A DNA stretch of 55,373 bases from the NCBI GenBank assembly GCA_022791975.1, contig JAAWAC010000030.1, positions 1 through 55,373 on the forward strand, written 5' to 3'. Source of the DNA: Lachnospiraceae bacterium (GTDB taxonomy: Bacteria > Bacillota > Clostridia > Lachnospirales > Lachnospiraceae). Shown piece after piece: positions 1 through 55,373 of the stretch (position 1 is its first letter; every line of letters begins with the position of its first letter). Below the pieces are notes generated by a model. The model was not told where the DNA came from, did not search any database, and was given only the letters and a program-made list of their open reading frames with translations. Position numbers and translations under genes: made by a program.

Positions 1-62
1 ATGCAGAGGCAGGTCCCGTGGAAGACCGCGGACAGGCAGCTGTGTCGAAACTTTATAGAGAC

Positions 63-135
63 GGGGTATTAGCTCAGTCGGTAGAGCACTTGACTTTTAA
101 TCAAGTTGTCCGGGGTTCGAATCCCCGATGCCTCA
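63..135 (+). tRNA. tRNA-Lys (anticodon TTT)
   Basis: A 73-nt cloverleaf can be folded by eye. The acceptor stem is GGGGTAT with ATGCCTC (one G-U and one U-G pair), and the discriminator is A135. The D-arm carries AGCTCAGTCGGTAGAGC. The anticodon stem CTTGA/TCAAG encloses loop CTTTTAA, with anticodon TTT at 96-98. The T-arm is CCGGGGTTCGAATCCCCG. CCA is not encoded, so it must be added after transcription. Nothing recognisable lies upstream within the window. The next gene is the TIR-domain protein. Confidence 0.97.
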
Positions 136-244
136 GCGTAGTGGGTTTTCTAGTTGGTATAACCATGGAAAACCTGCTTTTTTGTTGCCAGGAAAGTATG
201 ATACCTGGGAGGAATTCCTTAGGAAAACTCATGTTTTTTAGTAG

Positions 245-271
245 TTGTGTTTAGAGTGGTTCTGTTATACA
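245..271 (+). promoter_or_regulatory. weak candidate promoter for the TIR/RyR pair
   Basis: A -10-like TATACA at 266-271 follows TTGTGT at 245-250 with a short 15-bp spacer. It is the best sigma-A-like match in the 205-bp gap between the tRNA and the TIR gene. The short spacer makes it tentative. Confidence 0.3.
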
Positions 272-346
272 ATGGAAGCTGAAAGGATCGCGGCAGGTTT
301 TAGACCGCTTTAGCCATAGAAAACAAAAGAGAAAGAGGGAGTGGAA

Positions 347-2362
347 GTGAGCGATTTAAACAGCGTAATTAGGGAGATCAAACCTTGTGATGACATGGCG
401 CCATATGTTTTTATCAGCTATAGCAGCGCAGATAAAGAGATTGTGTGGAGAGATGTTCTGGAGTTTCAGAAAAGAGGCTTTAATGTGTGGCTGGATGAGA
501 AAAATCTGGACAAAACCAAGGCCTCTTGGAAAGAGGATGCCCTAACAGCCATTGAAGATATGGATTGTGCGCTGTTGGTATTTTATGTAAGTAAGACATC
601 TCTGCGCAGTGACGCCTGCTTTCAAGAATTGTCCAAGACGGTTGCGGACAGCACCAAGGCACTGCACTTTGGTCCTGTGAAATTCATAGCGGTGGACGCG
701 GAGGATGTGGGAGATATGAAGATCTTCCACCAGGAAGTTTTCAACAGTATCCGCGCCAGCGAATTGGACAAGGAGGAGCGGCGGAAACAGGCCATGGCCC
801 TGAATGGGTTTATGCGGCAGTTTTTTGACAGCAACAATGAGAAGATACGGATTCACCCAAAGAGTGAAGAAAACCGCAAGATGGATTATTATGAGGAAAT
901 CCTGGCAGCTTTTCCCGATGAGACCCGGATTTTTAATCCGACAGAGAAAAAGCCTGTCTCTGGGCCGATAGGAGCCGAGGAGACGCATGTGTTTGTGTTG
1001 CCCCAGGCAGGGACCAAGCCGGTGTCTGCTTTCCCACAACTGGAGGAGAGAGAAATATCCATGGCCGAACAGCCGGAGGAAAGCCTGGAGTCTGTGTCCA
1101 GACAACAGGAGGAGAGAGAAGTATCTGTGCCCAAAGAGCCGGAGGGGAGAGAAACGTCTGTGCCCAAAGAGCCAGAGGAGAGAGAAGTATCTGTGCCCAA
1201 AGAGCCAGAGGAGAGAGAAGTATCTGCGCCCAAAGAGCCAGAGGGGAGAGAAACATCTGTGCCCAAAGAGCCAGAGGGGAGAGAAATATCCATGGCCGAA
1301 CAGCCAGAGGAGAGAGAGCCCTCTCTTCTTGAGCAGCCGGAGGAGGAGTTGGTGTCTAGGCCTGCCCAGTTGGAGGAGAGGCCTCTGTTTGTGGGCCATG
1401 GGCCGGAGGAGAGAGAAGTATCTGTGGCAGCTGATTCGGTGGCAGAGATATTGGAGGAGACAGAGGAAGGCCTATTGGAGATTGATGCAGAACAAACATT
1501 GGAAAATGTTCCAGGAATAGAAAGTTTGCCTGTCTCTGCTACAAAGGAGTTGGCAGATTATTTCACCCATTATGAGGAACCGCCTGAGAACATTTTTGAT
1601 GGCCGCTTAAGCTTTAAGAGAAAGGATCTGGCCGGGGCCAAAAGGGGAAATGGAATTTATCAGATTGAGTTTGGATATAAGCGCATTGAGCCTAAGTTTA
1701 CAGGAACTCTTTTTGGAGGTAAAGCAGATCTGGTGCAGATGACGCTTCCGGACAGTCTGCTGGAGCTAAATCCTGGGGAATTCAAAAACTGTGAGAGGCT
1801 TCAGACCATTCGGCTGCCAAAGTATATCAGGGGAATTGGCATTGAAACCTTTCGGGGCTGTAATTCCTTAAAATATGTGGAGGTGCCTGGAAATGTAACC
1901 ACCATTGGATTCTATGCGTTTGCCGGCTGTTCTTCGCTGGAAGGGGTAAAGCTTCCGGAAGGGCTGAAGTCTCTGGATAAGTATGTATTTGAGGCCTGCG
2001 GGCAGTTAAAGGAAATGCATCTACCCCAGGGATTGGAGACCATTGGAAGCGGCTGCTTTAAAGGATGTGCGGCGCTCAGGGAAATCGTTATTCCTGGGAC
2101 AGTGAAAAAGCTTCCTTCCTTTCTGTTTTCCGGTTGCTATGGGCTGAGAAAGGTGGTTCTCCAGGAGGGGATTGTGGAACTGGAGAGTCTTTTTGGAGAA
2201 CAGAGAATGGAAATGGAAGTGTGGATTCCGGATTCCGTGGTAAAATTTGATCCCCTTGTCTTCCGGCCTGGAGCAAAGGTGACCATCCATTGTAGCCAGG
2301 GCTCTGCGGCCCATGAATATGCCCAGAGAGCGGGCTTTCCCTGTGAGTTTACCACTCTCTAG
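347..2362 (+). CDS. TIR domain - repeat linker - BspA-type LRR protein
   Basis: About 671 residues with no signal peptide or membrane segment, so probably cytoplasmic. Residues about 18-160 form a TIR domain: it opens with the strand motif FISYSSADK, and the SDACFQEL helix carries a glutamate at the place of the catalytic Glu of NAD-cleaving TIRs. Residues about 230-360 are a Glu/Pro-rich linker of 12-residue repeats (core EEREVSVPKEP). Residues about 455-660 are LRR_5 (BspA-like) repeats of the form LPxGLxxIGxxxFxGC. GTG at 347 is preferred because AGAGGGA sits 6 bases upstream; GTG at 341 is possible but too close to that site. The gene is followed 48 bp later by an RyR-domain gene in the same direction. 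Known: bacterial TIR domains often degrade NAD or make cyclic ADP-ribose isomers, and LRRs usually bind ligands. Inferred: a sensor-effector in immunity or stress signalling. Enzymatic activity is not proven. Confidence 0.9.
   Translation: MSDLNSVIREIKPCDDMAPYVFISYSSADKEIVWRDVLEFQKRGFNVWLDEKNLDKTKASWKEDALTAIEDMDCALLVFYVSKTSLRSDACFQELSKTVADSTKALHFGPVKFIAVDAEDVGDMKIFHQEVFNSIRASELDKEERRKQAMALNGFMRQFFDSNNEKIRIHPKSEENRKMDYYEEILAAFPDETRIFNPTEKKPVSGPIGAEETHVFVLPQAGTKPVSAFPQLEEREISMAEQPEESLESVSRQQEEREVSVPKEPEGRETSVPKEPEEREVSVPKEPEEREVSAPKEPEGRETSVPKEPEGREISMAEQPEEREPSLLEQPEEELVSRPAQLEERPLFVGHGPEEREVSVAADSVAEILEETEEGLLEIDAEQTLENVPGIESLPVSATKELADYFTHYEEPPENIFDGRLSFKRKDLAGAKRGNGIYQIEFGYKRIEPKFTGTLFGGKADLVQMTLPDSLLELNPGEFKNCERLQTIRLPKYIRGIGIETFRGCNSLKYVEVPGNVTTIGFYAFAGCSSLEGVKLPEGLKSLDKYVFEACGQLKEMHLPQGLETIGSGCFKGCAALREIVIPGTVKKLPSFLFSGCYGLRKVVLQEGIVELESLFGEQRMEMEVWIPDSVVKFDPLVFRPGAKVTIHCSQGSAAHEYAQRAGFPCEFTTL
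1034..1426 (+). repeat. 36-bp coding tandem repeats in the TIR-LRR gene
   Basis: About ten in-frame units of 36 bp encode a Glu/Pro-rich 12-residue motif (EEREVSVPKEPE and variants). The central units, about 1110-1300, are nearly identical; the outer ones are degenerate. The unit length is a multiple of three, so copy-number change would alter linker length without breaking the frame. The same stretch opens long meaningless frames on the other strand. Confidence 0.9.
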
Positions 2363-2410
2363 TTTGGTTGGAAGAATCGGGCAAAGGGGCAGGAAAGGAT
2401 AGAAGATTAT

Positions 2411-3607
2411 ATGGAAAAAATTCCCAATTCATTAAAGAGCACCTCCGGGAAGCAGAAGAAAAAAAACCGCCGGGTGGCAGTCTACGGAAGAGGACTTGAC
2501 GGGGAGGAGCTGCTCCGCCAGTTAAGGGGCCGAGGCATCCGGGGAAAGCGCTCTCTGGTGGCGGCCAGCTGTTACGTGCTCATGAATAGTGAGGAGGAAA
2601 ATTTTTCCTTTTATGCCAGGTATCAACACCGATTGCAAAAGAAACCCGTGTATTTGAAATGTGACTGTCGGGATTTTGAGGGGGCAGAGGCAAATCTGCA
2701 TTTTTTCTGTCCGGAGGAGATCGCGGCGCGCATATACTGGAGACAGGCCGGGCTCTACCAACAGGCCAGGCAGAAAAAGTACCGGCTGAAAATTGCCATT
2801 CTTGGATTTGGACGCCTGGAGCAGGAGCTGCTGCTCTGGGGGCTACAGAATCATATTTTCTCCCCGGACCAGAGGTTGGAGTACCATATATTTGGAGATA
2901 GCAGCAAATTTTTGGCTATTTACCATGAGTTGGGGCAGCTGGAGGACCCGATAATCTTCCATGGAAATCCCTGGTATGAGGAGTTGGACCTTTTAAAGGA
3001 GGCAGATCGCATACTGATACAGGATGGAAGGGAATTGAGGGAGCTTTTGTTTGCGCTTCCGGAGAAAACCATCGATGTGCTGGCAGGTAGAAATGGAATG
3101 GCAAGTCTTTTGGGAGCACGGGATCGGCTGCGCATATTTTTCTGGGAACAGGAGGCCGGAAGGCCGGAATACATTTTCAAGGGTGCGCTTTTGAAACGTG
3201 CCAAGGAGCTGAATCTTCAGTACGCCCATATTTATGACCAGGTGGAAAATACAAAGGAGAACAGGGAAGCCTTGTGGAGGGGACTGGATGCTTTTACCCG
3301 CTATTCCAACATTAGCTCCGCGGATTACCATGAAGTGCGCCTTGCGATGTTGGAGGACTGGAGAAAGGAGCAGGGGAAAAACGATCCAGATACAGAGTAT
3401 TTGGAGTATCTAGCCAAGCTTGAGCATATTCGCTGGAGCCGGTATCATTATTTGAACAACTGGCGGCAGGGAGTGCCAAAGGATGGGAGGCATAAGGACG
3501 TGAGGCAGCGGATTCACAAGGATCTTATGCCCTATGAGGCGCTCAGCCAGGGGGACAGGGAAAAGGATCGGGAAAAGGTCAGGCTTCTTCTTTCCATGAA
3601 GTTTTGA
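2411..3607 (+). CDS. Rossmann-fold protein with C-terminal RyR-like domain
   Basis: 398 residues, soluble. Residues about 20-110 start with VAVYGRGLDGEELL, a strand-Gly loop-helix that may be a first degenerate nucleotide-binding lobe. Residues about 126-240 look like a Rossmann/TrkA-N-type domain (IAILGFGRLEQELL). The C-terminus carries two hallmarks of bacterial RyR domains: LAKLEHIRWSRYHY with a following W at residues about 334-351, and HKDLMPYEALSQGDREKD at about 369-386. It lies 48 bp behind the TIR-LRR gene in the same orientation with only a weak ribosome site (GGAAAGGA), so the two are probably co-transcribed. Known: ryanodine-receptor RyR repeats have bacterial relatives, often fused to NAD- or nucleotide-binding domains. 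Inferred: this protein senses a nucleotide or controls the TIR partner. No catalytic residues are evident. Confidence 0.8.
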   Translation: MEKIPNSLKSTSGKQKKKNRRVAVYGRGLDGEELLRQLRGRGIRGKRSLVAASCYVLMNSEEENFSFYARYQHRLQKKPVYLKCDCRDFEGAEANLHFFCPEEIAARIYWRQAGLYQQARQKKYRLKIAILGFGRLEQELLLWGLQNHIFSPDQRLEYHIFGDSSKFLAIYHELGQLEDPIIFHGNPWYEELDLLKEADRILIQDGRELRELLFALPEKTIDVLAGRNGMASLLGARDRLRIFFWEQEAGRPEYIFKGALLKRAKELNLQYAHIYDQVENTKENREALWRGLDAFTRYSNISSADYHEVRLAMLEDWRKEQGKNDPDTEYLEYLAKLEHIRWSRYHYLNNWRQGVPKDGRHKDVRQRIHKDLMPYEALSQGDREKDREKVRLLLSMKF

Positions 3608-3761
3608 GAAGCTATCAAAGGCGGGGGAGGAGACATAAAAAAGTATTGGGAAACAGTCATTTGCGTGTGAGAGGATTTTTGCTTATTAGGAAGCAGAAAA
3701 ACCGGACGCCAAAGGGCTGTTTTTTGAATGCTTTGTTTATAAAGATTTAAGAAACCCGCCA

Positions 3762-3790
3762 TTGACATTTTGCAAAAGATTGCGTAACAT
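3762..3790 (+). promoter_or_regulatory. sigma-A promoter for the MarR/ABC exporter operon
   Basis: TTGACA at 3762-3767, a 17-bp spacer and TAACAT at 3785-3790. The predicted start of transcription is about 50 bases before the MarR gene. The rest of the 241-bp gap (3608-3848) shows no convincing gene or terminator. Confidence 0.65.
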
Positions 3791-3848
3791 ATAGGATGCT
3801 ATCTATTATCCAAGAAACAGCAAAACTTTAAAAAGAAAGGGTGTTTCC

Positions 3849-4325
3849 ATGAATAAACGGCGTTTTGAGATTGCCCATCGTATGAAGATCATACACAATA
3901 CCTTTGCCTGGAGCGGCAACCGTTCTCTGGAAAAATATGGCCTCACAGTGACCCAGATAGAGTTGATGCTGTATCTTCTCCACAACCCTGATGAAACCAT
4001 CTATCAGAAAGAGATCGAGCGGACCTTCCGGCTGAGCAATCCCACAGTAACAGGAATCCTGGGCCGTTTGGAGGAGAAGGGAATGATTGTTCGTCAGGTG
4101 GACAGCAGGGATCACAGGTATCGGGTAGTGGTCTTGTCCCCCAAGGGAAGGCAGGTTGTCCAGGAAATGGAGGGACGGCTCCATGAGACGGAGAATGAGG
4201 TGTTTGGCTGTCTCACAGAGGAGGAAACGGATCAGCTGCTGGCCCTTTTGGATAAAGTGACGGCAAACCTTTCCTGGAGGCAGGGGGGGTCTTCTGTTTG
4301 TGGATGTACGGAAGCAGATTTATGA
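3849..4325 (+). CDS. MarR family transcriptional regulator
   Basis: 158 residues. The winged-helix core reads TVTQIELMLYLLHNPDETIYQKEIE, then the recognition helix LSNPTVTGILGRLEEKGMI and the wing VDSRDHRYRVV, all typical of MarR. ATG 3849 is preceded by AAAGAAAGGG at a suitable distance. It lies 26 bp upstream of two ABC exporter genes, the usual arrangement for a repressor that autoregulates and controls an adjacent efflux pump. The ligand is unknown. Confidence 0.92.
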   Translation: MNKRRFEIAHRMKIIHNTFAWSGNRSLEKYGLTVTQIELMLYLLHNPDETIYQKEIERTFRLSNPTVTGILGRLEEKGMIVRQVDSRDHRYRVVVLSPKGRQVVQEMEGRLHETENEVFGCLTEEETDQLLALLDKVTANLSWRQGGSSVCGCTEADL

Positions 4326-4351
4326 GAAAGTGAAAGAGAGGAGGAGACAAT

Positions 4352-6085
4352 ATGCTAAAAACATTAAAACCTTATGCAGCCCAGTTTAAATGGCAGGCGA
4401 TTCTGACTCCCATATTTATTATTCTGGAGGTAATTCTGGAAATGGTAATCCCCCTTCTGATGGCGGCGATTATTGATAATGGACTGGAAAAGGGAGACGT
4501 GAATTATGTGGTCCGTGTGGGTCTTATCATGGTGGCGATTGCCATGTGTTCCCTGGCTTGCGGAGCCCTGGCGGGAAAATATGGCGCCATTGCCTCTGCA
4601 GGTCTGGCCAGAAACCTGCGGGCAGCCATGTATGACAATATACAGAAATTTTCTTTTTCCAATATTGACAAATATTCCACAGCCGGGCTGGTAACACGTC
4701 TCACCACGGATGTGACCAATGTGCAGAATGCCTTTCAGATGTTGCTGCGCATGTTTACCCGGGCGCCCATCACCCTTTTGGTAGCCATGAGTATGTCCTT
4801 TTTGGTAAACGGGCGGCTGTCCATGATATTCCTGGGGGCCATTGTGTTTCTGGGAATTATCATTGGGGTGCTGATGACCCGTGTGGGGCCCTATTTTCGG
4901 GAGATGTTTGAAAAGTACGACGCCCTCAATGCCAATGTACAGGAAAACCTCACAGGCATCCGGGTGGTGAAGGCCTACGTGCGGGAGGATTATGAGACCA
5001 AGAAGTTTCAAAAAACCTCGGAGCTGCTCTACAAATGCTCTGTCCGGGCGGAAAAGCTTATGGTGATGGTGATGCCTGTGATGCAGTTTACCGTATACAG
5101 CTGCATTCTTTTATTGTCCTGGCTGGGCGCGCAGATAATCGTGGTGGGAGATATGACCACAGGCCAGCTTATGAGCCTGTTTACCTATACCATGAATATT
5201 TTAATGAGTCTGATGATGATTGCCATGGTAACAGTTATGGTGTCCATGGCCAAATCCTCCGCAGAGCGTATCTGCGAGGTGCTGAATGAAAGGAGCAGCC
5301 TTACCAGTAAAAAATGGGCAGAAAAAGAGGTGCTAAATGGTTCCATTTCCTTTGAGGATGTGTGCTTTAGCTACCATGGGGATCAGGAAAATCTTCATCT
5401 GTCCCATGTGAATCTTCAGATTGCTTCGGGACAGACCGTGGGAATCCTGGGAGGCACTGGCAGCGCCAAGTCCACCCTGGTGCAGCTGATTCCCCGGCTG
5501 TATGATGCCACCTCCGGCACGGTCCGGGTAGGGGATCGGGATGTGCGGGAATATGATTTGGAGGCTCTGCGCAATGAGGTGTCCATGGTGCTCCAGAAAA
5601 ACGTGCTCTTTTCCGGAACCATTGCAGAAAACCTGCGTTGGGGGAATCCGGAGGCCAGCCAGGAGGAGTTGGAGAGGGTTTGTCGTCTGGCCTGTGCCCA
5701 TGAATTTATTGAGAAATTTCCGCAAGGCTATGAGACCTATATAGAGCAGGGAGGAACCAATGTGTCAGGAGGCCAGAAGCAGCGGCTCTGTATTGCCCGG
5801 GCCCTGTTAAAAAAGCCAAAGATTCTAATTTTGGATGACTCCACCAGCGCGGTGGACACCCATACGGACGCCATGATCCGCAAGGCATTTCGGGAGGAGA
5901 TCCCAGACACCACCAAGCTTATCATTGCCCAGCGGATTTCCTCCGTGCAGGATGCGGACTTGATTGTGGTGCTCAATGACGGACACATCGACGGTATGGG
6001 AACCCACAAGGAGCTTCTGGCTTCCAATGCGATTTATCAGGAAGTATTCCATTCCCAGCAGAAAGGCGGTGAGGACCATGCGTAG
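4352..6085 (+). CDS. ABC exporter half-transporter, subunit with degenerate ATP site
   Basis: 577 residues: six N-terminal membrane helices (about residues 15-290), then an ATPase domain (about 330-570). Walker A is GGTGSAKST, with Ala at the last conserved Gly. The signature is VSGGQ. Walker B reads ILILDDSTSAVD, with Asp in place of the catalytic Glu, and the switch region has AQR instead of AHR. This is the pattern of the non-catalytic half of heterodimeric exporters such as TM287/288 or BmrCD. The partner overlaps by 8 bp downstream and has the complementary features. ATG 4352 follows GAGGAGACAAT. Likely role: efflux of drugs, lipids or peptides, controlled by the upstream MarR protein. 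Confidence 0.93.
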   Translation: MLKTLKPYAAQFKWQAILTPIFIILEVILEMVIPLLMAAIIDNGLEKGDVNYVVRVGLIMVAIAMCSLACGALAGKYGAIASAGLARNLRAAMYDNIQKFSFSNIDKYSTAGLVTRLTTDVTNVQNAFQMLLRMFTRAPITLLVAMSMSFLVNGRLSMIFLGAIVFLGIIIGVLMTRVGPYFREMFEKYDALNANVQENLTGIRVVKAYVREDYETKKFQKTSELLYKCSVRAEKLMVMVMPVMQFTVYSCILLLSWLGAQIIVVGDMTTGQLMSLFTYTMNILMSLMMIAMVTVMVSMAKSSAERICEVLNERSSLTSKKWAEKEVLNGSISFEDVCFSYHGDQENLHLSHVNLQIASGQTVGILGGTGSAKSTLVQLIPRLYDATSGTVRVGDRDVREYDLEALRNEVSMVLQKNVLFSGTIAENLRWGNPEASQEELERVCRLACAHEFIEKFPQGYETYIEQGGTNVSGGQKQRLCIARALLKKPKILILDDSTSAVDTHTDAMIRKAFREEIPDTTKLIIAQRISSVQDADLIVVLNDGHIDGMGTHKELLASNAIYQEVFHSQQKGGEDHA

Positions 6086-8003
6086 TCAAGGACCAAGAGG
6101 GCCTATGGGTCCAAAAGGAATGAAGGGAAAAGGAGGCCCCAAGGCCAAGAATCCGGGAAAGACACTGAAAAGACTTTTGGGTATGGTGGTAAAGGGGTAT
6201 CCAGTGCACTGTGTACTGGTCATTGTCGGAATATTAGTGGGCGTGTTTGCCAATGTGAAGGGAAACTTGTTTTTGCAGACCCTGATCGACGATTATATTA
6301 TGCCAATGATAGGAGTGGAGAATCCGGATTTTGGACCTCTGTTCCAGGCACTTACCATTATGGCGGCCATTTACGTGGTGGGAGCGGCTTCCACGTATCT
6401 TTATAACCGCCTGATGATTTATGTGTCCCAGGGTTCCTTAAAGAAAATCCGGGATGAGCTGTTTGCCCACATGGAGAAGCTGTCTATTCCCTATTTCGAC
6501 CAGCATTCCCACGGGGACATTATGAGTATTTACACCAACGATACGGATACCCTGCGACAGCTGATCAGCCAGAGTGTGCCCCAGCTGTTTGCCTCCAGCC
6601 TTACCATTGTCAGTGTGTTTGTCTCAATGCTGGTATTGAGTCCCATTCTCACCTTGCTGGTGGTAGTCATGGTGCTTATTATGGTGCGCACGGTGGGCAA
6701 GATTGGCGGGCAGTCCGGACGATATTTTATAGCCCAGCAGAAGGACCTGGGAGCTCTCAACGGCTATATTGAGGAGATGATGGAGGGGCAGAAGGTGGTC
6801 AAAGTTTTCTGCCACGAGGAGGAAGCCAAAGGACGATTTAAGGAATTGAATGACCAGCTGCTGGACAGCGCCAGCAATGCCAATATCTTTGCCAATATCC
6901 TTATGCCTATTATGAATAATCTGGGAAATCTCAGCTATGTGCTCACGGCTATGGTAGGATCCCTGGTGGCCATTCGGGGCATTGGCGGGCTGACCCTGGG
7001 AGGTCTGGCCTCCTTCTTGCAGCTGAATCGAAGCTTTACCCATCCCATCAGCCAGGTAGCCCAGCAGTTTAATGCCATTATTATGGCCTTGGCCGGCGCA
7101 GAGCGAATCTTTGATCTGATGGATCAGGAGCCAGAGCAGGATGCAGGCTATGTAACCCTGGTCAATGCCCGGGTCAATGAAAAGGGTGAGATTGAGGAGG
7201 TGGAGGAGCGCACAGGTACCTGGGCATGGAAGCATCCCCATAAGGATGGTACCCTGACCTATCAGCTTCTCCAGGGAGATGTGGTTATGGACGGGGTGGA
7301 TTTCGGGTACACGGACGATAAAATGGTGCTTCACGACATTAAGCTCTACGCCAAGCCAGGACAGAAGGTGGCCTTTGTGGGAGCTACGGGAGCGGGGAAA
7401 ACCACGATCACCAACCTGATCAACCGGTTTTATCCTATTCAGGATGGAAAAATTCGCTATGATGGTATTAACATTAACAAGATTCGCAAGTCCGATCTCC
7501 GTCGTTCCCTGGGCATGGTGCTCCAGGACACCCACCTTTTCACAGGTACAGTGGCAGACAATATCCGCTATGGAAAGCTGGATGCCTCGGACTCGGAGGT
7601 GAAGGGAGCAGCCATGCTGGCCGGCGCGGATACCTTTATTCGCCATCTGCCCCAGGGTTATGACACCATGCTCACCGGAGATGGGGCCAACCTTTCCCAG
7701 GGACAACGCCAGCTTCTGGCCATTGCCCGGGCGGCTATTGCGGACCCTCCGGTGCTGATTCTGGATGAGGCCACCTCCAGCATTGATACCCGCACGGAGA
7801 CCATTGTTCAGCGAGGCATGGACAGTCTAATGGAGGGACGCACGGTGTTTGTCATTGCCCACCGGCTGTCCACCGTGCAGAATTCCAATGTGATTATGGT
7901 GCTGGAGCAGGGAAGGGTCATTGAGAGAGGAACTCACGAGGATTTGCTTGCAGAAAAAGGAAAATATTACCAGTTATATACGGGAGCATTTGAGCTGTCC
8001 TGA
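6078..8003 (+). CDS. ABC exporter half-transporter, catalytic subunit
   Basis: 641 residues from ATG 6078, which overlaps the end of the upstream subunit by 8 bp and has GGTGAGG upstream; an earlier in-frame start would run far into that gene. The cytoplasmic N-terminus is collagen-like (GPRGPMGPKGMKGKGGP). Six membrane helices follow, then the ATPase: Walker A GATGAGKTT, Walker B LILDEATSSID and switch AHR are all canonical, but the signature is LSQGQ instead of LSGGQ. In a heterodimer this altered signature faces the degenerate Walker motifs of the partner, so one ATP site is canonical and one is not. A strong terminator follows. Confidence 0.93.
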   Translation: MRSQGPRGPMGPKGMKGKGGPKAKNPGKTLKRLLGMVVKGYPVHCVLVIVGILVGVFANVKGNLFLQTLIDDYIMPMIGVENPDFGPLFQALTIMAAIYVVGAASTYLYNRLMIYVSQGSLKKIRDELFAHMEKLSIPYFDQHSHGDIMSIYTNDTDTLRQLISQSVPQLFASSLTIVSVFVSMLVLSPILTLLVVVMVLIMVRTVGKIGGQSGRYFIAQQKDLGALNGYIEEMMEGQKVVKVFCHEEEAKGRFKELNDQLLDSASNANIFANILMPIMNNLGNLSYVLTAMVGSLVAIRGIGGLTLGGLASFLQLNRSFTHPISQVAQQFNAIIMALAGAERIFDLMDQEPEQDAGYVTLVNARVNEKGEIEEVEERTGTWAWKHPHKDGTLTYQLLQGDVVMDGVDFGYTDDKMVLHDIKLYAKPGQKVAFVGATGAGKTTITNLINRFYPIQDGKIRYDGININKIRKSDLRRSLGMVLQDTHLFTGTVADNIRYGKLDASDSEVKGAAMLAGADTFIRHLPQGYDTMLTGDGANLSQGQRQLLAIARAAIADPPVLILDEATSSIDTRTETIVQRGMDSLMEGRTVFVIAHRLSTVQNSNVIMVLEQGRVIERGTHEDLLAEKGKYYQLYTGAFELS

Positions 8004-8038
8004 GAAACAGGGATTTAAGAAAATAACACAAAAGGCAG

Positions 8039-8078
8039 GAGCCGGAAATCAGAAAAGAGGATTTCCGGCTCTATTTTT
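8039..8078. terminator. terminator between exporter operon and IclR gene
   Basis: Twelve-base-pair stem GAGCCGGAAATC/GATTTCCGGCTC with a 9-nt loop, followed by TATTTTT on the plus strand. It lies between convergent genes and may serve both, although the minus-strand side lacks a clean T run. Confidence 0.85.
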
Positions 8079-8089
8079 ATCCGTCAATG

Positions 8090-8959
8090 TTATTTAAATT
8101 TCTGGAGAATGGTCTGTATACAGCTGTCATACCTTTTGGCGTCTGCATTTACGTCTTCCATGCTTAATCTGGCGGGATAGTTGGTGCAGCCGATCTTTCT
8201 GGAGAGGAGACTGGCTGTCTCATTTATTTTTACAATGTATTCCGGAATATTTGCGGCACTGATTTGCAGAAAGGTTCCCGCAAAACAGATGGCAGCAATG
8301 GTTTTACCAGAGGAATTCACAATGGGAGAGGCCGCGCAGCAAATGCTCTCCTCATGCTCAAAAAAGTCCGTGGCATAGCCCTTTTGCCGGATACTGATAA
8401 TCTCAGATAAAAAGGATTTGTGATCGGTGATAGTAAACTGGGTAAAGGGAGTATATGTGGTACCCCGGATGGTTCTTCCTATCTCATCATCATTTTCCCA
8501 GGCCAACAAAGCTTTCCCGCTAGAGGAGCAGTAAAGTGGAATGGTTTTCCCAATTTGGGAATACATGCGAATGTTTTGATTGGGATTTTCCGCCTTGTCC
8601 AGAAAGACCGCCATATCAAAATTTCGAATGGATAGCTGGATAACCAGCCCCGTATCCTGGCAGAGCTTACGCAGATAGGGCTTAGCCAGGGCTACAATAT
8701 CAAATTCAGAGAGCAGGCGATTGCTCAGGGTTAATATTTGAAAGCCTAAATAATAGTTGTCATTGTTTTGACTCTGGCGAACATAGCCAAAGGCCAGAAG
8801 GGTTTGCAGAATCCGATGCACTGTGCTTTTATTGAGGCTGGTAGCTTCGGACAGCTGCTTAATGCTGCATCCCTCCTGGTGTTGCGCCAGCGCTTCCAGA
8901 AGAAGCAGAGCCCGCTCAATGGATTGGACAAGTGGTTTTTCCGTATGATTACTGTTCAT
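8090..8959 (-). CDS. IclR family regulator (KdgR-like by context)
   Basis: 289 residues. The N-terminal winged helix (about 12-75) contains SIKQLSEATSLNKSTVHRIL, typical of IclR. The C-terminal effector-binding domain contains ISIRQKGYATD and the final AAICFAG stretch. ATG 8959 is preceded by AGGAGT. It is transcribed away from the hexonate operon. A perfect dyad ATGAAAT-ATC-ATTTCAT lies just downstream of the -10 of that operon and resembles operators of KdgR, the IclR-family repressor of 2-keto-3-deoxygluconate metabolism. Inferred role: repressor of the divergent operon, released by a sugar-acid intermediate. Confidence 0.92.
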   Translation of the reverse strand: MNSNHTEKPLVQSIERALLLLEALAQHQEGCSIKQLSEATSLNKSTVHRILQTLLAFGYVRQSQNNDNYYLGFQILTLSNRLLSEFDIVALAKPYLRKLCQDTGLVIQLSIRNFDMAVFLDKAENPNQNIRMYSQIGKTIPLYCSSSGKALLAWENDDEIGRTIRGTTYTPFTQFTITDHKSFLSEIISIRQKGYATDFFEHEESICCAASPIVNSSGKTIAAICFAGTFLQISAANIPEYIVKINETASLLSRKIGCTNYPARLSMEDVNADAKRYDSCIQTILQKFK

Positions 8960-9160
8960 TTTTCACTCCTAGTTATGTAATGGCCCGTGGCGGCCCGTGG
9001 GGAGAAGAGAGAAACCGCCCTATTTCTTTATTATTACACAAGGTGGATTGGGATTTCAATCTATTTTGCAAATATTTTGTAGGGGAAGCACCCTTTTGGA
9101 TAAAACAGGAAATAAAAAGTAAATATATACAATAATTTGATAAAATATTGCAAAAATATA

Positions 9161-9189
9161 TTGACATACACAAAAAGTATAGGTATGAT
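9161..9189 (+). promoter_or_regulatory. sigma-A promoter of the hexonate operon
   Basis: TTGACA at 9161-9166, 17-bp spacer, TATGAT at 9184-9189. It lies within the 286-bp divergent gap between the IclR gene and the SDR gene. The expected transcription start is near 9196, inside or next to the dyad at 9200-9216. Confidence 0.8.
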
Positions 9190-9199
9190 AAGTAATATA

Positions 9200-9216
9200 A
9201 TGAAATATCATTTCAT
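9200..9216. promoter_or_regulatory. candidate IclR/KdgR-type operator
   Basis: Perfect 7-bp inverted repeat ATGAAAT/ATTTCAT separated by ATC. It covers the predicted transcription start of the operon, so bound protein would block initiation. The half-sites resemble the KdgR consensus (AATGAAAY...). The adjacent divergent IclR gene is the obvious partner; binding is inferred. Confidence 0.6.
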
Positions 9217-9245
9217 AATATGAAACAAAAAAGAAAGGAGAGGTT

Positions 9246-10049
9246 ATGGGCTTTTGTTTGGAGGCATTTTCTCTGGAGGGGAAAACAGCATTGGTCACAG
9301 GGGGCGCCTACGGAATTGGGTTTGCCATGGCAGAGGCGCTTGCCGCTGCCGGAGCCAGGATCGCATTTAATTGCAGAGGAAGGGAGCATTTGGAGAAGGC
9401 AATCGAAGACTACAGGCAGAGAGGAATCGAGGCAAAAGGCTATCTATGTGATGTCACCTGTGAGGCACAGGTGGGAAAGATGGTGCAGGACATAGAAGAA
9501 AAGATGGGGGGAATCCATATTCTAGTGAACAATGCGGGAATTATCAAAAGGATCCCCATGCATGAAATGTCTCTGGAGGATTTTCAGGAGGTGATTGAGA
9601 TTAACTTAAATGGGGCCTTTCTCATGTCCAAAATGGTTCTTACTGGAATGATAAAGAGAAAGAGTGGGAAAATTATCAATGTTTGCTCCATGATGAGTGA
9701 GCTGGGGCGGGAAACCGTATCCGCCTATGCGGCGGCTAAGGGAGGACTAAAGATGCTTACCCGCAACATTGCGGCGGAGTATGGAAGCTATCATATTCAG
9801 TGCAATGGGATTGGGCCGGGATATATTGCCACGCCTCAGACAGCGCCCTTGCGGGAAAGAGGGGCGCAGGGGGAGAGACATCCCTTTGACCGTTTTATTA
9901 TAGGGAAAACACCGGCGCAGAGGTGGGGAACCCCGGAGGATTTAATGGGAGCAACTGTTTTTCTTGCGTCGGAGGCTTCGGATTTTGTAAACGGACAGAT
10001 TCTTTACGTGGATGGGGGAATTCTGGCTTATATTGGAAGGCAGCCATAG
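9246..10049 (+). CDS. SDR oxidoreductase, gluconate 5-dehydrogenase-like (IdnO)
   Basis: 267 residues, classical short-chain dehydrogenase. The cofactor motif is TGGAYGIG, followed by NNAG. The catalytic Ser is in INVCSMMSELGRET, with YAAAK as the catalytic Tyr/Lys. The CSMxSELGR stretch and the end SDFVNGQILYVDGG closely match 5-keto-D-gluconate reductases of the IdnO type. Likely reaction: reversible reduction of a keto-hexonate with NAD(P)H. ATG 9246 is preceded by GGAGAGG. It is the first gene of an operon with a zinc dehydrogenase, TRAP transporter and mannonate dehydratase. The exact sugar acid cannot be fixed from sequence. Confidence 0.88.
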   Translation: MGFCLEAFSLEGKTALVTGGAYGIGFAMAEALAAAGARIAFNCRGREHLEKAIEDYRQRGIEAKGYLCDVTCEAQVGKMVQDIEEKMGGIHILVNNAGIIKRIPMHEMSLEDFQEVIEINLNGAFLMSKMVLTGMIKRKSGKIINVCSMMSELGRETVSAYAAAKGGLKMLTRNIAAEYGSYHIQCNGIGPGYIATPQTAPLRERGAQGERHPFDRFIIGKTPAQRWGTPEDLMGATVFLASEASDFVNGQILYVDGGILAYIGRQP

Positions 10050-10082
10050 AAAAAATTCCAATGATAGAAAGAAGGGGAGAAA

Positions 10083-11117
10083 TTGAAAGCGGCATTTTTG
10101 GAGGATTGGAATTTCTTGCGGGTTTGTGAGAGGGAAACACCCATTCCAAATGAGAGAGAGGCGTTATTGAGGGTGATATACGGGGGCATCTGTGGATCAG
10201 ATATCACCGTCTACAGAGGACAGCACATGACGGCGGAAAAACCGGTGATCCTGTGTCATGAGATCTTGGGGCGGGTGGAGCAGCTGCCACAGGCTTGGGA
10301 GGGTGAAATTCAAATAGGTGATACGGTTCTGGTAAATCCTGTGATGGAATGTGGAAAATGTGAGGCCTGCTTAGCCGGACATGGAAATGTGTGCAGAAAT
10401 TTAAGGCTATTGGGCATTCACGAAAATGGAGGCTTCGCAGAATATGTAAAGGTTCGGGCGGATCGGATGGTAAAGGCGCCGAAGAATCTTCCCTTAAAGA
10501 TTGCAGCTCTTGGGGAGCCCTTTGCCGTGGGATATCATGTGACCAGCCGGGCCCAGGTAAAGAAGGGGGATCGGGTGCTGATAGTGGGAGCGGGAACCAT
10601 TGGTCTTGTGACAGCCCTCACCATGCGGGAGAAGGGAGCAGGGGAGGTCTGGGTGGCGGAGCGGAATCCTAGGAGAAGGGAGCTTGCCGAAAAGCTGGGA
10701 TTTGGGACGATAGATGTGTCCAGCACAGAGCTTTTACAGGCGGCAAAGGAGAATACTGGACAGGTGGGCTATGATATGGTTATAGATGCCTCCGGGGCCA
10801 GGGATGTGGTGAAGATTCTCCCTGATTTGTGCAAAATCAGAGGAAGGCTCATGTCTCTGGGACTGTCCGGCGCCTGTTATGAATTTCCTATGGGAAAGGT
10901 ATCTTTTAAGGAGCAGGAGGTGATTGGCTCTCGCCTGTACTCCCAGGAACATTTTATAGCCGGCGTGGAGCTTTTGAGCAGGCTCTACCGGAAGTATCCG
11001 GTGGAATGCTTAATCTCCGAGGAGATCCCTCTGGACCAGATCGTCTGTGGGATAGAGCGAATGATAAATGGAAAAGCCCTTGGAAAAATTTTGGTAGCTT
11101 GTGAAAGAGAACTTTAA
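10083..11117 (+). CDS. zinc-dependent medium-chain dehydrogenase (idonate/threonine dehydrogenase-like)
   Basis: 344 residues. Catalytic-zinc region: C37 in ICGSD and H59-E60 in LCHE. Structural zinc: C90, C93, C96 and C104 in ECGKCEACLAGHGNVC. The Rossmann motif is VGAGTIG at about residue 169. The start is TTG 10083, with AAGGGGAG upstream and the usual MKAAF opening of the family. It lies 33 bp after the IdnO-like SDR; a pairing of zinc dehydrogenase and SDR is known for L-idonate breakdown (IdnD/IdnO), where one enzyme oxidises and the other reduces the keto intermediate. Substrate inferred only. Confidence 0.87.
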   Translation: MKAAFLEDWNFLRVCERETPIPNEREALLRVIYGGICGSDITVYRGQHMTAEKPVILCHEILGRVEQLPQAWEGEIQIGDTVLVNPVMECGKCEACLAGHGNVCRNLRLLGIHENGGFAEYVKVRADRMVKAPKNLPLKIAALGEPFAVGYHVTSRAQVKKGDRVLIVGAGTIGLVTALTMREKGAGEVWVAERNPRRRELAEKLGFGTIDVSSTELLQAAKENTGQVGYDMVIDASGARDVVKILPDLCKIRGRLMSLGLSGACYEFPMGKVSFKEQEVIGSRLYSQEHFIAGVELLSRLYRKYPVECLISEEIPLDQIVCGIERMINGKALGKILVACEREL

Positions 11118-11154
11118 GAAAAGGAAACGGTACTTTGTATAGGAGGCATGGAGG

Positions 11155-12240
11155 ATGAGGAAAAGAACGCGTGTGGGAATTACTTTGCTTATGGTATCTG
11201 GATTAATCCTGGGGGGATGTGGCAACAGGGGGCAGGAGCAGCCAGATCAAGGTGCAGAAAATCAAATTACAGAGAGTCAGGCTTTGGAAAATCAGCCTGA
11301 GGAGGGAAAACAGCCGGAAACAGGAGAAGATAAAGTCTATAAGGTAATATTTGCACATCATCAGACAACAGACAGCCCCATTGGAATGGGGATTGACAGG
11401 CTGGCGGCTACCTTAAATGAAAAATCCAATGGACGCCTGGAGGTGCAGGTTTACCCGGCAGAGCAGCTGGGAAATGAGAGTTCCGTGTATGAGCAGCTGT
11501 GCCAGGGATCCGTGCAGATGAGCACCTTTGGATTTGGTATTATTGGCTCCCAGTCCCCCACAGCCCTTGCCATGGAAATGGGGTATATGTTTGAGGATTC
11601 CGATCACTTACAGAAATTTCTGGTCAGCGATGTGTTTTCCGGCATGGTGGAGGACACCATATCTTCCAGCGGCGTGCATATTCTGGGGGCGTACTATAAC
11701 GGAACCCGCCATCTCACCACCACCCATGCCAGAGTGGAGGGACCGGAGGATATGAAGGGATTAAAGATCCGGGTTCCCAACAGCGAGATGATCCTGGCTA
11801 CCCTGGGGGCTATGGGATGTAATCCCACGGTGATGGCCTTTTCCGAGACCTATATGGGGCTGCAAAATGGAACCGTGGAGGGGCAGGAAAACCCGGTGCC
11901 AAGCATTGTGTCCATGAATTTTCAGGAGGTACAGAAATATCTTTGTAAGACTGCCCATATGATTCAGGCTGCATCCATCTGCATCAATGAGGAGTTTTTA
12001 AAGAGTCTTCCGGAGGATTTGCAGAAGCTTATGGTGGAGGAAACACAGGCGGAGCTACAGGCGGTTTCCCAGGATGTGCTGCAAAAGGAAGTGGACCAGG
12101 AAAAAATATTGACAGATGCAGGCATGGAGATTGTGGAGACGGACAAAGAGGCTTTTCAGGCGTGTATGACCGACGTGATTGCAGAATATGAAAAGGTCTG
12201 GGGAGAGGGACTGTACGATCGGATCCAGGCAACAAAATAA
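11155..12240 (+). CDS. TRAP transporter substrate-binding lipoprotein, DctP family
   Basis: 361 residues. An N-terminal signal with lipobox LGGC (Cys about 22) predicts a membrane-anchored binding protein, as expected for a Gram-positive. The mature part has DctP hallmarks: FAHHQTTDSPIGMG, a stretch around LEVQVYPAEQLG, MKGLKIRVPNSEM and GTVEGQENPV. It is followed by the small and large TRAP permeases. ATG 11155 has AGGAGG 8 bases upstream; an ATG at 11148 is out of frame. Likely ligand: a hexuronate or hexonate, judged from the neighbouring enzymes. Confidence 0.93.
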   Translation: MRKRTRVGITLLMVSGLILGGCGNRGQEQPDQGAENQITESQALENQPEEGKQPETGEDKVYKVIFAHHQTTDSPIGMGIDRLAATLNEKSNGRLEVQVYPAEQLGNESSVYEQLCQGSVQMSTFGFGIIGSQSPTALAMEMGYMFEDSDHLQKFLVSDVFSGMVEDTISSSGVHILGAYYNGTRHLTTTHARVEGPEDMKGLKIRVPNSEMILATLGAMGCNPTVMAFSETYMGLQNGTVEGQENPVPSIVSMNFQEVQKYLCKTAHMIQAASICINEEFLKSLPEDLQKLMVEETQAELQAVSQDVLQKEVDQEKILTDAGMEIVETDKEAFQACMTDVIAEYEKVWGEGLYDRIQATK

Positions 12241-12325
12241 GGGATTTTCAGAAACTTTAAAACAGCATCTCCCCGGCTGGGGGAATCTGGAAGGGAAGAT
12301 GCAAAGCTTCAAATCGAGGGAAAAG

Positions 12326-12802
12326 ATGGTGAAAAAAATATTGGAGGCCATGGACAAGGTGGTGGGATTTTTGATTGTGCTGCTGCTGGCAGCCATTTGG
12401 ATAGGTCTGTTTTATCAGGTTGTAATGCGCTATGTATTTAACAGGCCCCCTGTCTGGACTGAGGAATTCAGCATGTCTCTCATGATCTGGGTGACCTTTC
12501 TGGGAATGGGTTATGGAGTGCGCCATCGAATGCACATCCGGATGAACAGTGTGATTAAGCTCTTTTCCAGGAACATGCAAAAGATCATTGCAGTGGTATT
12601 AAACATGGTGATTCTGGGGGTGGTGGTACGTGTGATTCCCTTTTCCTGGACCTACTTTATGGAGCGCAGTACGGTGATCTCAACCACCCTGGGAGTGTCT
12701 CTGGGAGTTGTATATCTCTGTGTTCCGGTGGGCTATATCTATTTGATAATAAATCTCATTTGGGACAGCGTAAGAATATTGGGGGGAGACATTCCCCAGT
12801 AG
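12326..12802 (+). CDS. TRAP transporter small permease, DctQ family
   Basis: About 158 residues with four membrane helices and the family motif RYVFNRPPVWTEEFS. ATG 12326 is chosen because GAGGG lies 5 bases upstream; ATG 12299 is an alternative with a site that is too close, and longer frames would overlap the binding-protein gene. It works with the DctP and DctM neighbours as a sodium- or proton-driven importer. Confidence 0.88.
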   Translation: MVKKILEAMDKVVGFLIVLLLAAIWIGLFYQVVMRYVFNRPPVWTEEFSMSLMIWVTFLGMGYGVRHRMHIRMNSVIKLFSRNMQKIIAVVLNMVILGVVVRVIPFSWTYFMERSTVISTTLGVSLGVVYLCVPVGYIYLIINLIWDSVRILGGDIPQ

Positions 12803-12855
12803 GACGGAGCCAAAAGAAAGAATATATCCGGGATGATCTGGAGAAAGGGAGACAA

Positions 12856-14127
12856 ATGGGACTTTTATTTGGAAGCTTTATGGTTTTATTACTGTTGGGG
12901 ATGCCCGTATCCTTCTGCATGTTTGTCAGCTCCTTCTTTTACATGACGGCAAATGACATTACTCTGTTGACCCTGGTGCAGCGGGTGGCCACGGGAACCA
13001 ATTCTTTTACCCTGCTTGCAGCTCCCTGCTTTATTTTGACTGGGGCTCTGATGAATTCGGCGGGGGTGACAACGCGGATATTTCACTGGTGTAACAAGAT
13101 CGTGGGGCATATCCCCGGGGGATTGGGCCATTCCAATGTATTGGCCAGCATTGTATTTGCCGGCATGAGCGGAACGGCTGTGGGAGATGCGGGGGGCCTG
13201 GGAGCTGTGGAGCTAAAGGCTATGCAGGATGCAGGCTTTGACGATGATTTTTCTCTGGCAATCACTGCGGCCTCCTCGGTAATAGGCCCCATTATCCCTC
13301 CAAGTCTTCCGGCTGTTATGGTGGGAGTCATATCTGGGGTATCCATTGGAAGAATCTTTGTGGGAGGAATTCTCCCCGGAGTTTTTATTGGTCTGATGCT
13401 GAGCCTTGTGGTATATAGCATCTCGGTGAAGAGAAAGTATCCCCGGGAAAAACGGGCAACCAGGGGAGAGATTCTACGGAGCAGTAAGGAAGCATTTTTT
13501 CCCCTGTTTACGGTGGTTCTCTGTGTGGGCGGCATACTGACCGGGGTGATTACTCCCACAGAAGCCGGCTGTGTGGCGCTGACCTATGCGGCTATTCTAG
13601 GGTTTGCCTATGGGGAGCTGTCTATAAAGAAATTGTACCGCACCATCCAGGAATCCTGCGGCACTTCCTTAAGTGTTTTATTTATCATTGCCTCCGGGAC
13701 TATTTTTGGCTGGATCATTGCCATCGGACAAGTTCCCCAGACGGTGACCGCCTTTTTTGTCACCTTTATCACCAATAAATATGTGGCGCTTCTGGTAATC
13801 AATGTGCTCCTTCTGCTTTGCGGCTGCTTTATGGAAACCATGTGTGCCATCAGCCTACTGACCCCCATTCTTATGCCAGTGGCCGTAAGCTATGGTATTG
13901 ACCCGGTTCATTTCAGCATTGTTCTGATTATCAATCTGATGCTGGGACTGATTACCCCGCCTGTGGGGGTGGTCCTGTATATTTTGTCCAGCCTGTCTAC
14001 CGTGTCTTTTGACAGAATCGTAAAAGCTGTGTGGCCCTTTTTGCTTATTCTGATCCTATCTCTGCTGGTTATTACCTATGTGCCTGCCATTGTAACCTTT
14101 TTGCCCAATTTGATTTATGGAGGATAA
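12856..14127 (+). CDS. TRAP transporter large permease, DctM family
   Basis: 423 residues, about twelve membrane helices. Typical features are LLLGMPVSFCMF at the N-terminus, the conserved GMSGTAVGDAGGLG and IIPPSLPAVMVG loops, and GLITPPVGVVLY near the end. ATG 12856 is preceded by GAAAGGGAG and gives the normal family length; the frame is open further upstream but has no better start. Completes the TRAP system with the DctP and DctQ genes. Confidence 0.93.
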   Translation: MGLLFGSFMVLLLLGMPVSFCMFVSSFFYMTANDITLLTLVQRVATGTNSFTLLAAPCFILTGALMNSAGVTTRIFHWCNKIVGHIPGGLGHSNVLASIVFAGMSGTAVGDAGGLGAVELKAMQDAGFDDDFSLAITAASSVIGPIIPPSLPAVMVGVISGVSIGRIFVGGILPGVFIGLMLSLVVYSISVKRKYPREKRATRGEILRSSKEAFFPLFTVVLCVGGILTGVITPTEAGCVALTYAAILGFAYGELSIKKLYRTIQESCGTSLSVLFIIASGTIFGWIIAIGQVPQTVTAFFVTFITNKYVALLVINVLLLLCGCFMETMCAISLLTPILMPVAVSYGIDPVHFSIVLIINLMLGLITPPVGVVLYILSSLSTVSFDRIVKAVWPFLLILILSLLVITYVPAIVTFLPNLIYGG

Positions 14128-14132
14128 ACTGT

Positions 14133-15212
14133 ATGGATGTAATAAATGGAAAAAATTTCCAGAGTGAAATCAAACTGTGCACCCAGGTGTCGCCGGAGGT
14201 GGAGGAGGATTTTCTAACATTTCTGGAGCAGATAGGAATTGCCTATGTGTATGCGTGGTTTACGGAGGAACAGTTTACCTATGACTTTCTCAAGGACTTT
14301 AAGGGGAGGGTAAACAGGCACGGGATTGCAGTAGCCAATGTGGGCGCGGTTCATATGGCGAAGAACCGGGACATTATTCTGGGAGGAGAGGGCCGGGACG
14401 CGGCAATCCAAATGTTTCAGGATAATATCCGCATGCTCGGGGAGGTGGGGATATTTACCACCACCTTTACCTGGGAGCCAGATGGGGTGTGGGCCAGTGA
14501 CTGGGACTATCCAACCCGGGGAGGGGCCCTGACAAGGAAATGGGATCAGAGGATTCTGGAGGAGAAAAGCTTTGCCCTGGAACAGAGATATACCCAGATT
14601 CCCATTCATCAAAGGGAGCTGGTTGACACGGGATATACCCATCAAAGGTTCTATACCCGGGAGGAAATGTGGGAAAACTACCGCTATTTTATACAGAGGG
14701 TTCTTCCCACGGCGGAACAATACAAGGTGCGCCTGGCACTTCATCCCAACGATCCCCCCATTGACGCGGTGGCAGGGGTGAGCTGTCTGATTCGAAACTT
14801 TGAGGATTATAAACGGGCCTTTGAGATAGGGAAAAGTCCTTATCTGGGAATGGAATTTTGCTGCGGATGCTGTCTGGAGGCAGGGGAGAGATTTGGAGAT
14901 ATTTTTCAGGCCATTCCCTATTTTCAGCAGGAAAATAAAATTTTTCTGGTGCATTTCCGGAATGTGGACAAAACGCTGCCCTGCTTTGTGGAAACCTTTC
15001 TGGACGAGGGGTACGGGGATATGCTGGGGATTATGAAAGCCTTTGTGAGAGCTGGTTATAAGGGAACGCTTGTTCTCGATCATTCTCCCCGAATGGTGGG
15101 AGCTGCCGGAGCTTACGGGGAAGCGGCCTATGCAAACGGATATATCAGGGCATTGCTGACCTGCGCAGAGGAGCTGGTGGCTAGTGAGAGAGGAGGGACC
15201 CATGACGGTTAA
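14133..15212 (+). CDS. uxuA: mannonate dehydratase, UxuA family
   Basis: 359 residues, TIM-barrel fold. UxuA hallmarks: LALHPNDPP (metal-binding His/Asp), FCCGCC, FLVHFRNVDK, the FLDEGYGDM loop and VLDHSPRMVG near the end. Expected reaction: D-mannonate to 2-keto-3-deoxy-D-gluconate plus water, in the cytoplasm. It starts 5 bp after dctM; ATG 14133 uses the TGGAGGA that overlaps the dctM stop. It links the dehydrogenases upstream to KDG. No KDG kinase or KDPG aldolase is present in the operon. The activity is assigned by family; some UxuA homologues act on other acids. Confidence 0.88.
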   Translation: MDVINGKNFQSEIKLCTQVSPEVEEDFLTFLEQIGIAYVYAWFTEEQFTYDFLKDFKGRVNRHGIAVANVGAVHMAKNRDIILGGEGRDAAIQMFQDNIRMLGEVGIFTTTFTWEPDGVWASDWDYPTRGGALTRKWDQRILEEKSFALEQRYTQIPIHQRELVDTGYTHQRFYTREEMWENYRYFIQRVLPTAEQYKVRLALHPNDPPIDAVAGVSCLIRNFEDYKRAFEIGKSPYLGMEFCCGCCLEAGERFGDIFQAIPYFQQENKIFLVHFRNVDKTLPCFVETFLDEGYGDMLGIMKAFVRAGYKGTLVLDHSPRMVGAAGAYGEAAYANGYIRALLTCAEELVASERGGTHDG

Positions 15213-15990
15213 GGAGCTGCTGGAGAAAAAAGGAAAGGAGAAAATCATTGCGGTAAATACCTCGGACCTTTCTCTGGCCATCGCCTGTGCCCAGGCCGGG
15301 GTGGATAACATTGTAATCGGAAGGAGACAGCCGGTGGAGATAACCCTAGCCGTTTTGCCGGAGATTCGCCGGGCTGTGCCGGGAATTCTCCTTACAGCGG
15401 TTATGCCCCACAGCTCTGCCGTTATCAGCGAGGAGACGGCCATTCGGGATGCCATGAGGCTGTTGGAGGGCGGGGCCGATCTGGTGTACACCACAGGCAT
15501 GTGCCCGGACCGAATAAAGGCCCTGACAAGACAGAAGATACCCTGCGTGTCCCATCTGGGCCTGATTCCTTATCACGCCACCTGGACGGGTGGTTTTCGG
15601 GCAGTGGGAAAGACGGCGGTGGAGGCAGAAGAACTTTACCGGAAGGCCAAGGAGCTGGAGGAGGCAGGTGTGGTCTGTGTGGAGCTGGAATGCATCCCGG
15701 ATCGGGTGGCCGCGCATATCAGCAACTCTGTAAGGTTTCTCACCTATTCCATGGGCTCCGGAGAGGCCTGCGACGGACAGTATCTCTTTGCCTGTGATCT
15801 TTTAGGGAGTCATAACGGGCACTACCCCAGGCACAGCATTTGTTATGAAAGCTTTTTTGAGAAATCCGTGGAGGTCTTTCGAAGATTTAGGAAGGATGTG
15901 GAGACCGGCGCTTATCCCCAGAAAAAGCACAAGATTTCCATGGAGGAAGGAGAATATAAGGATTTTTTGGAACGGGTGGGGAAAGAATAA
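15202..15990 (+). CDS. PanB-like (ketopantoate hydroxymethyltransferase family) protein without metal ligands
   Basis: 262 residues from ATG 15202 (AGAGGAGGGA just upstream), overlapping uxuA by 11 bp. The whole length matches the PanB fold: VSHLGLIP, then GGFRAVGKT, LEEAGVVCVELECIP and CDGQYLFACDLLG. PanB binds magnesium through three acids; by alignment to the E. coli protein these become Arg41 (in VIGRR), Val67 (in LLTAVMP) and Thr98 (in LVYTTGM). The catalytic Glu is kept (E163 in LECIP). So the family is clear, but the standard pantoate reaction is unlikely. As last gene of a hexonate operon it may be a lyase or aldolase for a keto acid, or a regulator; the function is unknown. Confidence 0.8.
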   Translation: MTVKELLEKKGKEKIIAVNTSDLSLAIACAQAGVDNIVIGRRQPVEITLAVLPEIRRAVPGILLTAVMPHSSAVISEETAIRDAMRLLEGGADLVYTTGMCPDRIKALTRQKIPCVSHLGLIPYHATWTGGFRAVGKTAVEAEELYRKAKELEEAGVVCVELECIPDRVAAHISNSVRFLTYSMGSGEACDGQYLFACDLLGSHNGHYPRHSICYESFFEKSVEVFRRFRKDVETGAYPQKKHKISMEEGEYKDFLERVGKE

Positions 15991-16036
15991 AGAAACAGGC
16001 TACATAAAGAGACAGGCTACATAAAGAAACAGGTTA
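15991..16036. repeat. 17-bp direct repeats, nearly three copies
   Basis: Units beginning AGAAACAGGCTACATAA, AGAGACAGGCTACATAA and AGAAACAGGTTAC, directly after the stop of the PanB-like gene and running into the next hairpin. No function is apparent. Confidence 0.8.
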
Positions 16037-16075
16037 CGGCCGCAAAGCAAGAATTTTCCAAAGCTTTGCGGCCGT
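16036..16075. terminator. hairpin between convergent operons
   Basis: Thirteen-base-pair perfect stem ACGGCCGCAAAGC/GCTTTGCGGCCGT with a 14-nt loop, between the stops of two convergent genes. There is no strong T run on either side, so it may be a weak or Rho-assisted bidirectional terminator. Confidence 0.6.
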
Positions 16076-16145
16076 GCCATTTCCGGGTTTAAACAGCCGG
16101 TCTGTGTTTTCTGACACATGGTCTATGGGCAGTCTGCCAAAAGAG

Positions 16146-17861
16146 CTACTCCATATAAGCCCCCACCATAGGCGGTGCAGCCTTCTCCGTAAAGAATTTC
16201 AGCACCCCATGGGTGTACTTGGGTTCCTTGGGCGTCCAGGATTTTTTCCGCTCCTCCAGAATTTTATCGATCTCTTCCAGGGGCAATCTCTCCCCTTTGA
16301 CACCTACAATCTGTAGAATACGGTTCTCCACATCGATCTCAATAAGATCCCCTTCCTCTACCAGAGCGATGGGGCCACCGCTGGCAGCCTCAGGCGAAAT
16401 GTGGCCGATGGCGGGTCCCTTGGAGGCGCCGGAGAAACGGCCGTCCGTCAAGAGGGCGATGGACTTGGAAAGCTCCGGATTGGAGGAAATAGCCTCAGTG
16501 GTGTAGAACATTTCAGGCATACCGCTGCCTCTGGGGCCTTCGTAACGGATAAATACTGCGTCCCCCGGTTTAATCTGATTCTTGAAAATAGCGTCAATGG
16601 CCGCCTCCTCGGAGTCAAAGGGTCTGGCGTTGAGGATAGCCTTGTGCATTTCCTTGGGAACAGCGCTGTGCTTGATCACAGAGCCCATGGGCGCCAGGTT
16701 ACCCTTCAATACGGCGATGGTGCCATTGCTGCCAATGGGATTATCAAAGGGACGGATCACATCCTGCCACTTGAGATCCACTTTAGCCATGTACTCGTTG
16801 CACTTCTCATAGAAGCCGTTAGCCTTGAGATCCTCCAGGTTTTCTCCCAGAGTCTTGCCTGTAACGGTCATCACATCCAGGTTCAGCTGGCTCTTGATCT
16901 CCTCCATAATGCGGGGAACACCGCCTGCATAATAGAAATACTGTGCCGGCCATTTGCCTGCGGGACGAATATCCAAAAGATAGTGAGCGCCCCGGTGCAT
17001 CTGGTCAAACATATCTCCATCCAGATCCAGGCCAAACTCCCGGGCAGCCGCAGGCAGATGCAGAAGGGAATTGGTGGAGCCAGAGATAGCGGCATGCACC
17101 TTCACTGCATTTTCGATGGATTTGGCGGTTACAATATCCCGGGCTTTGAGACCCCTGGTGCCAAGCTGAACAGCCAGCTCACCGGCCTTTTTGGCCACAT
17201 CCCGCAGGTCCTCACAGGTGGCGGGCATTAAAGCGCTGCCGGGAATCATCAGTCCCAGAGCCTCCGCCATAATCTGCATGGTGGAAGCGGTTCCCATAAA
17301 GGAGCAGGCTCCGCAGGAGGGACAGGCGTGATGTTTATAATAGGTAAATTGCTCCTCTGTAATCTCACCTCTCTGGAACATGGCATTGTACATGCCAATC
17401 TGCTCCAGGGTGAGGAGATCCGGTCCGGCCTCCATGACGCCGCCGGTCACCACGATGGAAGGAATATTCAGCCGGCCGATGGCCAAAAGATGGGCAGGCA
17501 CAGCCTTATCGCAGCTGGCAATAAACACGCCTGCATCAAAGGGAGTGGCCATGGCGTGGATCTCGATAAGGTTGGCAATAGCTTCCCGGGAGGCCAGGGA
17601 ATAGTTGATGCCATCGTGACCCTGGGACATACCATCACAGATATCTGTGGCAAAATACCGGGCAGCCTTGCCACCAGCCTCTGCCACACCTTCATAGGCC
17701 TTGTTGGCCAGCTCCAGCAGATGGGCGCTGCCGGGATGACTGTCACCAAAGGTGCTCTCGATCATAATCTGAGGCTTTTCCAGATCCTCTGCTGTCCAGC
17801 CCATACCCATGCGCAGCGGGTCCATTTCCGGGGCCAGTTTACGTACTTCTTGACTAATCAT
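16146..17861 (-). CDS. IlvD/Edd family dehydratase
   Basis: 571 residues. Iron-sulfur and active-site motifs of the family: DICDGMSQGHDG, FIASCDK and HHACPSCGACSFMGTAS, with the conserved late motif LTDGRFSGASKGPAIGHISPEA. It dehydrates a 2,3-dihydroxy acid to a 2-keto acid. ATG 17861 has GGAGGAA 8 bases upstream. It is transcribed from a ROK repressor/glycyl radical enzyme cluster and lies tail to tail with a sugar-acid operon, so a sugar-acid dehydratase (gluconate, xylonate or arabonate type) is as likely as dihydroxy-acid dehydratase of branched-chain amino acid synthesis. No other ilv gene is near. Confidence 0.87.
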   Translation of the reverse strand: MISQEVRKLAPEMDPLRMGMGWTAEDLEKPQIMIESTFGDSHPGSAHLLELANKAYEGVAEAGGKAARYFATDICDGMSQGHDGINYSLASREAIANLIEIHAMATPFDAGVFIASCDKAVPAHLLAIGRLNIPSIVVTGGVMEAGPDLLTLEQIGMYNAMFQRGEITEEQFTYYKHHACPSCGACSFMGTASTMQIMAEALGLMIPGSALMPATCEDLRDVAKKAGELAVQLGTRGLKARDIVTAKSIENAVKVHAAISGSTNSLLHLPAAAREFGLDLDGDMFDQMHRGAHYLLDIRPAGKWPAQYFYYAGGVPRIMEEIKSQLNLDVMTVTGKTLGENLEDLKANGFYEKCNEYMAKVDLKWQDVIRPFDNPIGSNGTIAVLKGNLAPMGSVIKHSAVPKEMHKAILNARPFDSEEAAIDAIFKNQIKPGDAVFIRYEGPRGSGMPEMFYTTEAISSNPELSKSIALLTDGRFSGASKGPAIGHISPEAASGGPIALVEEGDLIEIDVENRILQIVGVKGERLPLEEIDKILEERKKSWTPKEPKYTHGVLKFFTEKAAPPMVGAYME

Positions 17862-17960
17862 AAGGGAACTTCCTCCTTTCTTTTCTTAATTCGAAAGTAC
17901 CATAATTGGGGAATATTGTCAAGATGAAAAGGGGGGAGGAATCCCCTTGCTTACAGAGCT

Positions 17961-19178
17961 TTACCGGGAAGAAAATTCGTCCAGCTTGTCCTTTAAAACA
18001 TAGGCATTGATGGCCTTGTAACCCTCCTCCTTTTTGAGAAGGGCAGGCTTCATGCGCATCTCCCTGCGGAAGGTATTTACAATCCGGCTGCGTGCCTCTG
18101 CCTGGGCCACCTCCAGGATAAAAGGGTCCGAATCCGTGCCATAGCCAGACACAATGAGAAGATCCGGATCAAAAATATTGTACAGGTTGGCTATACCGCA
18201 GCCCAGATATTTGCCTGTCTCCATAAACAGCTCATTTACATAGACGCTGCCCAATTTGTGGGCCTGGGACAGGGTATCCAAATTCAAAGGCATTCCCTGG
18301 GTGTGGACAAGTTCCTGTAGGATATCATACCCTTTGGCTTCCCCGATCTCCCGCCTGGCCCGGTCCAGAATGGCCTGGTGGCCGCAATACAGCTCAAAGC
18401 AGCCATAATTTCCGCAGTAGCATTTTTCCCCATCCACGTTGAGGGTCATGTGACCGGCCTCTCCGCTGATGCCGTTTTTTCCACAGATAAGCTTCCCGTC
18501 AAAGTAATGGGCAATGCCGATGCCTGGAGACATATTCAGATAGATGACATTTTTGGCAGCTTCAATATAGCGCACCTCATAGACAGACTTGATGCGGGTC
18601 ACATTGTCAATATAGACAGGCAGGTGAATAGCTGCCTGGAGAGGCACGGTCAGGTTTACGCTTCGCCAGTTGCAGATGGGGATGTCCACCAGGTTTTTGG
18701 CATCCATCATACCGCCGATGCTGACAGCCAGGGCGCAAAGCTTTTGGTGAACGGTTTTGTCCAGCTTCTCCAGAAAAGTATGGATACTTGAAATGATCAG
18801 GCGGATCACCTCTGCAATGGGTCTTTCCCGGGTGACAGAAAAGGCGATGTGGATGGTTTCCCCGGCAACCTTCTCCCCTAAAAGGTTACACACGGTGATA
18901 ATCAGCTCATTCTGTATTGACATTTCCACGCAAACCACATAGGCAAAATCCCCGTTAAATTTGAGAAATTTTGTCTTGCGCCCCCGCTTATAATAGGCAT
19001 CGCTGCTCTCCAGAAGGAGATTCTGGCTGATAAGCTCTGTGACAATATTGGTAATAGTTCCGGCGCTTAAGCCCAGCTCGCTGGTAAGCTTGATGCGGGT
19101 CACATTTTCGTGGGTGATAATATAGTTTAAAATATTCTTTTTGTTGACTTTTTTGGACGTGAGGGTGGCGGGATTCAT
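17961..19178 (-). CDS. ROK family transcriptional repressor (XylR/NagC type)
   Basis: 405 residues. N-terminal winged helix about 10-75 (NKKNILNYIITHENVTRIKL, then a recognition helix with SAGTITNIV). The ROK domain has the zinc motif CYCGNYGCFE and a GIGIAHYFDGKL phosphate-binding loop. No intact sugar-kinase activity is claimed. ATG 19178 is preceded by AAGGAGAAC. It has its own promoter with a dyad overlapping the -10, which suggests autoregulation. It probably controls the glycyl radical enzyme genes upstream and the dehydratase downstream in answer to a sugar or sugar derivative. Confidence 0.9.
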   Translation of the reverse strand: MNPATLTSKKVNKKNILNYIITHENVTRIKLTSELGLSAGTITNIVTELISQNLLLESSDAYYKRGRKTKFLKFNGDFAYVVCVEMSIQNELIITVCNLLGEKVAGETIHIAFSVTRERPIAEVIRLIISSIHTFLEKLDKTVHQKLCALAVSIGGMMDAKNLVDIPICNWRSVNLTVPLQAAIHLPVYIDNVTRIKSVYEVRYIEAAKNVIYLNMSPGIGIAHYFDGKLICGKNGISGEAGHMTLNVDGEKCYCGNYGCFELYCGHQAILDRARREIGEAKGYDILQELVHTQGMPLNLDTLSQAHKLGSVYVNELFMETGKYLGCGIANLYNIFDPDLLIVSGYGTDSDPFILEVAQAEARSRIVNTFRREMRMKPALLKKEEGYKAINAYVLKDKLDEFSSR

Positions 19179-19201
19179 GGTGTTCTCCTTTTGTTACATA
19201 G

Positions 19202-19240
19202 TGATAACTCTATCATAAGTGGAAAGGAGCATTTTGTCAA
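19202..19240 (-). promoter_or_regulatory. promoter and operator-like dyad of the ROK gene
   Basis: On the minus strand TTGACA (19240-19235), a 17-bp spacer and TATGAT (19217-19212). The dyad TGATA-GAGT-TATCA (19215-19202) overlaps the -10 and is a candidate operator for the repressor itself. Confidence 0.7.
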
Positions 19241-19258
19241 ATTTAACAAAAAACGGTC

Positions 19259-20176
19259 CTAGATCACTTCGGAATACACGGAAATCCCCTGTTTTGTCAG
19301 AATCTCTCCCAGGGCATTGATATACTCCCGGGGTTGAGGCTCCAGAGCTGGAAGGGGGTATTCCCCCACGCCCCCGTCGGTGTAAACGGTGGTATTGCCG
19401 TATTTGGAGGCAGCAAGCTTGTTGTATTGCAGGAGTTCTATGCGCTGAATCCGATTTTTAAGCTTGTGGACAATGAAATCGCCGGTGGCGGCAATGTCCT
19501 TTGGGGCGTCTGTGTAGCCGGGAATAAGAGGAACACGGATAATCACCTTTGCCCCTGCCTCTGTAAGCATCTGCACATTGCTTAGGATTTGCTCATTGCC
19601 AAGGCCGGTATAGGCTTTGTGCCTGGCGCTGTCCATAAGCTTTAGATCGTAGAGAAAGAGATCTGCAAAGGGAAGTATCCGGGCAAAGGTTTCCCAGGGG
19701 ACGGCTCCACAGGTATCTATGGTAGTGTGGAGCCCAGCCTTCTTGCAAAGTCGGAGAGTCTCCTCCATAAAGGAGGGATGGGAGAGACATTCTCCCCCTG
19801 AGAAGGTGACACCGCCGCCGGATGTATCATAGAAAATTTTGTCAGAGACGGCTAGGTCTATGATTTCCCCGGGAGTCATGGGCTTTCCTGCAAAATGTCG
19901 TGCCTGGGTCTTACAGGCGTCCACACAGACTCCACAGAGGGTGCAGTCCTCTCGGGGAAGCATAAGCTGGGAATCAAGCTTGCCACAGGCCTTTGCGCAG
20001 GCGCCGCAGCCTATACATTTGGCACGGGTCAGGATGACTTCCTGAGCAGGGCTTATGGATTCCGGATTCTGGCACCATTTGCAGTGAAGGGGACAGCCCT
20101 TCAGGAAAAAGGTGGTGCGGATACCGGGACCGTCGTGGACAGCGTAGCGTTTAATATCAAAGATCAGTGTTTTCAT
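19259..20176 (-). CDS. glycyl radical enzyme activating protein (radical SAM)
   Basis: 305 residues. Radical-SAM cluster C28-x3-C32-x2-C35 in GCPLHCKWCQNP. An inserted ferredoxin-like domain has two four-Cys sets (CIGCGACAKAC and CTLCGVCVDAC), the layout of activases that carry two extra 4Fe-4S clusters, as for glycerol dehydratase or hydroxyphenylacetate decarboxylase rather than PFL. The VTFSGGE motif follows. Start ATG 20176 has GGAGG upstream; a longer frame exists but lacks a site. It lies 63 bp downstream of the glycyl radical enzyme gene in the same operon and installs the radical on its C-terminal Gly. Confidence 0.93.
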   Translation of the reverse strand: MKTLIFDIKRYAVHDGPGIRTTFFLKGCPLHCKWCQNPESISPAQEVILTRAKCIGCGACAKACGKLDSQLMLPREDCTLCGVCVDACKTQARHFAGKPMTPGEIIDLAVSDKIFYDTSGGGVTFSGGECLSHPSFMEETLRLCKKAGLHTTIDTCGAVPWETFARILPFADLFLYDLKLMDSARHKAYTGLGNEQILSNVQMLTEAGAKVIIRVPLIPGYTDAPKDIAATGDFIVHKLKNRIQRIELLQYNKLAASKYGNTTVYTDGGVGEYPLPALEPQPREYINALGEILTKQGISVYSEVI

Positions 20177-20239
20177 GGGAATCCTCCAAATGGAAGGGCC
20201 CAGCCACAAAAGATATTGCGGCCGGGCCAAAGGTATGAG

Positions 20240-22474
20240 TTAGAAAGCTAAGGTAGAGCGTGCAATAATATGGTCCTGGAATTTTTCCGGGATGGCAATA
20301 AAGTATGTAGAAAAGCCCCATATACGCACAATCAAATCCCTGTAATTTTCCGGATGCTTTTTGGCATCCAGCAAAACCTTGTTGTCCAATACGTTAATCT
20401 GGGTCTGGAGACCGCCTAGCTTGAAGTAGGTCTTCAATAGAGCAATAAATTTATCCCGCCCCTCCTGGCTGGCCAGAGCAGAGGGATGGAATTTCATATC
20501 AAGAACCCCGCCGCCTGCACAGTGGGAAAAATCAATTTCTCCGCAGGAGAGGACGATGGCGGTGGGACCGTTTTTGTCAGCTCCCATCTGGGGAGACAGG
20601 TTGTCGCTGAAATATTCTCTGGCCCGGCGGCCGTCTGCGGAGGCCCCCAGAATCTGAGAACCATACACATAATCCGTGGCGCTGGTGACACGGGCCCGGT
20701 AGGTTTGGCCTGCGGGATTATGATGCTTGGTAACCTCCTGGGTATAGTAGGTCACGATTTCATTGGCAATCACATCCACCTCTTTTACATGGTTGCCAAA
20801 CTTGGGGAATTCATTTAAAATCCGCTGCCGGAGAGGCTCCTGTCCCTCCCAGTTGCTGCGAAGAATTTCCACCAGATCCTTTAAGGTGTACTCCTTATCC
20901 TGGTATACCAGCTTGCGGATTACATAAAGTGCGTCAGCGCAGTTGGAGAGGGAGGAAAGCTGGAAATCCGTCTCCGTATAGGGAACACCGTAGGCGTCAA
21001 AGTCTCTTCCTGTTTCCATACAACCCTCCATCATGGAAGAATAGAAGGGAGAGGGGGAAATCATGGCCCGATTTAAATAGGAGGTGGTCATATCAATGCA
21101 ATGCTTCATCTGTACCTGGAAGGCATTGAAAAGCTTTTCGTAGGTGTCAAACCACTGGGGCTGTCCGGTGGGAATGCCGTAGCGGTCCCCAATCAGCCAC
21201 TGAGCTGTCTGGGCATTGGGTACTCCCAAAAAGAACTGACCGTCATTTAATGCCCACTCCAGGCATTTGAGGCAGGAAATCCCCCCCAGATTCCGGTTGA
21301 AGCTTCGGCCCTGGATGGTGATTTCCCAGCAGCCAGAGGCAGCGTAGTCCCGGGCATCCTCCAGGGTATATTCCGGATGGCTCATCAGGGCCGGAATGAT
21401 GGTCTCATCGTTTTCATAGGTGGGGAAGCCCATTCCCAGGCTGTTCAGATAGGCCGCTTTTTTCCAGATGCTCTCCGGTGTACCGCTGTGAACCCTAAGA
21501 TGAACCTTGGGGTCAGTCACCCGCATATCACATTTGGCGTCCAGAATCATCATAGTCATCTCGTTGCAGGCATCCTCCCCGGTAATGGGATCGATGCCGC
21601 CGATGGTAATAGACTGTCCTGTATCGCTGTTTATCTTGATATCTTCCCCGTGGGTTCTGTCGATCTCATAATTCAGCTTCATAAAGAAGGCTTCCAGGAT
21701 TTCCATGGCAAAATCCTTTGTCAAAATGCCATCCTCCAGATCCTTTTTATAATAAGGGAAGAGAATCTGATCGGTTCGACCCAGAGGAATCAAGTAGCCT
21801 CCCTCTACCCAGATAAGGAACTGGATAAAATACATCAGCTGACAGGCCTGCCAGTAGGTTTTGGGAGCTCCCTCCTGGAGCTGCTTAATATTGTCGGCCA
21901 TTTTGAGAAGCTCATCTTTTCGCTCCTTTGTGGCAGCTTCGGGGATCAGGCCCCGTACCAGCTCCTCGTAGCGGGCCATAAGCTTAAGGGCTGCCTGATT
22001 GGAGATAATAACAGATTCATAATAGATTTTCTGGGATTCCTCCTGTGCAGTCTCCTTTTTTGCTTTGGCCTCAGCAAGCAGCGCAGGAATCCCTAGGGGG
22101 AGAATCTTGTAGTAAGCAGGAATACTGCTGTCGTTGAGGGCAAAGCCCCGGGCATCCTGGCCCAGGTTGAAGCAGTTGTCGAAAGCGCTGTTGTACCCTT
22201 TGGTTTCAAAGTTGTGGTTTCCCCATGCAATTTCCTCGTCAGTTATATAGGTAGGTAGCTGATACACGGTTTTTCCCCCACAGAGCAAATCGCCTTCCAG
22301 CAAAAAGATAGGCATTTTCTCCAGAGCCAAAGCAAAGGCCATGGCTTTTCTTATGGGAAAAGGCAATTTCTTGGTCTCATCATTCAATATGGAAAGTCCC
22401 AGACTTTCTTTGCGAAATGCTTTGTGGGCGCCATCAAAAAACAGTTCACGCAGGGTGTTGATTCGATTTGTCAT
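20240..22474 (-). CDS. glycyl radical enzyme of unassigned specificity
   Basis: 744 residues, shorter than PFL or diol dehydratases (about 760-850). The C-terminal radical site reads VRIWGFSTYF, radical Gly about 720, ending in DHIIARSTLAF. The thiyl Cys is C382 in YAASGCWEITIQGR; it is followed by Trp-Glu, where most dehydratase or lyase members have Val-Glu, and PFL has Cys-Cys, so PFL activity is excluded. The lone Cys plus Glu fits an eliminase, lyase or decarboxylase. No microcompartment shell genes accompany it. Start ATG 22474 has AAAGGATC upstream and a consensus promoter 50 bp away. Likely acts with the ROK regulator and the IlvD dehydratase on a sugar-derived diol or acid. The substrate is unknown. 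Confidence 0.88.
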   Translation of the reverse strand: MTNRINTLRELFFDGAHKAFRKESLGLSILNDETKKLPFPIRKAMAFALALEKMPIFLLEGDLLCGGKTVYQLPTYITDEEIAWGNHNFETKGYNSAFDNCFNLGQDARGFALNDSSIPAYYKILPLGIPALLAEAKAKKETAQEESQKIYYESVIISNQAALKLMARYEELVRGLIPEAATKERKDELLKMADNIKQLQEGAPKTYWQACQLMYFIQFLIWVEGGYLIPLGRTDQILFPYYKKDLEDGILTKDFAMEILEAFFMKLNYEIDRTHGEDIKINSDTGQSITIGGIDPITGEDACNEMTMMILDAKCDMRVTDPKVHLRVHSGTPESIWKKAAYLNSLGMGFPTYENDETIIPALMSHPEYTLEDARDYAASGCWEITIQGRSFNRNLGGISCLKCLEWALNDGQFFLGVPNAQTAQWLIGDRYGIPTGQPQWFDTYEKLFNAFQVQMKHCIDMTTSYLNRAMISPSPFYSSMMEGCMETGRDFDAYGVPYTETDFQLSSLSNCADALYVIRKLVYQDKEYTLKDLVEILRSNWEGQEPLRQRILNEFPKFGNHVKEVDVIANEIVTYYTQEVTKHHNPAGQTYRARVTSATDYVYGSQILGASADGRRAREYFSDNLSPQMGADKNGPTAIVLSCGEIDFSHCAGGGVLDMKFHPSALASQEGRDKFIALLKTYFKLGGLQTQINVLDNKVLLDAKKHPENYRDLIVRIWGFSTYFIAIPEKFQDHIIARSTLAF

Positions 22475-22524
22475 GCCGTTCAGATCCTTTCGTATTATTT
22501 TAATTATTAAATTAATATAATTGG

Positions 22525-22553
22525 ATTATAGGTTTAATATTTCCAAATGTCAA
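22525..22553 (-). promoter_or_regulatory. consensus sigma-A promoter of the glycyl radical operon
   Basis: Minus strand TTGACA (22553-22548), 17-bp spacer, TATAAT (22530-22525): a perfect consensus match. The leader before the GRE gene is about 45 nt. AT-rich dyads around the start (TTAATTATTAAATTAA) could bind the ROK repressor. Confidence 0.85.
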
Positions 22554-22756
22554 TAGAAAAAGTGGAAAATCATGATTTTTTTATGGGAAATTCCCAATAT
22601 ATTGCAGGAGCATCCAAGAGGATAAAAATATTTTATAATTAAATAGTTTGTTTATAAATCTTTTTCTTTCAGAGATTTATATGGTTAGAATCACGAAAAA
22701 ATGAAAGATAAAATCAAATTAAAAGTTTAATTTGACGAAAAAAATTAAAATAAAGA

Positions 22757-22785
22757 TTGACAATGGCATGTGTCTGCTATATAAT
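22757..22785 (+). promoter_or_regulatory. consensus sigma-A promoter of the cyclase/ABC importer operon
   Basis: TTGACA at 22757-22762, 17-bp spacer, TATAAT at 22780-22785, again a perfect match. The leader to the first gene is about 140 nt and contains a long inverted repeat. The 457-bp divergent gap (22475-22931) is very AT-rich and holds no gene. Confidence 0.88.
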
Positions 22786-22806
22786 TTTTATTATTAAAAT
22801 AATATG

Positions 22807-22883
22807 TTTCATTTTCTTTGAAATTTACAGATAGAGAATACTACAAATCAGGGAAATAATGGATATTTCAAAGAAAAATGAAA
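22807..22883. repeat. long inverted repeat in the operon leader
   Basis: TTTCATTTTCTTTGAAAT at 22807-22824 is matched by its inverse at 22865-22883 with a single extra A, separated by 40 bases. It lies in the transcribed leader just after the promoter, so it may form an RNA stem or two operator sites. Confidence 0.75.
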
Positions 22884-22931
22884 GGAAAACTTTCATATAA
22901 TAAATAAAATAAATAAAAGGAGGTATGAAGT

Positions 22932-23618
22932 TTGAGAAAGATTATCGACATTACAGGAGCTATTGACAATGGTATGTGGAATTACGGCGATCCCTTTCCG
23001 GAAGTAAATATTAAGCCGCTTCCCCCCATTGCCTGGCTGGATGGAAAAACCGTGGGGGCGGAGATTTTTGAGGGGGTTCATTCCCAGACAGGCACCTATC
23101 TGGAGACGCCGGCCCACAATTATGGGAATGAGAACAGCTATCTTTTATCGGATGTGCCGGCGGAAAAAACCTATGAGGTGCCCTGTGTGGTATTGAATCT
23201 GGGCATGTTTGACATGGATCTGGAGAAAGGCCGCCACGGAATCACCGTGGAGGAGCTGGAGGCCTGCCGAAATGCTTCCTGCATTAAGGAGGGAGATGCC
23301 ATTTTAGTAGGAACAGGCTGGGGCCGTTATTGGTTTGACCCTCACAACCTGGACGGCGCCCCCTATTTCACAAAAGCTGCCATGGACTGGCTGATTAGCA
23401 AAAAGCCCTTTATTCTGGGCGCTGACACGGCCAGGTGGGACAACCTAGAAACGCCCCAAAACTTTTTCGAGGATTTCTATGCTGCCGACATTCTAATGGC
23501 CGGCCCCTTTGTAAACCTGGAGCAGTGCACCGCCGACCGCTGCCTTCTAACTGTCCTGGCCGCCAATTTCATGCACACCAGCTGCGCGCCAGCCCGGGCC
23601 ATCATCATTGAGGAATAA
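22932..23618 (+). CDS. cyclase family protein (KynB/arylformamidase-like fold)
   Basis: 228 residues. Pfam Cyclase-type layout, with the metal motif region QTGTYLETPAH (residues 52-62) where typical members have HxGTHxDxPxH. Two His and the Asp are thus replaced (Gln, Tyr, Glu) and the last His (62) is kept; H50 lies just before. Metal binding may be altered. The start is TTG 22932 with AAGGAGG 8 bases upstream; a nearby ATG (22925) is out of frame. First gene after a consensus promoter and a 140-nt leader, and followed by the tandem palindromic repeats and an oligosaccharide/peptide importer. The substrate is unknown; hydrolysis of a cyclic amide or lactone is the family norm. Confidence 0.82.
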   Translation: MRKIIDITGAIDNGMWNYGDPFPEVNIKPLPPIAWLDGKTVGAEIFEGVHSQTGTYLETPAHNYGNENSYLLSDVPAEKTYEVPCVVLNLGMFDMDLEKGRHGITVEELEACRNASCIKEGDAILVGTGWGRYWFDPHNLDGAPYFTKAAMDWLISKKPFILGADTARWDNLETPQNFFEDFYAADILMAGPFVNLEQCTADRCLLTVLAANFMHTSCAPARAIIIEE

Positions 23619-23640
23619 AAACTGTAGGGGAACTCAAAAA

Positions 23641-24045
23641 ACAGCGAAAGTCCGGACCGCACCCGGAAGGATTTGTGGACGAGTAAGCGTGCAGAAATCC
23701 TTCCATACAGGGGGGCGGGAAGGACAGCAGCGGTACTTAAAAACAGCGAAAGTCCGGACCGCACCCGGAAGGATTTATGGACGAGTAAGCGTGCAGAAAA
23801 CCTTCCAGAACAGGGGGGCGGGAAGGACAGTAGCGGCACTTAAAAACAGCGAAAGTCCAAACAGCGCCCGGAAGGATTTGTGGACGAGCAAGCGTGCAGA
23901 AAACCTTCCAGAACAGGGGGGCGGGAAGGACAGCAGCGGTACTTAAAACAGCGAAAGTCCGGACCGCACCCGGAAGGATTTGTGGACGAGCAAGCGTGCA
24001 GAAATCCTTCCATACAGGGGGGCGGGGAGGACAGTAGCGGTACTT
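23641..24045 (+). repeat. four tandem copies of a 102-bp palindromic unit
   Basis: Copies start at 23641, 23743, 23846 and 23948, each opening ACAGCGAAAGTCC and ending AGCGGTACTT or close to it. Each folds into a long hairpin: outer AGTCC/GGAC, then CCGCACCC/GGGGGCGG, a 10-bp stem GGAAGGATTT/AAATCCTTCC (perfect in copies 1 and 4), and an inner stem closing loop AGTAAG or AGCAAG. The last copy runs into the ribosome site of the next gene. Related units occur at 42042-42140 and 55262-55373. There are no spacers, so this is not CRISPR. Confidence 0.93.
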
Positions 24046-24063
24046 AAAATAGGAGAATATGGT

Positions 24064-25652
24064 ATGAAGTATAGAAAATGGATGGCAATGTTTATGGCGA
24101 TGGCCATGTTGACTGCTGGCCTTACAGGCTGCGGCTCCAAAGCTTCCAGTGATCCGGGAGAAACCCAGACGCCTGCAAGCTCGGGGGGGTAGAACAGAAA
24201 GAGGAGACAACCACACCCGCAAGTGGAAATGGTAACACGTTGACTATCGGAACCACCGGGGATATTGATGATTTTAATCCCCAAACCAATCAGACACTGG
24301 TTTTCCTGAATACACTGACCTTTAACTGCTATGAATGCCTGATGCATTATGATGAAAATATGGATTTTGCCATGGACCTGGCTACAGAATACGAAATGGT
24401 AGATGACACCACCTATGTATTCAAGCTGCGGGAGGGCGTAAAATTCCACAATGGTGAGGACTTTACGGCTGAGGATGTGGTGTACACCATGAACTACATT
24501 CAGGATGAGAACAACGCAGCCTGGCGGGCTCCGCAGTATACGGCACTGGATAGCGTGACGGCGGACAATGAGTATCAGGTGACCTTTAAGCTGTCTGTGC
24601 CCAATCCGGCATTTCTGGGCAGCATCGCATATACCCCTATTCTGTGCAAAAGTGCGGACCCGGCTTCTCTGAGCATTACGCCTGTGGGGACAGGTGCTTT
24701 TAAATTTGTGAGCTGGACGCCAAACGATAATATTACCCTGGAAAAATTCGCAGACTACTGGGATGCAGACAAGATAGCTGTGGATAAGATTATGATCAAG
24801 CCCTTCTCGGACTATTCTGTGGCCATTACAAATATGGAAGCGGGAACCCTGGATCTGCTCTGCGGAATTTCCGTGGAATATTCCCAGGTAATTGAGGGGA
24901 AAACCGGCTTAAAGGTGATTCAGTCCAAGGCCTCCAATAAGATTGAAGAGGTGGAGATTGGCATTCACAATGTGGAAGCCTTCCAGGACCCCAATGTTTT
25001 AAAGGCTATGGTGATGGCTTTTGATGCCAATCTGCTCAATGAACAGGTGTATAATGGTCTGGGCAAGGTGGCTACCAGCTGCTTCCCCTCCGGAGCGAAA
25101 TATTACAAGGATGTCTATGACGCCCCCTTTGATATTGAGGCGGCCAAGGAGCTTTTGGCTACCACAGCGTATAAGGATGGATTCTCCTTTGATATGTATA
25201 TTTTAAGCGGTGAGGCTGACGAGGAAAAGGCAGCCATGATCTGGCAGGCAAATCTCTCCCAGCTGGGGATTCAGATGAATATTCAGAAATGTGAGTTTTC
25301 CGTGTGGCTGGATGCTTATCTGAACAGAACCTATGGAATGATTATAAATAACTATCCCATGGTAGGAACAGATCCTTCCACCTACTGCGGAATTATTCTG
25401 GAACAGCTGGTGGACTATCAAACCTCTCATCTGCCAGAGCTGAATCAGCTGATTGCAGATGGAAAGTCGGAGACGGACGATGCCAAGCGGGCGGAAATCT
25501 ATGAGAAAATCCAGACCATTGTAAGCGAGAATTATCCGGTGTTTACCTATATGGAGGTTCCCCAGCTTACAGGAGCCATGGATCGGGTAAATGGCGTGGA
25601 GCTAAATAACATGGGGCACATGTTCCTTAAGAATGTTACACTGAGCAACTAA
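24064..25652 (+). pseudogene. ABC importer substrate-binding lipoprotein (SBP_bac_5), broken by a one-base frameshift
   Basis: ATG 24064 (AGGAG upstream) starts a signal peptide with lipobox LTGC (Cys about 23), then a Ser/Pro/Gly linker. A run of seven G (24183-24189) is followed at once by TAG 24190-24192. With eight G the frame would read straight through into the mature protein (about 24195-25652), which is otherwise intact: FKLREGVKFHNGEDFTAEDVVYT is the family-5 signature of DppA/OppA proteins. So the gene is one base short: a real phase-off state, a mutation or a homopolymer sequencing error. The intact protein would be about 529 residues and feed the permeases directly downstream. Type 5 binding proteins carry peptides, nickel or oligosaccharides; the neighbours suggest a glycan. 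Confidence 0.88.
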
Positions 25653-25663
25653 TGGCTGAGGAA

Positions 25664-25709
25664 AGACTGCCGTGCACCAGGGCTTTGAAGCTTACGTGCA
25701 CGGCAGTCT
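25664..25709 (+). promoter_or_regulatory. intercistronic hairpin between binding protein and permease genes
   Basis: Fourteen-base-pair perfect stem AGACTGCCGTGCAC/GTGCACGGCAGTCT, 18-nt loop, no T run after it. Such stems usually stabilise the upstream message and lower permease expression. The second importer has an equivalent stem at 38100-38132. Confidence 0.85.
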
Positions 25710-25738
25710 GTATAAAACGCAGAAAGGGGGCGGGACCC

Positions 25739-26704
25739 ATGCGGATTTCATCCATAGCGAAATACTGCTTAAAAAGATTTGCCATGGCTATCGTGGTGCT
25801 CTTCATTGTTACAATCGTGGTTTTTGCGGCCATCCGCCTTGCGCCGGGAGATCCGGTGCTGTCTAAGATAGGACCCTACGGGGATCAATCCCAGGAAAAT
25901 TATGACAGGATTGCCGCGTCATTGGGCCTGGACAAACCTGTTCCGGCACAATACTTTATCTGGATAGGAGATTGCCTGCGAGGAGACTTTGGCGTATCTC
26001 TTCGAAACAGTGCGGATGTGGCTGGGCTAATCTCCCAAAAGATAACGGTCAGCCTGGAGCTGATTTTGGTGGCGCTTTCCTGGGCTGTTCTTCTGTCCAT
26101 TCCCATAGGCATTGGGGCGGCCATAAAAAAGGGATCTGTTTTGGATCAGATTTTGACGGTGCTCAGCTCAAGCGCGCTGGCCATGCCAAGCTTCTGCTTT
26201 GGACTGGTACTGATTGTAATTTTCTCTGTGCGTCTGGGAATTCTACCACCTAACGGATACATAAGCTTTGCGGATAATCCCAGGGAAAATATCCGGCTGC
26301 TTCTGATGCCGGCACTGACATTGGGCCTGTTTGAAATGGCTGTGTTTACCCGCTTTATCCGTTCGGAAACCATTGAGATATTAAATTCCAACTATATCAG
26401 AACAGCGAAGGCCAAGGGATTGCCCAAGGGAAAAATTTATTTTAAACATGCGCTGAAAAATACTTTGGTGACATTTATCACAGTGGTTGGTTCAGAATTA
26501 GGTACGTTGTTGGGAGGAACCATTATAATCGAACAGCTGTTTGGATGGTCCGGTCTGGGGTGGTTTATCTATCAGTCAGTGATCAACAGAGACTATCCTG
26601 TGGTACAGGCTGGCGTTCTCTTTGTGGCTGTATCATTTGTAATCATAAATATGACAGTGGATATTATCTATACCCTGATAGATCCTCGCATTGAATTGAA
26701 CTAG
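25739..26704 (+). CDS. ABC importer permease, DppB/OppB type
   Basis: 321 residues, six membrane helices. It has the conserved N-terminal APGDP motif and the ATPase-coupling region around YIRTAKAKGLPKGKIYFKHALKN (EAA loop), followed by the IIEQLFGWSGLGW signature. ATG 25739 is preceded by AAAGGGGGCGG; earlier in-frame codons would lie inside the hairpin. First of two permeases of the importer. Confidence 0.93.
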   Translation: MRISSIAKYCLKRFAMAIVVLFIVTIVVFAAIRLAPGDPVLSKIGPYGDQSQENYDRIAASLGLDKPVPAQYFIWIGDCLRGDFGVSLRNSADVAGLISQKITVSLELILVALSWAVLLSIPIGIGAAIKKGSVLDQILTVLSSSALAMPSFCFGLVLIVIFSVRLGILPPNGYISFADNPRENIRLLLMPALTLGLFEMAVFTRFIRSETIEILNSNYIRTAKAKGLPKGKIYFKHALKNTLVTFITVVGSELGTLLGGTIIIEQLFGWSGLGWFIYQSVINRDYPVVQAGVLFVAVSFVIINMTVDIIYTLIDPRIELN

Positions 26705-26719
26705 AGGGGGATAAAGCAT

Positions 26720-27538
26720 ATGAAAATAAGACGAATCAAGGTAACGACCATCATAGCCTTTGTAGTGATATTTATGGCAATTTTAATGGCCTTCTTCCCC
26801 TCTCTGTTTGCAACCCACGATCCCCTGGAAATGGATATGGTAAATAAACTCCAGGGGCCCTCAGCAGCCCATTGGCTGGGCACAGATGAGTATGGTCGGG
26901 ATCTGTGGTCCAGAATTGTATATGGGGCCAAGACCACCATGTCTGTGGGTTTTGGTTCCGCGGCTCTGGCGGCTCTTATGGGGATTCCGGTGGGGCTGAT
27001 TACCGGCTGGTTCGGCGGCATTACGGACAATATTATCACCCGGTTTATGGATGCCTGCCAGGCATTCCCCTCCTTTTTGCTGGCCATTTTGATTATCACC
27101 ATTATGGAGCCCTCAGCCGGATCTCTCATGCTGACGATTTCCATTGTAAGCTTTCCCATTTTTGCCAGGATTGTCCGCAGCAATGTGCTGTCCCTGAAAA
27201 AGCGGGAATTTGTGGAGGCCACAAGAGCTTTTGGTGCAGGGCAACTGTATATTATGTTTCGAACCATACTGCCCAACTGTATATCCGCCATTACCGTTGA
27301 GTTTTCTCTGCTGACAGCCACGGCTATTTTGTCAGAGGCCGGTATGAGCTTTCTGGGACTGGGAATCCAACCGCCGGAGCCGGCCTGGGGTTCCATGCTG
27401 TTTTATGCCAACCAATATCTGAATCAGTCTATTGTGTATATGTTGATCCCCACCTTTACCATTTTCCTGGTGGTACTGAGCGTGAACGTGTTTGGGGATG
27501 CCCTTCGGGACTGGTTTGATCCCATGAAACTGAAATAG
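26720..27538 (+). CDS. ABC importer permease, DppC/OppC type
   Basis: 272 residues, six helices. Family features are HWLGTDEYGRDLWSR near the N-terminus, the EAA loop around VEATRAFGAGQLYIMF, and SEAGMSFLGLGIQPPEPAWG. It lies 15 bp after the first permease with AGAGGGGG as ribosome site. Partners: the preceding permease and the two ATPases that follow. Confidence 0.93.
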   Translation: MKIRRIKVTTIIAFVVIFMAILMAFFPSLFATHDPLEMDMVNKLQGPSAAHWLGTDEYGRDLWSRIVYGAKTTMSVGFGSAALAALMGIPVGLITGWFGGITDNIITRFMDACQAFPSFLLAILIITIMEPSAGSLMLTISIVSFPIFARIVRSNVLSLKKREFVEATRAFGAGQLYIMFRTILPNCISAITVEFSLLTATAILSEAGMSFLGLGIQPPEPAWGSMLFYANQYLNQSIVYMLIPTFTIFLVVLSVNVFGDALRDWFDPMKLK

Positions 27539-27548
27539 GAGGCGGCGG

Positions 27549-28526
27549 ATGAGTATCTTAAAGGTAAAAGATTTAGAAACCCATTTCTTTTCCAAAAAGG
27601 GCGTGGCCAAGGCCGTGGATAAGGTAAGCTTTGAACTGAAGGAGGGAGAGATTCTCGGAATTGTGGGAGAATCCGGCTGCGGAAAGAGCGTCACCTCCCT
27701 GTCCATTCTGCGCCTTATTATGAGCCCGCCGGGAAAGATTGTGGGAGGAGAAATTCAATTTGAGGGAAGAAATCTTCTGGAGCTGTCAGAAAAAGAGATG
27801 ACAGAGATCCGGGGAAATAAAATATCCATGATCTTTCAGGAGCCTATGACCTCCTTAAATCCCCTGTTCACTGTGGGAAAACAGATTATGGAGCCATTGA
27901 TGCAGCACCGGGGAATGAATAAGCGTCAGGCCCGGGCTGAGGCCATTGAAATGCTGCGGGCTGTGGGCATCCCATCCCCAGAAAAGCGGGTGGATGTATA
28001 TCCCAATGCCATGTCAGGAGGCATGCGGCAGCGGGTCATGATAGCAATGGCCCTGTGCTGTCACCCTAAAGTCCTGATTGCCGATGAGCCCACCACAGCA
28101 TTGGATGTGACCATACAGGCCCAGATCCTGGAGCTTATTAAAAAACTGCGGGATGAGATGGGGACTTCCATTTTGATGATCACCCATGATCTGGGTGTGG
28201 TGGCGGAACTGTGTGACAGAGCCATTGTGATGTATTGCGGAAAGGTTATTGAGTCCGGGACTGTGGAGGAAATTTTTAAGAGACCTGTACATCCCTATAC
28301 CAAGGGCTTGCTCCAGGCCATTCCAAAGCTGTCAGATGACAAGGAAAAGCTTTATAATATCCGGGGGTCTGTTCCCAATCTGCGAAACCTGCCCAAGGGC
28401 TGTTCCTTTGCTGAGCGCTGTGATTTTTGTGAACAGCGATGCCGGGAAGAGGTGCCAGAGGAGTCTTACGTGAGTGAGGGTCATATGGTGCGCTGCTTCA
28501 GAAATGAGGGAAGAGAAAATGGCTGA
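27549..28526 (+). CDS. ABC importer ATPase, DppD/OppD type
   Basis: 325 residues. Walker [10 protein letters not shown]-loop [12 protein letters not shown], signature SGGMRQR, Walker [13 protein letters not shown], switch ITHDLG. The C-terminal extension has the four-cysteine region of the family ([14 protein letters not shown]). ATG 27549 follows AGGAGG. It overlaps the second ATPase gene by 8 bp. Confidence 0.94.
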
Positions 28527-29511
28527 GAATGTACTGGTAAAATTGGACAATGTGAAAAAGTATTTTCCCGTAAAAGAGGGCTTTCAGACCCGGTATTTAA
28601 AGGCACTGGACGGAATCTCCCTGGAGATCCGCAAGGGAGAGACCATGGGGCTGGTGGGGGAGTCAGGCTGTGGAAAGTCTACGCTGGGGAGAGTGCTGTT
28701 GCGCCTTCTGGAAAAAACAGAGGGAAGTGTATACTTTAACGATAAAGATGTCTATGGAATCAAGAATAAAGAGTTGATACAGCTGCGCCGATCCATGCAG
28801 ATTATTTTTCAGGACCCGCTGGCTTCCCTAAATCCCAAAATGCGTATCCGGCAGATTGTGGAGGAACCTCTGCGCTTTCACAGCAAACAAATGGGGATTA
28901 ACTTTCACGATAAAGCCATGGTGCGAAAAATGGTGGATGAGGTGCTCACCACAGTGGGATTGTCTCCGGAGGTGGCGGAGCGCTATCCCCACGAGTTTTC
29001 CGGAGGACAGCAGCAGCGAATTGGTATTGCCCGGGCGCTGATTTTAAAACCCAGTTTCCTTGTATGCGATGAGATGGTATCTGCGTTGGATGTGTCGGTG
29101 CAGGCCCAGGTGCTGAATCTGATGCAGGATTTAAAAAGAGAATATCAGTTGACATTTCTTTTTATATCACATAATCTATCAGTAGTGAAACACATCTGCG
29201 ATCGGATCGCGGTGATGTATCTGGGAAAAATAGTGGAAATTGCTGACAAGCGAACCTTGTTTGAAAATCCCTTACATCCCTATACAAAGGCGCTGATTTC
29301 GTCCATTCCCATCCCGGACCCGGACAGAAGAAGGAACAGAATCCTTATGGAAGGGGATTTGCCAAGTCCTTTAAATCCGCCGGCAGGGTGTAGGTGCCAT
29401 ACCAGATGTGTGGAGTGTCAGGAATCTTGCAGCAGCGAAGAGCCTATGCTCCGTGAAATAGAAGCCGGACATTTCGTTGCCTGCCATGTGGTAACAGGAG
29501 GAAAATCATGA
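28519..29511 (+). CDS. ABC importer ATPase, DppF/OppF type
   Basis: 330 residues from ATG 28519, which overlaps the previous stop and gives the usual [18 protein letters not shown] opening. Walker [11 protein letters not shown]-loop IFQDPLASLNP, signature SGGQQQR, Walker B FLVCDEMVSALD (Met in place of Pro after DE), switch ISHNLS. C-terminal Cys-rich extension present. Forms the ATPase heterodimer with the preceding subunit. Confidence 0.94.
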   Translation: MAENVLVKLDNVKKYFPVKEGFQTRYLKALDGISLEIRKGETMGLVGESGCGKSTLGRVLLRLLEKTEGSVYFNDKDVYGIKNKELIQLRRSMQIIFQDPLASLNPKMRIRQIVEEPLRFHSKQMGINFHDKAMVRKMVDEVLTTVGLSPEVAERYPHEFSGGQQQRIGIARALILKPSFLVCDEMVSALDVSVQAQVLNLMQDLKREYQLTFLFISHNLSVVKHICDRIAVMYLGKIVEIADKRTLFENPLHPYTKALISSIPIPDPDRRRNRILMEGDLPSPLNPPAGCRCHTRCVECQESCSSEEPMLREIEAGHFVACHVVTGGKS

Positions 29512-29948
29512 GGATCGAGGAAGTTAAGGAAAACAAAAAGCAATATTTGGACTTGCTGCTTATTGCGGACGAGCAGGAGGATATGATTGACCGGTATCTG
29601 GAAAAAGGAGATATGTACGCCCTCTGGGATGAAGGGGTTCAGGGAGTCTGCGTGGTAACAGTAGATGGGACAACCTGTGAGATTAAGAATATTGCCGTTG
29701 TAGAGTCTGCCCGGGGAAAGGGCTATGGAAAGAAAATGGTGGAGTTTGTGGCTGCGCATTACAGGGAGAAATGCCACACGCTCCTTGTGGGAACAGGGGA
29801 CAGCCCCTTGACAGTTCCCTTTTATAAGCGCTGCGGGTTTGTCTTGTCCCATCGCATAGAAAATTTCTTTACGGATAACTACGACCACCCTATTTATGAG
29901 GCCGGCGTGTTATTAAAGGATATGGTATATCTGAAAATGGATATTTAG
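29508..29948 (+). CDS. GNAT family N-acetyltransferase
   Basis: 146 residues. The acetyl-CoA motif A reads IAVVESARGKGYGKKMV (R/Q-x-x-G-x-G/A), followed by the YKRCGF region. It starts on the ATGA overlap with the ATPase gene, so it is translationally coupled to the importer. Substrate unknown: an amino sugar or small amine is plausible from context. Confidence 0.85.
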   Translation: MRIEEVKENKKQYLDLLLIADEQEDMIDRYLEKGDMYALWDEGVQGVCVVTVDGTTCEIKNIAVVESARGKGYGKKMVEFVAAHYREKCHTLLVGTGDSPLTVPFYKRCGFVLSHRIENFFTDNYDHPIYEAGVLLKDMVYLKMDI

Positions 29949-29964
29949 AAAATGTATTTGTTAG

Positions 29965-29999
29965 GCCCGGGGAAAAGTACGGGTAGCCTTTCCCGGGGC
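29965..29999 (+). promoter_or_regulatory. intercistronic hairpin upstream of NagB-like gene
   Basis: Stem GCCCGGGGAAA/TTTCCCGGGGC with one G-G mismatch and a 13-nt loop. It is followed by an A-rich stretch, not T, so it is unlikely to be a strong terminator; attenuation or mRNA processing is more likely. Confidence 0.5.
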
Positions 30000-30034
30000 T
30001 GCAAAAATAAATCAAAAGAAAAGAGGGTAAACAC

Positions 30035-31003
30035 ATGAGAAAAAACAACTATGAATTTGATTTTGCGCCGGCCTTCTGGCTTCCTTCCAGAGATCCGGAG
30101 GTTCTGGACAAAGTGCGGAACATAAAGCGGGAGGACATGGAGTACACCAATGAGAACGGTTTTAGCGTGCGGGTAGTGTTGGACCCTAAGCTTGTCATGG
30201 TGCAGGATGTGTTCCACCGGATTTATATGAGTGATGTGACAGACACTCATCTCACCATGATTTTTCCCAACCAGTGGCCAGATGCCTACCAGGCCATTGC
30301 AGAGATGATCAACAAATATAATGTAAGCTGTCGCAATGTAGATGCCTTTGCCATGGATGAGTGGGCAGATGCAGACGGAAACGTGGCGCCTCTAACCTAT
30401 GGAGCCGGACTGGGATATTCCTTCCGCACCCATTTTTATGGAAATATTCGGGAGGACTTGCGGCCGGATGTGGAGCACTGGCATGTATTTACCAATGAAA
30501 ACAAGGGGGACAATGTCTATTCCTCCATTATCGAGGAGGTGGGCGGCGGCGGCGCCGACGTGGTGTACTCTGCCACTGGCTGGCCGGGACATACAGCCTT
30601 TATTGACCCGGGTGTGGAGGAATTCCACGCGGATTCCCTGGAGGAATTCTGTAAATTAGGTTCCCGGATCACCACGGAGAGTCCTTTGACCATCTGCGAG
30701 AATTCCCTCTTTGCGCCTATGGGAGCCTCGGGAGACGTATGGGCGGTTCCTCCCAAGGCGGCCACCATCGGACCTCGGGATATTGTAAATGCCAGAGAGC
30801 GGTTTGAGGTGCACAACTTTGTGAATCCAGGAGGAGATTCCTGGCAGCGGATGATTTCCAGAATCGAGCTCTACGGACCCATTTCCATGGAGTGCCCCGC
30901 CTCCATTATGCGTCTGGGAAAAGGAACCTGCTATGTGAGTGAGGCCATTGCAAAGCCCTTTGGCAGCTGGACAAACGGGATTGCAGATGCAGATTTGTTT
31001 TAA
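30035..31003 (+). CDS. NagB/glucosamine-6-phosphate deaminase superfamily protein, divergent
   Basis: 322 residues. NagB layout: AFAMDEWADADG (Asp108 matches the proton-abstracting Asp of NagB), then GYSFRTHFYGNI. The active-site loop reads TGWPGHTAFIDPG; in NagB this is GNDGHIAFNEPG, so His186 is kept, but the preceding catalytic Asp is Pro and the Glu is Asp. The C-terminal part contains IGPRDIVNA and ISRIELYGPISME. ATG 30035 has AAGAGGG upstream. It lies between an importer operon and the propeller protein, which suggests work on an imported amino sugar or other sugar phosphate. Canonical deaminase activity is doubtful. A broken relative lies at 54906-55151. Confidence 0.78.
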   Translation: MRKNNYEFDFAPAFWLPSRDPEVLDKVRNIKREDMEYTNENGFSVRVVLDPKLVMVQDVFHRIYMSDVTDTHLTMIFPNQWPDAYQAIAEMINKYNVSCRNVDAFAMDEWADADGNVAPLTYGAGLGYSFRTHFYGNIREDLRPDVEHWHVFTNENKGDNVYSSIIEEVGGGGADVVYSATGWPGHTAFIDPGVEEFHADSLEEFCKLGSRITTESPLTICENSLFAPMGASGDVWAVPPKAATIGPRDIVNARERFEVHNFVNPGGDSWQRMISRIELYGPISMECPASIMRLGKGTCYVSEAIAKPFGSWTNGIADADLF

Positions 31004-31041
31004 ATTAGCAAATAGAACCTAGGAAGGGATAGGGCAGGAGC

Positions 31042-32511
31042 ATGAAGGCAGTGAGGATTGGAAATCGCAGAGAGGTTTGTTGGGATGAGTTCCTTTTGGA
31101 AGAGGCGAAGGGAATTCAGGTACAGATGCATCGTCCGGAGTTTCGCAATGTGGCTTTGGAGTGCGATGCGCCCTGGGAGGGCAATGTGTGTGGCTATTTT
31201 ACACTGATTCCGGATGAGACACAATTTCGTCTGTATTATCGGGGAGACCAGCTGGATGTGGATAATGACGGGGTATGTAAGCCTTCCCACAAGACCATGT
31301 ACTGCTATGCCGAGAGTAAGGATGGGAAGACCTTTCATCGGGTGCCGGTGAACGAGATTTCCTTCTGGGGCCGTAAGGATAACAATATTATATCCGATGG
31401 GGTCCGAGACAATATGTATGTTTTTCGGGATTCCAATCCCAGCTGCCCGCCGGATGCCCGCTATAAGGGCCTGGCTGAAGCAGATGATGTACTCTGGTAT
31501 TATAAAAGCCAGGATGGCATGCATTTTACAAAAGAGCGAGTCCTGGCAGATGACGGCGCCTACGACTCCCTGAATGTGATTTTCTGGGATGAGGAGACAG
31601 AGCAATATTTTTTCTTTTACCGGGGACTTCACGGGGAAAACGCTCCCAAAGGCAAGTGGAGTGGAAAGGAATGGCGCAGCATGCACACCACCATTATCCG
31701 GGATGTCCGGGTGCGCACCTCCAAAGATTTTGAAAATTGGTCCGAACCCAGACTCATTCAGTTTGACCCGGAGCGGGAGGACACGGAGCTTTATACCAAC
31801 CAGATACAGAAATATTATCGGGCAAGGCATATGTTCTTAGGGTTTCCCACCCGCTATGTGGATCGCTACCAGGACGCCCAGAATTTCAACCACTTGCCGG
31901 ACTGGAAGCATCGCCAGAAGCTAATCCGAAACTGGGGACGCAGCGGTACAGCCATGACAGACGCCATGATTATGACCTCCCGGGACGGCTTTACCTTCCG
32001 CCGCACGGAGGAGGCGTTTTTGACCCCGGGAATTGAGAGAACTTGCAACTGGTATTATGGAGATTGCTACCTCTGCTATGGCATGGCGGAGACGGCCTCC
32101 GATATTCCCGGGGCGCCCAGGGAGATTTCCCTGTATATGGGGCAGGATTACCGGGTCAATCCGGTGAAGCTTTGCCGCTATGCCATCCGTCTGGACGGAT
32201 TCTTTTCCTGGCACTGTGATTATGAACCGGGGAAGGCCGTGACGAAGCCTCTGATTTTTGCGGGCAATTCCCTGGAGATCAACTTTGCCACCTCGGCGGC
32301 AGGATATGTGCAGATCCGCCTGCTGGACGGGGAGGGGAATTTCCTGGAGGGCTATGACTCGGGACGGCTTTTCGGAGATAGCGTGGATCGGGCCGTGGAT
32401 TTCCAAAAGCCCTTGGCAGAACTTGCAGGAAAGGAAATCCGCATGGAGGTCTCCATGCGGGACGGAGAGCTATATGCATTTCAGTTTACGGAAATGCCGG
32501 CCATTTGCTAG
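31042..32511 (+). CDS. putative five-bladed beta-propeller glycosidase-like protein, copy A
   Basis: 489 residues, no signal peptide, so cytoplasmic. Propeller-like N-terminal two thirds with repeated DG-K/M-x-F and W-SEP motifs (AESKDGKTFHRV, KSQDGMHFTKE, SKDFENWSEP, SRDGFTFRRTEEAFL) as in GH32/43/130-type and sialidase-like propellers. The C-terminal beta-sandwich (about 370-489) begins LDGFFSWHCDYEPG and ends LYAFQFTEMPAI. The catalytic acids cannot be named with confidence. It ends the first importer operon. The protein at 42161-43630 is a close paralogue (roughly nine residues in ten identical by eye). Likely role: breaking down an imported oligosaccharide. Confidence 0.75.
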   Translation: MKAVRIGNRREVCWDEFLLEEAKGIQVQMHRPEFRNVALECDAPWEGNVCGYFTLIPDETQFRLYYRGDQLDVDNDGVCKPSHKTMYCYAESKDGKTFHRVPVNEISFWGRKDNNIISDGVRDNMYVFRDSNPSCPPDARYKGLAEADDVLWYYKSQDGMHFTKERVLADDGAYDSLNVIFWDEETEQYFFFYRGLHGENAPKGKWSGKEWRSMHTTIIRDVRVRTSKDFENWSEPRLIQFDPEREDTELYTNQIQKYYRARHMFLGFPTRYVDRYQDAQNFNHLPDWKHRQKLIRNWGRSGTAMTDAMIMTSRDGFTFRRTEEAFLTPGIERTCNWYYGDCYLCYGMAETASDIPGAPREISLYMGQDYRVNPVKLCRYAIRLDGFFSWHCDYEPGKAVTKPLIFAGNSLEINFATSAAGYVQIRLLDGEGNFLEGYDSGRLFGDSVDRAVDFQKPLAELAGKEIRMEVSMRDGELYAFQFTEMPAIC

Positions 32512-32529
32512 GTGCTAGGTGCTAGATAG

Positions 32530-32560
32530 ACCGCAGGGTTATTTTAACCCTGCGGTTTTT
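32530..32560 (+). terminator. intrinsic terminator of the first importer operon
   Basis: Eleven-base-pair stem ACCGCAGGGTT/AACCCTGCGGT, 5-nt loop, then TTTTT. It overlaps the last codons of the convergent response-regulator gene. Confidence 0.9.
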
Positions 32561-34125
32561 CGGTATTCCAGGGGAGTGACCCCCACCGCATGCTTAAAGA
32601 CATAATTAAAGTATTTGGGGTTGCTGTAGCCAATCTCATCACTGATTTCAAAGACCTTTTTGCCGGTGCCAAGGAGAAGCGTTTTGGCCTGGGCGATACG
32701 CTCTCCGTTGAGATAGGCATTAAAACTGATACCCTCCTCCTTGTGAAACAGCTGACAAAAATAAATCTTGGACAATCCCACATGGAGGCTGACAGTATCC
32801 AGAGAAAGGCCGGAATCCCCCAGGTGCTCATGGATATAGGACTTGGCCATGGAAATAAGATGGTTTTTGCTTTTGTTGCGCTGCTGCATGAGCACATCCA
32901 GAAGTCTCTCACAGGTTTTTCCCAGAACATTTTTTACGGCTTCCTGTGAGGCTGTGTCAAAAATACAGGCAATGGTGCCTGGATAATTTACCGAATTCCA
33001 GGGATATGCACCGGACTGGAAGCAGAGGCCGGACAGCTGGGAGAGGAGCTCTAAGGAGAACTCCCGCAACTGCTCCAGCTCTGTTTCCCCACAGAGCTTG
33101 TCAAGGAGGGCGCGAAATTCCTGACGGCGAAAGGTCTGAGCATATTCCACCAGAGTCTCCAGGATCTGTTGAACAGACGTATCACAGGAGGGCGTCAGCT
33201 GCCCAATATTGCGGTAATTCACAATCCCCTGGAAGCTGTCATCTCTCAGGCGCCTGGAAAGCCGGGCCTGCTCCGCAGAGCGGTAGAGATCGGAAAGCTG
33301 TTCCACCGGACTTCCCATATAGGCGGAGAAGCCTGCCTGAAAATAAAAGCGGGTTTCCTCCAAAAGCTTCTCCAGCATGGCTTCCATGCGCTCGTCACCC
33401 CGGTCAAAGGACCAGTTTGCCAGGCAGTACAGGCAGTCATCCACACCAAAGCAGGAAAAAATGCGGAAGCCATTGGAGAGAAAGGTGGTCTCACACATTT
33501 TTTTAAAGGCTGTGGGGAAGGCAGCACCGCCCAGGTCCCCGGAAGGTTCTTCCTCCAGATAAATCAGGACAGCCCCGTAATATTGGTTGGGAAAGCTTAG
33601 GGATAGCAGCTCAAACTGCTTTAGAATTTTGGCCTCTCCGCCCTCAGGAGGACGGGTGAAGAGCTGTGTCACACAGCGCTCCTGGAGAAGTCCCTGATTT
33701 TCCGTTAATAGTTCGCTTAAGGCCTGCTGGGTGCGGTAGCGGCGACGCATCTGGGTAAAGCGATCCACAGCGTGACGCAGGCTTGCGTTAATCTCGGCGG
33801 GAACAATGGGTTTGGCCAGGAGATCGATGGCGCCTACATTGACAGAGTCCCGCACATTGTCAAAATCCCCGTAGCCGGTAATAACCAGGATGCACACATC
33901 CCGGTTCATGGCCACAAATTCTTTTGCTAGCTCCAGACCGGAGATAATAGGGATATTAATGTCCATCACAACAATCTTGGGCCGGTGAAGCTGATACAGT
34001 TCCCGGGCAGTTTCGCTGTCCCCGGCTTCGCAGGAGAGCCGAAGCCCCAGATTCTCCCAGAGAATCACATCCCGCAGGTAATCCCGGATACTCACGTCGT
34101 CATCAATTAGCATTACATCAATCAT
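32539..34125 (-). CDS. response regulator with AraC-type DNA-binding domain (YesN-like)
   Basis: 528 residues. Receiver domain 1-120: LIDDD acidic pocket, phospho-acceptor Asp55 in VVMDINIP, TGYGD and LLAKP. A long middle region of unknown fold follows, then an AraC helix-turn-helix pair at about 425-525 (HVGLSKIYFCQLFHKEEGISFNAYL and IGYSNPKYFNYVFKHAVGVTPLEYR). ATG 34125 has AAGGAGA upstream and overlaps the kinase gene by 8 bp. It probably activates one or both flanking importer operons. Confidence 0.94.
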   Translation of the reverse strand: MIDVMLIDDDVSIRDYLRDVILWENLGLRLSCEAGDSETARELYQLHRPKIVVMDINIPIISGLELAKEFVAMNRDVCILVITGYGDFDNVRDSVNVGAIDLLAKPIVPAEINASLRHAVDRFTQMRRRYRTQQALSELLTENQGLLQERCVTQLFTRPPEGGEAKILKQFELLSLSFPNQYYGAVLIYLEEEPSGDLGGAAFPTAFKKMCETTFLSNGFRIFSCFGVDDCLYCLANWSFDRGDERMEAMLEKLLEETRFYFQAGFSAYMGSPVEQLSDLYRSAEQARLSRRLRDDSFQGIVNYRNIGQLTPSCDTSVQQILETLVEYAQTFRRQEFRALLDKLCGETELEQLREFSLELLSQLSGLCFQSGAYPWNSVNYPGTIACIFDTASQEAVKNVLGKTCERLLDVLMQQRNKSKNHLISMAKSYIHEHLGDSGLSLDTVSLHVGLSKIYFCQLFHKEEGISFNAYLNGERIAQAKTLLLGTGKKVFEISDEIGYSNPKYFNYVFKHAVGVTPLEYRKTAGLK

Positions 34126-35929
34126 GGGAAATCTCCTTATGCAACGGCAGGGCCAGAGTTATTTTGGTGTAGTCGCCCACTTCACTTTCCAGAGCGAGGC
34201 CATATTCTTTGCCGTATTTGTTCTTAATGCGGTGTTCCACATTGTAAAGCCCATAGTGCTTGTGTTCTTTCATAGGGGGATAGGTACGTAAGTGCTCACG
34301 CAGGGCGTCCAGATCCTCCGGAAGAATGCCGATACCATTATCCTCCACAAAGATGGTGAGCCTTTGCTGGTCTTCCTCAGCAAGGACAGAGATTGTCACC
34401 TGGCCGTCGTCCCGCCAGTCAGAGAAGCCATGAATCACGGCATTTTCCACCAGGGGTTGAAGAGTCAGACGAAGAACCTTAAAACCTCGCCATTCCTCTG
34501 GCACCTGGTCCTCCAGGTGAAATGCCTTTCCCCTTCCCAGATTCTGAATTTTGAGATAATACTGAATCATCGCAATCTCATTGGAAAGGGGGATCTCCTG
34601 GTTGCCTTTGGAGAGGGCCAGCTTAAAGAAATTGCCTAGGGAGAGGATCAAATTTTCGGCTTTTTCCATGTCTTTTTGACGAATAATCCAGAGAGCAGAA
34701 TTTAAGGTGTTATAGAGGAGATGGGGATTGATCTGGGACTGCATCAGTTGCAGCTCCAGATTTTGTTTTTCCGCAGCATCCCGCTCCTGGGTGCGATAAA
34801 AATTTTCTACCTGTTCCAGCATTTCATTGATTTTAACACCCAGATAAGCGATCTCATCGTGTTGATCCGTCTCAAAACGGGCGGACAGATCGCCCTCGTT
34901 GACCTTTTGCACCATGCTCTTTAAGCGCACCAGAGATTTGGTCAGAGTTTTGGAGCTGAACCAGGACAGAAATATGGTGAGGGCCACGGCCATCAGGGTA
35001 AAATAGATGGCCTTTTCTGTGTACTGGGAGACAGCAGAGTCCCGGTCCAGCATATTTTCTTCAATGGGGCATACAAGCCAGGAGGCGCCGCCGGACAGAC
35101 GGTAGAGAAAGGCTTCGCTTCCATCAGGCAGGAGGGCAATAGGCGATGACCCAGGGGAATCATAGGCCAATAAATCTTTCATATAGGGAATGGCTTCCCC
35201 CACGGAGGAGGAGCGAGTGGCGGAGATAATCGTGCCATCACTGCGGACCACGAAAAGGGAGGAGGGAAGATTTTTAAAAATATGCTCCAGGCTGGATTGC
35301 TTTAAACCCACCACCACCACACCGATTTTTTCCAGCGTGGATGCCTCATAGAGAAAGCGCATGCCTACCAGGCAGTGGCCGGAAATGCCGTTGCCCTGAA
35401 AGGAGACCGCATCAAACCAGCAGGTGGGGACATAGCTGTCCAAAACGGTGATTCCGGCAGTTTCCATGGTGCTGACACAGTCTGCAAAACTTTGATAGGG
35501 CAGGTATTCCGGGGAAAGAGAGCAAATGGAATGGCCATTTTTCAGGTAGATATTGATAAATTGGATGGAGGAGGTTTTGCTGGCAGCAGAGGTAGAGATC
35601 ACCGTATTCATGGTGGCGGTGAGCTGTGCGTTAGCCTCAACGCGTGTCTCCTCATGCAGTGGCTCCAGAGAGCTCAAGGTATTCAGGGATGGGCTTCGGG
35701 TAATTTGCGTGGTTAAGTTTTGGACGGTTTCCAGGGTGGTATTTAGCTGGCTGCGGATGCTCTCCACATTTCGGATCAGAAGCTTGCGCTCCAGCTTGGA
35801 AAAAGTATTGGAGGACAGTTGCCAGAGGCTTAAGGTAATGAGCAGGGTCATGGCCAAAATAAGCACGGAGGTCACCAGGATTATTTTTTGTGTAAAGGTA
35901 AGCTTTAAATTCCGAATTCTGTGGGGCAT
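34118..35929 (-). CDS. sensor histidine kinase (YesM/LytS-type His kinase)
   Basis: 603 residues from ATG 35929 (AAAGGAG upstream, giving MPHRIRNLKL). Helix about 15-40, an extracellular sensor region about 40-300, a second helix about 305-325 and a HAMP linker. The kinase box is QSQINPHLLYNTLNSALW with the phospho-His in NPH, and an HATPase domain carries VEDNGIGI. First gene of a two-gene operon with the AraC-type regulator and divergent from the second importer, so it probably senses the extracellular substrate of that importer. Confidence 0.94.
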   Translation of the reverse strand: MPHRIRNLKLTFTQKIILVTSVLILAMTLLITLSLWQLSSNTFSKLERKLLIRNVESIRSQLNTTLETVQNLTTQITRSPSLNTLSSLEPLHEETRVEANAQLTATMNTVISTSAASKTSSIQFINIYLKNGHSICSLSPEYLPYQSFADCVSTMETAGITVLDSYVPTCWFDAVSFQGNGISGHCLVGMRFLYEASTLEKIGVVVVGLKQSSLEHIFKNLPSSLFVVRSDGTIISATRSSSVGEAIPYMKDLLAYDSPGSSPIALLPDGSEAFLYRLSGGASWLVCPIEENMLDRDSAVSQYTEKAIYFTLMAVALTIFLSWFSSKTLTKSLVRLKSMVQKVNEGDLSARFETDQHDEIAYLGVKINEMLEQVENFYRTQERDAAEKQNLELQLMQSQINPHLLYNTLNSALWIIRQKDMEKAENLILSLGNFFKLALSKGNQEIPLSNEIAMIQYYLKIQNLGRGKAFHLEDQVPEEWRGFKVLRLTLQPLVENAVIHGFSDWRDDGQVTISVLAEEDQQRLTIFVEDNGIGILPEDLDALREHLRTYPPMKEHKHYGLYNVEHRIKNKYGKEYGLALESEVGDYTKITLALPLHKEISHD

Positions 35930-36250
35930 GGCATGCTCCTTTCCCGATGGAGATGGTGAAAATGGTGATATCATTATATTCCTCCCCCAAAAATACCGCA
36001 AGTAGCCGTGGAAAAAGTTCTGAATATTTTGGAAGAAATCTGAATGCTTTGGAATTGCAGTGTGGAAAAAAACTTGCTTTTCCAGAACAAAAGAGACAAA
36101 TCCCCTGATTTTGATTTGGTAAAAATGCCCAAATAAGGTAAAATATTAGGGAATATAATGGTCATAACAGAGAAAAAATCCAATAAGAAGGCGGAATATT
36201 CCAAAAACACAAGATTAATGCCGATATCTTTTTGACTTTCCTCGAAGGAA

Positions 36251-36278
36251 TTGACTTTGGAAAGATTTCAGATAAAAT
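36251..36278 (+). promoter_or_regulatory. promoter of the second importer operon
   Basis: TTGACT at 36251-36256, 16-bp spacer, TAAAAT at 36273-36278. It sits in the 436-bp divergent gap 35930-36365, which otherwise shows only AT-rich sequence and a second TTGACTTT at about 36231 that could be part of a direct-repeat regulator site. Confidence 0.65.
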
Positions 36279-36365
36279 GAAAATTATAGGACAAAAACTG
36301 CAGTATTGTTTGAAAAGATGTTACTTTAGTGTAAAAAGAGTGAGAGGATTTATGGAGGGAAACGA

Positions 36366-38057
36366 ATGAAAAGATGGTTTGCGTTGTTTCTTGTAATGGC
36401 TATGCTGTTTTCCATGACAGCCTGTGGAGGAAAGGAGGAGTCCGGAGAAAAAACCGCGGAGGAATCTACAGAGGAGCCTGCTGCTGGGGAGGAATCCGGG
36501 GAAAAACAGTATCTGAAGGTGCAACTTCCCCTGAATGATACCCTGTCCGGTATAAAGTCCACCTATACGGGAGGATATGGAGTTGTGTCTCAGTGGATTT
36601 TTGGCACACTGATGCGCTATGATACGGAAGCAGGAGAATATGTGCCTGCTTTGGCAGATAAGCTGGATATATCCGATGATGGTCTGGTTTATACGGTTAC
36701 TTTAAAAGATAATAAATTCCATGATGGGACGCCTATTACCGCGGATGATGTGGTGTTTACCTATACCATGGCTATCCGGGCAGGCAGTGGCAGGGTATCC
36801 AAGTTGTCTGCCATAGAAGGCTTTGAGGCGGCCTCCTCTGGGGAAGCAGATACGGTTTCCGGAATTCAAAAAGTGGATGACAAGACGGTAGCCTTTACCT
36901 TAAGTCAACCCAACAGTGTGTTTGTGGAGGCTTTGTCCAACGGAACCTTTGGCATTCTGCCTTCCGCATACTTTGAGGGAGTGGAGCCCACAGGAATCAA
37001 TGATAATGCGGAGTTCTGGAAGCAGCCTGTGGGCAGTGGTGCCTACTATGTTTCCGAGATTGCTTATCCCAATTACATTGTTTTGACCCGGTTTGACGAT
37101 TATTACGATCCTTCTGGCATTGAAAATGTTCTCTGTACCTATTATGCAGATCTGGAGGCAGCGAATGCGGCACTGGCATCCGGTGAAATGGATTGGATGC
37201 TGGGCCTGGAGGAAGAGGCGGCCAACAATATTCTCAGCCAGAATTCTAATATGGAAGGAATCACAGTGGAAACTACGTATCACCGTTGGTTCCTGACCAA
37301 TACCTCTGGCACAGCCGGAGATGGGGACAGCCATCCAAGTCTTAAGAATGCCCGGGTGCGGCATGCATTGGATATGCTGCTGGATAAGGAAGCCATCTGT
37401 CAGCTCTATGGAAATCTGGCCTCTCCCGCCAATTCTCATATGAACTCTGCGCTGCCGGAGTACAACAGTGATCTTCCCGCCTGGAAGCGGGATGTGGAGG
37501 GTGCCAAGAAGATTTTGGAGGAGGAGAATTACAACTTTGCCATTCCCCTTCGCATTTATTCCAATTACACGGATCAGATTACCGCTGATTTCCTGGATTT
37601 GGTGGTCCAGAATCTGGCTGATGGGGGCGTAGAAGCGACCTATACCATTGATGGCAACTGGCAGGGGTACTTGGAGACAGCAAATTATGATCTCCGCTAT
37701 ATGGCTACCTCTTCCCCCATTCCCACCACTTTCTATGAGCTGAATTCCTTTGGCGGATTGACATCTACCACAATTAACAGCTATCCGGTAAATGAGGATG
37801 GATTTGAGGAGTACCAGAGATCCCGCTATGATGATTTGATCACTGCTTACAAAGCAGCTCTGGACCCCACAGAACAAAAGGAGATTCTGGATCAACTGCA
37901 GTACAATAGCTACGAGGATATGTATGATATTGTTCTCTACTCCCTGGGTTCCATCAATCTCTATTCTAAACGCTGGAGCGGTATGCCTATATTTTCCAGC
38001 GATTACAGCGAGATTGCAGATTTCAAGTTTTCCAACTGGAAGCTGCTTGACCAGTAA
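36366..38057 (+). CDS. ABC importer substrate-binding lipoprotein (SBP_bac_5), second system
   Basis: 563 residues. Signal peptide with lipobox MTAC (Cys about 20), then a Glu-rich linker and the family-5 fold (YTVTLKDNKFHDGTPITADDVVFT). ATG 36366 is preceded by GGAGGGAAACG. Intact, unlike the binding protein of the first system. It is divergent from the two-component genes and followed by two permeases and two ATPases. Confidence 0.94.
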   Translation: MKRWFALFLVMAMLFSMTACGGKEESGEKTAEESTEEPAAGEESGEKQYLKVQLPLNDTLSGIKSTYTGGYGVVSQWIFGTLMRYDTEAGEYVPALADKLDISDDGLVYTVTLKDNKFHDGTPITADDVVFTYTMAIRAGSGRVSKLSAIEGFEAASSGEADTVSGIQKVDDKTVAFTLSQPNSVFVEALSNGTFGILPSAYFEGVEPTGINDNAEFWKQPVGSGAYYVSEIAYPNYIVLTRFDDYYDPSGIENVLCTYYADLEAANAALASGEMDWMLGLEEEAANNILSQNSNMEGITVETTYHRWFLTNTSGTAGDGDSHPSLKNARVRHALDMLLDKEAICQLYGNLASPANSHMNSALPEYNSDLPAWKRDVEGAKKILEEENYNFAIPLRIYSNYTDQITADFLDLVVQNLADGGVEATYTIDGNWQGYLETANYDLRYMATSSPIPTTFYELNSFGGLTSTTINSYPVNEDGFEEYQRSRYDDLITAYKAALDPTEQKEILDQLQYNSYEDMYDIVLYSLGSINLYSKRWSGMPIFSSDYSEIADFKFSNWKLLDQ

Positions 38058-38099
38058 CCAGGCAGCCGGGCAGAATTGGACCGTTTGATTCTGAAAACC

Positions 38100-38132
38100 T
38101 GTGCGCGGCTGCGTTCTTTGCAGCCGCGCACA
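38100..38132 (+). promoter_or_regulatory. intercistronic hairpin between binding protein and permease genes, second system
   Basis: Thirteen-base-pair perfect stem TGTGCGCGGCTGC/GCAGCCGCGCACA, 7-nt loop GTTCTTT, no T run directly after. Same position as the stem at 25664-25709 but unrelated in sequence, so the structure rather than the bases is kept. Confidence 0.85.
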
Positions 38133-38155
38133 ATCTACTTTTGGGGAGAGAATAC

Positions 38156-39124
38156 ATGTTAGAATATTTTGTAAAACGTTTTCTATCTATGATTCCAAAG
38201 CTTCTGATTATTTCGGTGCTTATCTACTTTGGCATGTCCCTGATCCCGGTAGACCCACTGACTATTATGATGAATCCGGAGGAGCTGGATGGATTGTCTG
38301 TTGAGGCGTTGGAGGAGCTGCGTGAGGAAAAAGGGTTAAATGATCCGGTTATTGTGCAGTATTTCCGGTGGATGAAGGACGTGGTCCGGGGAGACTTAGG
38401 GTACAGCCTGACCACGGGGACTCCCATTAAGGAATTGCTTGCCTCCCGGTTTCCCGCCACTTTGGAGCTGTGCAGCATTGCCCTTATACTGGCGGCCATT
38501 TTGGGGATCTTTCTGGGCAGTCAATCGGCCCGACATAAAAATACCATTATTGATTATGGCAATACGGTGCTGGGACTTATCGGCACCTCTGTGCCCGGCT
38601 TCTTTTTTGCCATGTGCTTTATTATGCTGTTCTCCATGAAGCTTGGATGGCTTCCCAGTGGCGGCCGTATGACGGTGGGAAAGACTGCCTTTTTCGACCG
38701 CATTGAATATATGATTCTGCCATCCATCTGTATGGCCATCAGCCTTATCGCCTATCTTATGCGTCTGACTCGGAATTCTATGCTGGATGTGATGAACAAG
38801 GATTATGTGAAAACCGCCCGGGCCAAGGGCAACAGTGAGCTTTCCATCTATGTGAAGCACTGCTTTCGCAATGGATGTACCCCTGTGGTTCTGTGTCTAA
38901 TCAGCCGGATTTCCATTTTGGTTTCCGGTTCCACGATTATTGAAACTGTGTTTAATTATCCTGGCATGGGTATGCTCTTGGTGAGCTCCATAACGGCCAA
39001 GGATATGCCTGTAGCTATGATGACGATGTTTATCTGCGCGATTATGGTTTTGGTAACCAGTTTTCTGGGAGATATTGCCATTGCGCTTCTGGACCCAAGA
39101 GTCCAGTTTGGAAAGGAGGGGTAA
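38156..39124 (+). CDS. ABC importer permease, DppB/OppB type, second system
   Basis: 322 residues from ATG 38156 (GGGGAGAG 5 bases upstream). Six helices; LIPVDPLTIMM near the N-terminus, EAA loop around YVKTARAKGNSELSIYVKHC, and IIETVFNYPGMG. Only moderately similar to the permease of the first system, so the two importers are not a recent duplication. Confidence 0.92.
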   Translation: MLEYFVKRFLSMIPKLLIISVLIYFGMSLIPVDPLTIMMNPEELDGLSVEALEELREEKGLNDPVIVQYFRWMKDVVRGDLGYSLTTGTPIKELLASRFPATLELCSIALILAAILGIFLGSQSARHKNTIIDYGNTVLGLIGTSVPGFFFAMCFIMLFSMKLGWLPSGGRMTVGKTAFFDRIEYMILPSICMAISLIAYLMRLTRNSMLDVMNKDYVKTARAKGNSELSIYVKHCFRNGCTPVVLCLISRISILVSGSTIIETVFNYPGMGMLLVSSITAKDMPVAMMTMFICAIMVLVTSFLGDIAIALLDPRVQFGKEG

Positions 39125-39127
39125 GGC

Positions 39128-40000
39128 GTGGCAGGGACAAAAATGCAAAAATCTCAGGATTCCATCAGCCGGCGACGGATGCAGAAGCTGTTTTCCAACA
39201 AGCTTGCCATGTTTGGCCTTGCTCTGACTCTGATTATTACGCTGCTATGCCTGTTTGCGCCGCTTTTAACAGATTCTGATCCCAATTTTATTGAAATGTC
39301 TCTGCGTTATGAGGCCGCCTCCCCAGAGCATCCCTTTGGCTGCGATCAGAGTGGGCGGGATGTGTGGGCACGTCTGCTCTACGGCGGCCGGATTTCCATA
39401 GCCATTGGCTTGGCAAGTGCTTTATGTGCCAATGTTTTGGGAGCTGTTATTGGCTGTATCTCCGGGTACGCCGGTGGTAAGGTGGATCAGATTCTTATGT
39501 ATTGCAGTGAAATTTTCAGCTGCTTTCCAGATAAAATGCTGATTCTGGTTATTATGGGCTTTGCAGGCCAGGGCGTGGGCGTAATGATGCTGGTGTTTAT
39601 ATTTACTGGCTGGGTAGGGACTATGCGTATGGTGCGGAGCCGGATCTTGTCTCTAAAGCAGGAGGTCTTTGTGGAGAGCTGTAAGGCCATTGGCATTCGC
39701 AGTACATCCATTATGTTTCGCCATTTGCTTCCCAACGCCATGGGGGTGTTTATTATCAATATTACATCCAATGTGGCAGGGTATATTTTGTCTGAGGCAG
39801 GCCTGAGCTTTCTGGGACTTGGAGTTCCCAAGGGGGTGGCCACTTGGGGGAATATGCTCAATGCTGCCCGAAACTTAAGCACCATGCAGAATTATTCCAT
39901 GCTGTGGATACTTCCCGGCATTGCCATCTCCCTGTTTGTATTGGGAGTCAATTTCTTTGGCGACGGTCTGCGCGATGTGTTTGATGTGACACAGGAGTAG
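39128..40000 (+). CDS. ABC importer permease, DppC/OppC type, second system
   Basis: 290 residues from GTG 39128, with AAGGAGG 8 bases upstream; ATG 39143 is a possible later start. Contains HPFGCDQSGRDVWARLLYG, EAA loop around VESCKAIGIRSTSIMF, and SEAGLSFLGLGVPKGVATWG. Confidence 0.92.
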   Translation: MAGTKMQKSQDSISRRRMQKLFSNKLAMFGLALTLIITLLCLFAPLLTDSDPNFIEMSLRYEAASPEHPFGCDQSGRDVWARLLYGGRISIAIGLASALCANVLGAVIGCISGYAGGKVDQILMYCSEIFSCFPDKMLILVIMGFAGQGVGVMMLVFIFTGWVGTMRMVRSRILSLKQEVFVESCKAIGIRSTSIMFRHLLPNAMGVFIINITSNVAGYILSEAGLSFLGLGVPKGVATWGNMLNAARNLSTMQNYSMLWILPGIAISLFVLGVNFFGDGLRDVFDVTQE

Positions 40001-40010
40001 GAGGGAAGGA

Positions 40011-41021
40011 ATGGAGACAAAAAACACCATTTTACAGATTGAAAATCTGAAGGTTGAATTCCGTGTGGGCAAAAAATGCGTTCATGCTGTGAATGATGTG
40101 AATCTGACGGTTCACCGGGGGAAAACCTTGGGGATCGTGGGGGAATCCGGCTGTGGAAAATCGGTTACGGCCCACTCGATTCTCAAGCTCCTGCCTCAAA
40201 ACGGCCGGATTGTGGATGGAAAGATCCTCTTTGCAGAAACGGCGGAGGGCCCTGTTAAGGAGCTACAGAACATGAAGCGAACGGGGCAGGAAATCCGGGC
40301 TATCCGGGGACAGAAGATCGCCATGATTTTTCAGGACCCTATGATGTCCTTAAACCCGGTTTATACTATTGGAAGCCAAATTATGGAAAATCTGAAACTT
40401 CATGAGAAACTGGAGGAGAGGGAGGCGAAGGCGCGGATTATCCATCTGCTTGGACAGTTGGGAATCCCGGAACCAGAGCAGCGCTACAAGGAGTATCCCC
40501 ACCAGTTTTCCGGTGGCATGAAACAGAGGGTGATGATTGCCATTGCCATGATCTGCAATCCCAGCCTTCTCATTGCCGATGAGCCCACCACGGCCCTGGA
40601 CGTGACGATCCAGAAACAGATTCTTCGGCTGATGCAAAAGCTTCGGGATGATTTTGGCACTTCCGTGATTTTAATTACCCATAATATGGGGATTGTGGCG
40701 GAGGCCTGCGATGAGGTGGCTGTGATGTATATGGGAAGGGTGGTGGAGTCTGGCCCGGTCCGACAGATCTTTGAAAATCCGCAGCACCCCTATACCAGAG
40801 CCTTACTGCGCTCGGTTCCAGTTCCCGGTATGCGCTCAGATGTGGAGCTAAAGTCCATCGAAGGCAGCACCCCGGATGCGTCCATCCAGTTTGACCATTG
40901 TGAATTTGAGCCCCGCTGTGAATATGCCAGTGAGCAGTGTAGGGGTGGCTTCCCCCAGGCCCGGGAGTGTGAGCCCGGTCATGTGGTTCGCTGCTTTTTG
41001 AGAGGAGGGGGAGAGTCTTGA
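40011..41021 (+). CDS. ABC importer ATPase, DppD/OppD type, second system
   Basis: 336 residues. Walker [10 protein letters not shown]-loop IFQDPMMSLNPV, signature SGGMKQR, Walker [13 protein letters not shown], switch ITHNMG, and a C-terminal Cys-containing extension (CEFEPRCEYASEQC). ATG 40011 follows AGGAGGGAAGG. It overlaps the next ATPase gene by 4 bp. Confidence 0.94.
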   Translation: METKNTILQIENLKVEFRVGKKCVHAVNDVNLTVHRGKTLGIVGESGCGKSVTAHSILKLLPQNGRIVDGKILFAETAEGPVKELQNMKRTGQEIRAIRGQKIAMIFQDPMMSLNPVYTIGSQIMENLKLHEKLEEREAKARIIHLLGQLGIPEPEQRYKEYPHQFSGGMKQRVMIAIAMICNPSLLIADEPTTALDVTIQKQILRLMQKLRDDFGTSVILITHNMGIVAEACDEVAVMYMGRVVESGPVRQIFENPQHPYTRALLRSVPVPGMRSDVELKSIEGSTPDASIQFDHCEFEPRCEYASEQCRGGFPQARECEPGHVVRCFLRGGGES

Positions 41022-42025
41022 CAGAGAAAAAACAACCACACCTTTTGGAGGTGCGGAACCTGAAAAAGTATTTTCCGGTGACCAAGGGGACATTTAAGCG
41101 GGTGATTGGGAAGGTCCATGCGGTGGACGATGTAAGCTTCTATGTGGACAGCGGGGAAACCCTGGGAATTGTGGGAGAGTCTGGCTGTGGCAAGACTTCC
41201 CTGGGAAAATGCATGGTTCGCCTGCATACTCCCACCTCCGGACAGATGCTTTTGCGAGGGGAAGATGAGAAACAGCAGGATTTGATGAAGCTTGATCGAA
41301 AGGAGAGCTTTGCTACCCGGCGCCGTATCCAGATGGTATTTCAGGACCCTTATGCATCCATGAATCCCATGAAGAGCATTTGGACATCTTTTGATGAGCC
41401 CCTACAGATCCACGGCTTCGGAGATCGGAAAAAGCGCCTGGAGATTGCCTCCCGGATGATGGAGGCGGTAAATTTGCAGCCAGAATATCTGTTTCGCTAT
41501 CCCCATGAGTTTTCCGGGGGACAGAGGCAGAGGATTTGCATTGCCAGGGCTTTGGCTCTCAACCCGGAAATTATTGTCTGCGATGAACCGGTTTCGGCTC
41601 TGGATGTGTCCATTCAGGCCCAGATTATGAACCTGATGCGGAAGCTCCAGAAAGAATTCGGCCTGACGTATATTTTTATTGCCCATGATCTCAGTGTGGT
41701 GGAGTATATGAGCTCTCGAATTGCAGTGATGTACCTGGGAAAGATTGTGGAGATGGCCCCGGCCAAGAATTTCAGCGACCGATGTATGCATCCCTATGCC
41801 CAGGCCCTGATGTCTGCTGTGCCTATTCCCAAGTTGGATGTAAAGAAAGAGGAGATTATCCTCACCGGTGACGTACCCTCCCCCATTCGTCCCCCCAAGG
41901 GCTGTCGGTTCCATCCCCGCTGTCCCCATTGCACAGAGCTCTGCAAGACCCAGGGGCCGGAGCTTCGCCCGGTAAACGGAGATTCCAGCCATCTGGTGGC
42001 CTGCCACCGAATCGGAGAGATATAA
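41018..42025 (+). CDS. ABC importer ATPase, DppF/OppF type, second system
   Basis: 335 residues from TTG 41018, which overlaps the previous TGA and has AGAGGAGGGGG upstream. Walker A GESGCGKTS, Q-loop VFQDPYASMNPM, signature SGGQRQR, Walker B IIVCDEPVSALD, switch IAHDLS, and a Cys-rich end (CRFHPRCPHCTELC). Last transport gene before the repeat unit and the second propeller gene. Confidence 0.93.
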   Translation: MTEKKQPHLLEVRNLKKYFPVTKGTFKRVIGKVHAVDDVSFYVDSGETLGIVGESGCGKTSLGKCMVRLHTPTSGQMLLRGEDEKQQDLMKLDRKESFATRRRIQMVFQDPYASMNPMKSIWTSFDEPLQIHGFGDRKKRLEIASRMMEAVNLQPEYLFRYPHEFSGGQRQRICIARALALNPEIIVCDEPVSALDVSIQAQIMNLMRKLQKEFGLTYIFIAHDLSVVEYMSSRIAVMYLGKIVEMAPAKNFSDRCMHPYAQALMSAVPIPKLDVKKEEIILTGDVPSPIRPPKGCRFHPRCPHCTELCKTQGPELRPVNGDSSHLVACHRIGEI

Positions 42026-42041
42026 ACGGAGAAACAAAAAA

Positions 42042-42140
42042 ACAGCGAAGTCCCAGAGAAAGGCCAGAAGGATTTACGGACGAGAAAACGGCCGGAAATG
42101 CTTCTGAAGGAAGGCCTTTGGAGGGGACGAAGCGGTACTT
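42042..42140 (+). repeat. single diverged copy of the palindromic unit
   Basis: Opens ACAGCGAAGTCCC and ends GGGGACGAAGCGGTACTT. Stems: GTCCC/GGGAC, AAAGGCC/GGCCTTT, AGAAGGATTT/AAATGCTTCT (one mismatch), and an inner CGG-CG/CG-CCG stem with loop AGAAAA. The bases of the second stem differ wholly from those at 23641-24045 but still pair. It ends 21 bases before the next start codon, next to its ribosome site. Confidence 0.88.
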
Positions 42141-42160
42141 AAGATCAGAAGGAGAAATTT

Positions 42161-43630
42161 ATGGTTGCGTTACATATTGGAAGTCGAAGAGAGGTTTGTT
42201 GGGATGAATTTTTGTGGGACCAGGCGGAGGGAATTCGGGTGCAGATGCATCGTCCAGAATTTCGCAATGTGGCCCTGGAATGCGACGCGCCCTGGGAGGG
42301 GAATGTTTCTGGTTACTTTACTCTGGTTCCTGATGAGACCCAGTTGCGCCTGTATTATCGGGGGGCCCAGTTGGATGTGGACAATGATGGTGTGCGAAAG
42401 CCCTCCCACAAGCCCATGTACTGCTATGCGGAGAGCAGGGATGGCAAGACCTTTACCCGGGTGTCAGTAAATCAGATTCCTTTCTGGGGATGCAAGGACA
42501 ATAATATTATCATGGATACGGTTCGGGACAATATGTATGTGTTCCGGGACACCAATCCCAGCTGCCCGCCAGATGCTCTGTACAAGGGTCTGACGGAGGC
42601 GGACGATGTCCTCTGGTATTATAAGAGTGGTGATGGGATACATTTTACAAAGGTGCGGCTTTTGGCGGATGATGGGGCCTATGACTCCTTAAATTTGGCC
42701 TTCTGGGACCAGGAGACAGAGCAGTATTTTTTCTTTTATCGGGGGATTCATGGAGAAAATGCGCCCAATGGCAAGTGGAATGGCACGGAAGATCAGCTGA
42801 TGCATACGACTATTATCCGAGATGTCCGGGTGCGCACCTCCAGGGATTTTGAAAATTGGTCTGAGCCCAGACTCATCCAGTTTGACCCAGAGCGGGAGGA
42901 TACGGAGCTTTATACCAACCAGATACAGAAATATTATCGGGCAAAGCATATGTTCTTAGGGTTTCCCACCCGCTATGTGGATCGCTACCAGGACGCCCAG
43001 AATTTTGAACATTTGCCAGACTGGAAGCATCGCCAGAAGCTGATCCGGAACTGGGGGCGCAGCGGCACGGCCATGACGGATGCCATGATTATGACCTCCC
43101 GGGATGGCTTTACCTTCCGTCGCACGGAGGAGGCATTTTTGACACCTGGAATAGAGCGGGATTGTAACTGGTATTATGGGGACTGTTTCCTGTGCTATGG
43201 TATGGCAGAGACAACCGCGGATCTTCCCGGGGCGCCCAATGAAATTTCTCTGTATATGGGCCATGACTACCGGGTCAATCCGGTGAAGCTATGCCGCTAT
43301 GCCATTCGTTTGGACGGATTCTTTTCCTGGCACTGTGATTATGAACCGGGAAAGGTTGTGACAAAGCCCCTTACTTTCGCAGGCAATTCCCTGGAGATCA
43401 ACTTTGCCACCTCGGTAGCTGGGTATGTGCAGATCCGTCTGCTGGACGGGGAGGGGAACTTCCTGGAGGGCTATGACTCGGGACGTCTTTTTGGAGATAG
43501 CGTGGATCGGACTGTGGATTTCCAAAAGTCCTTGGCAGAACTTGCTGGAAAGGAAATTCGCATGGAAATTTCCATGCAGGACGGGGAGCTTTATGCTTTC
43601 CAGTTTACAGAGATTCCGGTGATTGGCTAG
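42161..43630 (+). CDS. putative five-bladed beta-propeller glycosidase-like protein, copy B
   Basis: 489 residues, the same length as the protein at 31042-32511 and aligned to it without gaps. Propeller motifs (AESRDGKTFTRV, KSGDGIHFTKV, SRDFENWSEP) and the C-terminal sandwich are kept. The DNA identity between copies is uneven: many silent differences in the first half, far fewer in the last 470 bp. ATG 42161 has AGAAGGAG upstream. It is cytoplasmic and ends the second importer operon, which suggests the two importers bring in related glycans. No terminator is evident directly behind it; 43631-43851 holds no recognisable gene. Confidence 0.75.
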   Translation: MVALHIGSRREVCWDEFLWDQAEGIRVQMHRPEFRNVALECDAPWEGNVSGYFTLVPDETQLRLYYRGAQLDVDNDGVRKPSHKPMYCYAESRDGKTFTRVSVNQIPFWGCKDNNIIMDTVRDNMYVFRDTNPSCPPDALYKGLTEADDVLWYYKSGDGIHFTKVRLLADDGAYDSLNLAFWDQETEQYFFFYRGIHGENAPNGKWNGTEDQLMHTTIIRDVRVRTSRDFENWSEPRLIQFDPEREDTELYTNQIQKYYRAKHMFLGFPTRYVDRYQDAQNFEHLPDWKHRQKLIRNWGRSGTAMTDAMIMTSRDGFTFRRTEEAFLTPGIERDCNWYYGDCFLCYGMAETTADLPGAPNEISLYMGHDYRVNPVKLCRYAIRLDGFFSWHCDYEPGKVVTKPLTFAGNSLEINFATSVAGYVQIRLLDGEGNFLEGYDSGRLFGDSVDRTVDFQKSLAELAGKEIRMEISMQDGELYAFQFTEIPVIG

Positions 43631-43851
43631 AAGAGCTTGGAGTCCTTCCTGGTTCGGAAGCAGGGCATACATAGGATTTCCAAATAATGGAAAAATTTTA
43701 CAGCCATGAAACCATCGTATAAAACAGGTGAAATCCGCTCATACTGAGTATGAAAGACCGGCGCTCCGAAAATTTTGTCCATAGGGATATCAGTTGGCGG
43801 AGCAGGCCGGAATGCCCGAAACCTGGGTAGAAAATCGAAAGGAGATTCAGT

Positions 43852-44310
43852 ATGAAAAGGTTTAAAAAGTTCACAATGGTCGCCTTTTTAGTGTTGACCA
43901 TGGTTACTGTGACAGCCTGCGGAAGAAACAGGGACAATGACACCAATGGAACCACCAATGGAACCACCAACGGGACCACGAATAATGGAACCGACACCAA
44001 CGGAACCACGAATAATGGAACCACGAATAATGGAACCACCAACGGAACCACGAATAATGGAACCACGAATAATGGAACCACCAACGGCGGAACCACTAAC
44101 GGGACCACGAATAATGGAACCACCGACAATGACTTGAACAATGGAAATGATGGTGATGGACTCATGGAGGACATTGGAGAGGGCATCGACAATATGGTGG
44201 ACGATGCGGCCAACGGCGTGGATGATTTAGTGGATGATATGACTGGAAATGGCACAGGAACCACCAATGGAACCGGGAATGGCACTGGTACTGGAACGAA
44301 CAATCGATAA
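43852..44310 (+). CDS. small low-complexity lipoprotein of unknown function
   Basis: 152 residues. Signal peptide with lipobox VTAC (Cys about 23), then residues about 30-95 made of TNGTTNNGT-type repeats, an acidic amphipathic stretch (IGEGIDNMVDDAANGVDD) and a Thr/Asn/Gly tail. ATG 43852 is preceded by AAAGGAGATTCAGT. A surface-anchored, Asn/Thr-rich spacer is likely. It is followed by its own terminator. I do not recognise the family; similar Asp-rich tails occur in unnamed clostridial lipoproteins. Confidence 0.8.
   Translation: MKRFKKFTMVAFLVLTMVTVTACGRNRDNDTNGTTNGTTNGTTNNGTDTNGTTNNGTTNNGTTNGTTNNGTTNNGTTNGGTTNGTTNNGTTDNDLNNGNDGDGLMEDIGEGIDNMVDDAANGVDDLVDDMTGNGTGTTNGTGNGTGTGTNNR
43936..44133 (+). 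repeat. 15-bp coding repeats in the lipoprotein gene
   Basis: Many copies of GGAACCACGAATAAT and GGAACCACCAAC-type units encode Asn/Gly/Thr repeats. The sequence is prone to slippage; unit lengths of 12 and 15 keep the frame. Confidence 0.88.
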
Positions 44311-44328
44311 ACAGGAAAAATAGTTTTT

Positions 44329-44367
44329 GCGGGAATGCTGTGGGCTGCATGGCATTCCCGCTTTTTG
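44329..44367 (+). terminator. intrinsic terminator after the lipoprotein gene
   Basis: Ten-base-pair perfect stem GCGGGAATGC/GCATTCCCGC, 13-nt loop, followed by TTTTTGT. Confidence 0.92.
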
Positions 44368-44412
44368 TGCAGGAGATTTCTTGATTTTTGTTTAGCTTTT
44401 TTCATGCATTGG

Positions 44413-44441
44413 TTGCATGCCAAGAAAAAATAGGGTATACT
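44413..44441 (+). promoter_or_regulatory. promoter of asnS with dyad at the -35
   Basis: TTGCAT at 44413-44418, 17-bp spacer, TATACT at 44436-44441. The dyad CATGCA-TTGGT-TGCATG (44403-44419) overlaps the -35. An ATG at 44446 would lie at the transcription start and is therefore unlikely to be used. Confidence 0.65.
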
Positions 44442-44502
44442 TACCATGAAACAGCCGCTGGCAGAAAAAAGCGGCAGGAATATGGATAAAAGGGGATTTT
44501 TT

Positions 44503-45894
44503 ATGAAGCTTATAACGGTAAAAGAGCTGTTTAGAGACAGCCAGGAGTATTTAGACAAAGAGATTGAGATAGGAGGCTGGGTGCGAAGCAATCGAGGTTC
44601 CAAGGCCTTCGGCTTTCTTGTGGTAAATGACGGCACATGCTTTCAGACTTTACAGGTGGTATACCACGACCATATGGAGAATTTTCAGGAGATTTCCAAG
44701 GTAAATGTGGGTGCGGCTGTGTTGGTAAAGGGGACTTTGGTGGCGACCCCGGAGGCCAAGCAGCCCTTTGAGATCCAGGCTACAGCCGTAAGCGTGGAAG
44801 GAGCCAGTGCCCCGGATTACCCATTGCAAAAGAAACGTCATGGGTTTGAGTATTTGCGGACTGTGACGCATCTGCGGCCCAGGACCAATACCTTTCAGGC
44901 TGTTTTTCGCGTGCGCTCTCTGGTTGCCTACGCTATTCACAGATTTTTCCAGGAGCAGGGCTTTGTCTATGTGCACACGCCCATTATCACTGGCAGTGAC
45001 TGTGAGGGCGCTGGAGAAATGTTCCAGGTGACCACTCTGAATCTGAACGAGCTTCCCAGAACAGAAGAGGGAGGAGTGGATTACGCCCAGGATTTCTTTA
45101 ATAAGGAAACAAATCTCACGGTGAGCGGACAGCTGAACTGCGAAACCTTTGCTATGGCATTCCGCAATGTGTATACCTTTGGTCCCACCTTCCGGGCGGA
45201 GAATTCCAATACCACCCGTCATGCGGCGGAGTTCTGGATGATCGAGCCGGAGATGGCTTTTGCGGATTTGGAGGATAATATGGCACTGGCAGAGGCCATG
45301 CTGAAATATGTGATTCAATATGTGCTGGAAAACGCTCCGGAGGAAATGAACTTTTTCAATCAGTTTGTGGATAAGGGGCTATTGGAGCGGCTCAATGGCG
45401 TGCTCAATGCCCAGTTTGGTCATGTGACCTACACGGAGGCCATAGAGATTCTTGAGAAGAACAATGATAACTTTGACTATAAGGTAAGCTGGGGCTGCGA
45501 TCTCCAGACGGAACATGAGCGCTATCTCACAGAGGAGGTGTTTCAGCGTCCGGTATTTGTGACAGACTATCCAAAGGAGATTAAGGCCTTCTATATGAAG
45601 CTTAATGAAGATGGAAAGACAGTGGCGGCTATGGACTGTCTGGTGCCTGGCATTGGAGAAATCATTGGGGGTAGCCAGAGAGAGGATAGCTATGACAAGC
45701 TTCTGGACCGTATGAAGGAGCTGGGGCTGAAGGAGGAGGACTACGGCTTCTATCTGGATTTGCGGAAATACGGTTCCACCCGTCATTCCGGCTTTGGCCT
45801 GGGCTTTGAGCGGTGCGTCATGTATCTGACAGGCATGGCCAATATCCGGGACGTGGTGCCCTTCCCCCGGACAGTGAACAACTGCGAGCTATAA
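44503..45894 (+). CDS. asnS: asparaginyl-tRNA synthetase
   Basis: 463 residues from ATG 44503, which has AGGGG 8 bases upstream and gives the usual start just before the OB-fold anticodon-binding domain ([19 protein letters not shown]). Class II catalytic core: motif 2 [19 protein letters not shown], with the asparagine-type loop, and motif 3 [15 protein letters not shown] followed by [11 protein letters not shown], which separates AsnRS from AspRS. It charges tRNA-Asn with asparagine. ATG 44446 and 44482 are upstream in frame but fit the promoter less well. Monocistronic by its own promoter; no T-box leader was found. Confidence 0.95.
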
Positions 45895-46047
45895 GAGGCT
45901 GATAAAAGGTCTGGGAATCCATGTGAAAAAAGACGAGATGAGGCAGTGCGCTTTTGGCGTGGGGCCTGGTTTCGTCTTTTTTCCCACTGAGGGTCCAAAG
46001 GCTTTTGTATTTGGGGACCTTTGGGAAATTGAGGGGAGAGAATACAA

Positions 46048-47454
46048 GTGCAGCAAAGGGAATTGCTCCCACAGCAAAGGGAGCCATCCGTACAGGGGGA
46101 ACAGGCCCTGGAGATTCTGGAATGGATGAAAATGTGGCTCTATGAGAAAAATCCCAGTCTAATCTGGGCCCTTGGAATCTTACAGCCAAATCTGGAGGGG
46201 GAGGCGGAGACAATGGGCACAGACGGATTTTTTCTCTATGTAAATCCCACCTGGCTTGGAGAGGCATTTCTTTTGGATGGGGAGGCGCTCTGCGGGTTGC
46301 TTTTGCATGTACTGTGTCATGGTATGTTGTATCACCCTTTTCAATATCGGGAGCAGGTGCGGCGGGGCGTGGTCTTTTTGAGGGAAGGGAAAGCCCAGGA
46401 CGTTTTGCAGTGTGGGGAGATGGAGGAGGAGTCGATCTGGCAGCAGTGGGATCAGGAGGCCTGGGCGCTGACAGAGGAATTGCTGGGAAGAGCAAAAGAT
46501 AGGAATCCTTTCGTTGGCATGGACGATCATCATTTATGGGGTGGGTGTGGGACGAAGGCTTCCGGGCATACCCGCCTGTGGGGAGCAGACGGCCCGGGAG
46601 AGGGGACAGTAGGTGAGGGATGTCAGACGTTTTCCCAGAGAGGGATGTGGGAATTGGTTCAGAGCCGCAGGCAAGGGCAGTCTCAGCGCCAGAATCAGGA
46701 GCAAAAGCAACGACAGCGATGGGAACAGGCCGGGAAGGCGGCACAGAGGCAGCAGGAGGGGACGGGAAGAAGAGCAGGCAGCCGTCACATGTCTGTCACC
46801 CAAAGCCTGACCCTTACTTCCGAGAAAAGATATGATTACCGCAGCTTTTTAAAGGGCTTTTCCCGCCTTCGGGAGGAAGGCAGCCTGGATATGGAGCAAT
46901 TTGATTATGGCTTTTATTTTTGGGGACTGAGGCAGTATGGAAAGGTACCCCTTATAGAACCATTGGAGTATCGGGAGACAAAGAAAATCGAAGAGCTTGT
47001 CATAGTCATTGACACCTCTGGTTCCTGTAGCCGGGAGCTGGTGCAGATGTTTTTGGAGGAGACCCGGAATATTTTGCGGGAGGAGGAGCTGTTTTTTCGT
47101 AGATTCCTGTTACACATCATACAATGTGACAACCAGATCCAGCGGGATGACCGGATCACCAGTCAGGAGGAGCCGGAGGTTTATCTGGAGAATCTTCAGG
47201 TTACAGGCGGTGGTGGAACAGACTTTCGGCCAGCCTTTGCAAGGATTGAGGAGCTGCGAAGCCAAGAGCTCCATCGCATAAAGGGAGTCTTGTATTTTAC
47301 AGATGGCTATGGGATCTATCCGGAAAAAATGCCGGATTATAGGGTGGCCTTTGTATTTTTCAAACATCGGTACGACGCTATTGACGTGCCGGATTGGGCG
47401 GAGATGCTGGTGCTGGATGCCCAGAGACCAAAAGGAGCGGCGTATGAATATTAG
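46048..47454 (+). CDS. VWA-domain protein with degenerate metallopeptidase-like N-terminus (DUF2201 type)
   Basis: 468 residues from GTG 46048 (GAGGGGAGAG upstream). The N-terminal part (about 20-160) matches the putative metallopeptidase region that precedes VWA-like domains: MGTDGFFLYVNP, then LLLHVLCHGMLYHP. Most relatives have HExxH here; this reads H87-V-L-C-H91, so the Glu is missing. A Gln/Arg-rich low-complexity linker (about 200-250) follows. The C-terminal VWA-like domain keeps the MIDAS: DTSGS at Asp322-Ser326, GGGGTDF, and YFTDGYG. It overlaps the MoxR-type ATPase gene by 11 bp. Known MoxR/VWA pairs work as chaperones for metal insertion or complex assembly. The client here is unknown. 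Confidence 0.82.
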   Translation: MQQRELLPQQREPSVQGEQALEILEWMKMWLYEKNPSLIWALGILQPNLEGEAETMGTDGFFLYVNPTWLGEAFLLDGEALCGLLLHVLCHGMLYHPFQYREQVRRGVVFLREGKAQDVLQCGEMEEESIWQQWDQEAWALTEELLGRAKDRNPFVGMDDHHLWGGCGTKASGHTRLWGADGPGEGTVGEGCQTFSQRGMWELVQSRRQGQSQRQNQEQKQRQRWEQAGKAAQRQQEGTGRRAGSRHMSVTQSLTLTSEKRYDYRSFLKGFSRLREEGSLDMEQFDYGFYFWGLRQYGKVPLIEPLEYRETKKIEELVIVIDTSGSCSRELVQMFLEETRNILREEELFFRRFLLHIIQCDNQIQRDDRITSQEEPEVYLENLQVTGGGGTDFRPAFARIEELRSQELHRIKGVLYFTDGYGIYPEKMPDYRVAFVFFKHRYDAIDVPDWAEMLVLDAQRPKGAAYEY

Positions 47455-48940
47455 GGAGGCAAAAGAAGAACTGAAGCGGACCATTCTGGCATACACAGCC
47501 AGGACAGAAAACGGAACCTACCGGATTCCCACGGTGAGGCAGCGGCCAGTGTTGCTGATGGGGCCGCCGGGAATTGGGAAAACGGCAGTGATGGAGCAGG
47601 TGGCCAGGGAATGCGGCCTGGGACTGGTAGCCTACACAATGACCCATCATACCCGCCAGAGCGCCATGGGTCTGCCCACCATGGAAAAAAAGACCTTTGG
47701 CGGCCGGGAATATGTGGTGACAGATTATACCATGAGTGAGATCTTGGCATCGGTCTATGAACAGATGGAGCAGACGGGAAAGAAAGAAGGCATATTGTTT
47801 CTGGATGAGATCAACTGTGTGTCGGAAACGCTGATGCCGGCTCTTCTGCAATTTCTCCAGTATAAAACCTTTGGAAATCACAAGCTTCCCGAAGGATGGA
47901 TTGTGATGGCTGCGGGAAACCCGGTCCGCTATAATCAGTCTGTGCGGGAATTGGATACAGCCACCATAGACCGGGTGAAATGGATGGAGATTGCGCCGGA
48001 TCTGTCAGTATGGCAGAGCTATGCGGCAAATGAAGGGATACACCCGGCCATCTGCTCCTTTTTAAACTGGAAGCCGGAGAGCTTTTATGGGGTGCAGGCA
48101 GAGCTGGGAGGCCGCGGCTTTGTAACAGCTCGGGGGTGGGAGGATTTGTCCCGCATACTTTTGACCTTGGAGGAGCTGGGACTTGCTGTGACGGAGGAAT
48201 TGCCGGGACAGTATCTTCACCACAGAGAGATCGCCGGGGAATTCTGGATATACTACCGATTGTACCAGGCCTGCCAGGAGCGTCCCTACGAGAAAATGGC
48301 CGGGGCGCCTTATGACGAAAGGCTTTGCATGCTGCAAATGCTGTTGCAGGGAGTTTATAGACGGGCGGAGGAGTGGCAACAGGCGGGGGAGCTATTCCAG
48401 AGCCTGGAATATTTTTTCCAGGGCTGTAAAAGGCAGGACGAGACAAGGAAGAAAACTTCCGCCCCCGATCCGTTTGTCTTTCTGGAGCTATGTGGGGAGC
48501 AGCTGGAAAATCGGCGAAGGGGCATTCAGGTAAAAAAAGAGTGCGGCCTTTTATCCTCCAAGGAAGAGGAGCGGGAGGCTTTGCTTGAGCGGGAGGTGCA
48601 AAGACAGCTGGGCGTGTGGCGGCTTGAGGCATCCAAGGAAAAGGAGGGGAGAGCAGCCAGGAGCATTGAGGAAGGATACCCGCTGGTGCTTCAGGAGTGG
48701 ATGCAGCGCCAGGAGCAGCAGGAAGAAAAGCTGGAGGCCCTTCTTTTGGAGTATGCAGATTTTATGGAGCAGTCTTTTGGGGGACGCCAGGAGCAATATC
48801 TCTTTAGCCTTGGTTTGATGGAGCACCAGGGGGCGGCCACCTTTCTGAAAAAGCGATTGCCCGATCTCTACACTTCTTTCGATCAGGGGAGGGATCTGAA
48901 CCTGGAAAAAGACAGATTACAGGAATGTCTGCAAAAATAG
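47444..48940 (+). CDS. MoxR-like AAA+ ATPase
   Basis: 498 residues from ATG 47444 (AAGGAG 7 bases upstream), overlapping the VWA gene. Walker A GPPGIGKT at residues 40-47; Walker B ILFLDEIN at about 120; sensor-1 region VMAAGNP; arginine-finger region ELDTATIDRVKW. The C-terminal half (about 260-498) is helical and charged, longer than in small MoxR proteins. Translational coupling with the VWA gene supports a working pair: the ATPase remodels, the VWA protein recruits the client. Confidence 0.88.
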   Translation: MNIREAKEELKRTILAYTARTENGTYRIPTVRQRPVLLMGPPGIGKTAVMEQVARECGLGLVAYTMTHHTRQSAMGLPTMEKKTFGGREYVVTDYTMSEILASVYEQMEQTGKKEGILFLDEINCVSETLMPALLQFLQYKTFGNHKLPEGWIVMAAGNPVRYNQSVRELDTATIDRVKWMEIAPDLSVWQSYAANEGIHPAICSFLNWKPESFYGVQAELGGRGFVTARGWEDLSRILLTLEELGLAVTEELPGQYLHHREIAGEFWIYYRLYQACQERPYEKMAGAPYDERLCMLQMLLQGVYRRAEEWQQAGELFQSLEYFFQGCKRQDETRKKTSAPDPFVFLELCGEQLENRRRGIQVKKECGLLSSKEEEREALLEREVQRQLGVWRLEASKEKEGRAARSIEEGYPLVLQEWMQRQEQQEEKLEALLLEYADFMEQSFGGRQEQYLFSLGLMEHQGAATFLKKRLPDLYTSFDQGRDLNLEKDRLQECLQK

Positions 48941-48978
48941 AAGACTGGCAGGAGGAAAGAAACTTCCCCCCGGGTGGG

Positions 48979-49007
48979 TTGTTTTCTCTTTTTCCCTATG
49001 TTATACT
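48979..49007 (+). promoter_or_regulatory. promoter upstream of the CsoR-like gene
   Basis: TTGTTT at 48979-48984, 17-bp spacer, TATACT at 49002-49007, giving a leader of about 130 nt. The gap 48941-49146 has no convincing gene. Confidence 0.7.
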
Positions 49008-49146
49008 AGAGCACAAGAGCAAGCCGGTGGTATCCCGGCGGCCAGCAGTCTTTGATCGGCGGGAGAAGACAAGCTTTGGCAGCCAATGGATTTGGGCTTA
49101 CTTACAGGAATAAATAACCGGGTTCCGGTAGAAACAGAGGTGTTTT

Positions 49147-49485
49147 ATGAGGGAACATCCCCATACCCATATTGCGGAGGACGGCACGGTCTATGAGCAT
49201 GTACATGCCCATACCCATGCCCACACCCATCAGAATACAAAGGCAGTGTTAAACCGTCTGTCCAGAGCCATTGGCCATATGGAGTCTATCCGGCGCATGG
49301 TGGAGGACGGAAGAGATTGTAGCGAAGTGCTAGTACAGCTGTCTGCGGTAAAAGCGGCCATTAACAATACGGCCAAGGTGATTCTAAAGGATCACATCGA
49401 GCATTGTCTGGTGGATGCGGTGGAATCCGGGGACCATGAGGCCCTGGAGGAGCTGACGGATGCCATTGACAGATTTCTGAAATAG
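49147..49485 (+). CDS. CsoR/RcnR-family metal-responsive repressor with His-rich N-terminus
   Basis: 112 residues. The DUF156 four-helix core starts at about residue 31 (LNRLSRAIGHMESIRRMV). The Cys-His-Cys metal site of copper-sensing CsoR is present: C58 (RDCSE), H83 and C87 (DHIEHC). The first 30 residues hold nine or ten His, mostly in HVHAHTHAHTH, which most family members lack. Copper is the expected ligand from the core; the tail could bind nickel, zinc or copper. No copper pump or chaperone gene is next to it, so the target lies elsewhere or the leader is autoregulated. It is followed by a hairpin with T run. Confidence 0.87.
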   Translation: MREHPHTHIAEDGTVYEHVHAHTHAHTHQNTKAVLNRLSRAIGHMESIRRMVEDGRDCSEVLVQLSAVKAAINNTAKVILKDHIEHCLVDAVESGDHEALEELTDAIDRFLK

Positions 49486-49505
49486 GCTTTCGAACATTTT
49501 TGCGA

Positions 49506-49552
49506 CTCCCTCATATACTGGTAGAGAATACGAGGATATGAGGGAGCTTTTT
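49506..49552 (+). terminator. terminator/attenuator overlapping the next ribosome site
   Basis: Eleven-base-pair perfect stem CTCCCTCATAT/ATATGAGGGAG (49506-49516 and 49536-49546), 19-nt loop, then CTTTTT. The right arm holds AGGGAG, the ribosome site for ATG 49553. So the element both ends the CsoR transcript and could hide the start of the next gene. Confidence 0.8.
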
Positions 49553-50818
49553 ATGGGGATTTACAGGATGCGGGCCATGGAGATAGAAGCGGAAGAAATG
49601 GGCCGCTTGCAGATACGGGTTACCACGGCCTCTGGAGCCAGGCCTATTGTCGGCGCTAAGGTGGCAATTTACTATACCGGGGAACCGGAAAATGAACTGA
49701 TGGAGGCCACAACAGATGAGTCCGGACAAACGGAGGAGTTGGAGCTTCATGCGCCGCCCCTGGAATACAGCGTCAACCCCAGTGAGCAGCAGCCCTACTC
49801 GGAGTATACCATCCAGGTGTCCGCGGAGGGGTATGAGCCGGTGGAGGTGGCTGGGGCGGAGATTTTACCGGAGGTGACGGCTGTACAGGAAATCCATATG
49901 CGAAAGCCGGAGCCAGGGGAAGAATTTCAGCGCTATGTGATTGGCCCTCATACGCTGTTTGGAGACTATCCCCCCAAGATTGCGGAGGCAGAGATCAAAC
50001 CTACCGGTCAGTCCGGGGAAATCGTATTAAGCCGGGTGGTGGTCCCGGAGTACATCATTGTCCATGACGGCGTGCCCACGGACAGTACAGCGACCAATTA
50101 TTGGGTGCGGTATAAGGACTACATTAAAAATGTGGCGTCCAGTGAGATCTACGCCACCTGGACAGACGCAGCGATTCGGGCGAATATTCTGGCCATTATG
50201 TCCTTTACCCTGAACCGGGTGTATACGGAATGGTATCGAAACAAAGGCTACGATTTTACCATCACCTCCTCCACCGCCTTTGACCACAAATGGATTAACG
50301 GAAGGAATATCTTCGAAAATATCTCCCGGATTGTAGATGAGATGTTTGGAAATTATCTTTCAAGGCCCAATGTAAAACAGCCCATTCTGACGCAATACTG
50401 CGATGGGCGTCGGGTGACCTGTCCCAACTGGATGAGTCAGTGGGGGAGTCAGAGCCTGGGAGAGCAGGGATATACGGCCGTGGATATCCTGCGCTATTAT
50501 TATGGAGACAGCATCTATATCAACACGGCGGAGCAGATTTCCGGGGTGCCTTATTCCTGGCCAGGGGCAGATTTGACGGTGGGAGCCTCCGGGCAGAAGG
50601 TATTGCAGCTACAGGAGCAGTTAAATGCCATTGCCCAGAATTATCCGGCCATCCCCCGGATTGCGGAGGACGGCATCTTTGGGCCGGCTACAAAGGCGGC
50701 AGTGAGCACCTTTCAGTCTATCTTTGGACTGCCAGCCAATGGGGTGGTGGATTATACCACCTGGTATAAGATATCGGAAATCTATGTGGCGGTGACGCGG
50801 ATTGCGGAGTTAAACTAA
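49553..50818 (+). CDS. SpoIID-like protein with C-terminal peptidoglycan-binding domain
   Basis: About 421 residues. N-terminal Ig-like/carboxypeptidase-regulatory-type beta domain (about 15-115: IRVTTASGARPIVGAKVAIYY). The middle region (about 190-350) resembles SpoIID/LytB: an IRANILAIMSFTLNRVY helix and MSQWGSQSLGEQGY followed by ILRYYYGD. The C-terminal PG_binding_1 repeat (about 350-410) contains DGIFGPATKAAVSTFQ. No signal peptide is seen. ATG 49553 is preferred because AGGGAG lies 6 bases upstream; ATG 49538 lies inside the terminator stem, and 49568 and 49577 are possible. Likely role: cell-wall or spore-coat remodelling. Lytic activity is not assured. Confidence 0.75.
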   Translation: MGIYRMRAMEIEAEEMGRLQIRVTTASGARPIVGAKVAIYYTGEPENELMEATTDESGQTEELELHAPPLEYSVNPSEQQPYSEYTIQVSAEGYEPVEVAGAEILPEVTAVQEIHMRKPEPGEEFQRYVIGPHTLFGDYPPKIAEAEIKPTGQSGEIVLSRVVVPEYIIVHDGVPTDSTATNYWVRYKDYIKNVASSEIYATWTDAAIRANILAIMSFTLNRVYTEWYRNKGYDFTITSSTAFDHKWINGRNIFENISRIVDEMFGNYLSRPNVKQPILTQYCDGRRVTCPNWMSQWGSQSLGEQGYTAVDILRYYYGDSIYINTAEQISGVPYSWPGADLTVGASGQKVLQLQEQLNAIAQNYPAIPRIAEDGIFGPATKAAVSTFQSIFGLPANGVVDYTTWYKISEIYVAVTRIAELN

Positions 50819-50843
50819 AAAGTCTGCCAGCATATTTCTTGTA

Positions 50844-50872
50844 GTGACTTTTGCTGCCAGGTTTGTTATACT
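50844..50872 (+). promoter_or_regulatory. promoter of the hisA/hpf operon
   Basis: GTGACT at 50844-50849, 17-bp spacer, TATACT at 50867-50872, leaving a leader of about 220 nt before the HisA start. The gap 50819-51100 holds no supported gene. Confidence 0.6.
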
Positions 50873-51100
50873 AACGCCAGGCGGAAAACGGAGAGAAAAG
50901 CCCCTTTGGGGGAGTGCAGAATATTTTGCAGGGCTTTCCTGATTTGAGAATCGGTGAAGGCCCTTTGTTTAAAAGAAACTGGGACAAGAAGGCAGGCCTT
51001 ATTCCAGAGGTCCTGGTATACTTCTAAGAACAATAAGAAGAGAACCAGGAAAAAATCGCAGAAAAGAAAAAAGTCAGAGAAAAGAACAGGAGGGACCTCC

Positions 51101-51883
51101 ATGCGTTTTCGACCATGTATTGATATTCACAATGGAAGAGTAAAGCAGATCGTAGGCGGGAGCCTGCGGGATGAACAGGACCAGGCAGCGGAGAATTTTG
51201 TGTCAGAGCAGACAGCGGATTTCTACGCCAGGCTTTATAAGAGGGACAGTCTTTGCGGGGGCCATATTATCCTGCTGAATCCTCCTTCTTCGGAATATTA
51301 TGCCAGGACGCGGCAGCAGGCACTTTTGGCCCTTGCAGCCTATCCCGGGGGACTACAGGTAGGGGGAGGCATTACGCCGGAGAATGCGGTGGAATATCTG
51401 GAGGCGGGAGCCAGCCATGTGATTGTAACCTCCTATGTGTTTCGGGATGGACAGGTGCAGATGGAGCGCTTGGAGCGCTTAAAGGCAGCTGTGGGAAAAG
51501 AGCATTTGGTGTTGGATTTAAGCTGTCGAAAGCGAGATGGTGTCTATTATATTGTCACAGACCGCTGGCAGAAATTTACCCAGGTGGAGCTCACCAGTCA
51601 GGTGTTGGACCAGCTGGCGGACAGCTGTGATGAGTTTCTGATCCACGCGGTGGATGTGGAGGGAAAGGCCTCAGGCATAGAGACAGAAGTGGCAAGGCTT
51701 TTGGGCTCCTGGGGAAAAATTCCCGTCACTTATGCGGGAGGCGTGGGAAGTATGGAGGATGTACGTGTTCTGGAGGAGCTTGGCCAGGGACGGCTGGATG
51801 TGACCATTGGGAGTGCATTAGATTTGTTTGGTGGTTGTATCAAATATGAAGATATGGTATACTATGGCAAAGAAAGGAGTTGA
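51101..51883 (+). CDS. hisA: ProFAR isomerase, eukaryotic (His6) type
   Basis: 260 residues from ATG 51101 (CAGGAGGGA upstream); a longer frame begins with a Lys-rich stretch without a site. The (beta/alpha)8 protein follows the fungal/plant HisA line rather than the usual bacterial one: FRPCIDIHNGRVKQIVGG, LDLSCRKRDG, DEFLIHAVDVEGKASGI, VTYAGGVGSMEDV and GSALDLFGG all match yeast His6 closely. The first Asp (CIDIH) and the second (HAVDVEG) are the catalytic acids. Reaction: ProFAR to PRFAR in histidine synthesis. No other his gene is in the window. It ends 4 bp before the hpf gene. Confidence 0.9.
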   Translation: MRFRPCIDIHNGRVKQIVGGSLRDEQDQAAENFVSEQTADFYARLYKRDSLCGGHIILLNPPSSEYYARTRQQALLALAAYPGGLQVGGGITPENAVEYLEAGASHVIVTSYVFRDGQVQMERLERLKAAVGKEHLVLDLSCRKRDGVYYIVTDRWQKFTQVELTSQVLDQLADSCDEFLIHAVDVEGKASGIETEVARLLGSWGKIPVTYAGGVGSMEDVRVLEELGQGRLDVTIGSALDLFGGCIKYEDMVYYGKERS

Positions 51884-51887
51884 TTGT

Positions 51888-52412
51888 ATGCGTTATATTA
51901 TCAGCGGAAAAAACATTGATGTGACAGAGGGCTTACGAGCAGCCATTACGGACAAGCTGGGCAAGCTGGAGCGCTATTTTACGCCGGATACGGAGGTCCA
52001 GGTGACCTTAAGTGTGGAAAAAGAGCGGCAGAAAATTGAGGTTACCATTCCTGTCAAAGGAAATATTATCCGTTCGGAGCAGGTCAGCAGTGATATGTAT
52101 GTTTCCATTGATCTGGTAGAGGAAGTTATTGAGCGGCAGCTTCGCAAATATAAGACAAAACTGGTGGACAGGCAGCAAGAGGGCGGCAATTTCCGGCCGG
52201 AATTTATGGAGAAAGAAGCAGAGGACGAAGAGGTCAAGATTATTCGTACCAAGCAATTCGATATGAAGCCCATGTATCCAGAGGATGCCTGCGTGCAGAT
52301 GGAGCTTTTGGGACACAGCTTTTATGTGTTTATGAATGCGGAGACCGAGCAGGTCAATGTGGTGTACAAGCGCAAGGGAAGCACCTATGGCTTGATTGAG
52401 CCGGAGCTGTAG
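51888..52412 (+). CDS. hpf: ribosome hibernation promoting factor, long form
   Basis: 174 residues. N-terminal S30AE domain (MRYIISGKNIDVTEGLRAAITDKL), an acidic linker at about 110-120, and the C-terminal dimerisation domain of long HPFs (KQFDMKPMYPEDACVQMELLGHSFYVF). It joins 70S ribosomes into inactive 100S dimers in starvation. ATG 51888 has AAAGGAG 8 bases upstream. Probably co-transcribed with hisA and followed by a terminator. Confidence 0.95.
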   Translation: MRYIISGKNIDVTEGLRAAITDKLGKLERYFTPDTEVQVTLSVEKERQKIEVTIPVKGNIIRSEQVSSDMYVSIDLVEEVIERQLRKYKTKLVDRQQEGGNFRPEFMEKEAEDEEVKIIRTKQFDMKPMYPEDACVQMELLGHSFYVFMNAETEQVNVVYKRKGSTYGLIEPEL

Positions 52413-52447
52413 GATTTTGGGTAGAATAAGAAAATAAAGGGAATTAT

Positions 52448-52490
52448 AACCTCTGTGTAGGCACAAGGCGGTCTGCACAGAGGTTTTTTT
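52448..52490 (+). terminator. intrinsic terminator after hpf
   Basis: Ten-base-pair stem AACCTCTGTG/CACAGAGGTT with an 18-nt loop, followed by TTTTT. Confidence 0.92.
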
Positions 52491-52511
52491 AGAAAAATTT
52501 TTCCCCAAGGC

Positions 52512-52540
52512 TTGACCTTCCTCCTTATGGAAGGTATAGA
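52512..52540 (+). promoter_or_regulatory. promoter with dyad in the spacer, upstream of an ABC operon
   Basis: TTGACC at 52512-52517, 17-bp spacer, TATAGA at 52535-52540. A perfect dyad ACCTTCC-TCCTTAT-GGAAGGT fills the spacer (52515-52535), as expected for a repressor site. Confidence 0.7.
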
Positions 52541-52571
52541 ATGATAAATATTTGACAAGGAGGTGCTTTTT

Positions 52572-53291
52572 ATGCTGACCATATCACATTATACCAAAAC
52601 CTATCCGGGAGGAAAGACTGCGGTGGAGGACTTGAGCCTTCATGTGGCACCAGGAGAAATCTGTGGGTTTATCGGACATAACGGTGCGGGCAAGACTACG
52701 ACTCTTAGGGCTGTGGCAGGGGTGCTGAGCTTTACGCAGGGAACCATTTGCATCGGAGGTCATGACATGCAAAAGGAGCCGGTGGCAGCCAAAGCCATCA
52801 CAGCCTTTCTGCCAGACAATCCGGATCTGTATGAATTTCTTCGGGGCATAGAGTATTTGAATCTGATAGCAGATCTCTACGGGATTTCGGCCAGGGACAG
52901 AGAGAAGCGAATTGGCCTATATGGGGATGCTTTTGGGCTTACGGGAGAGCTGGGAAGTGCCATTGGCAGCTATTCTCACGGTATGAAGCAGAAGCTGGCT
53001 CTGATATCCGCGTTGATTCGAAAGCCAAAACTATTGATATTGGATGAACCCTTTGTGGGTCTGGACCCAGCGGCATCCCATCTGTTAAAGGGATATTTGA
53101 AGGAGCTGTGTGATGAGGGAGGAGCCGTGTTTTTCTCTACCCATGTGCTGGAGGTGGCGGAGAAATTGTGTCATACCATCGCAATTATCCGGCAGGGACA
53201 TCTAGTTTGTCAGGGACCTACCCAGGAGGTGGTGGGGAACTCCAGCCTGGAGGATGTGTTCCTGGGATTGGCAGAAGGGAGGGACGCGTAG
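52572..53291 (+). CDS. ABC transporter ATP-binding protein
   Basis: 239 residues from ATG 52572, with AAGGAGGTG 8 bases upstream. Walker A GHNGAGKTT, signature YSHGMKQK in place of LSGGQ, Walker B LLILDEPFVGLDP, switch STHVLE. This is the pattern of CcmA/YtrB-like ATPases that pair with large membrane proteins. The permease gene starts on the last base of its stop. Export or membrane maintenance is likely; the substrate is unknown. Confidence 0.92.
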   Translation: MLTISHYTKTYPGGKTAVEDLSLHVAPGEICGFIGHNGAGKTTTLRAVAGVLSFTQGTICIGGHDMQKEPVAAKAITAFLPDNPDLYEFLRGIEYLNLIADLYGISARDREKRIGLYGDAFGLTGELGSAIGSYSHGMKQKLALISALIRKPKLLILDEPFVGLDPAASHLLKGYLKELCDEGGAVFFSTHVLEVAEKLCHTIAIIRQGHLVCQGPTQEVVGNSSLEDVFLGLAEGRDA

Positions 53292-54874
53292 TGAAAAAAT
53301 TTCTGGCTCTTTTTCGAGTACAGCTGCGGGCCGCTCTGGCAGGGATTCGGGTGGGTGGCAGCCGGAAACGGATGGCCTCCAGCTGGGTCACGTTGCTGCT
53401 GGTGGCCGGGATGGGGCTTTATCTATCTAGTGTTTACAGCTTTGTGCTGGCCAGGCAGCTGGCCCAGGCCGGGGCGGTGGACCTATTGTTATTGCTGATG
53501 TCTGGAGCGGCTTCTGGGGTGGGGATGATATTTACCGCTTTTGCTGCCCAGGGAATGGTGTTTTCCGGACGGGATGCGGATTTTTTGTTGTCCATGCCGG
53601 TTCCACCTGTAACCGTACTCCTGGCGAAGCTGACGGCATTGTATGGGGAGAACCTTCTTTTCTGTATCTTTTTTATGGTGCCTGTGGGAATCGCCCGGCT
53701 GTGGTATGAGGGCGGAGGGGCACTCTTTGTTCTCCGGCTGGTGGTGGGAACTTTGTTTTTGACATTACTGCCCACCGTGCTGGCGCTGATAGTGGGTTTT
53801 TTGCTCAGCTGGTTAGGGAGCCGTCTGGGAAATGGGAAGGGCCTTGGTCTCTTGCTGTATGGCTTGCTGTTTGCCGGAATATTTGTGTTGGGAATACAAG
53901 TGAATCGGGGGATTTCTGCTCTGGCAGCTGGAGCCTTAAGCGGGCAAGAGCTGGGCTCTTCTGGCTGGGTGCTGCCTTTTCGGCTGTTTCAGGTGGGGGT
54001 GTGCGGAAATTGGGGGCAGCTGGGGCTTTTTTGCTTTTTGATGCTGGCTCTTTTGGCAGTGGTAGCAGGGATTCTGGCCGGAAGCTATCAAAAGATACTT
54101 ACGGGACTTGAGACCCACAAAAAACAACCGGTATACCGGCTTGCCCGGTTAAATCGGGTAAGCCAGAGCCGGGCTCTGTTGAAAAAAGAGGCGTCCCGGT
54201 ACTTTGGCACCCCTATTTATCTTTTTAACACGGGCCTTGGCCTCATAGGCTTGGTTGCAATGGGGGTTGGGGCAGTGATTCTCAAGGACAGAGTGGAGGA
54301 ATATCTTGCCCAGCTAGGACTTCCTCTTCCCCTGGTACTTCTGGCGGCGGCAATCATAGGACTTTTCCTGTCCACTGTCGTTATAACCGGTTCCTCCATC
54401 AGCCTGGAGGGAAAAAATTTGTGGATTCTGAAAGAAGCACCCGTTTCGATGAAGGAAGTTCTCAAGGTAAAGGCTGGGTTTCAGCTGCTTCTAGTGGGTC
54501 CCTGCCTTTTGGTGGGTGTGGTTGGCTTGGTGTTGGGGCTTAATATTTCCTGGGTGGATGGTCTGGCGCTGTTTCTTCTGGGAATGACCTTTGGATGGTT
54601 TACAGCTCTGCTGGGACTTGTGGTGAATCTGCAATTTCCCAAGTTGGATGCGATCAGCGATATGGTGGTGGTAAAACAGTCCGCAGCAGCGATGATCTCC
54701 ACGTTTGGTGGCATGGGAAGCGTGGCTTTGTGTGGGCTGTTGGTTTGGAAGCTACGTGGATGGACAGGTGAACTTGTAGCAATGAGTCTGTGCGCGGCTA
54801 TACTCCTGGTTTGTTGCCTTTGCCTGCATAGGTGGCTTGACACAAAGGGAGCCCGGCGGCTTTTGGAGCTATAG
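53291..54874 (+). CDS. ABC transporter permease, large multi-helix type
   Basis: 527 residues from GTG 53291 (AGAAGGGAGGGA upstream), sharing one base with the stop of the ATPase gene. About twelve hydrophobic segments in two halves; a cytoplasmic loop at about 265-300 (YQKILTGLETHKKQPVYRLARLN) separates them. The longer frame upstream lies inside the ATPase gene and is rejected. Similar permeases occur next to YtrB-like ATPases in Firmicutes. Confidence 0.85.
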   Translation: MKKFLALFRVQLRAALAGIRVGGSRKRMASSWVTLLLVAGMGLYLSSVYSFVLARQLAQAGAVDLLLLLMSGAASGVGMIFTAFAAQGMVFSGRDADFLLSMPVPPVTVLLAKLTALYGENLLFCIFFMVPVGIARLWYEGGGALFVLRLVVGTLFLTLLPTVLALIVGFLLSWLGSRLGNGKGLGLLLYGLLFAGIFVLGIQVNRGISALAAGALSGQELGSSGWVLPFRLFQVGVCGNWGQLGLFCFLMLALLAVVAGILAGSYQKILTGLETHKKQPVYRLARLNRVSQSRALLKKEASRYFGTPIYLFNTGLGLIGLVAMGVGAVILKDRVEEYLAQLGLPLPLVLLAAAIIGLFLSTVVITGSSISLEGKNLWILKEAPVSMKEVLKVKAGFQLLLVGPCLLVGVVGLVLGLNISWVDGLALFLLGMTFGWFTALLGLVVNLQFPKLDAISDMVVVKQSAAAMISTFGGMGSVALCGLLVWKLRGWTGELVAMSLCAAILLVCCLCLHRWLDTKGARRLLEL

Positions 54875-54905
54875 AGAGGCATGTTTCTTTTTGCCTGCAT
54901 ATTGA

Positions 54906-55151
54906 GAGGAAGGGCAGCTGTCGGTCCAGAAGCTCACTCCCCAGTATTCCGTGGCCATTAACCCCAGAGATGTGATGTACGCCCGGAACCACCTGGCGCG
55001 TCATGATTTGGGCTACCTGGGCGGCTACAGCTCCTGGGAGTTGATCTCCCGCCTCCAGCTGTATGGACCGGTAACCATGCAGGTCCCTGCCTCCCTTTAC
55101 CAGCTGACCAAGGGAACCATCTATGTCAGCGAAGAAATGCCCATCCCATAG
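54906..55151 (+). pseudogene. C-terminal remnant of a NagB-like gene
   Basis: After an in-frame stop at 54903 the frame encodes about 80 residues that match the end of the NagB-like protein at 30035-31003: INPRDVMYAR against IGPRDIVNAR, SWELISRLQLYGPVTM against SWQRMISRIELYGPISM, and GTIYVSEE against GTCYVSEA. The N-terminal three quarters, with the active site, are absent. GTG 54951 has no ribosome site. It is a deletion remnant next to a terminator and a palindromic repeat. Confidence 0.78.
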
Positions 55152-55206
55152 CCCCTGTGGACTTGACGGCCTTTTAAAATAGATGTAAAATTGCTTTATA
55201 CCTTTA

Positions 55207-55241
55207 CTGCCCCGTTTTAATTTTGGCGGGGCAGTGTTTTT
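55207..55241 (+). terminator. intrinsic terminator after the NagB-like remnant
   Basis: Eight-base-pair stem CTGCCCCG/CGGGGCAG, 12-nt loop, then TGTTTTT. Its survival suggests it was the terminator of the intact gene. Confidence 0.88.
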
Positions 55242-55261
55242 CATATTTAAAAACAAATGCG

Positions 55262-55373
55262 GAGAGAGGGACGAAGCGGAACTAAAAAAACAGCGGAGTC
55301 CCTATCTGAACCCGGAAGGAATTACAGACACGAAAAGTGGTCGTAATTCCTTCCAGAGTGAGGGTACAGAGAG
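55262..55373 (+). repeat. palindromic repeat at the right edge, one unit plus the tail of another
   Basis: The tail GAGGGACGAAGCGGAACT (55266-55283) is followed by a new unit opening ACAGCGGAGTCCC at 55290. Its stem is a perfect 12-bp pair GGAAGGAATTAC/GTAATTCCTTCC around a 17-nt loop containing a smaller pair. The unit is cut off by the window end. Only the tail of the preceding copy is present. Confidence 0.82.

Follow-up and report, generated by a model that had tools for sequence, protein, structure and literature searches.

A sense-oriented family of hairpin units placed in front of Shine-Dalgarno sites in genomes of the Lachnospiraceae

The window, that is the whole stretch of 55,373 nucleotides analysed here, is contig C58 of a draft genome of a Lachnospiraceae bacterium (G000; 3.35 Mb in 66 contigs, 87% complete). 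Its plus strand carries a tandem array of four hairpin units, located at 23641..23742, 23743..23845, 23846..23947 and 23948..24049 and each recognised by sequence, repeat search, folding and covariance model. The array is preceded by a 5'-truncated tail fragment (CTGTAGGGGAACTCAAAAA, 23622..23640, + strand, read from the sequence), which starts 3 nt behind the end of the upstream open reading frame at 23618. The fourth unit adjoins a ribosome-binding site: sequence and translation place a Shine-Dalgarno (SD) motif AGGAG at 24051..24055 (+) and the ATG of the downstream gene at 24064. A single unit with its tail lies at 42042..42147 (+; sequence, folding and covariance model), flanked by a gene for an oligopeptide-type ABC ATPase (41018-42025) and one for a protein of 489 amino acids (42161-43630); the AGGAG of the latter is read at 42150..42154 (+) in front of the ATG at 42161. 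At the right edge the sequence reads as another tail fragment of a 5'-truncated unit (55264..55289, +), followed by a unit ended by the contig end (55290..55373, +), the last 76 bases of which are found identically at the end of contig C66 (L072). According to the coordinates of the model matches many contigs of this genome start or stop inside hairpin arrays, and therefore the repeat probably breaks the assembly, the end of the window included.

A sequence-only reading of this DNA had reported six units and an additional tail at 55266; all of them are present, and the repeat search returns them in register as families D3 and D5. The stem pairs which it described as differing between the sites and still pairing are also there, base-paired as named, and on the plus strand the six units fold far below their dinucleotide shuffles (z from -4.0 to -6.0). 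It further stated that two sites end directly at the ribosome site of a carbohydrate-uptake gene. The adjacency to the ribosome-binding site is correct and general in the family, but the assignment to carbohydrate uptake has to be given up: the gene behind the four-unit array encodes a family-5 solute-binding protein (PF00496), open from ORF 24240-25652, and the 489-amino-acid protein has no Pfam match. The solute-binding gene has a lipoprotein start at 24064, but its frame is closed by a stop which follows seven consecutive G near 24185, ahead of ORF 24240, so that the broken frame between 24064 and 24240 is either an error of the draft or a broken gene. The 489-amino-acid protein has a paralogue (31042-32511, 88% identity), which likewise gives no match in Pfam, and genes of peptide-type ABC transporters lie in the region of the two. 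The hairpin is present in the leader of the 42161 paralogue only, the 38-bp leader of the 31042 paralogue being without a unit. Elsewhere the window encodes a protein with a TIR domain and BspA-type leucine-rich repeats (341-2362; PF13676, PF13306), whose gene contains a 33-bp repeat array at about 977-1438, and a low-complexity array of GGAACCACCAAY-like repeats with a period of 12-15 is found at 43936-44285.

The consensus unit begins with the head (A/T)CAGC, which is followed by stem P1, a purine-rich internal loop and stem P2. In stem P3 GGAAGGATTT is paired with AAATNCTTCC around a small hairpin, P4, with A-G mismatches. On the 3' side of the rod P3 is followed by a bulge of about 11 nt, the 3' arms of P2 and P1 and finally the tail GCGGNACT; after the tail come two locus-specific bases, as a rule AAT or AAAT, and then AGGAG. 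The ends of the unit pair only as GC/GC and C-G around an A-G mismatch, beyond which the covarying stem begins. Loops as well as head and tail are conserved, while the stems change freely, and the stem subfamilies differ between species. The tandem period is about 100-110 nt, and a frequent form of the array is a tail fragment followed by n complete units. Among the matches listed, such a fragment was recognised before the first unit in 87 of 159 arrays (the 3' tail of five of the 159 could not be parsed in this analysis). In 52 of these 87 the upstream fragment and the array's own 3' tail share the two locus bases, where shuffling leads one to expect 10.9, which suggests that units were duplicated locally in tandem and lost their 5' part. 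Shorter forms of 37-48 nt, in which the central arm is missing, occur for example at L079, before a glutamine-amidotransferase gene, and at L082, L083, L084 and L104. L163, L164 and L165 are mini forms with little beyond P1 and the tail, tandemly arranged in L164, and the P1 arm of L165 could form pairs with the last codons of the preceding gene.

Further copies in this genome and its relatives, which the sequence-only reading had proposed to look for, were found. With blastn 10 places were detected in G000, and the covariance model finds far more, congeners included. The first model, built from nine local copies, gave 67 rows in G000 at E<=1, consisting of 61 element matches and 6 antisense shadows (strands counted by hand); the 61 include pieces at contig ends, so that the number of separate physical units is uncertain. 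In 40 relatives, scoring the best 99 candidates per genome, this model had 56 and 94 matches in two of three congeners and none either in the third congener, G001, or in the 37 genomes that belong to other genera. The later model R2 supersedes R1, in which the MAFFT rows had P1 shifted in unit 42042. Among the best 150 candidates scored it finds 57 copies in the own genome, 48 and 102 in two congeners and 0 in G001. In a sample of the family R2 matched 8 of 397 genomes (G000 included) and 7 of 334 genera, with the best ten candidates taken per genome, so that sparse genomes may be missed; G388 and G264 have at least two copies each.

When the tail together with the ribosome site is searched as a plain pattern, the distribution is sharply bimodal. 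G000, G003, G202, G290 and G299 contain 18, 67, 38, 27 and 16 sites, respectively, and each of the other 392 of the 397 genomes has at most two, similar to a reversed control pattern. Sparse carriers escape this pattern, as G191, G264 and G388, all with model matches, give 1, 0 and 1 site. In a sample of the order (392 genomes, family members included) only G000 has more than one such site. Named records with the core pattern have titles mostly from Lachnospiraceae or Clostridia among the matches listed; core-pattern matches in contigs of Rhizobiales and Acidobacteria and of goat Oscillospiraceae (L207, L230, L256) were rejected as chance hits, since these contigs, which are among the 61 sources searched with the covariance model, gave no match to it. 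We take the MGBC isolates to come from the mouse gut. Carriage by a phage, a plasmid or a virus was also considered and none was found: phages, plasmids and viral contigs contained no match to the one unit used as query or to the one core pattern, which fits 55 of the 128 known copies. In Rfam the whole window yielded at the gathering score a single tRNA elsewhere and nothing on the units, the four-unit array at E<=5 only three lncRNA matches far below the gathering score, and seven loci with other copies no match. As no copy was found in G001 and two each in G388 and G264, the element does not seem to be essential.

Selection on structure was examined in two sets of copies. The first alignment comprises 78 of 128 distinct full-length copies from three genomes on a hand-drawn structure, leaving out 8 truncated or deviant copies and those at least 85% identical to a copy already kept. 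Double changes occur in 28 of 32 pairs, and the covariation amounts to 0.269 in comparison to 0.110 (sd 0.005) in shuffled alignments and at most 0.083 with a slid pairing partner. The second, held-out set lies outside the model and contains 103 copies, 99 of which are distinct; they stem from as many as 18 other genomes, and to judge by the handles no fewer than six of these genomes belong to other genera. Here double changes are seen in 30 of 32 pairs, 89.9% of the cells are paired, and the covariation is 0.441 versus 0.141 for shuffled and at most 0.089 for slid alignments. These copies were fitted to the model, yet an independent alignment with MAFFT and RNAalifold yields the same rod. The relatedness of the sequences is lost in the shuffles, which therefore exaggerate the significance, and is preserved in the slid controls. 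Compensated stem changes are also found at genes which carry a unit in two or three species (e.g. L043/L203 and L024/L098/L135), the gene names being partly taken from N-termini. The suggestion of the sequence-only reading that structure is under selection is thus supported by the held-out covariation, beyond shuffled and slid controls. That reading had beforehand named three findings that would speak against it, namely no other copies, no significant covariation or a catalogued family; what was found are many other copies, strong covariation and no match in Rfam.

Further evidence concerns the strand. Among the held-out copies 166 G-U pairs face 43 A-C pairs (126 versus 43 without the column pair 34-75), while in the three-genome set G-U is only modestly above A-C (52 versus 29). 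In double-stranded DNA G-U and A-C are equivalent, and therefore the excess of G-U favours the sense strand acting as RNA. In addition, the minimum free energy of the sense strand is below that of the antisense strand in 134 of 141 last units; in 127 of 141 the two strands differ by more than they do in shuffles of the same unit, the mean differences being -7.1 and -2.8 kcal/mol, respectively. Selection on structure therefore seems to act on the sense RNA, and the cis-acting RNA proposed in the sequence-only reading gains support from the folding bias, from the excess of G-U over A-C and from the sense-oriented docking to ribosome-binding sites described below.

The address of the units, at SD sites, is the strongest result of the analysis. 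Docking was studied in 172 arrays, taken without redundancy among the matches listed in G000, two of its congeners and further genomes; 15 of them, ended by a contig end, were left out. An SD-like site together with a start codon and an open frame follows directly, in sense orientation, behind 146 of the remaining 157 arrays, as judged by a fixed rule. When this rule is applied to the antisense strand at the 5' end, 0 of the 157 satisfy it; of random places and strands in those loci 156 of 1720 do. The failures are the array at 23641 of the window with its broken frame, two arrays with another unit or a contig end next (L028, L156), three with a start codon but without SD (L113, L142, L248) and five with an unusual SD or start, or a short frame (L106, L119, L155, L217, L269). 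In 107 of 157 arrays GCGGNACT is separated from the SD core by 5-6 nt, in 20 by 4 or 7-10 nt; the remaining 30 do not fit the pattern. On the upstream side the end of a co-directional gene is found within 200 nt in 131 of the 153 arrays with enough sequence (median 27 nt). At L149:7410 a TATAAT box lies 8 nt ahead of the unit, and the mRNA may there begin with the cassette itself.

The SD may be part of the unit itself: the base before AGGAG is T at 22 of 24, 18 of 21 and 38 of 54 sites with the element in three sets, compared to 6 of 44, 5 of 32 and 20 of 161 element-free sites. Against this, at L152:3759 the SD sequence GGAGAGA is common to the filled site and the empty site of G001. The downstream genes look mixed, judging from 151 N-termini inspected by eye and from Pfam searches with ten chosen proteins, eight of which are products of downstream genes; among the proteins scanned are a tRNA methyltransferase, an HSP70, L7/L12, a glutamine amidotransferase, the acetolactate synthase small subunit and a class II tRNA synthetase.

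The reading that we favour, though with somewhat less than even confidence, is that these hairpin cassettes of about 100 nt, which copy-rich genomes have at dozens of genes, are structured 5' leaders of mRNAs, which likely mark a cut site and shield the downstream cistron at its 5' end. In this model the leader would be transcribed as drawn, with the rod directly 5' of the SD; an endonuclease would cut in or beside the rod, the remaining hairpin would shield the SD-proximal 5' end, and the downstream cistron would thereby be decoupled from the rest of the operon. A processing and stabilisation cassette is favoured because a stable rod in the transcript would stand immediately 5' of the SD, usually soon after a stop codon, and resembles in its position the clostridial SRPS stem-loops (PMC4423207, PMC10311766). 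As described in excerpts of these papers, SRPS occupy operon spacers of Clostridium (Ruminiclostridium) cellulolyticum and are linked to mRNA processing and stability, so that the position between the cistrons of operons is shared. However, these excerpts present SRPS neither as one dispersed sequence family nor as tied to the SD, whereas the units described here form a single covarying family and adjoin SDs, also downstream of a promoter-like box.

The units could alternatively belong to a translational riboregulator, in which the internal loops of the rod bind a protein or a small molecule and thereby control the access of ribosomes to the SDs of unlinked genes, which would form a regulon. 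The spacing of 5-6 nt that separates GCGGNACT from the SD core in the majority of arrays would suit such a device (30 of 157 are outside the distance pattern), and so would the conservation of loops, head and tail against freely changing stems and the spread over many genes. Equilibrium folding of 141 arrays, however, gives a mean unpaired probability of the SD of 0.540 with the unit, 0.552 with the unit shuffled and 0.671 without it. There is accordingly no sign in these foldings that the unit opens the SD, nor do they support sequestration of the SD by the CUUCC arm. Because, furthermore, the downstream genes look very mixed for a regulon and no copies were found in the congener G001, we consider a riboregulator unlikely.

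Independent of their function, the units seem to be gained or lost at given loci. Orthologous loci with and without the repeat, a comparison which the sequence-only reading had proposed, were found for five sites filled in one species and empty in a congener. At the trmD site (PF01746) G003 has two units between the preceding gene and trmD; in G001 nothing separates the two genes, which overlap by ATGA, G002 has a 23-nt spacer with an SD and no unit, and in G000 the flanking matches are 37 bp apart. A matched downstream start without a unit exists for L152:3759 and L152:12380 in G001, for L152:775 in G001 and G002, and for L149:7410 in G000, while L149:2679 and L149:12444 are matched on the upstream side only. 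With R2 at E<=1 no element was detected in the 12 searched loci of these empty-site comparisons. The matched filled and empty sites thus show gain or loss of units; as judged from such comparisons of sites, the difference may be due to insertion as well as to loss. The empty sites belong to other species and are too diverged to set insertion boundaries, and by eye no target-site duplication could be separated from the unit's own tail.

Copies at unrelated loci of one genome are up to 97% identical (L109/L060 in G003, L276/L203 in G299). The medians for the best match at another locus are 0.83 and 0.87; high values in G000 were left out, because they stem largely from arrays split over contigs. 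Identities of 97% at unrelated loci point to recent copying between loci, or to recent conversion. Dispersal is therefore supported by matched presence and absence together with these nearly identical copies, with gene conversion as the other way to account for them. Since the units are dispersed, present or absent at matched sites and patchy among genera, something probably copies them.

Searches for a possible mover covered the Pfam profiles PF01797 (Y1 or RAYT transposases) and PF00078 (RVT_1) in draft genomes which are 77-96% complete. Of the 26 genomes examined with PF01797, 13 have a match, and G191, G202 and G290, which carry copies, belong to these, but none was found in G000, G001, G002, G003, G264, G299 and G388 (G000 being 87% and G264 77% complete). 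RVT_1 has one or more matches in G000, G202, G264, G290, G299 and G388 and none in the copy-bearing G002, G003 and G191, and a resident reverse transcriptase of this type was therefore rejected as a necessary partner.

These data bear on the other proposal of the sequence-only reading, a REP- or MITE-like element moved by a transposase in trans. The dispersed and copied nature of the element stands; the REP transposase finds no support, PF01797 having no match in the four genomes of the genus or in three other copy-bearing genera, and units of about 100 nt which are sense-oriented and sited at SDs are unlike REPs. As a selfish, non-autonomous MITE-like DNA element, the family would owe its address to a transposase which picks SD-like targets in one orientation, and the hairpin would serve transposition and not an RNA. 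Such an element would explain the dispersal, the patchy distribution (7 of 334 genera with the best ten candidates; tail-SD sites exceed two per genome in 5 of 397), the 97% identical copies at unrelated loci and the stem subfamilies which differ between species. From double-stranded DNA, however, neither the folding bias of the sense strand nor the excess of G-U over A-C is expected. A target-site duplication independent of the unit's own tail was not recognised either, and the locus bases shared by 52 of 87 upstream fragments (10.9 expected) are explained by tandem duplication. We doubt this account to the same degree as the riboregulator.

It has also to be considered that the compensating changes could be a by-product of quasi-palindrome correction, in which one arm templates the other during replication and the structure itself is unselected. 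Wholesale switching of arms and the few G-U intermediates in the three-genome set (52 of 2486 cells) could be understood in this way. On the other hand, internal-loop mismatches and the bulge of about 11 nt persist uncorrected across the copies, and neither the asymmetry of sense and antisense nor the G-U excess of the held-out copies nor sense-only docking would follow from it, which makes this explanation very improbable. We have slightly less faith still in an RNA-borne element inserting by reverse transcription or reverse splicing into SD sites of mRNA sense, although the sense orientation, the SD address and the 5'-truncated first units would agree with it: RVT_1 has no match in three copy-bearing genomes, and decay in the direction of the stop codon upstream would account for the truncations as well. 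That the units are REP/REPIN or IS200/605-type elements with a Y1 (RAYT) transposase as their mover, a reading suggested by dispersed palindromes between genes, we reject as hardly credible, since PF01797 lacks a match in the genus as well as in G264, G299 and G388, and since the unit has two and a half to five times the length of a REP and docks in sense at SDs.

Several known systems share features with these units. Riboswitches and T-boxes are structured leaders upstream of genes with conserved loops and covarying stems, and in all these respects the units resemble them; the units differ by the lack of an Rfam match, the mostly intercistronic position, the tandem arrays and the mixed downstream genes. 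Correia elements (NEMIS) of Neisseria are dispersed palindromes with many copies, which can be co-transcribed. RNase III cleaves mRNA carrying Correia elements, according to the excerpt of PMC10969869. The likeness lies in the dispersed, multi-copy palindromes, but Correia elements are inverted-repeat MITEs, whereas the units described here have imperfect ends, a single orientation and SD docking.

Dispersed intergenic repeats of a Firmicute are also known in the pneumococcal BOX, RUP and SPRITE elements, which an excerpt of PMC3049150 reports as over-represented between convergent genes (16 of 86, 23 of 88 and 15 of 30, respectively), some of them being transcribed within leaders. While these favour convergent gene pairs, our units run in 146 of 157 arrays, among the matches listed, in sense into an SD, and SD docking is not a feature of either Correia or BOX/RUP/SPRITE elements as far as these are described in the excerpts of PMC10969869 and PMC3049150. 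REP and BIME sequences likewise are extragenic palindromes with many copies; in the excerpt of PMC3733652 REPs have 20-40 bp and a GTAG/CGTC tag, in contrast to units of about 100 nt which end in CAGC and GCGGNACT and whose genus has no PF01797 match. Among the matches listed, no description of such a hairpin family was found in the open-access literature. In summary, we rate the family as one that probably behaves as a transcribed dispersed hairpin; it is not a REP and has no Rfam match, its address is unusual, and its covariation record is unusually strong.

Dispersed bacterial repeats are usually taken as DNA parasites tolerating intergenic space. The contrast here is a repeat with one orientation and one address, the SD, whose sense fold appears to be kept by compensation across genera. 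It is conceivable, though we think it rather unlikely in this full form, that the units represent a mobile leader of ribosome-binding sites. This would be the first repeat family confined to the few bases before SDs and to the sense orientation. It would equip dozens of unrelated housekeeping genes with one covarying RNA module, be copied by neither a RAYT nor a reverse transcriptase, and rewire post-transcriptional control genome-wide within a genus.

The family raises the question of what places a unit of 100 nt precisely before a Shine-Dalgarno site. G001, in which none of the copies known from the other three genomes of the genus was detected, would be a natural control for the effect of the element. 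Moreover, the numerous leaders which at matched genes either have the module or lack it would form a ready natural library, by which the effect of a 5' hairpin on the decoupling of operons would become directly testable.
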